The position numbers were made by a program, and so were the translations under genes. Below are positions 1 through 64,000 of a stretch of 64,000 bases of DNA, in pieces. The stretch is taken from NCBI GenBank assembly GCA_029204225.1, contig CM055108.1:20591644-20655643 (forward strand). The letters run 5' to 3'. Under the pieces are notes generated by a model, which saw only the letters and a program-made list of their open reading frames with translations, was not told the origin of the DNA and searched no databases. How positions within the stretch are numbered: the stretch's first letter is position 1; every line of letters starts with the position of its first letter. Source of the stretch: Diphasiastrum complanatum. Taxonomy: Eukaryota > Streptophyta > Lycopodiopsida > Lycopodiales > Lycopodiaceae.

Positions 1-1
1 T

Positions 2-493
2 GGAGATATGGTTTATCTACGCTTACGGTTTGCACGTCATCATTTTGTCCAGGGCCATGCTTCTACTGAGAAGCTTGCATCACGTTATTATGGGCCTTAT
101 CACATTGTGGAGGTTCTTAGTCCAGTTACATATTGCTTACAGCTTCCTGCTTCCACACGCGCCTGTGATGTATTCCATGTCAGTTTATTACGTGCTGCTA
201 TTGAGGATGACGCTCCTTGTGATGCTGAGTTTCCTACTGCTCCAGAGTTATTTCCATTTTTACATGCTGCTATATTACAGATCCGTCTATACCATAGTCG
301 ACGCCGCCGACAGATTCAGTTTTTGGTCCAGTGGGATGGTCGTCCTATTGAGGAGGCTACATGGGAGCCTATTGATGTGTTTTATCATACACCATTACTT
401 GCGGATCAGGCTCGTGCTCTTGCTGCACTTGTTGATTCTTCTACATCAGATGTTCCTCTAGTTGTTGATGCACCAGGGCTTGCTGCTACTTGA
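2..493 (+). CDS. Ty3/gypsy chromovirus polyprotein, 3' end (integrase C-terminus plus chromodomain)
   Basis: This is the end of a retrotransposon polyprotein; the reading frame is already open at the window edge, so the N-terminal part is outside. Early in the fragment is the integrase C-terminal core with the sequence RYYGPYHIVEVLSPVTYCL, followed by DVFHVSLLR, the usual plant GPY/F-type module. Near residues 100-120 lies a chromodomain with FLVQWDGRPIEEATWEP, the hallmark of chromoviruses; in this family it targets integration to marked chromatin. The frame stops at 491-493, and a polypurine tract and the 3' LTR follow directly. No stop codon or frameshift is seen, so the visible part is intact. 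Assignment to Ty3/gypsy is secure; activity of the whole element cannot be judged. Confidence 0.88.
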   Translation, partial: GDMVYLRLRFARHHFVQGHASTEKLASRYYGPYHIVEVLSPVTYCLQLPASTRACDVFHVSLLRAAIEDDAPCDAEFPTAPELFPFLHAAILQIRLYHSRRRRQIQFLVQWDGRPIEEATWEPIDVFYHTPLLADQARALAALVDSSTSDVPLVVDAPGLAAT

Positions 494-539
494 TTCGGTT
501 ATCTTTTTGGCAGTTGGGTCTTTTTTTTGTGTCGGGGAG

Positions 540-959
540 AGTTATGGACTCGGCTCATTACATTCGCCGCGTCCATTTACATTTACAGTTACTTTACTTT
601 ATATGCATAATCAGGCCTTGGGCTCTTTTTTATTCATTAGTGACATTCAGACTATATGGTTGGCCTTTGGCCTTATTATTCATTATTAGGCCATTTGGAC
701 ATATTACTAGAGAGTGGGGGCCTTCTTGGAGGGCGCACTATTATCCCTCCCAGTTGGGCCCTAGCCACTGGAAGCTTCCTTTTAGGGCTTCCTCTTGGCT
801 ATAAGTAGGGAAACTGTGTCATTTGTCATTCAGCTGATGATATTGATCTCTCTCTTTAGCCTCCTTAATCTCTCTCTTTCCTGCTTTCTAGGGTTAAGTC
901 TTGCTTATGTGATGCTTTCATAGCTTAATTCTAGATCAGCTGTGGCTCTATTCGTAACT
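540..959 (+). repeat. 3' LTR of the chromovirus
   Basis: A purine tract (GTCGGGGAG, 531-539) sits just before AGTTATGG, and the repeat ends ...CGTAACT, giving a 5-bp terminal inverted repeat AGTTA/TAACT instead of the usual TG...CA. The limits come from comparison with a reverse-oriented copy at 59837-60279, whose ends have a clean 5-bp target duplication. It contains GGCTATAAGTAGGG near 798-811, a likely TATA region, followed by a CT-rich leader. The 5' LTR is outside the window. Confidence 0.8.
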
Positions 960-1521
960 TATCTTGCTAGGGGTTCTAGGCTAGGAACGATGATGCTACG
1001 GGCACAAACTTGAGCTAGAAGGGATCATCATTGCCTTCATGGAAGGCCAAAAAGGAACAGGGCTTGAAGGTTTGGAGAAAGTCCCTGATCAGGTTGCTCT
1101 TAGTGATGTCGTTGATGTTTTATAAGCAACCGTTCAGGCTGGGGCATGGGGAAAGATTGGGGGTTCTAAGGCAATTGCTCTTGGGATGAGTGTTGAAAGA
1201 GCAGCAGTGGCTAGGGCTGGTAGTGTGGGGAGAGTTAAAGGTCCCAATCCTTGCTCGGAAGCTTCTAGACAACAGTTGGATGGAGTGTCAAGTCTGGATT
1301 GGTGAACATAGAGGCTCCCATCCCATGACACCAGATGGAGGAAGGACTACACATTACCAACAAGAAAGGGAGGGAAGCACAAAGGAAGCCTAGTCATACA
1401 TGAGGTATACATCAAAGGTATGGTCAAATTTTCGTCATTTTGACATTGTCGTTTTCGCCAGCCATCAAATTTGGAAGGGAGTTTCCTTACGCTTCGTAGA
1501 TGAGATGCTATGGGATGTCGG

Positions 1522-1524
<3 letters not shown>
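960..1524. other. Flank without recognised gene
   Basis: No coding pattern, terminal repeat or RNA structure was recognised. Short open frames on both strands overlap each other and look like chance. Confidence 0.4.

Positions 1525-1572
<48 letters not shown>
1525..1572. repeat. (CT)n microsatellite
   Basis: Uninterrupted CT dinucleotide run of about 48 bp followed by a C-rich stretch. Confidence 0.95.
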
Positions 1573-1575
<3 letters not shown>

Positions 1576-3100
1576 CCCCATTTCCCCTTCTCCCTATCCA
1601 TCTCCTCCAACAAGGACTTGGGGCCTTTCTTCCTTTATTATTCTATTCCTTTGTTAGCTCTCTCTAGGGTGCTCCCTCCTACGGTGCTATGATTGGCCCT
1701 AGGTTGGTTATACCTATCACTTCCTTTAAAAGATGAGGAAAGTTGAAAGATCCTTGCCTAAGATAGTTATTCTGAAGAGTAACTTTTCCCTTTGAAAGGT
1801 TGAGGACTTTGTTAATTACATACTCATTGATGTAGATGGGAATATGATTATCATTCGTATAGCAATCAAAAAGTTTTTGACTTTCTCCCAAGACTTGTAA
1901 GCCTTTTTAATTGAGTCACGAGATTGATTGGTAGGAAGGTTTAAGATTTCAAGGCCTTTTCCATTTAGGATCGATAGGGAAGTGGGGCGAGATAAGGATA
2001 TGACAAGGATGTTCACATCACCAAGTGCAATATGCACACGGTTAGCGGCGGTGGCCTTGAGCTTCTTCTGTTTGAGATTTTGTTTGTCTAGAGCATGTGT
2101 TTCAAGCATCTCTTGAAGCCTGTTTTACACTATGTGATTAGCAATATACCATTGTCTGGTTGGCTGCCACTCCAAACCACATGATTTTCTTGGTCTTGCC
2201 TACCTTCTTCGTAAGAGATTTCTTGGACGTTGTGTCTCGGTTTCCAAGTGAGGGTGTGGTAGTGAGGATGTGATAGACTTCAGGTCTTGGATGGGAGATA
2301 AGATATGACTAAGCATCTTGAGTAGGGTTGGGCTAGATGGAAGGAATATTGAGGAGTTGGATGTTATGACTATTTAAGTGTGAATATTGAGGAGTTGCAA
2401 TCATCCTCAAGTTGTCTTGTGAGCAGCCACCCTCATCTTGAAGTTCGCACATGCCATCTAGTGTATCGTCAAGGACAAGAAAGACCCGCAATGCATTGCA
2501 TCTTGCAGTCATGTTTTATCACTTGCATCTTACCCCTAAGGCAAGTCCCAAGGAGTAGATGGTGACTTTGAACCATAGTTGCACAGAAATGCGTTCCCGG
2601 AAACAAAAATGCTTCTAGAAACGGGTTTCTAGATCCATAATCGTTGGAAAAAGAAAAAATAGATATTTATGATACTGCATTGCTTTGCAGGTTATACTGA
2701 ACCGTGCCTTTCTTAGTTCTCCCTCAAAGAACTCATATCTCTATTTGTCGAAGCTACCAAATGAGGACCCATTAATGGTATTCATAGTTTCCAATTAAAG
2801 TTTCCAGCTTCCCATGAGAGTTGGAGCACTCACGACTTAATGTCTCTTTTGTAGAAATTCGGTTGGATCCTAGATGTTGTGACAATGGTTCAAAGGGGCT
2901 TTAAATGATTAACATATTTTTGAGGTTCCAAATGCAGCTAAATAATAAGGCCCTAATTGTAAAAACAATTGAAGAAACCAATAAACCCTTACTAGACATC
3001 CTAACTCTTCCCTATTTAACATAATCATTTTTGTCATATGTTTTAGTAACCTTTTGCAATGAGAAATTTTACTTGCATATTTTCAGTATCCTCTTACATT
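1573..3100. other. Non-coding stretch, unclassified
   Basis: Minus-strand open frames at 1679-1891 and 1816-2109 overlap in different frames and could be remains of a repeat-borne protein, but no family was recognised. The rest is AT-rich and interrupted in all frames. Confidence 0.3.
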
Positions 3101-3480
3101 TCAAATTATACTCAATTCTCTCATAAAATGCAGAAAAGTACTTGGACTTTCTTCATTCTTTTGCAAACAAGAAAAGATTTGCCTTCTTAGAGTCAACACT
3201 CTAGAAGAAGACTTGGATTCATAAAGCTTCTTCAATGAATTCCAAGCTTCCAAAGATGATGTGCACTTACCAACTTCATTGTTTGTATGCACTCGATATT
3301 GTGTCTCTTCTATAGCACCTTCAAAAATCATTATTACACAAGCATCTCTTTATTTCCAATATGAGATTTTCTAACATCCTTGACACTTGCTTTCGAATTA
3401 AGGTCACGTGATGTCTGTTCCCTTGTTGCTAACAAGACATTGAATGTCTTTCGCATTTGTCTTCAAGAGTGGAACTCATA
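3101..3480 (-). pseudogene. Ty1/copia gag fragment (UBN2-type)
   Basis: The minus strand encodes a 76-residue open piece with AWNSLKKLYESKSSSRVLTL and LHFMRELS, typical of the copia gag UBN2 region (pattern W..L...Y......R...L...L). Upstream, towards 3480, the reading continues with stop codons in place of the gag N-terminus. No zinc knuckle, protease or LTR was found attached, so this is a lone broken fragment. It differs from the gag of both longer copia elements in the window and probably belongs to another lineage. Confidence 0.65.
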
Positions 3481-6041
<2,561 letters not shown>

Positions 6042-6046
6042 ATAAC

Positions 6047-6320
6047 ACTTAGAATTTGCTTGGAACAGGAACACAGATCATGCTACATAGTAACACAGAC
6101 AGAAAACACTCTCCACAACAAGCTCACATAGCAACTGTATTTCTCAAAATGAAATTATACTGTACATAAAGTTGTTCACTCAGGCAACCCATGCATGACC
6201 TAGGTTGCCGTTGGCGGGACGTGTGTCCCGTCGACTTGCCTCGTGGCAAGGCCAACTGATCTTTATCAACTGATAGGACCCACAATACAGTAGCACAATG
6301 ATTCTACTTTAATTCTAACT
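6047..6320 (-). repeat. 3' LTR of the copia element
   Basis: Closely similar to 13343-13616. In element orientation it begins AGTTAGAATT and ends AATTCTAAGT, an imperfect 10-bp terminal inverted repeat lacking TG...CA. Confidence 0.9.
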
Positions 6321-6329
6321 CTCTCCCTT

Positions 6330-7868
6330 AAAGTAGAGTCTACTTTTTATACATTCATATGCATATCTTTAAAGTTAACAAACTTTAAGTACAGAAAGTT
6401 TTGATCTAAACTTATCAAACTTTTCTCCAACAACTGGCTTAGTGAAAATATCAGCTAGTTGTTCTTCCGTACTGCAATGAACAACATGAATTTAACGACT
6501 CAGCAGCCTCTCACGTATAAAGTGATAATGAATCTCAATGTATTTGGTTCTCGCATGGAATACTAGGAAAAGCAACTACCAAAAAACTGGAATACATACC
6601 CTGTGGTGGATCTACGATCATCATAGTCACCTCCCCAATCCGCATCCACATAGCCACACAACTCAGGTAAACCGTCATGCTTTCTGTAAATCAAGCCATA
6701 ATTTGAAGTGCCTTTCACATAACACAAAATGCGTTCAGCTGTCTTCCAATGCGTTTCTATAGGTGCTGCCATAAACTGACTTACAATGCCAACAACATAA
6801 CATATATCTGGTCTAGTCGTGGTAAGGTAAATCAAGCTCCCTACTAATTGCCTATACTTTGTAGCATCAAATGATTATGACTCATCAAGCTTAGAAAGCT
6901 TCTTACCTAGTTCAATAGGAGTATTCACTGGTTTGCAATCCTGCAACCTAAACATGTGCAACAACTCTTTGACATACTTCACCTGTGTTAAACCCACTTC
7001 GTGTCCTTTTTGCCACACCTCTACTCCAAGGCAATAATGCATCAGACTGAGATCTGTCATCTTGAATTGTTCCATGGGGTCTTTCTTGATTATATCTATC
7101 ATCTCTTGATTATTTCTCGTAATAATCAAGTCATCAACATAAAGAGCAATCAAAGCAACCATACCATCAAAGCATAAGACATATAGATTTGGATCAGAAT
7201 GTGTTCTCACCATCCCCTTTGAACAAAAGTAGGCATCAATCCTGCTATACCACACACATGGTGCCTGTTTAAGACCATAAAGCGCTTTCTTCAAGCGACA
7301 TACTTTATTTTCCAATCCCTTCGCTACAAAGCCTTCAGGTTGATTCATGAACACCTATTCTTCTAACTCACCATTTAGAAAAGCAGATTTCACATCCATC
7401 TGATGCAAAGCCAACCACAATGTGAAGCTAAAGCAACTAGTAGACGTAGAGTATTCCACTTACATACTGGCACAAAGGTCTCCTCATAGTCGATACCTTT
7501 ACTTTGTGCATACCCTTTGATCACCAATCTTGCCTTGTGCTTTGCTATACTTCCATCTGCATGGTACTTAGTCCTGTATACCCATTTTCAACCAATGGGT
7601 TTCTTGCCAACTGGTGGTTCTACTAAGTCCCATGTGCTATGCTTAGCAATTGACTCCATCTCCTCTCCCATGGCCTTGACCCAAATGTCATCATCCTTCG
7701 CGTCACCATAAGTTGAAGGTTCTTTGCTTTGAATAATGCTAGATAAGAGAGCATAATTTGCTTCATACCTTTCAAGTTGTGTCTTCTCTCTTGTTGATCT
7801 TCATAGCTTTCCATGGCTAGATGATCCTGGAAAGTCATCCATGTCGCGGTTCTCCAACAATCTCTCAA
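6330..7868 (-). pseudogene. Copia reverse transcriptase and RNase H region, broken
   Basis: The start of the RVT_2-type reverse transcriptase is split by stops at about 7870-7360. The 159-residue piece at 6875-7354 has KALYGLKQAP and the catalytic ALYVDDLI. The piece at 6563-6835 carries TRPDICYVVGIVSQFM and the RNase H start with VDADWGGDYDDRRSTTGY. The frame then runs into a short unrelated tail, and the RNase H C-terminal part resumes downstream (HARTKYIEIHYHFIRERL, then QLADIFTKPV) with a stop codon. Roughly 70 residues of RNase H between the two are missing, an internal deletion that removes the central catalytic acidic residues. Confidence 0.85.
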
Positions 7869-8104
7869 ACCACTTAGGGAGCTTCCTGTCAGGTGATCGG
7901 CTTCCTAGAGAAAATGTATCCGTTTGTCACCTGCAACTTCAATCCTTCTTGCACCAAAAGGTTTGTCTCTACCTCTCCAACCTGTCTCTTGAGGTTGAGT
8001 AGTAGTATCTTGAGATGTATCCTCATATTCATCACTCGGAAGGTCAATGAATGGATCATCATCAGGTGGTATCGTCACTATACCATCTTTCCCACTAGAT
8101 GTAT

Positions 8105-9800
8105 CTATCTTATTAGCTCCTCGTCTTCATACATCTTGGATTCATCAAAGATAACATCACTGCTTACATGGATTTTATTTTTCACTGGATAAAAACATCT
8201 ATAGCCCTTCACACAATCATCATATCCTAGGAATATACACTTGATAGCTTTTACATTTAGGAATGTGTACAAAGGCCTTACATACAAAGATTCGCAAGTG
8301 GTTCACCTTTGGCTTCTTCTTCGTGAATGCTTCCTCAGGTGTTATCTTTGGTATGGAAATGGTAGGACTTCTATTTTGAAGATAGACTGCTGTATTGCAT
8401 GCTTTTGACCAAAAATCGTTTGGTAGTTTCATCTCAGCTAGCATAGATCTGGCACTTTCCACAATCGTACGATTCTTGCGCTCAGCTACACCATTGAGAG
8501 TGGGAGTATGAGCTTGCATAAATTGTCTTTTGATCCCACATTGATCACAAAGATCATTGAAGTCATTAAACTTGTACTCACCTCCACTATCTGATCTTAG
8601 GACTTTGATCTTCCTACCTGTCAGATTTTCGACCAATGCTTTGAAGCTCTTGAAATTGTCAAATGCATCCGATTTTTTCTTTAAGAAGTAGATCCACGTC
8701 TTACGTGACATATCATCAATAAAGGTCATGAAATAGAAGGTTTTACCTAAGGACATGGTCCTCATAGGCCTGCATAAATCTTTGTGGATTAAATCCAGGA
8801 TGTTCTTTGCTCTTGCAACACCACCTTTATTGAACTTCTCTCGATGCTGCTTTTCCTATACACATGATTCGCACATCGATTTCAAGTGGTCTTCTATAGT
8901 AGCAATCCTATTACCATCTCCAATTTTTTCATCAAACGGAGGCTTGCCAAGTTCAAATGACCAAGCCTCTTATGCCACAACTCAGTTTGCGGTGGAATGG
9001 ACGATACGAGTCCATGTTGCCCCTTGATTGTAGCATTCAACTTGTACAATTTTGTATTGGGCTCTCTTACTCCATCCACAATAACTTTGAATTTTTGGTT
9101 CACATCCTTCACAAAGCAACGATCATGGGCGAATTCTACTTTCAACTTTTGATCAATAATGACTCCAACAAAAAGTAGATTTTTCTTCAAACCTGGTACG
9201 TAAAGTACCTCCCTGATCATGATGCTTTTGTCATCAAGTAGTTGGATTGAAACGGTGCCTATCCCCTTGATCTTGCACACATCGCCATTTGCTTGTGAAA
9301 TAGACGTTCCATTATCCAACACTTTCAAGCTACTGAACCAATTCTTGTTACCTGTCATGTGTCTTGTGGCTCCCGAGTCAATATACCATGCTTGATCATC
9401 TTGATTAGATGACAATGCAGATATGAATATGCTAGAGTCTTCAATCTCACCCTCGTCGACAAAGTTACCTGCTTGATTTGGTTTCTCCTTGCCTTGTTCT
9501 ACCAGGAATTTGCGACATTCACTCTTCCAATGGCCCTTTTTACCACAATGGAAGCACTTGCCTTTCTTCTTGGTCTTACTAGAAGATCCCTCATCCTCCT
9601 GAGTCTTGGCAAATTGCTGTCTAGACTTCTTCTTGCCCTTGCCCTTGCCTTTGTTTTTGGCATGTTGCAAGTGCCTGATCGTCAGTATTTTGATGTCTGG
9701 CTTTCACCATTACTTGTCGTTGCTCTTCCTGCATCAAGATTCCTATGAGCTTGTCAAAGGTTGGTGATCTTTCTCTTGATGCTATTGCGCTCACAAACAT
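8105..9800 (-). pseudogene. Copia gag zinc knuckle, protease and integrase region
   Basis: Reading from 9800 down, the gag end has FDKLIGILMQEEQ. A CCHC knuckle follows (CFHCGKKGHWKSEC), then the protease with WYIDSGATRHMTG, and the pre-integrase module LWHKRLGHLNLASL. The integrase core at 8220-8765 shows the DDE region with FIDDMSRKTW, RSDSGGEY and NGVAERKNRT. The piece at 8105-8287 carries KCIFLGYDDCVKGYRC, the usual integrase to reverse-transcriptase linker. Frames shift between these blocks (near 8900 and 8250), so no single polyprotein is left. Domain order protease-integrase-RT proves the copia type. Confidence 0.88.
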
Positions 9801-9832
9801 CTAATAGGGTTCTGCAATGCCACGTGTGATTT

Positions 9833-10390
9833 TTTTGCAAAATTTTAAGATTTTTTGGAAACAAACCCTTGCAGACTAGTATGCACATGTATCTCAGTCA
9901 GATTCTGCTGCTCACTAAGCTGCGAGAGTTACTTCTCAAGGAAACTCAAAAAATCTTGAAAAAAGTGCATTTTTTGTGGTTTCTTTGCAAAATTTTAAGA
10001 TTTTCTAGGAACAAACCCTTGCAGACTGGTATGCACTTGTATCTCAGTCAGATTCACCTACTCACCAAGCTGCAAGAGTTACTTCCCCAGGAAACTCAAA
10101 AAATCTTGAAAAAAGTGCATTTTTGGGGGTTTTTTGGCCAAATTTTGAGATCTTATGGGAGCTAATCTTTGCAGGCTGCTATGTGCTTGTATCTGAGTTA
10201 GATCTACTTGCTTACCAAGCTGAGACAATTACTTCCCAGGGAAACTTAAATTTTTTTTGTCTGAGCAGGTTCTAGGCCACTTTTTGCTCTTGAACCTTCA
10301 CAAGGGGCACTTTTTTTGGGATCTAACTCTCGCAGACTTCTCTGTGTCCTTGTCTCAGTGAGATGGAACTTTAAAGAGCTTTACGAAGGT
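9833..10390. repeat. ~150-bp tandem repeat, 3-4 diverged units
   Basis: Each unit has the order: AAATTTT-AGATTTT stretch, CTTGCAGACT-GTATGCAC, TATCTCAGTCAGATTC, CACTAAGCTGC, GAAACTCAAAAAATCTTG. Units start near 9833, 9983 and 10134; a fourth partial unit follows from about 10310. Confidence 0.8.
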
Positions 10391-11094
10391 TAGTTTGAAT
10401 TTCTTTTTGATTTTTACAAGGATTTTTGAATTTTTTTGGGTTTTTTTTTTTCTGTATTTTCAAAATCTGATGGGAACTAACCCTCGCAGGCTTCTATGCA
10501 GGTCTGGGACAGTACCCTGGAGCTGCTGCCAGTCATGCAAAGGTTCATGCCCACTGGTTTTTGAGAAATCAAAATCTGATGAGATTTTGCCTCTCTTTTT
10601 CCCACCAAAAATAGATTTTGAGCTTTTATTTCTATTTTTTTGGATTTTATAGATTAATGAAGGGATTGGGTGCTTGGATCTGATGCTCCCACCCCACAAT
10701 CTCTCCCTACAGTGAAAACAAACAAAAACAATCACGAAAAACGACAAAAACTAATACTACTTACACTATTCTATCCCTAAAATCCGATTTTTTTGGTGAA
10801 AAAAGAGAAGAGAGAGAAGAGGAGAGGGATACAGGAAAAGAGGAAGAGAGTGAGAAAGCTATGCGGCGAAACGAGTGTATGGCGCTCCTCGACAACGACG
10901 CCACTGTTGTGTCATCGATGTAGCATAGGGGTCCGTCGCTGGGAGCGGCAACCTCGCCTTCACCTATATAGCAAGAAGAGAGAGGGAGAGGAGAGAGAGG
11001 ACAAAGAGAGTGGAGAGAGGGAGAGAGAGAGATTGCCTAGGTTGAGAAAGGCTTTGGGGGCTCGAGCGCCTACCCAAAGCTGTTCTATCCCAAT

Positions 11095-11221
<127 letters not shown>

Positions 11222-11702
11222 TGGAGAAACCAAGAGAGTTTTATTAGAATGAGAATGGAAGATGATTCAATACAAAGGAAATGGCTCTCTCTTATAGATT
11301 TTAGAGGTGAGCCTCCTTCACTCTCATTGGCCACTTCATTCGGGCAAGGATTCTAATCCAAGCCTTTAAAATAAACACAACTTAAATCTATTGGTGCTAA
11401 GAAAGCACAAGGGCACTCACATGATTCATGTGAGTTTTAAGTTGGACCCTATTAGCTTTTTTATTTGCAACTTGACTTAGGGCCTCTAATGTCATTTTAG
11501 AGTTTTAAGCCCCTAGTCTCTTATTCCTAGGAATTACAACTTGCTACTTGTGCTGGGTTGGGCTTACACGCGCAGGATGCCAGTGCCCTTGCACTTATTA
11601 CCCTACTTACAATGTACTGTGGCGGGGCCCACTAGGTAAGGCTTGGCCAACAGTATTTCAAGTGGTGGGACCCACTTGTTTAAGTGGTGGGACCCACAAC
11701 AT

Positions 11703-12021
11703 TCAGAAACATGATTCTTGATGGATTTGACGTCTCGAACTGCTCCTTTAGCACATCCCATGCTTGTTTGGGTGTAACAACATCACAAATGTGGGTAATG
11801 ATGTGATCCTTCACTGACAAGTTAATGAAGGTCAAAGCCTTCCTCATCTTTTTGTCGAACACTTTGATATCCGTTTTATTTGGCAGCCTTCTCTCATCAG
11901 GTGTGACAACTTCCTACACATCTTTCTCCATCAGTATGTTTTTCATTTTGAATTTCCACACTGCATAGTTGGAAATCCCGTCCAATTTGCTACTTTCACT
12001 CAAAATGGACTCTCCCATGTT
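11703..12021 (-). pseudogene. Copia gag N-terminal part
   Basis: The minus strand from about 12021 starts with an ATG and shows the gag pattern LDGISNYAVWKFKMKN, followed by VTPKQAWDVLKEQFETS and RIMFLN near the insertion edge. One in-frame TAG near 11913 replaces an expected tryptophan codon. The 3' part of this domain is lost at the insertion at 11697 and resumes beyond 9800. Confidence 0.8.
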
Positions 12022-13330
12022 TGCCATCGCAAAACTGCTTGAAACTTCTATGCCGAGGCCAACTGTGATGTCAGAAGTTGAAAATAATGACCTGCACTTT
12101 TTCTCTTACCAAGCCACTCGCGGCTTTTCCACCAATTTGAAAGCCAAATCGGCGTCGCCTTCCGAAATGCACTTAGTCGTCAACTCCCAACTGCGTGCCC
12201 AATGGAATGGTGAAATCGCTTTTGGCACACTCCGAACACTTTCTCCGCTGCAATCACTCTGTTTTGTTGTACCATACTTGCAGGTACAGTCCGGGTGCCC
12301 TTCGTGTGGAGGTTATAGTCTTTCATTTGGGTCAAAACGGGCAAAGGACCCAAAAATAGGGATTTTCCTTGTTTTTGAACTATTTCTTCATTTTGAAGAA
12401 ACTTCACTCTTCACTTGTGAAGGGACCCAACTCAACTTTCAATGTGAAAATTTGTATTGAAGTTGAAGGCCAGAATACACTTCAAGACCCTTCAACCTTT
12501 CATGGGCTCTTTAAGCTGTCATCCAACGATCACTTAAATCCAATGGTCCACACTGCTTCTCGGAAACACGATCTATACCATTGATTGAGCCTTAGGCAGA
12601 TCCTACGATGTCATGCAACTTTGCACGCTGAATCAGTTTCCATGGGCCACTGGGTCCTTCCAGACGCAAGGGGACTAGTCACGCTTGTCGCGTGCCACTG
12701 TCCGTGCTACCTCCTCCTCTCTTCTCCTCCTGCAAGCTTCCTTTCAAGCTTTTCTCCCAGGGTTTTGTAGCTATGGCTGCCACCAAGAATTGGTTCTGCA
12801 CCCTGAAGCTTCCACGACCATCCACGACCTTCTCTGATCTGATTCGCACTGTAGGGCGCCCTCCTCCTGGATTTTCACAACTTTCAAAACAATTTAGAAT
12901 GAAGAGAAATCTCTGATTTTGTGCTCCCAAATCCCAAACCAGGGTTTTTCACACAAATCTATTCTTGGCTTCCAATTCACAGTGTTCTGACAAGCCTATC
13001 CTCTTGCTATAAAATCGCCCTACTGTTTGAACTTTGATGCTTCAATCCATTCGTCAAACGATGTCCGATTGAATGCACACTGACTGCAAACACCAAGTAG
13101 CCTTCTTTCGAAATTTCAAAATTCCATTTGTTGAGGTTCTGATTCAGCCAACAACCCTTGTCTATGAATCTTCACACAATCTCAGGCTCACCAAGCTTCT
13201 GTGTGCTAAACTCTCTGCACCAGTGCTTCTCCTTCCGTCTTCAACCCATCGTAAACCTCGAACTCTCAGAAGACAGTTCTCCCGAAGCTCTTTTCAACGA
13301 CGATGCTGTACAGTGTACACTCCCTGTACG
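12022..13330 (-). other. Long untranslated leader of the copia element
   Basis: About 1.3 kb lies between the primer site and gag. It has no domain match in either strand; the open frames are short and overlap. Plus-strand frames at 11969-12460 and 12692-12916 are judged chance. A long leader is common in plant copia elements, but part of it may be a further old insertion. Confidence 0.5.
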
Positions 13331-13342
13331 GCTCTGATACCA
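13331..13342 (-). promoter_or_regulatory. Copia primer-binding site
   Basis: Minus strand TGGTATCAGAGC, complementary to the initiator tRNA-Met 3' end as in most plant copia elements, directly abutting the LTR. Confidence 0.9.
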
Positions 13343-13616
13343 ACTTAAAATTTGCTTCGAACAGGAACACAGATCATGCTACACAGTAACACAGAGAGAA
13401 AACACTCTCCACAGCAAGCTCACATAGCAACTGTATTTCTCAAAATGAAACTACACTATACATATAGTTGTTCGCTCATGCAACCCATGCATGACCCAGG
13501 TTGCTGTTGGCGGGATGCGTGTCCCGTCGACTTGCCTTGTGGTGAGGCCAATTGATCCTTATCAACTGATAGGACCCACAGTACAGTAGCACAATGATTC
13601 TACTTTAATTCTAACT
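13343..13616 (-). repeat. 5' LTR of the copia element
   Basis: 274 bp, the same length as the 3' LTR. It is followed by the duplicated target ATAAC (13617-13621). Confidence 0.9.
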
Positions 13617-13621
13617 ATAAC

Positions 13622-14696
13622 AACTTGACCATCATAAAAAGTTAAGAGCCAAAATGTATTTTAGAACTACTTGGGTCCTTTCTTATTTTTGGTCCATTGA
13701 TATTTAGATCTATCTCTACTTCTCGCGCCTTTGGCTTATGGGTACAGTGCACCTTCTAAGGGTGTCTGACGTTATAACACTGATAGATCTAACTCTTATG
13801 CTTTTATTTCCGCCACCATAAAATTTGTTGGGGAGGTGCTGGGCTTTGTTTTCGGTCATTGGCCAGTCTGCAACTTGTTGACCTTCTGATATTGGTGTTC
13901 CCGATGAATCTGGATTATGGAATTCCTTCTTGGTTTCTCGTCAACATTCCTTGATGTAGTTCGACGGTATGATTCCTTCATTCGACATTCATTAGGCACT
14001 TTCAGCATTTGTAACAATATTAAAGGTTGAACTTTCTTCATACCAACTCGGTGAGGAGAAGCCAACACCACGTCATATGTTGGTTCAGGCAGCTAGAGCG
14101 CCCACAACTTTTCCTACTAGCTCATTTGATAGAATTTCTGCCCCCTCTTTAACTTTTGAATGTGTTGTCAGTGGAGCAATGGGAAAATCCTCTTTCTGAG
14201 TTTTGATTCCCCCATATTTAAATTGAATGATACGGTCCCACCATAGCTCACACGAACATCTTGTAAAACCATGGAATCCATTAGAAGAATCTTCATTAGA
14301 TGGAATCCGTTAGAAGAATCTTCTAACATGCCTCCACTGCAATTTTGGTGACAGTCCCTTGGCACCTGCGTATGTCTTTGGCATTGGCGTGCATGGATGT
14401 GAAATTGTGGCGAAAGAGGGTGAAAAAGGGGTATAGACAAGAGGGGGAAGAGACTTGGCAAAAAAATGGGGAAAAAAAGTTTAGCAACAAAGTTGAGCTA
14501 TAGTGGGGGGGGGGGGGGGGGGGAAACAAAGAAGCTATATGTACATGGTAATAAGAAAATAAAGGAACATAAAAAAGAAAAAAATGAGATAATAGTGAAA
14601 ACAATAAAAATAAAAATAAAATTAAGTCCCGAGATGGTTTTTTCGACCTTTTCTCTCATTTTTTTTTTGAAAAAGATACAACCTGCGAGATATGCT
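13622..14696. other. Non-coding stretch with a G19 run
   Basis: No gene recognised. A run of 19 G at 14505-14523 interrupts the sequence, and the frames crossing it are artefacts. A short imperfect duplication (ATGGAATCC.TTAGAAGAATCTTC) lies near 14270-14325. Confidence 0.4.
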
Positions 14697-15540
14697 TTAG
14701 GGAGCCTTTTCCAGTTGTTGGCCCTTCGCATCTTCGGCATCACGGATCTTTCGATGAGTTTCTACAACTGTACGGACGAAACGAGACCACAGATGGCTGC
14801 ATGTTGTGGATTGCAAGCGGATTGGGCCAAACGCCAGGTGCATATTTTCAAGAAAGCACCTTGTGTACCATCGTTCCAGCCTCGCTATATTAACAAATAA
14901 TGTTGAGGGCAAGCTATGGTAGGTCCGGTATAAGGGAATCCGATCCACGATGGCTGTCATTTTGAAGGTTTTATTTGGGTCAAAATAGTACTCTCCAAAA
15001 CACATATCCCACCTGGTATCCACTTTGGCAGTTGTCAGTAAGATCTCCACATTGTAGTAGGCATCCAGTACGATGGGATTTGGAGAGTTAGCCGTGTCGA
15101 TCAGGAAGTGGTTGAGCGCTCTTTGGAAATCGATGGCCATGCTCCAACCCTTTTCTACCTTTATGATTGGCCAATTATATGCCCCGACGCTTGGAGTTTT
15201 CAACGTTGACCAAGCTCGCCTTCTAGGCATGGGGTGGTACGATGGATCTGTCCGTAATTCTGTCGGTGCCATCAGATATTCTTTAACTAACTCTGGCTTG
15301 AGCAGAAGTACCGCTTTCCTCCACTCTGGTTGAGGATGCAAGAGTGAGAGGATATCTGCCGGTTTTTTCTTGAGTAGCTCCTCAAGCTTTTCTGGTAGTT
15401 TATAGTCGCCCCTTGTCGTGACATTTGGATATTTGGCTTCGAAGAACGCCGACTATTTTGAGTCAAGTACTGAAAAAACTTTATTATACTAGTGTTTGTG
15501 CACCGCCACAAGATCAGGGAGGTTATTTATTGGGCGAGGA
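14697..15540 (-). CDS. Unidentified ORF, 214 residues open, 5' end interrupted
   Basis: I do not recognise this protein. The open frame at 14697-15341 is long for this AT-rich region, has a balanced composition with many aromatic residues, and reads convincingly (for example EKGWSMAIDFQRALNHFLID and FGEYYFDPNKTFKM). Upstream the same frame continues to about 15500 (PEKLEELLKKKPADILSLL) with one stop codon at about 15471. It ends at the 3' LTR of the next element, whose insertion at 15545 probably cut the gene. The tail after about residue 170 is rich in basic residues. It may be an extra ORF of an older retroelement; there is no catalytic motif I can name. Confidence 0.45.
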
Positions 15541-15544
15541 GGAA

Positions 15545-16113
15545 CGGTATATGTCATACTATACCAACAGGGTTAATATAGATTTTATAGTAAATAATGT
15601 CGTTTCCACAGAGGACAACGTTAGAAAGTTATGTTTTTGGTACAATTTATGACAACTGGTTTCGAGTGTTATTTTGGTTGTCGACAAACATTAAAAAATA
15701 ACCAGTATTGCTTATGTTTGGGATGGGTAATGTTAATAAATTCAGAACAACAATCTGGCCTCTATCGAATCGAATGAAGAGCGTTCTACAGATGAGATGT
15801 TATTAAAGTAGTACATCAGTACTACACTATGGCTGATCAAAGTGTCAACAGAGAATCGAGAATTGTTCAATGTATTTGCAATTGTGCAGACAATTAATTA
15901 ATCGCGTTCGCGAACTATTCGTTTCTAGATAGAAGTCCTCAACAACTAAAGCCCAGCTTAATTGTTAAAGAACACGAAGAGTTTAAGAATACGTTAGAAA
16001 CTTATGTCAATGCAAATCAAGAAAACAGATCACAGACTCAATTTTTCAGATATGGACTGTCATCTCATATGTATACATACAGCTTCATTCAATGATCGTG
16101 CTAGACTGTACCA
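15545..16113 (-). repeat. 3' LTR of the gypsy element
   Basis: 569 bp, similar to 23176-23718 over its length. The first base in plus orientation is C instead of T, so one terminus has mutated. Confidence 0.85.
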
Positions 16114-17229
16114 GCAGCTAGCTTTTGATCTTCCATTTGTTGCTTTTGATTCAACAGCTCCTGTTCGAGCTGGTCAATCTTCACGACAGCCTCCAAGAAT
16201 TCTCGATGGTCTGAGGCTCTGGTGCAAGCAAGCACAGCTTGGAGTTGCTGTGTGAGTTCATCAATTCGAAGCAGGGCCTGAAGGTAGTCATCGTGTGCAT
16301 CAGGCCCACTGCAAGATGGGGCGACGTCACTGAAGAGCTCCTTCAGCTCCGTCAACTCTTCGACAAGAGCCTTCGCATCCTCGAGCGGTTGTAAGAACTC
16401 GAGTCGAAAATTTTTGAGCATTTGGCCTTGGAGCTGGTTCAGCTTCATGAGATCGACAATGATTGACCCTGCAGTGGTGCTCAGAGACATAGCAGCTTCT
16501 GTCTTTAGTCTTGTCATTCGCTCCTCCTGTAATTGTTTCTGGAGCGCGACATTATGTTGATTTGCAGCCAAAATTTGCTGTTTCAAAGAATCGTTTTGAG
16601 TCTGAAAATTGTCAACCTGAATCGTCTTATTGGTCTGCTTCAAAGAATCAACTTTCTTTATTAAAGTCTGAAGCTGTGTTTCGAGAGAACGATGTTGTTC
16701 GATCAGCTTCGTGTTGTCTGATTTGAGCGAATCGATCTTCTCGAAGGACTCCTTCAGAGAGTCTAGTTTTCTCTGAGGTGATAAGTTGCATCGTGAGTTG
16801 ACGATGGTACTTGTCAAACTCATATACTTCAACCACTAGATTCTTGGCTTTCTCTATCATGGATCGAAACCACTGGGACTGGTCGTCTGGTTCTTCTTCA
16901 TCTGCCACAGGTGCCCCAGTGTCGCCTTCAGCAGCAATTCGTCCCTTGTCTGATGTATCGGACAAGGTTGCATCATCCTCAGAGGTGGATGCGCTCGACT
17001 GCTTCTGAGATGTGGAAGCAGATGCTGGCTTTGAAGAATCAGCAGTAGCAGCAGCTCCATCGGTTTCCATTGTTACAACTTCACTCTCCATAGCAGTGGT
17101 GGCTGCTACTTCGATTGCTGGTGCAGCATTGGATGTAACCGGAATAGGTACAGAGATGAGGCTAGAAAGAGCAATTGGCTTGGGAGCCAACATCCTTCCC
17201 GTCAGCAGTAGTTTCTCTGTCTCGGTCAA
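16101..17229 (-). pseudogene. Extra retroelement ORF, C-terminal coiled-coil part
   Basis: Two overlapping frames, 17229-16648 and 16832-16101, make up one coding region after a frame change near 16800. The first begins after a serine/alanine/acidic low-complexity stretch (about residues 55-120) and then has WFRSMIEKAKNLVVEVYEFD. The second is a long predicted coiled coil (LDSLKESFEKIDSLKSDNTK and similar heptads, many Q/E/L) ending in the LTR. It sits between integrase and 3' LTR, where Athila- and Tat-like plant gypsy elements carry additional ORFs. I see no transmembrane segment, so an envelope-like role is not supported. Function unknown. Confidence 0.6.
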
Positions 17230-17980
17230 AATTTAAAAATGAACGCACAAGCGAGAAACATGGGCTCCGACTCCAGAAAACTTCTGATGTTTGATCCACC
17301 GCAAAAAAGCTTTGTATGTGATAATGTCGAAGCACACTAGATTACCCGCAAGTGCATCCAATATATAACCAAAATTTTGTATTGATATTGTCGCATCCAC
17401 ATCCGTCAAAAATATTGCTTGATTTGCATATCTACAAAATAGTTTGAATGTGGCATCTCAGATCATACCCCTTCGTGGGTACGAAGCAGTTGCTTAGGAA
17501 ATGGGCAGCTTCATCCACCGAATCTTTATTTGTTGCAACCAGCTTTCCATCCAATGGTAGTCCGAGGGCTGTGCAAAACAAATCTTCAGAGATGGTGAAG
17601 AATTTTCCTCGTACATGAACTTTGAATTTCTCCTCCAAAATTGAATGTATAGAGTTCACAAACTCAGTACTGACTTCAGAGAGGATGATGGAGGGGTCCA
17701 CTTTCAAATCACCCAACCTGCATCGATCCAAAAAGGACTGGATGGATGCCAGGCGGATTCTTGCACGTGCTTTCCAGATGATAGTAGAGTTAGAACCTGA
17801 TCCGGAAGCCATTGTTCGAATGTTTAACGATAGCTCCGTAGATCGCAATATCGCAAAAGAGTGCTTTGATCGCAAAGAGAATGAGCGCATGAAAGCATAA
17901 AGTGTAAAGAAGAAAAATGAAAAAAGTGGTGTGGAAGGGATGATGATGTGGCATGGTGACTTGACATCTGCCACTTCCAT
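17230..17980 (-). pseudogene. Extra retroelement ORF, N-terminal domain
   Basis: The open frame at 17432-17980 (182 residues) contains ARIRLASIQSFLDRCRLG and ILEEKFKVHVRGKFFTISED with FCTALGLPLDG. It continues after a stop near 17432 with ALAGNLVCFDIITYKAFLRW. This layout, a globular part with a G-K-F-F...LGLP motif followed by a coiled coil, recalls uncharacterised proteins carried by plant retroelements. The ATG used could be at 17980 or an internal one near 17810 (MASGSGSN), since the first 55 residues are hydrophobic and atypical. Confidence 0.5.
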
Positions 17981-18584
17981 TTATGGAGAACGTGCATGGC
18001 TCAGTGTTTGAAACTATAATTTTTCAGATCGATCTTTAATGACGAAAGACCGTTTGTGAAAAGAAAAAATAAATTAAGGAGAAACAATATCTATGAGCGT
18101 ACACGCGTGTGAATGATGATCACGTGGCCATAATCTTTAATGGAGGGATACAAAAAGTAGGTCGAGAGATTTTTGAAAGATTCTCAAAAATATGCTAGAA
18201 AGATTCTAAAAAGTTTAGCGAAACTTTCTCGAAGGATCTTAAAAAAATGATACAGAAACTCACGAAAATTTCTCGAAAATTTTAGCAACATACTAGAAAA
18301 TTTCTTGAAAAACTGGAGATAATGCTAGAAAAGATTCTAGAAAAATTCTCAAAAACGATTTACGAAAATTTGATTAACAAATTTAGTGTTGCAAAAAAAT
18401 CTCGAAAAGTTTTTGAAAATACTTTTAAAATGATATTGAAAGATTGAGAGGTCAAGAAAATTTCACGAAAATAAATAAATAAAAGAAAAGTCGCGAAAAA
18501 ATTTAGACAAGATAAAAGAAAGTTCGCAATTAATTTCAAAAAAATACTAGAAAATAATAAGAATAAAATAAATAAAAATTCTGG

Positions 18585-19500
18585 TCAAAGATAGTATTTC
18601 TTCAGTCTGAACCCATTAATACGTGTCGGTAATAGTTCACCTTCAAGTAATTGAAGTTGCACAGAACCATTGTCAAACACCTCTATGACTTTATAAGGTC
18701 CAAGCCATCGCATATGGAGTTTTCCAGGAAACTTTTGATGGCAACTATCATATATCAGCACATAATCATCAGCTTTAAGATCACATTTTTTTATGTGATT
18801 GTCATATTTCTTCTTTCTTTGTTTTTGGATTTCCTCCGTTAGTTTTTGTGAAGTCTTTCGAGCTTCAGCTAGTTCTTCAATATTAGTCAACCTTTCGTTT
18901 AAACATTCTGCATCTGTTCGTTGAGCTCGAATACGAAAGGTTTTCACCTCAATTCAATCGGCAAAATAGGATGCATACCATATGTAAAAAAATATGGTGT
19001 CTATTTCGTCGTGATTTTCTCTGTGTTGCGATAAGCCCAAAGAACTGATGGTTATTTCTGATCTCAATCCGTTGCATGTGCAATAGTAATTTTAGTCAGG
19101 ATCTTACATAAGATTCCATTAGCTCTTTCTGTCAACCTGTTTGCTTTTGGATTATACGGTATAGTTTTTCTGTGTTTGATCAGGAAATAAGTTGTCAGCA
19201 ACCGTATAGCGTCATTTAAAAAATGTGTACCTCGGTCACTTACTAGTTCGAGTGGACAACCATATCTTGTGATTATACTTTTGAATAAGAACGTCGTGAT
19301 AGTTTTCGCATCGTTTCGTTTCGTCGCCTCTGCTTCAACGTTCTTGGTAGCATAATCCGTTGCAACTAGAATATAACGACATTTTGTATGTCGGGTAACA
19401 AGTTTGATTGGACCGACAAAGTCAATCCCCCACTTCTCAAATGGTGCAAGGGGCAGGATTGGTGTCAACGGCCAATTCATTGCTTTTGTAGGCTTACCAG
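18585..19500 (-). pseudogene. Gypsy integrase core and C-terminal domain
   Basis: The piece at 19064-19480 holds the catalytic core: FEKWGIDFVGPI (first Asp), LELVSDRGTHFLND (second Asp) and NRLTERANGI (Glu). The piece at 18585-18947 has KFPGKLHMRWLGPYKVIEVF, the GPY/F C-terminal module. The intervening 120 bp are out of frame, so the protein is broken. No chromodomain follows, which separates this element from the chromovirus at 1-493. Confidence 0.85.
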
Positions 19501-19504
19501 ATAT

Positions 19505-20257
19505 CTAGCATGGATCAAATGAACGAATAAAATTTGATACATCCTTGAACATTGTTGGCCACCAATACTTGGCAGTCAATATCTTATTAACTATATTCTT
19601 CAAAGCAAAATGTCCACCAATATCTTCTGAGTGTAAGACTTTAACGACCTTTTTAATGTCTTCAGTTTTGAGACATCTTCGTAGTTGATGGTCAGCAACA
19701 AGCTTGTACAGAACGTTGTTAATAATTGTATAAGGTACTATCATATATTGAGAAATTGTCTTTTGCTCCAAATCGTAACCATCTGGATATATCTGATCCT
19801 TAAGATAAGTAATAATATCAGAATATAGCGAATTTGTAGATGAAATCTCGAATAAATGTTCGTCTGGAAAATCATCATTGATAGGGTCTTCAGTTTTTCC
19901 GGTGCTGAGTCGCGATAGATAATTAGCATTCGTATGATATTTTCCTTGACGAAGCTCTACTTGATAAGTAAATTCATGTAGAAGTAGAACCCATCGAACA
20001 ATTTGTCCTGATAGATCTGGTTTATTTACAAGATACTTAAGAGCATAATGATCCACATGAAAAATAAATGCATATCCCAGCAAATAATGTCGAAATTTTT
20101 TAACAGTGAAAATCATGCCAAGTGCTTCCCTTTCTATAGCCGAATAATTTTTCTCTGATGCACTGAGTTGTCGACTCGCATAATAAATGGGATGATCCTT
20201 CTTCTGGTCATCCTTATGGCTTAGACAGATGCCAATAGCAAATGCAGAAACATCCAC
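19505..20257 (-). pseudogene. Gypsy RNase H and integrase zinc-binding region
   Basis: The RNase H part begins at MDVSAFAIGICLSH, with HPIYYASRQLSASEKNYSAI, EREALGMIFTVKKFRHYLLG and the DH pair in FHVDHYALKYLV. A linker follows, then the HHCC region with LHSEDIGGHFALKNIV and KYWWPTM. In the final knuckle pair the first cysteine is replaced by phenylalanine (SFDPC), and the next codon is a stop, so the zinc site and the junction to the core are both lost. The upstream frame overlaps the reverse transcriptase by 37 bp in another frame. Confidence 0.85.
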
Positions 20258-21415
20258 ATAACTATGAAATAAAATAGCCCAGTTGGATGGTCGAGAATAG
20301 GAACTTTGATCAACCTTTGCTTAAGATCTTCGATTGCTTTATGCTGTTCATTCGTCCTTAAGTATTCCACTTGTTTCTTCAGTAGACGTGTAAGAGAGGC
20401 AGCAATAGAAGCATGATTTTGAATAAATCTCCTGTAATAGCCAACATGTCCTAAGAAAGCTCTTAGTTCACATAAATTGGTTGGTATCTGGAGATTCTTT
20501 ATAAGCTCGACTTTATCTTTGTCGACTTCTATTCCTCTATTAGATATTCTGTGTCCAAGCAATATTCCTTCTTTCATACCAAAAAAACATTTCTCTGGAT
20601 GATGAAGAGATAAACAAGTATCTCGACACCGTTGCAATGTTAACTTTAACTTCTGTAGGTGTGTCTTTATATCACTGTATACACAAAAATCATCAATAAA
20701 TATTTCAAGAAAAGTTCTCAGAAAGGCAGCGAAAATTAACATCATTATTCGTTGAAAAGTCACTGGTGCGTTACAAAGACCAAAGGGCATTTTGTTGTAG
20801 GCATAAGTGCCCCAATTCGTAGTGAATGTGGTCTTTGAACGATCCTCCTTTCGCACTCCAACCTCATTATATCCAGAAAAGCCGTCACAGAAACTGTAAC
20901 TCTCTTGACCAGCAACCTGATCTAGGATGGAATCAGTGAGAGGCAGAGGATGATGGTCCTTCCTTGTGGCAGCATTGAGTTTGCGAAAATCCTGGCATAT
21001 TCGTATTTCGCCAGTCTTCTTCTTTGGGACGACAACAATGGGTGAGACCCATTCACTACTTAAGACAGGATAGATTATACCTGTCTTAAAGGTGCTTGTT
21101 AAGTTCGTCCTTAACCATGAGAGAGTACTTAGAATTGAGACGATACTGTCTCTGTCAAATAGGTACAACATCTTCCTTAAGATCAATTCGGTGCTCTCCG
21201 AATTCTATAGGTATACCCTTCAAATCGTCGGACGACCAGACAAAAATGTCTTGATACTCCTTCAATAGTTCAGTGAATTCCACTAACTCCGATTCTCCAA
21301 GTGACTTTGAAACATGCACAAATTTGCCAGGTGCAAGTTCAATCTGTTCAGTAGAATCTAGTAAAATGATACATTCTGTCATACTGGCCTTGGAATGGCC
21401 ATGAATTTCGTGCAT
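20221..21415 (-). pseudogene. Gypsy reverse transcriptase
   Basis: The frame at 20221-21186 shows the RT palm blocks SEWVSPIVVVPKKKTGEIRI, QDFRKLNAATRKDHHPLPL, FCDGFSGYNEV, KMPFGLCNAPVTFQRIM and the catalytic IFIDDFCVYS (FIDD in place of YIDD or YVDD). The connection has FLGHVGYYRRFI. Upstream, 21155-21415 carries the linker from protease (ELVEFTELLKEYQDIFVWS and GIPIEFGEHRIDL) in another frame, so one frameshift separates them. Confidence 0.9.
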
Positions 21416-21619
21416 GGTTGACTCCGCAGATGTTTTCTTGTCGTCAACCTGGTTCTTGTTACCAAATTCGTGTTCAGATTCATCACTCGAATCGTCAGAC
21501 TCTTTCGAGTTCGTGTCACGACTCCAGGTTATGATTTGTTCTGTTGGCTTACCTTGGTTATTGGTCTCACCAGTCTGAAATCTCAGCTCTCTGGATTTCC
21601 AATGTACACTTGCGTTTGA

Positions 21620-22135
21620 TTAATAAAGCCAAGGTCGTCCAATCAGCACAGAATAGGATGACAAACCGAGTGGTTTGATAACAATGAAATTCATTGTAAA
21701 TGGCTTGGCTTGAATGTAGACAGTGACATCCTTCAGTTCTCCAACATGTTTTCGTCGTATTGAATCAACTAACTTGATGTTTCGTTGTGTCGGTTGAATG
21801 TTAGTAAGCCCCAGAGCATGAGCTGTGTCTTCTGTTATTATATTCACACTAGAATCAGAGTCAATTGGCACTTTTTCGATCAGGCATCCGCAATGGTAAT
21901 ATCAATCTCATGTGCACCAAGATCACCTAAATCGATAGACAAAACACCAGCATCTGGCAGACTTTTTAATTCTTTTTGGGCACAGAAAGGCCTTTCAGTT
22001 GCTTTCTGTAATAAATGTTATCTGCCAACAGCTGTATTTGACATTCACAGTAGTGCAGTCTTCCTTAGTGTGTCCAAAAGTTCCACATTTCGTACACCAC
22101 ACTCCTGAGTTGGAAGAAGTTGCTTTTGGTCTTTT
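21620..22135 (-). pseudogene. Gypsy protease and gag zinc knuckle
   Basis: The minus strand at about 22060-22110 has a CCHC knuckle (CTKCGTFGHTKEDC) just downstream of gag. The retropepsin-like piece at 21620-21871 runs from MPIDSDSSVNIITEDTAHAL to SYSVLIGRPWLY. The expected D-S/T-G catalytic triplet reads DSDSS, so the active site appears mutated or diverged. Frames differ between knuckle and protease. Confidence 0.75.
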
Positions 22136-22275
22136 ATCTGCAACTTCAGAGATCTACACTTTCAAATCATTAAACTTTTTATTAAGGTCAACCATATTAT
22201 CTTCCAAAGCTTTTCAACTTTAGAAGTTGACGACGTATCCTCGACAACTTTCGTGTCATCCTTTCGTTTAGTTCA

Positions 22276-22962
22276 TCATTTATTCTTTCTCTCTCCTTTG
22301 TCAGCTTCTGATTCTAATGAATCGTTGCTTTCAGATTCCGAGCTTGAAGAACTGGTACTTGAATCAGAATCGGAATCTTCATCGCTGTCACTAGAATCAG
22401 TCTTCGACTTTCGAGATTTCTTAGTCGATCGTCGCTTTCGTGCTAGTTTCGAGTTCTCAAAATTTTCGGCACTAGCTATTACTGCTGCTAAGGAGGTCAT
22501 GTCCCCTAGTCTGCAATACCGATCAATCTTTGGTGGTAAACCAGCCAAAAACCATTCGATCTGCATATCTATGGGATATACACCGGTTAGTTTTTCTATG
22601 AGATTTTTAACCTTTCGTGTATATTTGCGAAGGGATTCTTTACTCTTCTTCTGAACATTATTCAGACGTCCAAGAATTCTAGATTTGTAACTGATCTCTC
22701 TGAACTGGTTTAGAAACGCATCTTTCAGCAAGTACCAGGTTCCTACGGGGCCTGGTTCAACTTGACTGTACCATATGCGCGTCTGCTTTCTTAGCAGACC
22801 AGGGAAAATTTGTAGTTTGTCTACATCAGTTCCCTCGTTATTCGCATTAGCGATTGATTCGAATTGTGAGACATAGCTATCTGCATCATCGGAAGAAGTC
22901 CCTTTAAAATAATTGTATTTAATTTTAGAGATAGAAGTGAAACATGCAGCATGACCCTCCAT
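22276..22962 (-). CDS. Gypsy gag
   Basis: An intact 228-residue frame begins near the 5' LTR with MEGHAACFTSISKIKYNYFK. The retrotransposon gag domain spans about residues 30-160 (TRIWYSQVEPGPVGTW, LKDAFLNQFREI, WFLAGLPPKIDRY). It then passes into a basic stretch (KLARKRRSTKKSRK) and a serine/aspartate-rich tail. Gag forms the particle shell in this family. The zinc knuckle lies beyond the stop, so the original protein was longer. Confidence 0.85.
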   Translation of the reverse strand: MEGHAACFTSISKIKYNYFKGTSSDDADSYVSQFESIANANNEGTDVDKLQIFPGLLRKQTRIWYSQVEPGPVGTWYLLKDAFLNQFREISYKSRILGRLNNVQKKSKESLRKYTRKVKNLIEKLTGVYPIDMQIEWFLAGLPPKIDRYCRLGDMTSLAAVIASAENFENSKLARKRRSTKKSRKSKTDSSDSDEDSDSDSSTSSSSSESESNDSLESEADKGERKNK

Positions 22963-23152
22963 ACCGAAGCTAATTAGGAGCTCAAGTAACTAGGCAGTGA
23001 TTTCGTCTAGATTTCTTCGACTAGTATTCTCACTTTGTCTTCGTAAAAATTCCTCTCTAAGCTTACGATATTGTTCTAATCTGGATTCTCTATCTGACAT
23101 ACACTAGAGATGAAGATGGATTTGTCACATTTCTTATAACTTTCCTAAACTA

Positions 23153-23170
23153 TCCCCGACAACAGCGCCA
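23153..23170 (-). promoter_or_regulatory. Gypsy primer-binding site
   Basis: Minus strand TGGCGCTGTTGTCGGGGA, five bases from the 5' LTR. It resembles the tRNA-Asp-type site of plant Athila/Tat-like elements, with one or two changes. Confidence 0.85.
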
Positions 23171-23175
23171 AAAAT

Positions 23176-23718
23176 TGGTATATGTCGTACTATACCAACA
23201 GGATTAATATAGATTTTATAGTAAATAATGTCGTTCCCACAGAGGACAACGTTAGAAAGTTATGTTTTTGGTACAATTTATGACAAGTGGTTTCGAGTCT
23301 TATTCTGGTTATCGACAGACATTAAAAGGTAACCAGTATTACTTATGTTTGGGATGGGTAATGTTAATAAATTCAGAACAACAATCTGGCCTCTATTGAA
23401 TCGAATGAAGAGCGTTCTACAGATGAGATGTTATCAAAGTAGTACAACAGTACTACACTCTGACTGATTAAGGTGTCAACAGAGAATCGAGAATTGTTTG
23501 ATGTATTCGCGACTGTGCACAATTAATTAATCGCGTTCGCAAACTATTCATTTCTAGACAGAAGTCCTCAACAACTAAAGCCCAACTTTTAGAATACGTT
23601 ATAGACTTATGTCAATGCAAATCAGGAAAATAGATCAGAGACTCAATTCTTGAGACAGGGACTGTCATCTCATATGTATACATACAGCTTTATTCAATGA
23701 TCGTGCTAGAATGTACCA
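23176..23718 (-). repeat. 5' LTR of the gypsy element
   Basis: 543 bp; begins TGGTACATT and ends ATATACCA in element orientation. Confidence 0.87.
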
Positions 23719-25800
23719 AAGATAGTCGTTATTCGAGTGTCAAAAAGAAAGTATTCGCGACAGATGAATAAGATGATTTTAAGACAGTTCTTTAGAGCAT
23801 GCTTTATGGAAACACAACAAATGACTGTAATGCACTAGAGCGTCTGTCTAATCAGAGAGTAATTCATGAAATGCATTAGAGATTGTTAGCAGACTCAAGA
23901 TCACTCACACTCAATAGTGTAGAGAACAGAGATAAGAGAGAATAACTCATACTTAACCAGCTCATATCTTCAGATTCGAGTATATCATGCCATATTTATG
24001 TTGATATTCAATATTTAAAATTTTCGTGGCATCACAGTGGAAGTTGATGGAGGATCAAATTTGGGGGGTGAAGAGGAGGTGAGAGGTGGTGAAGAAACAC
24101 GAGGAGAAGAACTGGCACGAGGTGGTTAGGTGGCTTGAGATGGTGAGATGGCGCAAAGAGGAGTTGCAAGCTTGAGAGCAGACATATTAGGATCGATCGG
24201 AAGGGAGGTGGTGTCTCCGGCCTATAAGGCGTACTGAAGATCTTGGTTGAAGGTGCGGTCTCCGCCAGTTGGGAGGTCAACGTGAGGAAAAGTTAGCTGA
24301 AGTTGGTGGTAGTCAAAAGTGGAGGCGGATTCGATGAATAGAAAGTCAGATCCGACACGGATGCTTGCTGGATGGATCTTGGACAATGGCATTATAATGT
24401 GCCAAAGGTCGCGTTATAGCAGATGATGAGCATGGTTGGATGATATTGATGGCAGTCATGATACAGGGCTTTGAGCTCATTATAAGAGAGACAGAGGGCA
24501 TTAGGGAGTGCGGCAGGGGCGGTTTGGCAGTGCTTAATTTGCTCTATGAGGGCGTTAGAAAAGGCTTCTCTGACCTTCTTGGCTGGTACTCTGGTGTGTA
24601 CCATACCTGGTGGTGTTGTGAAGATGAAGGGATGAACGGAGGTGGAACGAAGAGGAGGGGCTGATGCATGTGATCTAGCTCCAATTAGAAGCGTCAATCT
24701 TGCGAAAAATTAATGATGACACAAAGGCCTGCTACAAATCAAAACGGAGGACTCCCGAAAACATCGCAAAAATAGCCGAAATCCTTAACTTGGATAAAGC
24801 CAGTAAGGACAACAAAAACAAAAATATTTCTATTGGCCTCCGATGCAATCTAATAAATATGAATGAGATCCAAATTAGAGAGAGGAAAAGCCGGGAAAGA
24901 CAGAGATAAATAATAAAAAGCTAGTCTAATCAAATACTGAAAAATCAATGGTAAATTGCCATCTAGAGTAGTGAAAAACTTTAGAACGACGTCGAATTGC
25001 TTCTTGATGATTCTCAATCGGCCTTCAACTGCCTTGAGCGCTTGCTCATCTTCTTGGAGCGTGGCACGTAGGGTTGCCAGCTCCGTATCCTTGGTATTGA
25101 GCACAACATCGTGAAGTTTGCGCTAGTCCTAGTAGGTTTGCAGCACCAGGCTAGAATGGTCCTTGTAATACTCGACACGCTTCGTTTGTAGCTTTTGGGC
25201 GGCCGGTGTTTCTTCTTCTGCAGTCGCTACCATTTGATCGAGGGCAACCTAGATGGCTTGCACTTACTGGTCAGCTTGCTAGACCTTCAGCTCCAAGGCC
25301 GCCTGTTGAGTGGCAAAATTGGCCTGGGCTCTCTACAGTCATCTGCTCTGTCGATACGTTGTGCTCTAGTTGGCAGATGTAATCTTTGAGCGACCTCTTG
25401 TTTGTCCTGAGAGATTCTCGCTCTTGCTCCAGCGCGATTTGTTTCAGCAAGAGGTGCTGGCAATCTGATTGATAAGTTTTCCGCGCGGTCTTCTCTTGGA
25501 GGATCTGGGCCTAAAGTGTGGCCACATGCTATTGGTGATATTGAGCTGCTTGCTCTGCTTTCTTCAACTGGCTTGTCAACTGATGGCTAGCTCTCTTTCC
25601 TCTCTTTCTCTCTCTCTTGGTTCAGCCGCGCGACCTGATCAATCAAGGCCTGCAGTGTTTGCCCCGCCTCCAATTGACCGTGAGACTGCTCAGTAGCTCG
25701 TTCAGAGAGCATCTGGTGGAGTTGTTGCGGGAGACCCGTTAAGGCAGTCTAGCAACCCAGAGACTGAGTATCCTAGCTGGCTTTTCTCCCAACAAATATT
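23719..25800 (-). pseudogene. Decayed coiled-coil ORF region of an older retroelement
   Basis: On the minus strand from about 25750 to 24850 a heavily interrupted frame keeps a coiled-coil character (DTELATLRATLQEDEQALKA and many Q/L/E/R heptads, with stops). Further down, 24392-24697 and 24032-24280 are proline- and histidine-rich frames without a domain I know. The coiled-coil character resembles the extra ORF of the gypsy element at 15545-23718, so this may be the same kind of ORF from an older copy. 23719-24031 holds nothing I can name. Confidence 0.35.
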
Positions 25801-26578
25801 ATTAGATGATATTTTTTATCCCATATATGTGCTAGGTAGCAGTTTATACAATTTTGTGTGGCGCTAGTAAAGACACAAAAACTCTTTGTCGTAGCAAGGA
25901 GGTTTCAAGATAGGGACTGTAGCTAGGGCCTCTTTCAGATCTTTAAAAGCTATTCTAATTCCATACTAGATCTTTCTTTAACAATCAATTAAAAATAAGC
26001 TCTGGTCGCGTAAGTCATTACATAGGGTCTATACTACCCAATACTTCTCAAAAAAAGGTTGTAACTGTGTGATCGTGGTTGGAGCCATCAAAGCTAGGAG
26101 AAATTTGAGATAGCATGGCCTAATAGTACCCCATATCTAACTTAAAAATTTTCACCTTCAAGTAACTTAAAAAATTCTTTTGCAAGTTCTAGAATGATTA
26201 GCAAATATAGAAAACTTGTCACACAAGCTCTTCAATAATCTCACCTCATTAAGGATTGAAAGAAAATTCAATAAAGTTGAGGTTTCTTGCAATCACACGT
26301 TGTCCAACTAACGTGAAAGAGACATTTAATGCTCCTAATTCTTATGAACATTTACAACCACAGAAATTTCCACAAAAATTTCAACTTCCGTGGAGTAAAG
26401 CTTTTTTGAATCCTCACAACCTTCAAATAAACTTGTAAGATTAGCCAAAGTTGACCAGAAACGTAGGACAAAATTTTAAACTCCCAAAGAAAGTGTTTTT
26501 TTAGTTTTTTTTATTTTTGTAGTATGGTGGAGGGGAGGAGGTCGCCACACAGGTAACAATAGAGGGCTAGGTGAAAGT

Positions 26579-26603
26579 GAGAGAGAGAGAGAGAGAGAGC
26601 GAG

Positions 26604-26646
<43 letters not shown>
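26579..26646. repeat. (GA)n microsatellite
   Basis: GA run with two interrupting GAGC units. Confidence 0.95.
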
Positions 26647-26650
<4 letters not shown>

Positions 26651-26961
26651 TCAACAATGTAGGAGAAGAGAGTCAACAACATGACTATTTAATTGTTTCA
26701 AATGTGATTTTTTTGTTCCTTATGGTGACATGAAAATTAATCTTTTTCATTTTTTTAATGATGGTGTGAAATTTTTTTCCATCCTTGCCGAAAACTTGAA
26801 AACCCACATGGACTGACAATGGACACAATAAAAATACAAGATATTAGAAGCAAATTGTAATCTCTGTGTACTAGGTATCCGCCATCAGGAGGCAGGCTAC
26901 TTGCTGTAGCACCCCCCGAGCCGCTGGAGTGGGTGGCCACAACAAGTAGCCTACCGTTGAA

Positions 26962-27060
26962 TGACAAATACCATATGTAGCAATTGCAGATCTATGGTGG
27001 AGATGAAAAAACGGCAAATACCATATGTAGCAGTTGCAAATCTATGATGGAGATTAAAAA
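26962..27060. repeat. Two-copy ~50-bp tandem repeat
   Basis: CAAATACCATATGTAGCA followed by a similar 30-bp stretch occurs at about 26966 and again at 27015 with few changes. Confidence 0.85.
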
Positions 27061-27139
27061 TGTTTTAGAATCCCTGCTATGGGTCAGAATCTGCTTGTTC
27101 TTAACCAACTAGACGATGCCAATATGTCCAATATCAGTC

Positions 27140-27620
27140 CTCAAAAATGCTACAAACTTCGAAGTATTTTGGAGCAATGTTCGAGAACGCCGGCATAGTT
27201 CAAGAATGGAACCGACATCTTTTCTCAAAAACCGGCATGGCAAAAATTGTACAAGATATTTTATGTCATAAATCTTGGGTTTTATAAGAGAATACCAGCA
27301 AGAGAGGCCGAAGAACTTTTTCACATATCGGTTTTGGAGAGAAAAAAAGGTTCTCGAACATTGATTTTGGAGGACTAATTCCTTGATACCTTGGTGCAGT
27401 GTTCGGGAAAGCCGGCAAAGTTCAGGAATGAAATCGGCAACTTTTGTCAAAAACCGACATGCTCGAAAACTTGCAGGTTTTTTTAGGTCATAAAGCAATG
27501 TATAACCGGCATGTATTGAGGGTCATTCTTGAGAAAATCGAAAGAGTTCAAAAAATACAGGTTTTTGGAGGAGAACCCAAAAAAGGTTTCCCAAACGCTG
27601 CCTCGGTGGTTCAAAACTTC
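27140..27620. repeat. Diverged ~250-bp tandem repeats
   Basis: The motif order GTTCG-GAA-GCCGGCA, AGTTCA-GAATG, TCAAAAACCG-CATG, GTCATAAA occurs at about 27178 and again at about 27398, with weaker traces further on. No coding signal was found. Confidence 0.65.
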
Positions 27621-28053
27621 GATACGTATAGTCAAGGCCGGGCGAGTTCAGCCGTCAACCGACGTTCACATGCATGATGCATCCATATACTATATATTGA
27701 GTTTGCTTAAAAGAAATGGGGGCTTTTGTCATTTTGACGTGCCCTTGGCAACTGGCCATCGCAAATTGGTCACAGGTGGCAACCCGTGAAACCTTCAGAG
27801 CTACGGGACTTGTACACGCCCCTGAATGGCAGCATTGGCACGCTACGATCTGAAGGCGTGCACCGTTAGATGAGCGTCGAGAAGAGTCCAAGTGGCGGCG
27901 ATTGGTCACGTGGCAGGCATCGAACGGGAGGGGCCATAATCTGTCGTGCCATTAGGGCCCCGACCAAACAGAGAGCAATATGAGCACTGTTTCTGTGTTT
28001 TTCTGTGTCAGATTTGTGTGTAAAACAGTGATGCATCGCTCGTCTTTTCTGCA
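27621..28053 (+). promoter_or_regulatory. Presumed promoter and 5' leader of the pullulanase gene
   Basis: More GC-balanced sequence than the flanks, ending at the start codon. A TATA-like TATATATT lies at 27691-27698, which would give a leader of some 330 nt. A short upstream ORF starts at 28031 and ends at 28066, overlapping the main start. The transcription start is not visible. Confidence 0.3.
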
Positions 28054-28355
28054 ATGCCAGGGATGATGATGCTTCAATCTTCAATTCCTGTTATTGTAAA
28101 CGGGATCTGTCAGCTGCCCACCAATGGCAGATCAATGCTGCTTGCTGCACAATGCCAGGCTTCTTCTGGGAGCTACAGCGGATGGGATGCGACAGCAGCA
28201 TTCCCTTTGCAGACCCATTCCTCGCTGATTGCAAGGAAAGGGCAGAAGACCCAGGCTTCGAGAAGGGAAAATGCAAGCAGAGGCTTGGGGATCGTTGCAG
28301 CCAATTCGCAGCAGGAAACCTCAGGAATCTTACCTTTGAGAATTCATTACCACAG
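28054..28355 (+). CDS. PU1: Pullulanase exon 1
   Basis: Start codon at 28054 (an MMM run follows at residues 4-6, so 28063 is an alternative start). It encodes the transit peptide and ends ILPLRIHYH with two bases of an Arg codon; donor CACAG|GTATTG. Phase 2. Confidence 0.85.
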
Positions 28356-31300
28356 GTATTGGGCAGTTGAAACCATTGTTGAGGGGCGGTATATTTTGTT
28401 GCCCTTCATCCTCTGTGCTTGTTTGTGTCTACAGGTTCCAATTCTGAATTGCTCCTTACCAAGTAGTCGGGTTTGAGGGTTGCCATTGCCGTTGAATGGC
28501 TCAGGCATGTCAAGCATTAGCAGAGCAAACTTTTGACCATGGTTGCTGCTTAAGTCTGCAAGAGAAGAGCTAAAATAAGGATAGAATCAGTGTTTTTAAT
28601 TGCGTTCTCTTATTGTAAAACATCCAATATCGAATGAAGTAAGTTTTAATCTTCCGAAATTGGCACTCAACAAATGGGGTTGAACGTACTCATACGTGGA
28701 GGACATAAAGAAGCTCATCATTTCTGTAACAGATTCTTTATCTGGAATTAGCTGTGCGTATGAAGATAGATTAATTTTTTTTTCTCAATGCGAGTTCCTT
28801 ATGTGCAAAAAGTCAACAAGCCAACGTGTTGTTCCCCCAAACAACAAAAACGAATTTGGAGCAAGGCCTCAAGGCCCACTTTCTAGAACTTACTGTTTAC
28901 ATGCCAATTATAAATCACTTTCTGTTTGGACGAGGATAAGAGAGAAACTCACGGCTCTGATCAATGAGGAATATACCAGCAATCAATGATCATGCTACTT
29001 GATGCTGCGTAACCAGGAGAAATACACACCTGGAATAAGAGAGCTTTTTTTCTGCGTCAGTTTTGTCCATTGATATGTGCATGTGTTTAGGTGTGCTTAA
29101 CAGTGGCAAGCACTTTTTGTGTTTGTTTCGTGATTTTGCCGTTTTGCATGCACGTTACCAAAGCTAGTTCCAGGTATTTGCATGCCCCCCTGTTCTCTTC
29201 GTGCATTTCACAATGCCTGGACATCTTTTGACGGGTTTTTCTTGTTTGGGGTCCACAGACATTCTTAGAGGACTTCTTAAGCTACTGTGCTAGTCGAACT
29301 AGGAATTCTTACAACTGACACTGGAAGAAGAGGGCCTGAAACTTCAATCTAGGAATTTTCTTACAACTGACATTGGAAGAAGAGGGCCTGAAACTCAAGC
29401 CGAATCTACTGAGTTGGGACTAGCTCCCTGAGAGACATAGAATTAGAAGTACAGACTGATTAGATCCTTTTCTAGGATAATCTCTAGTTAGCACCAAGTT
29501 AGGGGAAGTCATGAGGTTTGGACATGAGAGACACAGTTTACTTTTTTTAAATCTTTTGAGTGAATACTTGTTCTATCAGGGATGTCTGGATTGTGAAACA
29601 GCCACTTGCTGAGATGTTGCTTCTAAATCTTTGAAGTGAATACTTGGTGTATCAGTGAAGTCCAGTTGACAATTGTGAAACATTTCCATATTATTCTGTA
29701 GGAAACATGGAGATTATGCCGACTGGGGCCTTCATGTCTGGGGTTGTACCATGTTCTCAAGAGCTTGGGAGGATCCATTACTTCCTAGTGGAGTAGACGA
29801 CTTTGGTGTTTACTGGGATGTCACAACAAAAGATGGAGGGATCCTGAATTTTATGATTCACCAAGGAGATATAAAAGTTTGTTTCCAAAACTTGTTCCAA
29901 TAGTTCCATCATCATGTCTGTGTTGCAGAAACATTTATGAGCTTTCTTTCTGTAAGCGCTTAAAGAAACAGCTATCAAACTGTACTGTGTAGTTGGATCA
30001 GCTTATAAGCTTTGCTGTTTAATAGCTTCCATAATAACAGAAATTTGTACTTGTTTGACTGATGGTAATTGCCACAGGAGAGAGCAGGTTCATTGCCACA
30101 TGCAGGACATGCTATTGTCTGGGTGGTACAAGATCAGCTAAACCAGTTCTTTAAAAAGCCAGACCTTTATTCTTTGCCCATGGTAACACTGTGACTCTGC
30201 CTGTCTATCTCGGTCCTGCAACATTCTTTTCTCACTGTTATGATACGTATATGTTCAGGTCTGATCTTACCTTCTTTATCCAACTTGTTAATACATCACT
30301 GGTGAATAGGCAAAAATTCTTCCTTGCCGCACCCTGATGCTGCTATACATCCATATTGACAAATCATGTTTTATCAGTCAAAAAGGACATGCTTACCTTT
30401 CGCTGTTGTGCTCATCTCCTACATATTGGTGATTACAATGCTGATGTTTAGTTGCAATGATTTTTTAGAGCACATGTTTTTTCTTGGACACCTTGGAGCT
30501 TCTTTTGCGATTCTGGAAAATCATCTTTTTTGTTATCCTCTTTCTGTATTTTTCCAAATTGCTTGCATTACGTACAGATGGTAAAAGGAAACAAGCAGAG
30601 TGAATATCAAAGTGAGGTATTTTGCACACGAGTTGCAAGATAGGTCAACAGAAAATAGGAGCAACAAAAGGCTATTCTAACTCAACCTTCACTTGTCACT
30701 TCCACTTGTCCAAGTGTGATGCATCATACGAACATTCGAAAGACTAATTTCATTTGCTCATGTTCTCTTCAATGACTAAGGAGCTTGAGATAGGTCTCAA
30801 TTGATCCTTTGATGGGAATGTGTTGAAAGTATGGCCCTCAAAGTTGCAGATACCCCTTGGGTTATATACTACGATTGATATTCAAATGACCTGGTTAGTG
30901 TTCATAAACATGGGTTAGAAGGTACCCAATTTACTATGAGATCAGATGGAGATACTATTGCCTATTTTGAGATGCACCTATTATGGACTCTTATAGCATA
31001 TGAGAATCCACACTATGTTGCATTCATGGTACGAGAGATGTTCTTACTATGATAGGATCTATGTCAGCCAGCTCAACAGAGTCACTCCAATACACAACTC
31101 CAAACTACGTCCTTTTTTCTAGTAGAAGACCATGGATAGATCCAAATTCAGATGATGGTGATGATGACGATGACACTCCTGCACATAGACACCACAGACG
31201 AGCGTATCAGCCAACATTATGTCATTGTTAGAGCTATATGTCCTACCATGCAGAGACACACATCCCATAGGCGACCTCCTCAATGACGTCAGCAGCACAC

Positions 31301-32848
31301 CACAACCATACCTCCAACAACAACTTCTACTACATCCTTCTTCAGTAGCAGCAGGATGATGGCAATATGTTATACCATCATGTTTGTAGATGGATATATT
31401 TTGCATTATATTTCTCTTAAACCTTAGCATTTAGATCTATATGTAGTCTTTTTTATTGTTTTGAAGAGGTTTCATACGCTCCCAATGATGCCATATGCTT
31501 GACATTTTACTCTTTTGTCTTATGTGCCTTGTGGCATTGAAAAGACATCAATAAAGCTTTCTTCTTTCTTTCTATCTTTCTTTCTTTCTATCTTTCTTTC
31601 TTTCTTTCTTTTGTGTGTGCGAGATTTTATTTAAATACTAGTTGTTGGTACATTCATGTGTTGTCGTTCTAGGTTGTGATCGTTTGTAACTTATATCTAT
31701 CATGCTATGCACAATGCATTTCAGGGTTTAACATTATGTGACATAAGTGGAGTCTATCAGTTTGAAGGTCTTTAGTTTTGTTGTTCTTTGGAGTTATTGT
31801 AGCTTCACACCAAAATGTGTTGACGTGATGATTACTTAAGCCCCAAGTTAGACATTGTGTGGCACATTACGCTTAACTTTTAATTTATATTTCTTGATTG
31901 CATAAATCTTTTTTCTTAAACTCTTATTTACTCAAATTGACAACAACTAGCAGGCATGATTCTAACAGTAAGTGGTATCTCAACCTCTTTTCATTTCTAG
32001 GGTGATCTAGGCTTGGCACGTGCTTTTTGGGTCACAAGGGATTTATTAGCTTGGCATTTGGATGCTGCAAATAGTCACGTTAATTTGCATGCTAGCAAAA
32101 AAGCAACTTTACACCTCTCAGAAAAAGGGGTTGAAGGTTTGTGTGAGCTTGTTTTTTTGATTTTGTAGCTGTGTGCTTTGTTTGGCTAGTGCATGATTGT
32201 TTGTGCATGTAGCATTTAACATGCTCTTTAAAGCTAAACGTATTTTCAGGTTCTTCCTCTTGTTGCATACAGCTTCTGAAAGTTGTCTGTAGCATTGATC
32301 TTGTGGAAGATGTAAACTTTTAACGAACATGCCTAGGAAATTGTATGTTTGCTAAAGAAATCAAATTGTCATTTTTTACTTGTAGGAGGAGATTTGAAGA
32401 TTAAGCTTGAACCACACTTGAATGGACTTCCAGATGAGGCAAGTATTTTAAGTGGTTGATGTTTGTGTTAAGCTAGTACAAGGCTTAGATTTTAAGTCAA
32501 AATCTAATTTTAAGAAACACGCTCACATTAAAATTCTTTTCCTACATGTCAAATGTTACTAATGTGTCATTTTATGTTCTAAAGTGTGTGCATGTATTGT
32601 CTTGAAGTCATGTTGGCATTTTACCATGAATCATTTTTAGATATTAGGGTGTCCATCCTTTCAAGAGTCACATGAATGCTTCTTGGTTTCCAAGGGGAGG
32701 CTCAAACTTGGGAACAAAGAAACTTTGGATGTCAAGCTAACCACATGAATGGAAGAACTCAATGATCAACGTTATGAACACACAAAATAAAGAGATATGG
32801 ATCACCATAACACATGTTCATTAGTATCTCCACATCACAATGCTACCA

Positions 32849-32903
<55 letters not shown>

Positions 32904-35900
32904 CATAGGTCCCGCGGTACTGGGTACCGCGGATCCCGGTACCGCGGGACCATACTGGTACCGCGGTACCATGATGGTACCGCGGTACCACAATATAATA
33001 ATATATTTATTATTTAATATTTTTTTTAATTTTTTTTTACCTAAACCTACCCGCCCCCCTCGCATTTCCTCTGAAATTTTTTTGAGCCCTCTCCGCCCTG
33101 CCATCGCTGCTGGTTTTTCTTGCCTGCCTTTGATTCCTTGCGTCGCCCATCGCCCACGCAACGCCCTGCCTTGCATCTGATTTCCTTTGCCCTGCACTCG
33201 CCCATTTTCAGCGTCTCTCCAACAGTGAACCCTGCTGTTTTTTTTCCAGCAATCCATCCCTCATTTCATCTGCAATGGTGCAATCCGACCTTTCCGGTCT
33301 GTGGGACGAGGTAGACATTGTCAGGCGGGTTGCCGACAAGGCCAACAAGACCGGTCAGAAGATCGTGCGCTGCCGATACTGTCTCGTCGAGTTTGCTGCA
33401 TCCCTCACTCGCCTTAAAGGCCATCTGCTCGGTGCACGCGCCAAAAATGGTGCCACCTTGAATGCTGCCCCTTGTGGCAGCATGACCGTCCCCGACAGGC
33501 AGCGACTACTGGACACCTACGGGCCGCGGCTCGTGGCAGGGGAGAACACCATTTCGGAGGGCGTTCTCCGATTTTGCACCGCTCCTTATGTGACTAACCC
33601 AGAGTTGCTGCCTGCTTGGCTGGCACGCACGAGGAGAGGGAGTGCATCCTCCTCTGGTCCCTTTGCCCCTCAGACAGCTCTGCCTCATGCACCCCCATCT
33701 GCTCAGATTCCGGTGGATCCCGTCCCATCGCGTCCGACAGTTGCCACTGCGGTTCCACCACCACCCACCGTTGCTCGCACTCCACCAGTCTACGACTTTC
33801 TCATGGACTCTCCGCCACCCGAGCAGGCCCAGGATGGTACTGGGAGGATGTGGAAGAGATCCCTTCTTCCTTCCCTTCCCATCCGGATGACCTCCTCAGC
33901 CAGCAGTTTTCGTACCCCATGCCAGATGTTGCCCCTCCACCAGTGCACCCCACCTATGCTGCTGCACCCATCCCTGCCAGTGCATCCCACTCTCCCCATT
34001 CCACGTCTACAGCCGATGCATCCACCAGCGCCCAGCCTGTCGCGTCATCGTCCATTCCCGTCACGGTTGGTGCACCGTGCTGGAGGTCCACCACCCGTCG
34101 TCCACCAGGGAGAGCCCTCGTGCAGCAGACCATTCGCGGCGCGCATCAGCCGCACATGGACAGAGAGGCCACACAGGCCGTGGCCAGTCTGGTTTACGAG
34201 CTGAACCTGCCCTTTGCCATCACCGACTCTGAGCCCTTCAGAAGGGCCTTCCGCCTTGCACAGTCTGTCAGCCCTAGCTGGAGAGTCCCTAGTTCAGAGG
34301 TTGTCCGCACACACATGCTGAGGGATAGGGTCGAGTCCTTGTCTAGAGAGATGGAGCCTCTGCGTCGGCACTGGGCCACTTACGGTTGCAGCATCATGTC
34401 CGATGGCTGGACTGATGTCAGGAGGAGGCCGATCCTCAACATACTGGTCTCCAGCTGCATGGGCACACAGTTTTTGAGGGCAGTGGATTGCAGCAGGGGG
34501 GGGAGAGTCATATCTGCAGAGTTCATGTTTGATGTCATCAGGTCTTCCATCCTAGCCATAGGCCCACAGCATGTCGTCACGGTGGTGACGGACAATGCCA
34601 CGAACTGCATTCAGATGGGTGTACTGCTAGAGGCCGAGTTCCCTCATATTGTTCATACCCCCTGTGCAGCCCACGGCATAGACCTTTTGATGGGGGACAT
34701 TGGAGCACTTCCCTGGGTTAGAGCCATCGTCCGGGAGGCCCTCTTCCTGGTGACTTTTGTCACCAGAAAGAGGCGTGTTCTTGCCATGTTCCGGGTGTTT
34801 AGCCATCTGGACCTCCGTAAGCCAGCCCCCACGCGCTTTGCATTCGACTTGGTGGTCATCGACCGTTTGATCAGGTGCAGCTTCTACAGATGGTTGCCAG
34901 TGATCTTTGGGGTGCCAGTACATTTCCGCACACTGAGGATGGGGAGCACTTTTCTTCCACGGTGAGGGGAGACCAGTTCTGGAGGGATGCACAGACATTG
35001 TCAGGACTGCTTCGACCACTCTACATTGTGCTCCGCATGGCTGACAGCGAGGGGTCGACACTTGGACTGGTGTATGAGCTCATGGACCGGATTGGACAGT
35101 TCCTGCAGCTGCCCATCTTGCAGCCAGAGAGGTAAGCGGTACAGTGTTGCAATTGACCTTTATCTTTTCAGTACTTGCTAGTTTGTTTTTCTGTCAATGT
35201 TAAGCTTTTTCGTAATGCCCTAAACCACATGCCCCTCACCTGCAGGATGACAGAGCTGAAGTTCATATGGGAGACGCGATGGAACTACTTCCACAGGAGT
35301 ATCCACAGCGTTGCACACATGCTGCATCCCCTCTTCCTCTCTCCGACACAGATCGCAGACAGGGAGCTCGAGGCCGATTGGCTTCAGTACATTCACAGGG
35401 TGGGTCCACACATAGGTTTGGATCCTATCAGGCTCATGGAGGAGCTCGCTGCATTTCGTTTCGGCATGGGCACATTCGGCCACCCGGCTGCCCAGGATCC
35501 AGAGAGGAGGCAGCTACCCATTACCTGGTGGACCATGTTCGGTAGCACATACCCATCTATACAGCGTCTTGCACTGCGTGTCCTTTCTCAGGTATGCATC
35601 TCATTTTATCCTCCATTTTTTGTGTTTCGTTGAAGTTTCACCTTTGCCACAATGTGCTGAAGTATTTCAATGCACGCACCACAGGACTGTGCTGCCTCTG
35701 TGTGTGAGCGTAATTGGAGCACATGGGCACTGATTCACACGAGGAGAAGAAACCGGTTGTCAGTGAGTCAGTTGGAGCGGTTGGTGTTCTGTAGCACCAA
35801 CGCACGTCTCGCCAGGAGGCTTCCGACCATTACGAGCGCATTGCAGGTGATAAGCTAATCTTTCATAGCATGTTGGTTGACTCCTGGTATGTTGGTTTCA

Positions 35901-38900
35901 TTTCTTGAAAAAGTTGTCTCTCTGACATGCAAATTTTAAACCTTGCAGACGAAGATATCTGATTTGGAGCGCCAGGTTGACTTGCCTACGGACAGCACCC
36001 ATCCCATGCCTGCAGATGACCTGGGCACACAGTTGATGGCAGAGAGAGAGAGGGAGCTTGCCGAGATGAGAGAGAGAGAGCTTGGGCTTGAGCACAGAGA
36101 GCCCCCATTGTATGAGGCAGATGAGCCAGTGTCAGAGGATGAGCATGATGAGGATGAGCCCATTCGGGTTGTGTTTGCCAGACCAGAGAGGGATGAGGCA
36201 GATTATACAGGTGCAGGGCACACGCCACGGGCAGGGGTCACAGGTGCATCACGTGGCAGAGGTGGGACACATGGCACAGGTTATACCGGCAGACAGGCAG
36301 GGCACACAGGGGGGGGCAGTGGCATACCTACCTATGTCGACATGATGGAGGAGGCTCTTGATAGAGGGCAGAGTGGTTTAGATGCTGGTCCCGCAGATGT
36401 TTGGATGCGTGCAGCACAGAGTCATGGCCGTTACTACGACAGCACACCAGAGGAGGCACCTGATGACTTTCATTGCACAGATTGGGAGGCCATGCAGGGT
36501 CTACAGGGTGCACATGATGAGGCACGGGATGAGGCTTGGGTTGATTCAGGGGTTGGTGCACAGGATGATTCAGAGGTCGGTGCACAGGATGATTTAGAGG
36601 CTGGTGCACAGGATGAGTCCCAGAGCCCAGAGCATTTGTATTCGGATGCCCAGCTGGCCGACTTGGTTGCCACATTGGATTCAGAGGCCCAGCAGATGCC
36701 GAGTGTCAGGGCGCCCCCATCATCTCTTGCCAGCATGCCACACACAGAGTCCCAGCCAGAGCAGCCGCATGAGGTGCCTACAGTTCCTCCAGCTCCTCAG
36801 AGGGTGTATGTGGGTCGCACAGCTCCTCCAGTGCCACCGATGCCATTTAGGCCTGCATCCCCTTCATCGCCGTCCACTTCTGCAGCACCAGGTCTCCATG
36901 GCAGGCCACCATCTTCACATCCACAGTGGCTCCTCCAGTGGCAGCACCCACGTCACATCCTCCTCCTTTGGCAGCACCCAGGATGTACCAGTACCGGCCA
37001 CCACAGCGCCCCTTTCAGTACATATCGCCACTGTACTCGCCTCCTGCACAGCCAGTTCCTCCACCTGCAGCAGCCCCACGGGCACACACTCCACGAGCTC
37101 ATCCTCCTCGCTCAGTTGCACAGGGAGTTCCCTCTTTTGCTTCCCTATCCCAGCCGGCCTCAGCTTGGGCCCAGCCTAGCCAGCCAGGTGATTTGCATGG
37201 GGGTGACGAGGCATTGACAGCTCCTCTTGTCCGCAAGAGACCAGGCAGGCCCAAGGGTGCACCGAACAAGAAAGGCAAGGCACAGAAACTGCCAGGGAGG
37301 AGAGGACGACCACGCAGGGCTCCAGGTACAGGTAGAGGTGCAGTATCACAGCCAGTTGGAGCAGGTGTTGTTGGTTTGGCCTGCTTGGGGGCTGATGCGG
37401 AGGCTGATTGGGAGGATGAGGATGGCGAGTCTTCCCCCTCGGATACACAGCCCATGCCAGTTCCAGACAGGCAGAGATATCGGCTGCGAGAGTCAGCTGG
37501 GGGCCCTGAGTTGTCTCCAGAGCATTCGTCTGAGTCAGAGCCAGAGCATTGATTGTGGCTCTATTGTTTTAGTTTCAGTAGTTTGTCTCTAGCAGTCGGT
37601 CTACCATTGTACTCAGATGATTTTTCACATTATATACAGTGTTTGGCCTACATTATTTGCTGCACATTGTGCGTATGTCGCTCTGTACATGTGATGCTTT
37701 ATTTTATGTTGAAGAATTCTATGTGCGTGTGTGAATCCTATTTTCATTTAATTTCGTTTGAAGTGAATGCTAGCTTCACATATATGCACCTACATCATGA
37801 GCACAGCAATCACCCCTACACCCCAAACGACATTGAATAAACACATGTAATACATCTGCATTTAAAAAAATTACAAACATTGCATCTTACATGACCAGGC
37901 TCGCGTTGCACAAAAAACAACTATGTATATATTCAACCGTTGTATCAGGATAACATCACATATACTGTCATTTTTTTAAGCAGCCATCTAGTTATTTGCT
38001 GCACCATAAACTGCCGAAAACTACATAGCAACAGTCCGCCACATACGGGTGGACCTCATCTATTCTAAACATCCCTCACTGATCCTCCACCGACTCCTCG
38101 CCCTCGTCTGGTGCATTGTTTTGTCGCTCTTGCTCTGCCTCCCGGTTAGCCCGAGCTGCCTCCTGGTTAGCCCGACGTCTGGCCGCCCTTTCCCTGACCA
38201 TGATGAGCTGCCGTCGTGTGAAATTCATTCCGATCTGCTCATCCAGATCCAGCTCGACAGCGGGGACAGGATCCACAGCGGGGGCGGGTGGCTCCGGTTC
38301 CGGATTTCTCTGTCGAGTCTGTCGCAGCATCTCTCGGATATCTGCCTCTTGCTTCCGATGCCTCTCGTTGTGCCTTCGGATATCTTCCTCAAGCTTTCTC
38401 CTGGCTTCGCCCTCGGGCTTCGGTGGTATTCGCTCAGCCATCTCGATCGACCTTCTCCTCACAGCACCCTGATCCTTGAACACCCTCTCACAGCACCCTG
38501 GCTCTCAAACAGCCTCTCACAGCCTGTCACCGGCTCTCGCTTGCTCTCTCACTGTCTATCACTAGCCCTCTCACAGCCTCTGAAAATGCCGACCACAATG
38601 GCATTGTGAGTGCCTATTTATCCCCACAGCCTGATCGGCCATGTGGATCCCCATCATCCCTCCATGTGCCTCCGTACCTGCCCCCATGTGATGCTCCCCC
38701 CTGTGTTGGTCTCCCATTGGGCCCATGGTCTGCTCACCCACAATGCCCATGTGCCTCTGTACTTGCCCCCATGTGATGCTACCCCCCTGTGTTGGTCTCC
38801 CATTGGCCCCTCGGTCTGCTCACTCGCAGTGCCCATGTGCCATTGCAACAGTCCCCTGCATCATGTACTGTACCCTCTTTTTTTACACCCAGAACCCCCT

Positions 38901-41900
38901 CTTTTTACTTTTTTTTGTCCTTTTTTGGTAGTTAATATGCAAAAAAAAATTACTAAAAATATATTAAAAAATAAAAAAAAAATATTAAAAATGGTACCGC
39001 CCTGGTACCGCGGATCCCAGGGCGGTACCGTACCGGCGGTACCACTGATATGATCCCAGGGCGGTACCATACCAGCGGTACCAGAGGGTACTATGATATG
39101 TATACATATCATAGTACCCTCTGGTACCGCTGGTATGGTACCGCCCTGGGATCATATCAGTGGTACCGCCGGTACGGTACCGCCCTGGGATCCGCGGTAC
39201 CAGGGCGGTACCATTTTTAATATTTTTTTTTTATTTTTTAATATATTTTTAGTAATTTTTTTTTGCATATTAACTACCAAAAAAGGACAAAAAAAAGTAA
39301 AAAGAGGGGGTTCTGGGTGTAAAAAAAGAGGGTACAGTACATGATGCAGGGGACTGTTGCAATGGCACATGGGCACTGCGAGTGAGCAGACCGAGGGGCC
39401 AATGGGAGACCAACACAGGGGGGTAGCATCACATGGGGGCAAGTACAGAGGCACATGGGCATTGTGGGTGAGCAGACCATGGGCCCAATGGGAGACCAAC
39501 ACAGGGGGGAGCATCACATGGGGGCAGGTACGGAGGCACATGGAGGGATGATGGGGATCCACATGGCCGATCAGGCTGTGGGGATAAATAGGCACTCACA
39601 ATGCCATTGTGGTCGGCATTTTCAGAGGCTGTGAGAGGGCTAGTGATAGACAGTGAGAGAGCAAGCGAGAGCCGGTGACAGGCTGTGAGAGGCTGTTTGA
39701 GAGCCAGGGTGCTGTGAGAGGGTGTTCAAGGATCAGGGTGCTGTGAGGAGAAGGTCGATCGAGATGGCTGAGCGAATACCACCGAAGCCCGAGGGCGAAG
39801 CCAGGAGAAAGCTTGAGGAAGATATCCGAAGGCACAACGAGAGGCATCGGAAGCAAGAGGCAGATATCCGAGAGATGCTGCGACAGACTCGACAGAGAAA
39901 TCCGGAACCGGAGCCACCCGCCCCCGCTGTGGATCCTGTCCCCGCTGTCGAGCTGGATCTGGATGAGCAGATCGGAATGAATTTCACACGACGGCAGCTC
40001 ATCATGGTCAGGGAAAGGGCGGCCAGACGTCGGGCTAACCAGGAGGCAGCTCGGGCTAACCGGGAGGCAGAGCAAGAGCGACAAAACAATGCACCAGACG
40101 AGGGCGAGGAGTCGGTGGAGGATCAGTGAGGGATGTTTAGAATAGATGAGGTCCACCCGTATGTGGCGGACTGTTGCTATGTAGTTTTCGGCAGTTTATG
40201 GTGCAGCAAATAACTAGATGGCTGCTTAAAAAAATGACAGTATATGTGATGTTATCCTGATACAACGGTTGAATATATACATAGTTGTTTTTTGTGCAAC
40301 GCGAGCCTGGTCATGTAAGATGCAATGTTTGTAATTTTTTTAAATGCAGATGTATTACATGTGTTTATTCAATGTCGTTTGGGGTGTAGGGGTGATTGCT
40401 GTGCTCATGATGTAGGTGCATATATGTGAAGCTAGCATTCACTTCAAACGAAATTAAATGAAAATAGGATTCACACACGCACATAGAATTCTTCAACATA
40501 AAATAAAGCATCACATGTACAGAGCGACATACGCACAATGTGCAGCAAATAATGTAGGCCAAACACTGTATATAATGTGAAAAATCATCTGAGTACAATG
40601 GTAGACCGACTGCTAGAGACAAACTACTGAAACTAAAACAATAGAGCCACAATCAATGCTCTGGCTCTGACTCAGACGAATGCTCTGGAGACAACTCAGG
40701 GCCCCCAGCTGACTCTCGCAGCCGATATCTCTGCCTGTCTGGAACTGGCATGGGCTGTGTATCCGAGGGGGAAGACTCGCCATCCTCATCCTCCCAATCA
40801 GCCTCCGCATCAGCCCCCAAGCAGGCCAAACCAACAACACCTGCTCCAACTGGCTGTGATACTGCACCTCTACCTGTACCTGGAGCCCTGCGTGGTCGTC
40901 CTCTCCTCCCTGGCAGTTTCTGTGCCTTGCCTTTCTTGTTCGGTGCACCCTTGGGCCTGCCTGGTCTCTTGCGGACAAGAGGAGCTGTCAATGCCTCGTC
41001 ACCCCCATGCAAATCACCTGGCTGGCTAGGCTGGGCCCAAGCTGAGGCCGGCTGGGATAGGGAAGCAAAAGAGGGAACTCCCTGTGCAACTGAGCGAGGA
41101 GGATGAGCTCGTGGAGTGTGTGCCCGTGGGGCTGCTGCAGGTGGAGGAACTGGCTGTGCAGGAGGCGAGTACAGTGGCGATATGTACTGAAAGGGGCGCT
41201 GTGGTGGCCGGTACTGGTACATCCTGGGTGCTGCCAAAGGAGGAGGATGTGACGTGGGTGCTGCCACTGGAGGAGCCACTGTGGATGTGAAGATGGTGGC
41301 CTGCCATGGAGACCTGGTGCTGCAGAAGTGGACGGCGATGAAGGGGATGCAGGCCTAAATGGCATCGGTGGCACTGGAGGAGCTGTGCGACCCACATACA
41401 CCCTCTGAGGAGCTGGAGGAACTGTAGGCACCTCATGCGGCTGCTCTGGCTGGGACTCTGTGTGTGGCATGCTGGCAAGAGATGATGGGGGCGCCCTGAC
41501 ACTCGGCATCTGCTGGGCCTCTGAATCCAATGTGGCAACCAAGTCGGCCAGCTGGGCATCCGAATACAAATGCTCTGGGCTCTGGGACTCATCCTGTGCA
41601 CCAGCCTCTAAATCATCCTGTGCACCGACCTCTGAATCATCCTGTGCACCAACCCCTGAATCAACCCAAGCCTCATCCCGTGCCTCATCATGTGCACCCT
41701 GTAGACCCTGCATGGCCTCCCAATCTGTGCAATGAAAGTCATCAGGTGCCTCCTCTGGTGTGCTGTCGTAGTAACGGCCATGACTCTGTGCTGCACGCAT
41801 CCAAACATCTGCGGGACCAGCATCTAAACCACTCTGCCCTCTATCAAGAGCCTCCTCCATCATGTCGACATAGGTAGGTATGCCACTGCCCCCCCCTGTG

Positions 41901-44900
41901 TGCCCTGCCTGTCTGCCGGTATAACCTGTGCCATGTGTCCCACCTCTGCCACGTGATGCACCTGTGACCCCTGCCCGTGGCGTGTGCCCTGCACCTGTAT
42001 AATCTGCCTCATCCCTCTCTGGTCTGGCAAACACAACCCGAATGGGCTCATCCTCATCATGCTCATCCTCTGACACTGGCTCATCTGCCTCATACAATGG
42101 GGGCTCTCTGTGCTCAAGCCCAAGCTCTCTCTCTCTCATCTCGGCAAGCTCCCTCTCTCTCTCTGCCATCAACTGTGTGCCCAGGTCATCTGCAGGCATG
42201 GGATGGGTGCTGTCCGTAGGCAAGTCAACCTGGCGCTCCAAATCAGATATCTTCGTCTGCAAGGTTTAAAATTTGCATGTCAGAGAGACAACTTTTTCAA
42301 GAAATGAAACCAACATACCAGGAGTCAACCAACATGCTATGAAAGATTAGCTTATCACCTGCAATGCGCTCGTAATGGTCGGAAGCCTCCTGGCGAGACG
42401 TGCGTTGGTGCTACAGAACACCAACCGCTCCAACTGACTCACTGACAACCGGTTTCTTCTCCTCGTGTGAATCAGTGCCCATGTGCTCCAATTACGCTCA
42501 CACACAGAGGCAGCACAGTCCTGTGGTGCGTGCATTGAAATACTTCAGCACATTGTGGCAAAGGTGAAACTTCAACGAAACACAAAAAATGGAGGATAAA
42601 ATGAGATGCATACCTGAGAAAGGACACGCAGTGCAAGACGCTGTATAGATGGGTATGTGCTACCGAACATGGTCCACCAGGTAATGGGTAGCTGCCTCCT
42701 CTCTGGATCCTGGGCAGCCGGGTGGCCGAATGTGCCCATGCCGAAACGAAATGCAGCGAGCTCCTCCATGAGCCTGATAGGATCCAAACCTATGTGTGGA
42801 CCCACCCTGTGAATGTACTGAAGCCAATCGGCCTCGAGCTCCCTGTCTGCGATCTGTGTCGGAGAGAGGAAGAGGGGATGCAGCATGTGTGCAACGCTGT
42901 GGATACTCCTGTGGAAGTAGTTCCATCGCGTCTCCCATATGAACTTCAGCTCTGTCATCCTGCAGGTGAGGGGCATGTGGTTTAGGGCATTACGAAAAAG
43001 CTTAACATTGACAGAAAAACAAACTAGCAAGTACTGAAAAGATAAAGGTCAATTGCAACACTGTACCGCTTACCTCTCTGGCTGCAAGATGGGCAGCTGC
43101 AGGAACTGTCCAATCCGGTCCATGAGCTCATACACCAGTCCAAGTGTCGACCCCTCGCTGTCAGCCATGCGGAGCACAATGTAGAGTGGTCGAAGCAGTC
43201 CTGACAATGTCTGTGCATCCCTCCAGAACTGGTCTCCCCTCACCGTGGAAGAAAAGTGCTCCCCATCCTCAGTGTGCGGAAATGTACTGGCACCCCAAAG
43301 ATCACTGGCAACCATCTGTAGAAGCTGCACCTGATCAAACGGTCGATGACCACCAAGTCGAATGCAAAGCGCGTGGGGGCTGGCTTACGGAGGTCCAGAT
43401 GGCTAAACACCCGGAACATGGCAAGAACACGCCTCTTTCTGGTGACAAAAGTCACCAGGAAGAGGGCCTCCCGGACGATGGCTCTAACCCAGGGAAGTGC
43501 TCCAATGTCCCCCATCAAAAGGTCTATGCCGTGGGCTGCACAGGGGGTATGAACAATATGAGGGAACTCGGCCTCTAGCAGTACACCCATCTGAATGCAG
43601 TTCGTGGCATTGTCCGTCACCACCGTGACGACATGCTGTGGGCCTATGGCTAGGATGGAAGACCTGATGACATCAAACATGAACTCTGCAGATATGACTC
43701 TCCCCCCCCTGCTGCAATCCACTGCCCTCAAAAACTGTGTGCCCATGCAGCTGGAGACCAGTATGTTGAGGATCGGCCTCCTCCTGACATCAGTCCAGCC
43801 ATCGGACATGATGCTGCAACCGTAAGTGGCCCAGTGCCGACGCAGAGGCTCCATCTCTCTAGACAAGGACTCGACCCTATCCCTCAGCATGTGTGTGCGG
43901 ACAACCTCTGAACTAGGGACTCTCCAGCTAGGGCTGACAGACTGTGCAAGGCGGAAGGCCCTTCTGAAGGGCTCAGAGTCGGTGATGGCAAAGGGCAGGT
44001 TCAGCTCGTAAACCAGACTGGCCACGGCCTGTGTGGCCTCTCTGTCCATGTGCGGCTGATGCGCGCCGCGAATGGTCTGCTGCACGAGGGCTCTCCCTGG
44101 TGGACGACGGGTGGTGGACCTCCAGCACGGTGCACCAACCGTGACGGGAATGGACGATGACGCGACAGGCTGGGCGCTGGTGGATGCATCGGCTGTAGAC
44201 GTGGAATGGGGAGAGTGGGATGCACTGGCAGGGATGGGTGCAGCAGCATAGGTGGGGTGCACTGGTGGAGGGGCAACATCTGGCATGGGGTACGAAAACT
44301 GCTGGCTGAGGAGGTCATCCGGATGGGAAGGGAAGGAAGAAGGGATCTCTTCCACATCCTCCCAGTACCATCCTGGGCCTGCTCGGGTGGCGGAGAGTCC
44401 ATGAGAAAGTCGTAGACTGGTGGAGTGCGAGCAACAGTGGGTGGTGGTGGAACCGCAGTGGCAACTGTCGGACGCGATGGGACGGGATCCACCGGAATCT
44501 GAGCAGATGGGGGTGCATGAGGCAGAGCTGTCTGAGGGGCAAAGGGACCAGAGGAGGATGCACTCCCTCTCCTCGTGCGTGCCAGCCAAGCAGGCAGCAA
44601 CTCTGGGTTAGTCACATAAGGAGCGGTGCAAAATCGGAGAACGCCCTCCGAAATGGTGTTCTCCCCTGCCACGAGCCGCGGCCCGTAGGTGTCCAGTAGT
44701 CGCTGCCTGTCGGGGACGGTCATGCTGCCACAAGGGGCAGCATTCAAGGTGGCACCATTTTTGGCGCGTGCACCGAGCAGATGGCCTTTAAGGCGAGTGA
44801 GGGATGCAGCAAACTCGACGAGACAGTATCGGCAGCGCACGATCTTCTGACCGGTCTTGTTGGCCTTGTCGGCAACCCGCCTGACAATGTCTACCTCGTC

Positions 44901-47900
44901 CCACAGACCGGAAAGGTCGGATTGCACCATTGCAGATGAAATGAGGGATGGATTGCTGGAAAAAAAACAGCAGGGTTCACTGTTGGAGAGACGCTGAAAA
45001 TGGGCGAATGCAGGGCAAAGGAAATCAGATGCAAGGCAGGGCGTTGCGTGGGCGATGGGCGACGCAAGGAATCAAAGGCAGGCAAGAAAAACTAGCAGCG
45101 ATGGCAGGGCGGAGAGGGCTCAAAAAAATTTCAGAGGAAATGCGAGGGGGGCGGGTAGGTTTAGGTAAAAAAAAATTAAAAAAAATATTAAATAATAAAT
45201 ATATTATTATATTGTGGTACCGCGGTACCATCATGGTACCGCGGTACCAGTATGGTCCCGCGGTACCGGGATCCGCGGTACCCAGTACCGCGGGACCTAT
45301 GATATATGTATATACATATATATGTATATATATACATCACAGCTATTGTAATTCGCTGCAGCAAATCATCAAAATATATATTTTTTTACTTTTCGAAAAC
45401 GTTTTTGGATCTGAATTTTTTCTTATGACAGTCTGAGTTGAGAAACGTTTTGAGAATATGGAGCAAAACTTACAGTACTGATGAACACCTTAAAGGTAGC
45501 TGCTAAGATTCCTCATTTTGTGCGAATGGCATCTCACCTAACTTTTTGGAATTGGACCTGAAAATACTGGAATCGTTCGGCTAATTTTCTACTTTTTGTA
45601 GAGACATATGAGTCTTCCACACACCCACTTCCGCACATTTCTGGTTTTTAGTGGATTTCTACTCCACGACCTATGCTACAGGGCAGGATACTTCGGGCCT
45701 CTAGTGGAGTTGCATGTTTGTATAAGTCGGTGTATACTCCTATTCGGTTGACTTCTGAAAGCGAAGAAATATGGAGGTTTCCGGATGTGTGTGGATTACA
45801 AGGGCTTAAATAAGGTGATTGTCAAGAATAAACATCCGTTACCCAGGACGGACGACCTTGTAGATCGCTTGGGTGGAGCTCAGTATTTCACCAAGATAGA
45901 TCTCAGGACAGGGTACCATCAAATACAAATTCAATCGGAAGATGTCCAAAAGACATGATTTTGTTTTAGATTTGGTCATTATGGATTCTTAGTGTTGCCT
46001 TTTGGGTTAAAGAATGCTCTAGCAACATTCCTAGCAAATGATGAACGATTTATTTCATCCATATTTGGAGAAGTTTGTGGTAGTATTCCTAGATGATATC
46101 CTTGTCTACAGTAAAACCTTTAAGGAGCACATACAGCACCTGAGAATAAAGAGTCCAAGCATGAATTCTTGAAGCAAGAGATGCTTTATCTCGGTCATAA
46201 GATCACAATTAATGGGATCAAGATTGACAAGGATAAAATCAAGATTGTGATTGAGTGGCCAATTCCGGGAACTGTGAAGCAAGTTAAATCATTTTTAGGA
46301 TTTACCATTTTCTTCAGAAGATTTATTGAGGATAATGCTAAGCTAGTGTTGCACACAAGCTCACAAACCCTAAGTAAATACACAGATTTACCCAGCAAAT
46401 CCGTCACTTTATTAATCTCAAGCAAATGTACATAGATCAACAAGCAAACATGAGAGCTCTGTTGCAAGTCTCCTCCCAACATAGCTACATAGGAATACCA
46501 TAATCATAATCATAATGAGGAATGCCTGACAAGGCTCACCCTATATCCCCTCAAGCACCCCTTAACCCTGACACATCCTACGGTCGACACATGGCAAACT
46601 CCATGCACAGCCGACACTTGCCACTTGGCAGTACCCTGACAAATAGGCAAGCTAGTAGGTGGACAGTCTGAGACGTGTCACTCATGCATTATACCAAGTG
46701 TCCCAATGAGCATATGACACACGTCCTGTTGACCCATCCATTGACCGTCTGACAAGTGTCACTCATGCACTGGACCAAGTGTCCCAGTGAGCATTTGACA
46801 CGTGTCACGTTGACCAGTCAACCCTTCCTACATTTTAGGAGGTCAGTCCAGCAGACTCTTAGGAGACCCAGTACAGCCTTGGCCATCTCGGATTTAGTCA
46901 CTATAACAGATATTTACATTGCAATTTACAATTGTCTCCACAGGCTGGTGACTTAGCCATTTACAATTTAATAATTACAATTTACCATACATTGGGCAAG
47001 GGATTCTAAGTACATCTAACATCCCTTCCCTCCTCAGATGACATCGTCCTCGATGGCAAAGTTTGGATACTGTGTATGCAACCCATGCGCGGTCTCCCAG
47101 GTAGCATCACTGAGAGGTCGTTCATGCCATGCAACCAAGTACTCACGGAGCAAACAATTCCGCAACCGTCTATGCCTCCGGTCCAATACTCTCGCTGGTC
47201 CATGCATCACCTCTCCATGCTCCTGAAACAATACAAGACCATCAGCCAACAAGTTATCACCATCATGTGAAACCTTCTTTAGGCGTGAAACATGAAAAAT
47301 AGGATGAACCTTACAACCAACAGGCAAATCCAATTCATAAGCAACTCTATTAATCTTTTTAACAATTTTCCAAGGTCCATAGTATCTAGGTGACAACTTA
47401 TAACACTTCCCTGTCTTTAGGGTTTTCGAGTCCTTTTTCGATTCTCTGGTTTCTGTTGTTAAGGGTGTAGATTGGGCCTGGTAGGAGGGCGACCTACTGC
47501 CAGTTGACGGTTCGTGAAAAGCTTTTGCCGTTTGGAAGAAATTCGACGTCAAACAGCCGCTTTTTTCCTCTTTTTTTCGATTTTGAACCCGATTTGGTGC
47601 CCAAAAAAAGTTTTTTACCGACTTTTGTACTAGCATAGGACGCAAGGGAAGTACTACTTGTCCTTGGCTTTGTATTTTCCCCAGAGTTTTATTACTTTCC
47701 AGTTGCCTTTTTCTCTTTCAGTTCTAAATTGTGAATAAGCTGAAAATTTCCACATTTCCTTTTTCTGAGTGTGTTTCAATAAGTGCAATTTCTAGCTTGA
47801 TTTCATGCTGTGTCTGTTTTTGTTTCATAATGGAAGATGATAGCATTGATATTCCGCTCAGTCCACCCGTTGCTCTTCCATCACCACCACCCAGCCCTGT

Positions 47901-50900
47901 GCTTAGTCTTACCCATAATCTGCTTACAATGGCTGCTCGTTCGCCTGCTGGTACTTCCCCTTCTGTGCAAGCTTGCATGGATAGTGTGGAAAAGACTGCC
48001 GCAGGGATGCGAGCAATGATGGTAGCTGGTGGTTATGCGTCTTCTTCGCAGTATGTTCCGCCTTATCCGTCTTCTGCTGTTCGTCCTGTGTTACCTCTAC
48101 CCTATCCAGAAGACAAAGATATTAAACCTACCCGTTTCGCAAGAAACACTCCCCAATGCAATACTGATATCGTAAATCAGTGGTTGCATAAGTGGGAAGA
48201 GTATTTTGATTTGAAGCGGTCCCCAACTGATGAGGGTTGGCGGGTCCGCAAAGTTGCTTACCATTTCACTAATTTTGCTGACAGGTGGTGAAGCAAGTTG
48301 TTGAAGTCTAATCAGGCTCCGAGAAGGTGAGGGCTGTACACCAAGCCTTTGCTGAATAGAGTATTGTGGGAGTAACCATAGTATCAAAAAGTCGCATTTA
48401 CTATGAGCATCGTGAATGTACCTCCTAAAGCAAAATCTTTGCAACTGAACTAGGGAGGCCTCGAGCGGAAGTTGCATGTGCATACTGAAAATGGGGTCCC
48501 TGAAAAGCACTCCTAGATAACTATAGGATGAATCCACCTCCATAATTTGACCATGGATGTGCTGAAGACCATGATTTTGGTCTTCAGAATGTTCGCCTGC
48601 AATCCCCATCTAGTGCAAAAAGCATTTAGCCTATGAGGATGCCTCTAAAGCCCCTCTCTGGTCGGTGATATTAGAACTACATCATCGACATACAACAATA
48701 TGGCAACTACTATGTCTCTAAGGCTACAACCCAAACCACCATCACGACCAATAACTTCCTCAAGCTCATCAATATATAACCCAAATAAAGTAGGTGAAAG
48801 GGGTTCTCAACCCTGGTTTCGAAATGCTCAACTCACTCCCGGACAGAGTCAAAGGCTTTCCTGAACTACAAAACAACAGTAAACTCTCTCTCATCTGCAC
48901 TTGATTGGCTCGATAAGGAAACAAAGTCGATAATGTGATCAATAATGGAGTAATGAGCTTTGAAACCAGCTTGACCCATAGCATCCAACCCTCTTGGTCT
49001 CCGCCTTTGTACTTACTGCATCCACTTTAGAATGAAATTTATAAGCCTTCAAGAAATGAATCTTTCAAAAGAGCAAGGAACAATAAACCTCCGGCTCCAT
49101 CTTAGTATCTTGAGCCATTGTCACAACTAGCTCTGCAAAAAATATGACTAAGACCTTTTTTCAAAATGATGCATCTAGCGATTTTTCTAAGAATTCAGTT
49201 TCTCTATTCCATCTTGTTGAGGACTATAAAAGGAAGAAACCCCTTTTATAATGCTTAGCAAAACTTCCTGCCATAATTACTTGTAATTTTGAGAATTTGG
49301 CAAACCATCTCTTTGTCTACTATTGCTTTTTTAAAGCAAGCACGGTTTCCGTTTCATCTTTACTGAGAGAATCTGGTTCATTGCCATGTACCTCTACAAA
49401 AAAAATGTTTGAGCTTTTTAATAAGAATCTTGCACATGGGCTACAATGATGAACTTCCATGCAAAAAAGAGGGCCATCTTCTGACTATGTTGCACGTTTC
49501 TTTCATGTCGATCTCTTCAAAAGGGCCATAAGATATCATAAGTCCTTCAACATGCTACATAAACTTGCATGTTTCTACACTAAATTGCATTAGGTATTTT
49601 ATTTAAAGAAAACTCTAAGAATCATTTTCTCACACTTCAAGGCAATAAAGCTTCATTGGAATTGCAGGTTTTGGAAAAGTTCCCACAACTTAGTGGCTAT
49701 GAAGCATTTCGAATCCCTCAAAGTTTTGATCCTAAAGCACTTGTCACATATCAACTAGCTGTTTCAGCAACCGATGGTAAGCTACTTCTCACCAATTCAG
49801 TTTTATCAAGAATTTTTTCTTGAGCTATCTAAAGAATAGCTTGTAGAAAAAGAAGGTCATTCTTTGAGATACATGTATGTTTGTTTGGATGCTTATGTTG
49901 GGTTGTGGTTAACAACTCGTTGTTGGGATTTATCATTAACGGGCATATTTTGATGTATCATTACCCACTTAGGAAATCCATTCAAACATTTGGAATCTTT
50001 TTTCAGATGTTTGAAACGAATCCTTCACATTCATTTAGAATCTTGAAAACGTTCAATTGCTAACATGCATTTGCTTTCCTAGTAAGAAAAACATTGACCT
50101 CAATTTTTGAGAAAATAGAAGACAATGAATTTGTGAACCTGCTGAAAAAATGCATATGGCTATCCTTCAACAGAAGGCATACACCTCTTTTCCTCTCCTC
50201 GAGGTCCAGAGGTTGATTCCGCTCAACTGTACAATTGACTTTTTTTTTTTTCAGGTCAAATAAATGCATATGCTAAAGAAGATGAAGAAAATCATATATG
50301 CTTAATAATATGCTGCACAAGTGTCTAATTTGGAGAAGATACTAGGAAAATGTTTATTTCGAAGATGCCTCACGAAATTGGGGGGGGGGGCATGATAGCC
50401 CTGGCTATTTTGCTAGCCGCAACTCTACTTTAGGAACAATATTTCCTTTGCTAGTTTTTTGCCCTATGTTATTCATAGATGATCCATGCTTAGGAGTTTT
50501 GTAATGTTGTTGGGATTTATCATTAACGGGCATATTTTGATGTATCATTATGAATTATTTTGGAATTTGACCCACTTAGGAAATCCATTCAAATATTTGG
50601 AATCTTTTTGCAGATGTTTGAAACGAATCCCTCACATTCATTTAGAATCTTGAAAACGTTCAATTGCTAATATGCATTTGCTTTCCTAGTAAGAAAAACA
50701 TTGTCCTTAATTTTTGAGAAAATAGAAGACAATGAATATGAAGAACCTGCTGAAAAATTCATATGCCTATCCTTCAACAGAAGGCATACACCTCTTTTCC
50801 TCTCCTCGAGGTCCAGACGTTGATTCCGCTCAACTGTACAATTGTTTTTTTTTTCAGGTCAAATAAATGCATATGCTAAAGAAGATGAAGAAAATCATAT

Positions 50901-53734
50901 ATGCTTAATAATATGCTGCACAAGTGTCTAATTTGGAGAAGATACTAGGAAAATGTTTATTTCAAAGATGGCTCACAAAATGTCGATGCCTTAGAAGAAT
51001 TTGCTAAAATGGATGAAGCGAAGGAGATGTTTGAAAGTAGGCCATGTGTGCTGAAGACAAAGGAACAATAAGATCAACGTATTCATTCTTTGACATAGAA
51101 GTGACTCAGATTTGTTAAGAAAATTAAGTCGGGGAGATGTGGATTCGCATCACAAGGGACCCGAATATGTATCAAGGGTGTTTTCTTGAAGGTTGTAGGA
51201 AATCAAAGTGCCAAGATCCTTCTAACATTCAATCTCCATATACAAGAAGAAGAAAAAGAGGAAGAGGGAGAGGGTTAGGCGCCCTCAAGGAGAGAGAAAG
51301 TAGTAGCAGTGCTTGAAAGGGAATGAATTACAAATGAACACTGGGTACATATAAATAGACCTTCCAAGGGCCTAGACTATTCCTAACTCTAAGTTCTAGA
51401 ACCTTCCAAGACCCACTACTAATTATAAGGCACCCCCAAAAGTCAAGATAGGGTCTCTTAACATAATTAGACTTTACTTGGACCCACGAATTACTACTGG
51501 ACCAAAATTGGGTCCAACTCAACTAAAACTGACTTAACATGGTCTAAATAATAAACCTAACCCATGGTTACACAAGTCTCGACCTTTTGGGTCAAAGTAA
51601 CCTATGAGAAACTATCATTATCATTTATTACTTCTAACAAAGGTAAGATCCAAAATAGATAAGGAAGCTGAATGAATCTCTCATTTTTGGACAATGGCTT
51701 TTGCTTCAAGAAATGGAAAGATCATGTAGCAACTTGAGCTGCTCTTGATACTTTCTTGATAAGTCATTGAAATCCCTATGTCTTACTTAGTACTTTTCCA
51801 ATTCAAATGTTTATGCATATATCTTCAACCAAAGTATTCTGTTTGTTGATCCTCCAACAAGTGCAAGAACGACTTTCATGTGCATTGCTACCATATGATT
51901 GTATGAAAGTATATCCTGTCTTACAAAACTAAATCTCTAGCTAATTATTACTCATAAAATATTCAGTTGTCCCTTGTCCTTGAAGTTGTGGACTTGAGAG
52001 ATCTTGCTTTCTATGATGTCAAGTTGGAGCAGTAACATGAAAATCAAATGGTTTCTAAGAACTTGATGCAGAGTCAGTAACTAAGACTCCTGTTGCTGTG
52101 AAATTATCTTACACGATTTTATCTGGAATTCACACTTGTAGTAGGCAAGAACAATGTCTGTTATAAAGCATCACACAAGCAATGTTGGACAAAAAACAAA
52201 TGATCATATTACAATCTCCAACCAAGATCAATATACAATCTACATTAAGCTAAGGATATGCACACTTTCACACACACTCCTGTATAGGTACGTGTGTGCC
52301 TTCGTGAGATTCCAATTTCAAACAATGACATTTTTGAAACAATGGTTTAAGTGGATTTGAGATATCAAATATATTAGCTTTAAGCCCCTCTCTAGCGGAA
52401 AAGGATCAGTACATAATGCCACACAATGAGTATGTGCCTATGTGTCCATGATGCGTGGTGAGGAGACTCGTTTTGAGTAGGGACGAATCTACCCCTATGT
52501 AGTTGGGTTTGCCAGTTTTGTGCTGGTTGCGCTTATTTTGTCATGAGCCACTAGCCATTCTTGAGGAACATGATCTCTGAGGTTCAAAGATTTATATTGC
52601 AATTCTTGCTACTGGTTTTACAGTTAGCGAGGGCTCATGTCACGTTCATGACTTTTTGCCATTGTCAGTGATGGAGTTATGTAGTATTTAAAGGACGAGT
52701 TTTGATTTCCAACGAGAACATTAGCTTTAGGATAGTTTATGTTGCACTGGTGGTTGACAAAATTACTTGAAAGCAGGCTAATAATAATCTCTGCTGTTGC
52801 AGAGTCGAAAGCTCCCTTAGATGCTACGGGGATACAACTTCAGGGGGTTCTTGATGATCTTTTTGCATATGACGGTCCTCTTGGCCCAACCTTTTCAGAT
52901 GAGGAGGTGTTTCTTCATTTATGGGCTCCTACTGCTCAAGTATGTACTCTATGTGGCTTGAAACTTATCTTACTTGTCCGTCAAGTTATATATAAAATAT
53001 GAATTTTAGAGGAGTAATGGAGGCTTAACTGCCAGAAGTAGATGATGGAAGATGCTCACAAATAATAATCTCTGAAGTTTTTATATCCTTCCTTCATACA
53101 AGATAAGTAGATATTTTCAATCGAGTCATGATGAAATTTTTGCTCATTGCTAAGCAATATGCCATTTATACTTCATATGCAGAATGTCCGCGCTCTTCTT
53201 TACTCAGAGCCTCAAGCTGGAGATCCTGAACAAGTACTGCAACTTGAAGAGAAAAATGGTGTTTGGTTCACCCAAGGATCAAAAGAATGGCTTGGGAAAT
53301 ACTACCTCTATGAGGTCACTGTCTTCCATCCCTCTACTTTACGAATTGAGACTTCTCTTGCAAATGATCCATATTCACGAGGGTATGATGTGCTGTCCTA
53401 TTTATGAATGTTTCTCCATTTGTCTCAGATTGATATGCCTGTATGAAGCTCATCAAATGAAAAGATTGTACTTCAGATTGAAATTTTCAGTATTGACTTG
53501 TCGAGGTGTATCAATCAGAAGTTAGCTGTTTTGATTGCACCAATGTGCTTTATATTTAAAAAATTAGGGATGTTCTTTACACAGGCTTTCTGCAAATGGA
53601 GAACGGTCGTTAATTGTGGAATTGAGTGAACTTTCTCTCAAGCCAGAAGACTGGGATTCTCTACATACCGAGAAACCAACGCTTGTTTCGCACAATGATA
53701 TAGCTATATATGAGCTACATGTCAGGGATTTCAG
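28054..53734 (+). CDS. PU1: Plant pullulanase / limit dextrinase (starch debranching enzyme), 5' half, nine exons
   Basis: The enzyme cleaves alpha-1,6 branch points of amylopectin and limit dextrins in plastids. Nine exons (28054-28355, 29702-29876, 30078-30182, 32001-32136, 32386-32438, 49668-49776, 52803-52939, 53183-53382, 53585-53734) join in frame and give about 455 residues. Residues 1-80 look like a plastid transit peptide (Ser/Ala/Gln-rich, few acids). Next come the N-terminal domains: [16 protein letters not shown]-like [42 protein letters not shown] (CBM48-type) and [11 protein letters not shown] with NDPYSRGLSANG. It ends in [11 protein letters not shown], the first strand of the GH13 barrel. 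The catalytic Asp/Glu exons lie past the window. Exon phases match at every junction. Isoamylase is less likely because the DDLFAY and DPYSRGLS blocks are pullulanase-type. Intron 5 is swollen by transposons, yet all seen exons stay open. Confidence 0.9.
28356..29701 (+). other. Pullulanase intron 1
   Basis: GT-AG intron of 1346 bp. It contains two tandem duplications: about 29310-29398 (TCTTACAACTGACA...GAAACT unit) and about 29548-29670 (TCTTT-GAGTGAATACTTG unit). No coding sequence seen. Confidence 0.75.
29702..29876 (+). CDS. PU1: Pullulanase exon 2
   Basis: Completes the Arg codon and encodes [14 protein letters not shown] through [12 protein letters not shown]; acceptor TCTGTAG, donor AAAA|GTTTGT. 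Ends in phase 0. Confidence 0.88.
30078..30182 (+). CDS. PU1: Pullulanase exon 3
   Basis: Encodes [20 protein letters not shown] and the following 15 residues to LYSLPM; acceptor GCCACAG, donor ATG|GTAACA. Phase 0 at both ends. Confidence 0.87.
30183..32000 (+). other. Pullulanase intron 3
   Basis: 1818 bp GT-AG intron. It contains the (CTTT)n microsatellite at 31557-31611. Short frames at 30366 and 31049-31430 are not supported as genes. Confidence 0.7.
31557..31611. repeat. (CTTT)n microsatellite
   Basis: Tetranucleotide CTTT/CTAT run inside intron 3. Confidence 0.9.
32001..32136 (+). CDS. PU1: Pullulanase exon 4
   Basis: Encodes [20 protein letters not shown] to LHLSEKGVE; acceptor TTTCTAG, donor GAAG|GTTTGT. 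Phase 0 in, 1 out. Confidence 0.88.
32386..32438 (+). CDS. PU1: Pullulanase exon 5 with GC donor
   Basis: Encodes [18 protein letters not shown]; acceptor CTTGTAG. The only donor that keeps the frame is GATGAG|GCAAGT, a GC-AG type intron with an otherwise perfect consensus. The reading frame meets no GT donor before it would leave the conserved part. Confidence 0.78.
32848..32900. repeat. (TC)n(TA)n microsatellite at the palindrome edge
   Basis: TC run followed by TA run, ending at the hAT insertion site ATATGTAT. Confidence 0.9.
32904..33000. promoter_or_regulatory. Subterminal GGTACC/CCGCGG array, left end of hAT copy 1
   Basis: Six GGTACC sites, several within GGTACCGCGGTACC palindromes. 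Such clustered repeats at hAT ends are usual transposase-binding regions; that role here is inferred. Confidence 0.6.
33275..37552 (+). pseudogene. hAT transposase gene, copy 1
   Basis: An N-terminal BED-type zinc finger ([20 protein letters not shown], residues 30-50) is followed by a proline/serine linker. DUF659 lies in the next frame ([45 protein letters not shown]). The gene then has consensus introns at 35132-35245, 35592-35684 and 35847-35948. Exon 35246-35591 has [13 protein letters not shown], and exon 35685-35846 carries the hAT dimerisation motif [20 protein letters not shown]. The last exon encodes an acidic stretch and AT-hook-like [14 protein letters not shown] and [11 protein letters not shown] near the end at 37552. 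Frame changes near 33840, 34865 and 36900, each equal to loss of one base, break the ORF unless very short introns exist. Confidence 0.85.
38076..38483 (-). CDS. hAT accessory ORF, 135-residue charged coiled-coil protein, copy 1
   Basis: The minus-strand frame begins [20 protein letters not shown] and is intact; a second in-frame Met 14 codons in may be the true start. It is rich in Arg/Glu/Gln and likely helical and coiled-coil, with a central proline stretch ([16 protein letters not shown]) and an acidic C-terminus. A TATA-like GATAAATA lies about 135 bp upstream (38615-38622). It converges on the transposase gene. I recognise no family; many plant hAT, MULE and CACTA elements carry a second ORF, but none I can match. 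The plus-strand frame 38049-38609 overlapping it is a shadow. Confidence 0.65.
   Translation of the reverse strand: MFKDQGAVRRRSIEMAERIPPKPEGEARRKLEEDIRRHNERHRKQEADIREMLRQTRQRNPEPEPPAPAVDPVPAVELDLDEQIGMNFTRRQLIMVRERAARRRANQEAARANREAEQERQNNAPDEGEESVEDQ
38615..38622 (-). promoter_or_regulatory. TATA-like box upstream of the accessory ORF
   Basis: Minus strand GATAAATA, the mirrored copy is at 39583-39590. It is followed by about 100 bp of CTCACAG-type leader repeats. Confidence 0.4.
38663..38841. repeat. 85-bp tandem repeat, two units
   Basis: CATGTGCCTC-GTAC-TGCCC units start at 38663 and 38748, with the first few bases of a third at 38834. They lie upstream of the accessory ORF and could be promoter repeats. 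The mirror copy is at about 39364-39542. Confidence 0.8.
38994..39095. promoter_or_regulatory. Subterminal GGTACC array, right end of hAT copy 1
   Basis: Six GGTACC motifs, with GATCCCAGGGCGGTACC repeated. The opposite end of the element has a matching but not identical array. Confidence 0.6.
39096..39109. other. Palindrome centre, ATATGTATACATAT
   Basis: The 14 bp between the two elements contain ATATGTAT, the target duplication of copy 1, overlapping its reverse complement ATACATAT. Confidence 0.8.
39722..40129 (+). CDS. hAT accessory ORF, copy 2
   Basis: Identical at the protein level to the ORF at 38076-38483, with the mirrored TATA-like box at 39583-39590. Described there. Confidence 0.63.
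   Translation: MFKDQGAVRRRSIEMAERIPPKPEGEARRKLEEDIRRHNERHRKQEADIREMLRQTRQRNPEPEPPAPAVDPVPAVELDLDEQIGMNFTRRQLIMVRERAARRRANQEAARANREAEQERQNNAPDEGEESVEDQ
40653..44930 (-). pseudogene. hAT transposase gene, copy 2
   Basis: Mirror of the gene at 33275-37552 with the same introns and the same three frame changes. One amino acid differs in the 449-residue middle frame (33616-34965 and mirror): Arg in copy 1, Cys in copy 2, from 33769/44436; the same change is silent in the frame that carries BED. Confidence 0.84.
45305..45700. other. Intron sequence right of the palindrome
   Basis: TA-rich tract to about 45335, then AT-rich sequence without recognised content. The left flank of the palindrome does not match it beyond TA-rich sequence. 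Confidence 0.6.
45740..46346 (+). pseudogene. Ty3/gypsy reverse transcriptase fragment
   Basis: Plus-strand frames show [68 protein letters not shown] (catalytic LDD) and [17 protein letters not shown] leading to [20 protein letters not shown]. Stops and small frameshifts interrupt it and a piece after the catalytic block is missing. It is cut by the LTR beginning at 46347. A shorter, related fragment lies at about 57830. Confidence 0.85.
46347..47021 (-). repeat. 3' LTR of a truncated chromovirus
   Basis: Element orientation: starts TGTTAGATG right after a purine tract (CTGAGGAGGGAAGGGA, 47022-47037) and ends GTGCAACA. It contains internal repeats of the type TGTCACTCATGCA...CCAAGTGTCCCA...GAGCATATGACAC at 46675-46805. 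No second LTR was found. Confidence 0.75.
47034..47425 (-). pseudogene. Chromovirus integrase C-terminus and chromodomain, truncated
   Basis: The minus frame has [32 protein letters not shown] and a chromodomain-like [17 protein letters not shown], then stops just before the purine tract. Beyond about 47425 the frame stays open but the sequence changes to a different element's leader, so the coding part is cut there. Confidence 0.8.
47425..48291 (+). pseudogene. Ty3/gypsy leader and gag start, truncated
   Basis: A pyrimidine-rich leader is followed by ATG at 47828. The gag-like start has a proline/serine-rich N-terminus and then [20 protein letters not shown] with [16 protein letters not shown], the W..x..EYF...R...A...L.G.A..W pattern of gypsy gag. 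The frame ends at 48291 where a LINE fragment begins, so most of gag is missing. Confidence 0.65.
48292..48990 (-). pseudogene. LINE-type reverse transcriptase fragment
   Basis: The minus strand carries a worn non-LTR RT: LLYLGYI-type text followed by an LYVDDV-like remnant near 48680, and [20 protein letters not shown] at about 48520-48560, a block typical of plant LINEs after the catalytic site. Stops occur throughout. No endonuclease or poly-A tail was found. Confidence 0.6.
49668..49776 (+). CDS. PU1: Pullulanase exon 6
   Basis: Encodes [20 protein letters not shown] and [16 protein letters not shown]; acceptor ATTGCAG, donor GATG|GTAAGC. Phase 0 in, 1 out. It restores the frame of exon 5 across 17 kb. 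Confidence 0.87.
49921..50985. repeat. Direct ~465-bp duplication inside intron 6
   Basis: Copy A about 49921-50380 and copy B about 50511-50978 share nearly all sequence from TTGGGATTTATCATTAACGG to AGATACTAGGAAAATG, differing by a 21-bp insertion and scattered changes. They are separated by about 130 bp that begins with a G10 run near 50380. Confidence 0.9.
51194..51639 (-). repeat. Solo copia LTR
   Basis: 446 bp, TGTTAG...CCTACA in its own orientation, flanked by identical AAGGT (51189-51193 and 51640-51644). It is a diverged relative of the LTRs at 58175 and 63380 (shared TAGGTTACTTTGACCCAAAA block). Confidence 0.88.
52803..52939 (+). CDS. PU1: Pullulanase exon 7
   Basis: Encodes [35 protein letters not shown] and [11 protein letters not shown], the start of the CBM48-like domain. 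Acceptor TTGCAG, donor CTCAA|GTATGT. Phase 1 in, 0 out. Confidence 0.92.
53183..53382 (+). CDS. PU1: Pullulanase exon 8
   Basis: Encodes [20 protein letters not shown] through [20 protein letters not shown] to NDPYSR; acceptor ATATGCAG, donor CGAGG|GTATGA. Phase 0 in, 2 out. Confidence 0.92.
53585..53734 (+). CDS. PU1: Pullulanase exon 9, last one in the window
   Basis: Encodes [20 protein letters not shown] through [17 protein letters not shown]; acceptor TTACACAG, donor TTTCAG|GTCTCT. Ends in phase 2. The next expected block (a GGYLAF-like start of the barrel) was not found up to 64000. Confidence 0.9.
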
Positions 53735-54619
53735 GTCTCTTTCAACTTCATTATGTACTGATGCTGGGCGTTGCTTTGTAAATCTATGTTTGGTAGAGAT
53801 CAGATGTTTTTTGTCCGGATGTTTTAGCGAGTGTGCAATAACGTATTGTGTGATTACTGATGATGTCCTTATACATTCTTGTGAAAAGTGGGTTTGTGAT
53901 TGTGCTGGGAAAGATTCTCATCGTTCATCTTCAAAAGTCTAGTGGGAAATTTGTTTGGGATGAAAACCTAAAAAGTAGCCAAGTGCAACTAGAAAACCTT
54001 GTGATATTTCCATGGACTAATATTATGGTTCACATCAAATCTGAGATTGTAGGGAAGCATCATTGTAGACTCGACTTTGATTGACACTTATGTGATCATA
54101 TTCTGGACTGTATTGGTCCGTGTTTTCTGAAGAGTGCTTAAGGTCTAGAAAAGCCCTGAATGTCTGCTCCTATGCGTAGGCACAATTCTTTTGGAGCTGC
54201 ATCCGGTATGTTAATCTTGGCCTAAGTCATGCTTTACACAACATGAGAGATCCCTTGGTACCAGTTACTTCATGAGGCTCATGAAACTACACTATGACAG
54301 TGACCCAAATATGTATTGATGCATCTAAATGGAAGGGCAAAGAAGCCTTAAAAAGATTAGGACCAGTAGTAAGTGCACCCTTTATTAGGATGGTGGGCCA
54401 ACATCAAAATAGAACAATTCTTTGCGAGTTGGATTTGAAAATTCAAGCGGGTTTTACCCCCATGTCAAGGATTGCATAACTTTCAATATTTTCATTAGAT
54501 GGGAAATGTTTTAGACTTCATGCAGGTGCCTTACGTGCTCCATCTTGGGATGCTACAAGGTCCATCGGAGGTTTAGCATTTGACAAAGTGCCTCACCTTT
54601 CCAGAGATGCTTCTTTTTA

Positions 54620-54915
54620 CTTGACAGGAACTTTTGATTGAGAAATCTGTTTGACGTGAAAATCGAAACAATATACCTGCCCAAACCTAGCTCCCTCTAA
54701 CATGCAAAATTCTCTAGATTTGGTCCCCGAAATGTACGAAAAAGATGATTTCAATATCGAAAATTAAGGCTTCTAGAAAATAGCCAGCTCAAAAGGATAC
54801 TTTTTTAGAGCCTCACTGTGAAAGATCCACTGAGATTCACAAAAAAGAATTATGCTGTCAAACAAAAAAGTGAGGCAGAAAAAAGTGAAAAATCCTCTTG
54901 CGTGATTTCTAGCTC
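54620..54915. repeat. Dispersed ~290-bp repeat, copy 1
   Basis: Shares TTACTTGACA-GAACTTTTG, CCTAGCTCCCTCTAACATGC and GATGATTTCAATAT with 56233-56530 in the same order and orientation. No coding content. Confidence 0.7.
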
Positions 54916-55470
54916 CTTATATCCGATCTGTTAGGAAAAAAAAATTGATATCTGCTACAGCCCCTTGCAGAGAGAAATTTGAAGATCCTAACAAAATGCA
55001 AATCCGATAAGAGTAGAAAGTTAGAGCCAAAAACAGAGTTTAGGGTTTCCCCCAAAGCACAAGAAATTACAAAGGAGAAAATCTGAAAAAACTTGAAGAA
55101 ATTTGAAAAATGGGAAGTGAACAACTACTACTCAAGATCCGCAAAGTGCATTGTAAGCTCGTAACTGTAGGAAGAACCAATACATAAAGATCTACAAAAC
55201 TGGCTCAGTACAGTACGAAATTGACAACAACAATGGGAACATATCTTTTGATAGAAACTTTGACTAATTTGCTTGAAAGTGCTATGAATTTGTGCTTCGA
55301 TATGGAATATAATGATCAAAGATGGAATATAAGAAAAATCTTGTAGAACAAAGGTGGCGTATTTTGGCCACATTTGGTGGACTACCCACTCTTGTATTTC
55401 AAAGAGGTCGGGCCCATTAACTTACCCATCCATTCAAATTTTGATGATATCACACGTGCCTGAGCAGTAC

Positions 55471-55970
55471 TGTCATGCCCATGATTGGTCTCGGGTAGCG
55501 TGTCCACGCTAGGGACCGGTAGACCAACAACTCGTAAGTTAATTGTGACTATAAGGGAATTGGGGACCTTATGTGTATATGGTCATAATTAATGGTTGTA
55601 GGCCTAAACACATGGTGATGGAGTTGGTATGGGTCTATCAGTGAGTCATTAGGGAACTGGACGACGTGGCCCAGATAGGCTGCAGAGGTGTCCAGTGAGG
55701 TGTCACAGTGCACTACTAGTGGTGCATGGGCCTTGGAGGGTATAAGTATACCTGTTGGGCTCTCACTAGTGGATGCTTGATTTGTGATGAGTAGCTATAT
55801 GCTGCTAGTGTGACTCCTCTTTCCATGACTCTGATTGATCCATAGCTTGGGGGCTAGATCCGTACGATCTAGGTTTGGTTGGGTTGGTTTAACCTCCACC
55901 GGTTCCCATGTGTTGTTGCTTTGTATGGTATGCTTAGGCTAGAATCTTGTTGTGAGGACTTTATAAGTAT
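55471..55970. repeat. Probable solo LTR
   Basis: Exactly 500 bp beginning TGTCATGCCC and ending TTATAAGTAT, flanked by AGTAC on both sides (55466-55470 and 55971-55975). A TATAAGTATA box lies near 55740. The right end lacks CA, so the boundary is less certain. Confidence 0.55.
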
Positions 55971-56232
55971 AGTACCCAACATGGATCAATCCAATATGTT
56001 TTTTTTTTTGTAGAAAAAAAATTTGTTAAAGAATTGTATTTTTAGACTCATGAAAATGTGAAATATTCCAATTTGACTAAATATTGGCTTCGCAATGACT
56101 TCACGTTCAACAAGTAACAAATGAAAGAAAATAGATCTTGAAGATGATAGGGCAGCATAGCACATCGAGATCCCTCACATTGCAAAAAGATATTGGTAAA
56201 CATAAAATGTTGAAAAACTTCCTTCAACTAAA

Positions 56233-56530
56233 AGCTTTACTTGACAAGAACTTTTGATTGAGAACTTTGTTTGATGTAAAGTCGAATCAATAGACTTGCC
56301 CAAGCCTAGCTCCCTCTAACATGCAAAACTTTTTTAATTTGGTCCCAAAAATGTATGAAGAAGATGATTTCAATATTGATTTAGAATATAGGATGGCCAA
56401 CACAAGAGGATACTTTTTTAGTGCGTCACTTTGAAAAATGCATTTTGTTAAACAAAAAGGTTAGGCAAAAAATGTGAAAAATTTTCTTGCTTGATTTCTT
56501 GCTCCTTATCTCCCACCTGCTAGAAAAAAA
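56233..56530. repeat. Dispersed ~290-bp repeat, copy 2
   Basis: Second copy of the unit at 54620-54915. Confidence 0.7.
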
Positions 56531-56835
56531 GATGATGCCTTGCCGCGAAGAAACAAAACTACATTTTTAATCTATTTGAAAGCAAGAAATTCACTGATCC
56601 TCAATTACGTTACACGACGCAAGAGAAGGAATTTGAAAGCATAAAGAAGAATTTCCCTAATAATAAGGCCCCAGGCTGACAAGTTTATAAAACGTAGCTA
56701 TAAAGTAAAGGTAACATTTTTATGGACATGTGTGTCATAGAGGATTACGTTTTGGAATTTAGGGTTGTTTTGGATCAAAACGATATTGGTTTTTTCTCTT
56801 TTTCAAATTAATTTAGGGTTGGGTTGGACCTTGGT

Positions 56836-57004
56836 AAGAGGTTACACCATATTCCTTCTAGTTTTGTATTTGAATTGTGCCTTTATAGATTGTGCTAGTA
56901 TATATAGAGTACTTGATATATGGTGTAAGAGGTCACACCATATTCCTTCCTAGTTTTGTATTTGAATTGTGCCTTTGTAGATTGTGCTAGTATATATAGA
57001 GTAG
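56836..57004. repeat. Two-copy tandem repeat (~92 bp)
   Basis: The block GTAAGAGGT-ACACCATATT, then AGTTTTGTATTTGAATTGTG and TAGATTGTGCTAGTATATAT, occurs twice from about 56832 and 56926. Confidence 0.88.
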
Positions 57005-57249
57005 TGTTTTTATTATATTGACTACTTGTGCTATTCCTTGGAGTAGTTTAGCATATATGATGTTGATTCAATAGTCTTTGTAGGAGATTGCTATTTGCTA
57101 TCATGAACTGTCATTATGATCCATTTAATACTAATATTTGTGATTGAGTTCATAAAATGGTATCAAATACTTTCCTAAGAAACATTTTTATCATTTCTCC
57201 TTTGCTTGTAAATTCTTTTGCTTTGTGGAGGAAATCCTAAATGTTGTTT

Positions 57250-57975
57250 TTTGCGAGATCTAACGGTCAAACCCACCACTTGGGGATGTGTTTGCAGAAA
57301 TGTTCAAAAAAGCATTCATCATAGCTGATGAAGTTGATTATTACCAAAAATTCGTGAATTGCAAAATGGGAATGAGAGTTTAGACTCATATATCCAAGAA
57401 TTTATGGATCTTTGGAATCAAGTTCCATCATTCAATCAAAAAACGGATTTATGGCAGTTTTTCCTAGTGTTGACTGCTCATTATCAGAACGAATACTGAA
57501 TCAAAACCTCGAGGATGCTTGTCGGATAACGAAACCATATGACTTCGTGGTTGTGGCGTCCAGGTGGCAATTTCAACAAATTCCTACTACGTCTAAAACC
57601 AAGAATAGAAAGAAGTGAGATCCAGACCAAGCTCCAAAATACTTTGACAAATTGGAACAAATGGCATCAAAACCAAGGCTAAAAAGGCAAATTTGTGCTA
57701 TATTTGCAAAAAGCTTGGAAATATGATAGAATTTTGTCCAGAAAGAAAGAAACCTGTGGCACAAATGATCAAAATCCCTGGTGGTAAAGATAAAACTTTG
57801 GAGGTCCTAAGATCACCATTTATGTGATCAAGATTGATGAGGATAAAATCAAGATAGTTGTCGCGTGGCTGATCCCACAAACTGTTAAGCAAGTTAAATC
57901 ATTTCTTGGGTTTATGGTTTTCTTTCACAAATTTATTGAGGATTATGCCAAGGTGGCGGCACCATATGGTCAATT
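57250..57975 (+). pseudogene. Ty3/gypsy gag-RT remnant
   Basis: Gag-like pieces (NGNESLDSYIQEFMDLWNQ, then a broken zinc-knuckle area) are followed directly by an RT connection fragment near 57830 ([31 protein letters not shown]), so protease and most of RT are deleted. It is close kin to the fragment at 45740-46346. Confidence 0.65.
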
Positions 57976-58174
57976 CTATCTAGATTCATTTCATAGATAA
58001 CACAAATTGAAATTACGAACTTTAGAAAATTATTATTTTTTTTTGGTAATTTTATCTAATTCAAAAATTCTGACAAAAATATTGCTAGAACTTAAGGTAA
58101 TCACAAGATGATAATTCGACATTCAGTTCGATTTCCAAAATTAATAATCCAATGTTTTATTGCCTGCAAGACAT

Positions 58175-58628
58175 TGTTACAAATAAATGACTATGCTAAA
58201 GTTAATCCATAGGTTACTTTGACCCAAAAGGTCGAGATTTGTGTAACCATGGGTATTTAGTTATTTAGGCCATCTTTAGTTTGTCTTAAGTTCAGTTGGA
58301 CCCAATTTTGGTCATGTACTGACTCGTGGCTCCTTAGGGGTCTAATTTTGTTTAGGGGGCCCTGTCTTGACTTTTGGGGGTGCCCTACATTTAGTAAGTG
58401 ATTAACCTTAGGGTTTGGTGGCATTTGGTCACATCCAGGTAGAGTACTTAGATGCTCACTGTGTATTCCATTTTTACAGTTTGGCTAAGCATTGCTCTCC
58501 ATTGCTCTTGTTGCTGTTTTCTCTCTCTCTCTCTCTCTTAGAGTTGGGCGCCCAGCCTCCTCTCTCTTGTTTTCTGTGGAGATTGATTGATAACTAGATC
58601 TTGGTGACTTGACTCTTGCTTTCCTACA
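58175..58628 (+). repeat. 5' LTR of copia element 2
   Basis: 454 bp; includes a CT run near 58521-58540. It differs from the 3' LTR by small indels (454 versus 426 bp). Confidence 0.9.
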
Positions 58629-58640
58629 TGGTATCAGAGC
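58629..58640 (+). promoter_or_regulatory. Primer-binding site of copia element 2
   Basis: TGGTATCAGAGC directly after the LTR, initiator tRNA-Met type. Confidence 0.9.
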
Positions 58641-59316
58641 TACCGGATCTGCAGCAAGCTTGTTTGTTTGCGCCCTACCAGAAGAGGAAATTTCAGCATC
58701 TTGCTGATCTTTTCAAGTGGAGTTTGGATCAGGCTTTTTGTCTCTTTTCAGGTTGAAGGAGGGCGGCCATCAGAGATCTTGGAGGAGCAATTTTTGGCAC
58801 CCAAAAATCAGAATCTCAAATCTGATTTTTATGCAACTAGTTTTCAGCAAGTTTTGTTTAGAGAAGGGCGCCCAAAAATTTGCTACTGATTTTTGGTTGT
58901 GGTGTTTCCTTATATTGCTGTTTTTGTTTTCAGATTTGCATTTGTGTAGGAGAGCGCCCAAAATTCAGCAAACCCTATTCAGGGTTAGGTCAACTTGTGG
59001 CTGAAAATTTGCAGATTCTCAGCAAGCAGTAGGGTCCTTTCAACAGCCCTATTGGAGTGTGTGTTGATCACACTATTTGGCTTCCTAATTGGGTTTCGGT
59101 GTAGGCTTCAATTGAAGCTAATCTAATTTTCAAGAAGCTGTTTTTTTTGTGCAGAAGACAACCATCTATCCATTATCTTTTGGGCATTTGGTTGCAGACT
59201 GAAAGACATCTTGTGCTCCTACTTTCAGCTCTTTGTTTGCTGCAAATTTTTGAGTAGATTTGGTTGTGGAAAGGCTCTCTTTCCTATCTACTACAAGCTG
59301 AAATTTTGTTGGAGGT

Positions 59317-59836
59317 AATGGCTAAAGAATCAAAAGCTATTGGTTTAGTGAAGATCGGTTGGATGGCACAAACTACTCCTTGTGGAGTTATATGATGAAG
59401 AATCTTCTCATAGCGAAAGGGCTGTGGGATTTGTTCAATGGTGATGAGGAAAGGCCTCCGTCTTTGGCACCTCCTACACCTCGTGGATCATCATCATCAA
59501 CATCATCTTCTACATCTCCGGAAGAACAAAAGAAGTGGGATAGAAGAGATGCACAAGCACATTCTATGGTTGCTCTTGCTATGAAAAGATCTATCTTACC
59601 TCATATTAGGTCTTGTAAGACATCTAAAAGTGATATACACTTTATACTATGTATAGAGTCAAAAATCCAGCAAGAGTGGTGTGTCTTAGAAATCAGCTTT
59701 CTTTGTTGAAGATGCAAGAAGGGGATTAAGTGACCAATCACTTGACGAAGATCAAGGATCTTCGTGAGGAGCTTCTCAATATTGATGAGATAATTGAGGA
59801 TGCTCAATTTGTTTCCATTACTCTCAACTCATTACC
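59317..59836 (+). pseudogene. Copia 2 gag, 5' part
   Basis: An ATG at 59317 opens the gag, a frameshift near 59350 moves to the frame with RLDGTNYSLWSYMMKNLLIA, KGLWDLFNGDEERPP and an alanine/serine/proline stretch. Stops lie at 59707-59709 and after MQEGD. The region ends TLNSLP at the nested LTR. It resumes with LSFDELVGLLLQEEQTRQ beyond 60313. Confidence 0.85.
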
Positions 59837-60279
59837 AGTTAGGAATAAAGCCACAGCTAATCTAAAGCTAAGCTATGAAAGCATCACATAAGCAAGACTT
59901 AAGCTATGAAAGCAGCACATAAGCAAGACTTAACCCTAGAAAGCAGGAAAGAGAGAGATTAAGGAGACTAAAGAGAGAGATCAATATCATCAGCTGAATA
60001 ACAAATGACACAGTTTCCTTACTTATAGCCAAGAGGAAGCCCTAAAAGGAAGCTTCCGGTGGCTAGGGCCCAACTGGGAGGGAAAATAGTGCGCCCTCCA
60101 AGAAGGCCCCCACTCTCCAATAATATGTCCAAATGGCCTAATAATGAATAATAAGGCCAAAGGCCAACCATATAGTCTAAGTGTCACTAATGAATAAAAA
60201 AGGGCCCAAGGCCTGCTTATGCATAAAGTAAAGTAAATGTAAATGGACGCGGCGAATGTAATGAGCCGAGTCCATAGCT
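59837..60279 (-). repeat. Nested solo LTR of the chromovirus family
   Basis: Reverse-oriented relative of the LTR at 540-959 (ends AGCTATGG...CCTAACT), flanked by TTACC (59832-59836 and 60280-60284). Removing it and one TTACC rejoins the gag frame exactly. It contains a 31-bp tandem duplication (59870-59900 and 59901-59931) absent from the other copy. Confidence 0.92.
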
Positions 60280-60312
60280 TTACCTTCATCTTATCTTCCA
60301 TTTGTTTCATCT

Positions 60313-61641
60313 TTGAGTATCTCTCTTAGGGGACAACAACTCTCCTTTGATGAACTTGTTGGGCTGCTTCTTCAAGAGGAGCAAACGAGGCAAAACTTTG
60401 TGGGTGACACTCAACAAGATCAAGCTTTCTTCACGAAAGGCAAGGGCAAAGGCAAGTCAAAAGGAAAGGGGAATTGTCCTTCCAAGGATGAGCAAAAGCC
60501 CGTTGGAGGTCAAAATGTCAACACTCAAAAAAAGAAAGGGAAGTGCCATTATTGCAGAAGGTATGGGCACTTCATCAAGGATTGTAAGAAGAAGCTTGCG
60601 AAAGAGGAGAGTAAAGGAATTGATACTAGTGCTTCACTTGCTACTTTGGAGCAAGAGCTTGAAGCTAGTGGTGATCTCTTCAACCAAGACTATGCTTTTG
60701 TGTCTAATATTGCTTCTACTAGTGCTACTACATCTATGAGGAATTCAGATTCTGTTTTGCAAGTTGCTGATTTTCAGCCCATTGAATGGGTGATTGATAG
60801 TGGTGCTACTCGTCATATGACTTCTCGCAAAGAAGCATTGAGTAAGTTAGTGAAAGTGCAAAATGGAAGTAAGGTACAATGTGCGAATGATGCACCTTAT
60901 TCTATTCATGGAATTGGAATTGTAGTCATCATTTTGCCTAATGGTGAAGAAAAGTACATTAAGAATGTGCTTTATGTTCCGGGAATCAAGAAGAATCTTC
61001 TTTCGGTTTCAACTATGTTGAAGCAAGGACTGGTTGTTGAGTTCAAAGAAGATAAGTGTCTTGTCAAGGATCCTAAAAGATCACTCTTGATTATTGTTTC
61101 GGGAACAATGCATGCTGGGTTATTCATTATGGATACCTATGAGCGACGAATTCCCTCTACATGTCTTGTTGCTTCTACATCACAATCATTGGAGTTGGCT
61201 GAATTGTGGCACGCAAGGTTTGGGCATCTCAACTTTGCAAGTTTGAAGAAGCTGAAGACATTTAATATGGTAGAAGACATTCCTACTATTGAGCAGCCGG
61301 AAGGGCATGTATGCGAGGGGTGCATACTTGGAAAGTTTCAAAGGAAACCTTTTCCAATTGATGGAACTATAAGGGGTCTTGATAAGTTTGATTTGGTTCA
61401 TAGTGATGTTTGTGGTCCAATGAGGACCAAATCCATTGGAAAGTGCATCTATTTTGTGACTTTTATTGATGACTTTTCCCGTTTTACATGGATCTATCCT
61501 ATGAAGGCTAAATCGAAAGTTTTTCAACGTTTCAAAGATTTTCTAGCAATGGTGGAAAATCAGTTTGGGCATTCTTTGAAGACCCTACACACCAATCGAG
61601 GAGGGGAATACATTAAGGATACGTTCGGTGCATTTCTTTGA
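60313..61641 (+). CDS. Copia 2 gag end, protease and integrase N-half
   Basis: This intact 442-residue frame has a CCHC knuckle (CHYCRRYGHFIKDC, about residues 78-91), the protease EWVIDSGATRHMTS (about 157-170), the pre-integrase module ELWHARFGHLNFASLKKLK with CEGCILGKF, and the integrase start FDLVHSDVCGPM, FVTFIDDFSRFTWIYPMK and LHTNRGGEY. In the last, Asn replaces the second catalytic Asp (normally SDNGGE- or SDRGGE-like). A stop ends it at 61641. The ATG at 60313 is internal; it is only where the frame reopens after the nested LTR. Confidence 0.88.
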   Translation: MSISLRGQQLSFDELVGLLLQEEQTRQNFVGDTQQDQAFFTKGKGKGKSKGKGNCPSKDEQKPVGGQNVNTQKKKGKCHYCRRYGHFIKDCKKKLAKEESKGIDTSASLATLEQELEASGDLFNQDYAFVSNIASTSATTSMRNSDSVLQVADFQPIEWVIDSGATRHMTSRKEALSKLVKVQNGSKVQCANDAPYSIHGIGIVVIILPNGEEKYIKNVLYVPGIKKNLLSVSTMLKQGLVVEFKEDKCLVKDPKRSLLIIVSGTMHAGLFIMDTYERRIPSTCLVASTSQSLELAELWHARFGHLNFASLKKLKTFNMVEDIPTIEQPEGHVCEGCILGKFQRKPFPIDGTIRGLDKFDLVHSDVCGPMRTKSIGKCIYFVTFIDDFSRFTWIYPMKAKSKVFQRFKDFLAMVENQFGHSLKTLHTNRGGEYIKDTFGAFL

Positions 61642-63342
61642 GAAAAACATCAAATGACAACTCCCTATATGCCTCAACAAAATGGTGTTGCCGAGCGGAA
61701 GAATCGCACACTTATGGAGATGGCCCGTTGCATGCTCAAAGCAAAGGGGCTGCGTCACAAGTTTTGGGCTGAAGCGGTTATAACGGCAACATACATAAGC
61801 AATCGTTGTCCTACTAAAGCATCCTTATGAGGTTTGGTATGGAAAGAAGCCTACAATCTCTCACTTTCGCATTTTTGGTTGTACGGCTTATGCTTTTGTT
61901 CCAAATAAACTTCGTACAAAACTTGAGGGTAAAGGAATTAAATGCATTTTTGTTGGCTATAGTAGTGAAAGCAAAGGCTATAGGCTGTTCAATTTGAGCA
62001 CTAACAAGATTATTGTTAGTCGTGATGTGCATTTTGATGAAAAGAATTCATTGGATGTGGCCCCAACTCATATCTTGAAGGGGGACAGCCCACATAGTGT
62101 GAATGTTGAAGTTTTTCCAGATTTGGTACCATCTTCTATTGCTGGAGATAAGGGGCAGCAATCAACCAGTTTCGACCTGCCCAACACCTCATCAAGTTTA
62201 GAGCTCAGATTTTGCTCTTACATCTCATGGAGATGTTGCAGAAGAACCTGTTTTCTATGAGCAGGCCAAGGGAGTAAAATGTTTGGAGGATGCGATGCAA
62301 GATGAGTATGACTCACTTATGAAGAACCAGATTTTGGTTCTTGTTGATCTTCCTCATGGGAAGAAGGCAATTGGTTCTACTTATGAAGAACCAGATTTTG
62401 GTTCTTGTTGATCTTCCTCATGGGAAGAAGGCAATTGGTTCTAAATGGGTACTGGTTTTCGAAAGCTCAGATTTAGGCCTATTGCATTTTTATCTTGGTC
62501 TTGAATTTGTACAAGAAGGGGCTGAAATTTTCATCTCTCAAGAACGCTACATTGGGCAGATTTTGAAGCGGTTCAAGATGGAAAATTGCAAGCCGGTTGC
62601 TACACCTATGGAGACAGGTCTGAAATTAAGTAGTCAAGGTAATGGTGAATCATTTGACACTACTTTATATTGTCAAGCTATTGGCTGTCTCATTTACCTA
62701 TGTAATTCAAGACCGGACATTTCTTATAGTGTCTCACTCATGAGTCAATTCATGCATGCCCCGATGACATCACATTGGAAAGCGTTGAAGAGGATCTTTC
62801 GATATCTTCAAGGAACAAGAAGTCATGGACTGGTTTTTCCTGCTTGTGATGATGCATGTTTGGTTGGTTTTAGTGACTCGGATTGGGGTGGACATCAAGA
62901 CACTAGACGCTCTACAAGTGGACATTGCTTTTTCTATGGAAATTCTACAATTTCTTGGTGAAGTAAAAAGCAGCTCACTGTTGCTACTTCTTCTAGTGAG
63001 GCAGAATATAGAGCGATATTTTCAGCCACAACAGAGTGTTTATGGCTGAGAAGACTACTTGTTGACATGAAGTTTGGCGAGCCCTCAGCCACTCTTATCT
63101 TGAGTGATAGTCAAAGTGCTATTGCCATTGCACGGAATCCTATTTTTCATGCAAGGACGAAGCACATCGAGATCCATTATCACTTTGTTTGGGAGAGACT
63201 TCATGATGATGACATTTTACTTGAATATTGTCCTACGGAGGGTAATATTGCAGACCTCTTCACTAAGGCGTTGCCTAGAGTCAAATTTGAAGCTTTATGC
63301 AAAGCTTTAAATTTGATACCACGTGTTGGTTTTGTTACATAG
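61642..63342 (+). pseudogene. Copia 2 integrase end, RT remnant and RNase H
   Basis: After the stop the frame continues with MPQQNGVAERKNRTLMEMAR (third integrase residue Glu present), a frameshift near 61825, then KGIKCIFVGYSSESKGYRLF. At 62341-62961 RT is reduced to its start, a 63-bp tandem duplication and its end; the catalytic YVDD block is absent. RNase H follows with GFSDSDWGGHQDTRRSTSGH, a TGA at the ISW end, SSSEAEYRA, LSDSQSAIAIARNP and HARTKHIEIHYHFV, ending at 63342. RNase H residues are all present. Confidence 0.87.
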
Positions 63343-63379
63343 TGAGGATTTCAGTTTTTGCATTGTCATTTAAGGAGGG

Positions 63380-63805
63380 TGTTAGAAATAAATGCCTATG
63401 TTGAAGTTAATCCATAGGTTACTTTGACCCAAAACGTCGAGATTTGTGTAACCATGGGTATTTAGTTATTTAGGCCATCTTAAGTTTGTCTTAAGTCAGT
63501 TGGACCCAATTTTTGGTCATGTACTGACTCTGGGTCCTTAGGGGTCTAATTTTGTTTAGGGGCCCTATCTTTACATTTAGTAAGTGGTTAACCTTAGGGT
63601 TTGGTGGCATTTGGTCACATCCAGGTAGAGTACTTAGATGCTCATTGTGTATTCCATTTTTACAGTTTGGCTAAGCATTGCTCTCCATTGCTCTTGTTGT
63701 TGTTCTCTCTCTCTCTCTAGTTGGGCTCCCAGCCTCTTCTCTCTTGTTTTTTGTGGAGATTGATTGATAACTAGATCTTGATGACTTGACTCTTGCTTTC
63801 CTACA
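63380..63805 (+). repeat. 3' LTR of copia element 2
   Basis: 426 bp, starts TGTTAGAAAT after the purine tract; contains a CT run near 63702-63717. Confidence 0.9.
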
Positions 63806-63950
63806 CATATAACATCGGTCATGGATCGTCATTTCGGAATTTTTACGTAAAACCAAATTACATAGAATCCATTAGCCATTTAACTGGTAAATGACAGAAC
63901 AATCAGTTATGCATACGTTCAACCACTCGAAACAACCTTAGACCATCGTT
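63806..63950. other. Short flank, no gene
   Basis: Nothing recognised in the 145 bp between the copia end and the chromodomain fragment. Confidence 0.4.
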
Positions 63951-63952
63951 TA

Positions 63953-64000
63953 GTTCCTTGTTCAATGGGATGGTAGTCATAATGTAGAGGCTACTTGGGA
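63953..64000 (+). pseudogene. Chromodomain fragment of another chromovirus
   Basis: The last bases read FLVQWDGSHNVEATW in the plus frame, close to FLVQWDGRPIEEATWE of the element at 1-493. A stop lies just upstream and the fragment is cut by the window edge. Confidence 0.5.

Follow-up and report, generated by a model that had tools for sequence, protein, structure and literature searches.

Palindromes that are both large and near-perfect should be unstable, and the origin of inverted transposon pairs has mostly been inferred so far. The closest described systems, taken here from excerpts of the papers cited, come from maize, yeast and Arabidopsis. Mu killer of maize is an inverted copy of a DNA transposon that includes transposase sequence and adjoins host genes (PMC3440606), as does the locus described here; however Mu killer comes from a partial duplication, with internal deletion, of MuDR (Mutator superfamily), and its silencing is genetically proven, whereas our palindrome holds a whole hAT element, has arms complete from end to end, is intronic and is known from sequence alone. 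That hAT elements make local inverted duplications and rearrangements is documented for the alternative transposition of Ac/Ds (sister-chromatid and reversed-ends), and Ac/Ds-induced flanking inverted duplications are mentioned for maize (PMC3744419). In the Ac/Ds products it is host DNA between element ends that is duplicated, whereas the duplicated unit here is the element plus a 7-bp flank. Fold-back inverted duplications arising from inverted repeats near breaks are documented in yeast and share with our locus a palindromic junction at self-complementary sequence (PMC10622511), although the yeast products are large chromosome rearrangements formed via dicentrics and the copy described here goes no further than the end of the transposon and is joined back to the chromosome it came from. 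In Arabidopsis Cvi natural gene inverted repeats are tied to siRNAs via read-through, and VIM4-VIM2 and PAI4-PAI1 resemble our locus in being closely spaced inverted repeats from which read-through to a stem-loop RNA is possible (PMC13213937); these are host genes with observed siRNAs, whereas the palindrome is a transposon known from its DNA alone.

The 64-kb stretch of Diphasiastrum complanatum DNA analysed here (the window) contains a 12.4-kb palindrome whose arms, at 32901-39102 and 39103-45304, show 3 mismatches and 0 indels when paired position by position (x with 78205-x). This bears out the earlier note, which had described 6.2-kb arms with no indel and three mismatches; its "almost no spacer" likewise holds, and can be refined to 14 bp between the element ends at 39095 and 39110. 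The mismatches fall at 33769, 33197 and 33112, pairing collapses outward from 32900 and the central 10,666 bp of the palindrome are perfect. An independent repeat finder returned arms of 32871-39102 and 39103-45334 with a gap of 0, the extra ends being TA tract, and the remaining perfect even-length palindromes of at least 18 bp in the window reach a maximum of 30 bp, in TA tracts at both outer junctions. The palindrome consists of two whole hAT elements, lying tail to tail, and the spacer between them:

32904 to 39095, plus strand: E1, the complete 6192-bp hAT element of the left arm, with ends CATAGGTCCC and GGGTACTATG and with ATATGTAT at either flank
39110 to 45301, minus strand: E2, the complete 6192-bp hAT element of the right arm, which mirrors E1 except for 3 mismatches
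39096 to 39109, no strand: 14-bp palindromic spacer ATATGTATACATAT separating the 3' ends of E1 and E2; the left flank of E1 recurs as the first 8 bp of the spacer
32896 to 32903 (left copy) and 39096 to 39103 (right copy), no strand: perfect 8-bp target-site duplication of E1, ATATGTAT
45302 to 45321, no strand: right outer flank, a 20-bp perfect palindrome reading AT, ATATGTAT (45304-45311), then ATACATAT

The host gene is limit dextrinase, a plant starch-debranching enzyme, and the palindrome lies inside one of its introns:

32001 to 32136, plus strand: limit dextrinase exon preceding the palindrome (PF17967, E 6.4e-9; 2y4s residues 6-49, E 0.0018)
32137 to 49641, plus strand: the host intron of 17,505 bp containing the palindrome, bounded by GT...AG and leaving an open frame when its exons are joined
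49642 to 49776, plus strand: limit dextrinase exon following the palindrome (PF17967, E 2.5e-7; 2y4s residues 55-106, E 4.9e-5)

The two exons are consecutive, lie on the same strand and join in frame at 32136. With PF17967 and 2y4s matched on both sides and the frame kept, the claim that the outer flanks lead into exons of one gene stands, and motifs downstream of these exons are presumably also those of limit dextrinase.

Terminal inverted repeats of short length, with reiterated motifs just inside them, are hallmarks of hAT elements, a view supported in part by the excerpt of PMC10368747 considered here. Both ends of the elements carry the 5-bp terminal inverted repeat CATAG, and of the 28 GGTACC motifs that the window contains, 24 fall at the four ends of E1 and E2. 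The following features of E1 were recognised:

32923 to 32989, no strand: subterminal array of 6 GGTACC copies at the 5' end, with 6 further copies at 38993-39082 near the 3' end
33275 to 33843, plus strand: first reading frame of the transposase from its ATG, running to a 10-bp deletion
33598 to 34965, plus strand: open frame with the DUF659 domain (PF04937, E 8.9e-41)
35246 to 35846, plus strand: exons 35246-35591 and 35685-35846, hAT C-terminal dimerisation region (PF05699)
38076 to 38504, minus strand (mirror 39701-40129, plus strand): second open frame, with no Pfam family

The earlier identification as two inverted hAT elements is thus backed both by DUF659 and by the hAT dimerisation domain, which scores 38.1 bits on the two joined exons (cut-off 21.4, E 1.3e-9) and 18.5 bits, under the cut-off, on a single unjoined exon. 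For an N-terminal BED zinc finger the first frame gave no Pfam match at E<=1, a CxxC pattern being visible by eye only. Structure prediction from single-sequence input gave two long helices for the second open frame (pTM 0.30), and a viral contig scan for the transposase gave 4 pattern matches, 0 of them confirmed.

A genome search for other members of the family, as had been suggested earlier, returned 2364 candidates, and all of the best 40, which were scored, are 99-100% identical; the hAT family is young and has many copies. Over 3.7 kb, 2 substitutions separate E1 from an unlinked copy on contig C5, compared with 3 between the arms, and 11 separate it from the closest other copy found (2 in the first 3.7 kb and 9 beyond, at least one of these nine at the edge of a 25-bp deletion) against 3 in 6192 bp from arm to arm. 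Because family copies are so alike and the C5 copy is as close over 3.7 kb, the identity of the arms largely reflects the youth of the family. The near-identity of the arms claimed previously is therefore real but not special in itself, and we rejected it as proof of gene conversion or of artefact.

Each of the three mismatches lies within the outer 870 bp of the arms, a clustering with a probability of about 0.003 under uniform placement; this is near the unique flanks, as a collapse of the consensus would also give, and the many near-identical copies of the family make assembly hard. An assembly artefact, one real element being mirrored by a fold-back read or graph error, is nevertheless improbable. 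Fold-back reads are expected to turn at any position, whereas the turn seen here falls 7 bp past the 3' end of the element, whose 5' end coincides exactly with the far junction. The arms also differ in base at three sites, the right junction has a sequence of its own, and the tail-to-tail arrangement recurs with unlike arms in the same assembly.

The arms share three frame-breaking deletions:

33844 (mirror 44361), no strand: 10-bp deletion private to both arms, breaking the transposase frame, found only in the arm rows among 34 rows compared
34880 (mirror 43325), no strand: 7-bp deletion private to both arms, breaking the frame, found only in the arm rows among the 31 of 34 rows scorable
36914 (mirror 41291), no strand: 25-bp deletion in both arms, breaking the frame, the bases being kept in 4/4 other covering rows

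The comparison of 34 rows contains 4 that duplicate others, and the 25-bp segment is also kept in the copy at L038 (L058), few copies reading that far. When the genome was searched with a 900-base query and the matches ranked, those of exactly 900 among the 40 listed were the two arms only; among the remaining 38, 37 have a span of 907 and the last, left uninspected, one of 902. Since the 10-, 7- and 25-bp deletions are absent from the other scorable copies, both arms descend from one defective copy. As assembled, the palindrome cannot encode its own intact transposase. The sites at 33197 and 33769 are polymorphic in the family, with the E2 state found in 23/31 and 26/32 other rows (the 4 repeats included), and an origin of all three mismatches as fresh C-to-T changes of E2 was rejected, two of them being family polymorphisms.

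These two differences count against in-place duplication, since they hint at mixed ancestry or gene conversion more than at simple copying with later mutation; ordinary family members that inserted twice, independently, and were homogenised later by gene conversion would accommodate them. Independent inverted neighbours do occur, as in a head-to-head pair of two subfamilies at C3:12.73 Mb (arms 97.9% alike) and a tail-to-tail pair at C535 (98.97%) that has lost its facing 3' tips. We consider such an origin extremely unlikely, as it requires conversion of nearly a whole arm including the three deletions, E2 has no target duplication, and no arm-specific ancient variants were seen beyond the two polymorphic sites.

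We tentatively favour an in-place inverted duplication of one defective hAT copy, tail to tail, inside the limit dextrinase intron. One copy of a young family that seeks TA microsatellites entered the intron, generating the 8-bp duplication ATATGTAT that flanks E1, and this copy had, in the assembly, the three frame-breaking deletions. Inverted tail-to-tail copying at the same spot may then have used the self-complementary TA-rich sequence beyond the 3' end. A break, possibly of transposase origin, would have been the site of this fold-back or template-switching synthesis, after which a 2-bp AT filler would have linked the new 5' end to the right flank. The palindrome is now carried as intron sequence. 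The perfect duplication around E1, with the same 8-mer opening the spacer, is as expected if the palindrome formed at the place of E1, the chance of such an 8-mer collision among the TA-alternating 8-mers of the window being about 1-2%. The 8-bp target-site duplication typical of hAT elements was found on both sides of E1 and not for E2 alone, whose flanks read ATACATAT inside and ATATATGT outside, and this lack also counts for in-place duplication. Self-complementary sequence is present at the turn, as the 14-bp spacer, and again in the right flank, where AT is followed by a 16-bp perfect palindrome.

The same flanks could be read as a common ATATGTAT with 2-bp slippage at the right, as if the palindrome had been made elsewhere and moved in as one element via its two outer 5' ends. 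This is very unlikely: the central spacer would have to equal the present target site by chance, no GTATAC-type junction other than that of the palindrome is present among the family junctions listed genome-wide, and the 900/900 form is absent from the other matches among the best 40 listed. hAT ends are not equivalent, and a 5'-5' pair may be a poor substrate. Hermes, for example, has asymmetric subterminal repeats, according to the excerpt of PMC10368747.

Several observations count against in-place duplication. Synthesis has to turn round and then halt precisely where the element ends on the far side, two unusual events; a 2-bp filler is required and the spacer is 2 bp shorter than the palindrome of the right flank; and insertions next to existing family copies are frequent even with no event of this kind. 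Slippage in TA tracts moreover makes every flank-based argument soft. TA microsatellites are the preferred sites of family copies, and pure TA tracts make the target duplications of most other copies uninformative. In 10 of 30 rows a family-type end lies no more than 190 bp from the 5' end, the two arms of the window being among the 20 without (in this count L031 and L047 are one pair, and L035 is unscorable and counted as without).

A pattern search listed 24 tail-to-tail family junctions genome-wide. The spacer is pure AT, and so uninformative for palindromy, at 14 of the 24 and contains G or C at 10, among which that of the window is the only perfect palindrome; the other nine are imperfect, those of the C9/C4551 type being palindromic about a central base. 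Seven listed junctions were opened (C17, C9, C5, C23, C18, C12 and C19; 17 were not) together with C535 from outside the list, over 18 kb for C535, 6 kb for C9 and 3 kb each for C5, C23, C18, C12 and C19. Besides C17, no full-length near-perfect palindrome was found at the opened places (0/7), and the notion that other tail-to-tail junctions are further perfect palindromes was rejected. The arms at C18 are 98.3% alike over 1458 bp and those at C12 100%, over 490 bp only, and C5, C23, C19 and C9 are junctions of unlike elements.

These junctions, the TA-tract preference and the nearby family ends all agree with local transposition, in which the post-replication sister of the deletion-bearing copy was excised and re-inserted, inverted, in the adjoining TA tract. 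Such a hop accounts for the exact ends of both units and predicts the shared deletions just as in-place duplication does, but it leaves unexplained why E2 has no 8-bp duplication and why the spacer is perfectly palindromic when 0/9 other listed G/C-bearing spacers are, a contrast that counts for in-place duplication. We regard local transposition as possible but rather unlikely.

Any pre-mRNA running through the palindrome would fold into an RNA hairpin of 6.2 kb, which could serve as a source of siRNAs against relatives of about 99% identity. Whether the locus resembles Mu killer in function is a question apart from its origin. The inverted duplication contains transposase sequence, as in Mu killer, its arms lie within a gene intron and its potential targets are many, yet silencing of the hAT family in trans by an intronic hairpin RNA is, on this analysis, doubtful. 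An AATAAA at 37836 in E1, in host sense, could end transcripts before the centre. CpG observed/expected is 0.54 in the arms against 0.56 and 0.42 in the flanks, and TpG/CpA is 1.40 against 1.19 and 1.21; this CpG depletion and TpG/CpA excess make an older methylation, independent of the palindrome, possible. Other inverted pairs in the genome could act likewise, and the hairpin model of Mu killer is itself disputed: Skibbe et al. 2012 linked its silencing to two short antisense transcripts unable to form large hairpins, leaving open, in the excerpt considered, the contribution of minor longer transcripts (PMC3440606).

Within one genome, a young hAT family, 24 listed junctions in tail-to-tail orientation and a single full-length palindrome with private lesions common to its arms provide a comparative series, which makes the origin of such pairs testable as fold-back, local hop or conversion. 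It also allows asking whether intronic inverted pairs start siRNA silencing during a family burst. More speculatively, and with little expectation that it holds, a family that homes to TA tracts, including those beside its own copies, might keep building large inverted pairs, of which the intronic one formed in place would be a hairpin gene policing the family. If true, this would be a self-limiting loop built into the target choice of a still-young family.

The arms were earlier described as pairing position by position without an indel and with three mismatches, and we saw the same again: 32901-39102 is the reverse complement of 39103-45304 with 3 mismatches and 0 indels, and pairing is perfect over the innermost 10,666 bp of the palindrome. 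On present evidence the palindrome is a real feature, assembly error being a less likely explanation of it. The repeated unit is a 6192-bp element that starts with CATAGGTCCC, ends with GGGTACTATG and carries six GGTACC motifs at each end. Its transposase frames match DUF659 (Pfam, E 8.9e-41) and, with two exons joined, the hAT dimerisation region (Pfam, E 1.3e-9), while another open frame, read from the element's opposite strand, matched no Pfam family. The two copies lie tail-to-tail, their facing 3' ends separated by the spacer ATATGTATACATAT.

32904-39095, + strand: E1, the left-arm element, with ATATGTAT at either flank
39110-45301, - strand: E2, the right-arm element, mirror image of E1

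The earlier note also placed the palindrome within a host intron, and this holds since limit dextrinase exons lie on either side with the reading frame kept. The upstream exon (32001-32136) resembles residues 6-49 of barley limit dextrinase (E 0.0018) and the downstream exon (49642-49776) residues 55-106 (E 4.9e-5), both match the pullulanase N2 domain, and together they form one open frame across a 17,505-bp intron with GT...AG bounds. To the right of the palindrome in the same intron, a Ty3/gypsy-type reverse transcriptase remnant was recognised by eye at 45700-46500. On the same strand, beyond the downstream end of the window, lie limit-dextrinase-like stretches that, by motifs only, resemble later exons; these motifs reach ~131 kb in window coordinates (L010-L017, loci covering C17:20655644-20735643 of the window's contig), and their spread suggests a gene of more than 100 kb. 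Upstream of the exons, an exon-like stretch (29679-29900, +) hits PUD, a pullulanase-associated domain of bacteria (PF03714, 6.7e-13). The solved barley enzyme gave no match to this stretch, its alignment starting at residue 6 in the following exon, and the gene here may therefore have an extra N-terminal domain.

Judged by substitutions alone the arms are not special. Within the first 3.7 kb, E1 is 2 substitutions from the unlinked copy L038 and 3 from E2, the median being 25 over 496 pairs of aligned family copies (32 rows, 4 of them repeats). Counted from end to end, E1 and the nearest non-arm copy among those found are 2 + 9 substitutions apart. It is by their lesions that the aligned arms are special. 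Both have three deletions, each breaking the transposase frame: one of 10 bp found in the arms only among 34 rows (4 repeating others), one of 7 bp found in the arms only among the 31 scorable of these 34, and one of 25 bp absent from 4/4 other covering rows and from the copy at L038, few copies being read so far along. These arm-private, frame-breaking deletions indicate common descent of both arms from one defective copy.

We searched the genome (1,744,706,496 bases, 5176 contigs) with a 900-bp piece of E1 and scored 40 of 2364 candidates. Among these, both arms matched all 900 bases at 100%, and the remaining 38 matches are listed at 99% (37 spanning 907 bases and 1 spanning 902). Flanks were counted in 30 rows, comprising the two arms and 28 of the 38 non-arm matches cut out as loci. 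An uninterrupted TA run of at least 12 bp lies directly 5' of the element's 5' end in 21 of the 30, and 10 have a second family-type end no more than 190 bp upstream of it (4 head-to-tail, 3 head-to-head and 3 end-like, two head-to-head rows being members of one pair); the 20 rows without a neighbouring end include both arms and L035, which was unscorable. Four loci (L034, L036, L044 and L047) represent a second, very uniform subfamily, with 4 of their 6 pairs among the closest pairs listed (2-4 substitutions over 3.7 kb).

A genome search for tail-to-tail junctions of the form GGTACTATG-N8..30-CATAGTACC gave 24 places, and the reversed control gave 0. Some places on small contigs have a spacer the same or nearly the same as one on a chromosome, and these may be allelic. 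Spacers are perfect palindromes at 15 of the 24 places, 14 of them pure AT; 10 spacers contain G or C, and the window's is the sole perfect palindrome among those. We opened eight tail-to-tail places, seven from the 24 (the window, contig C9 over 6 kb, and C5, C23, C19, C18 and C12 over 3 kb each) plus C535. Unlike elements are joined at C9, C5, C23 and C19, two copies at C18 (98.3% over 1458 bp), and at C12 (L056, 23203115-23206114) a 490-bp 3' piece is inverted to a longer copy (490/490 identical). That piece has ...CAATG at its inner end and a TA tract next to it, which looks like the use of a cryptic end. The C535 copies are nearly full-length with 98.97% identity and have lost their facing tips. 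A full-length near-perfect palindrome was found at 0 of the 7 other places opened, leaving the window's as the sole one of eight. A head-to-head pair of two subfamilies (97.9%, TA spacer) lies at C3:12.73 Mb. With inverted pairs at several contigs, inverted neighbours are thus ordinary in this genome. L035 (C7:70593074) may be a fused head-to-head pair lacking the TA spacer, since its 5' end abuts an inverted 5' region (tips lost, 99.3% identity over 279 bp). At L020 (C2513) nothing but AT separates two facing 5' ends of the family.

We infer that the palindrome arose in place, because the target duplication is perfect for E1 and lacking for E2 (ATACATAT vs ATATATGT), the spacer opens with E1's own duplication, and the right flank, AT-ATATGTAT-ATACATAT, has a perfect palindrome as its final 16 bp. 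E1 would have inserted once, giving its target duplication, then been copied in inverted orientation at the self-complementary flank, the new end being joined to the right flank through two extra bases. The main rival, local re-insertion of a sister copy, agrees with the family's habits. Arrival of the composite ready-made and conversion of two separate insertions are less likely. Of the three differences between the arms, two are polymorphisms within the family, which simple in-place copying leaves unexplained. All three lie within the outermost 870 bp, a confinement consistent with conversion towards the palindrome's centre and equally with a consensus effect close to the unique flanks.

An intron transcript running through the palindrome would form a 6.2-kb stem, and an AATAAA at 37836 within E1, in host sense, may shorten such read-through transcripts. 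CpG observed/expected is 0.54 in the arms and 0.56 and 0.42 in the flanks, a depletion that may reflect methylation of the lineage before the palindrome arose. The parallel with Mu killer is structural, and silencing by the palindrome is a putative function. One source links Mu killer silencing to short antisense transcripts rather than to sense transcripts that read through (PMC3440606); the VIM4-VIM2 inverted repeat is a closer precedent, as a proof of principle for siRNAs made by read-through (PMC13213937). The palindrome is a variant of an already known arrangement, the inverted transposon pair. Its chief interest is that the genome holds material for testing how such palindromes arise, and for asking whether they silence their family.
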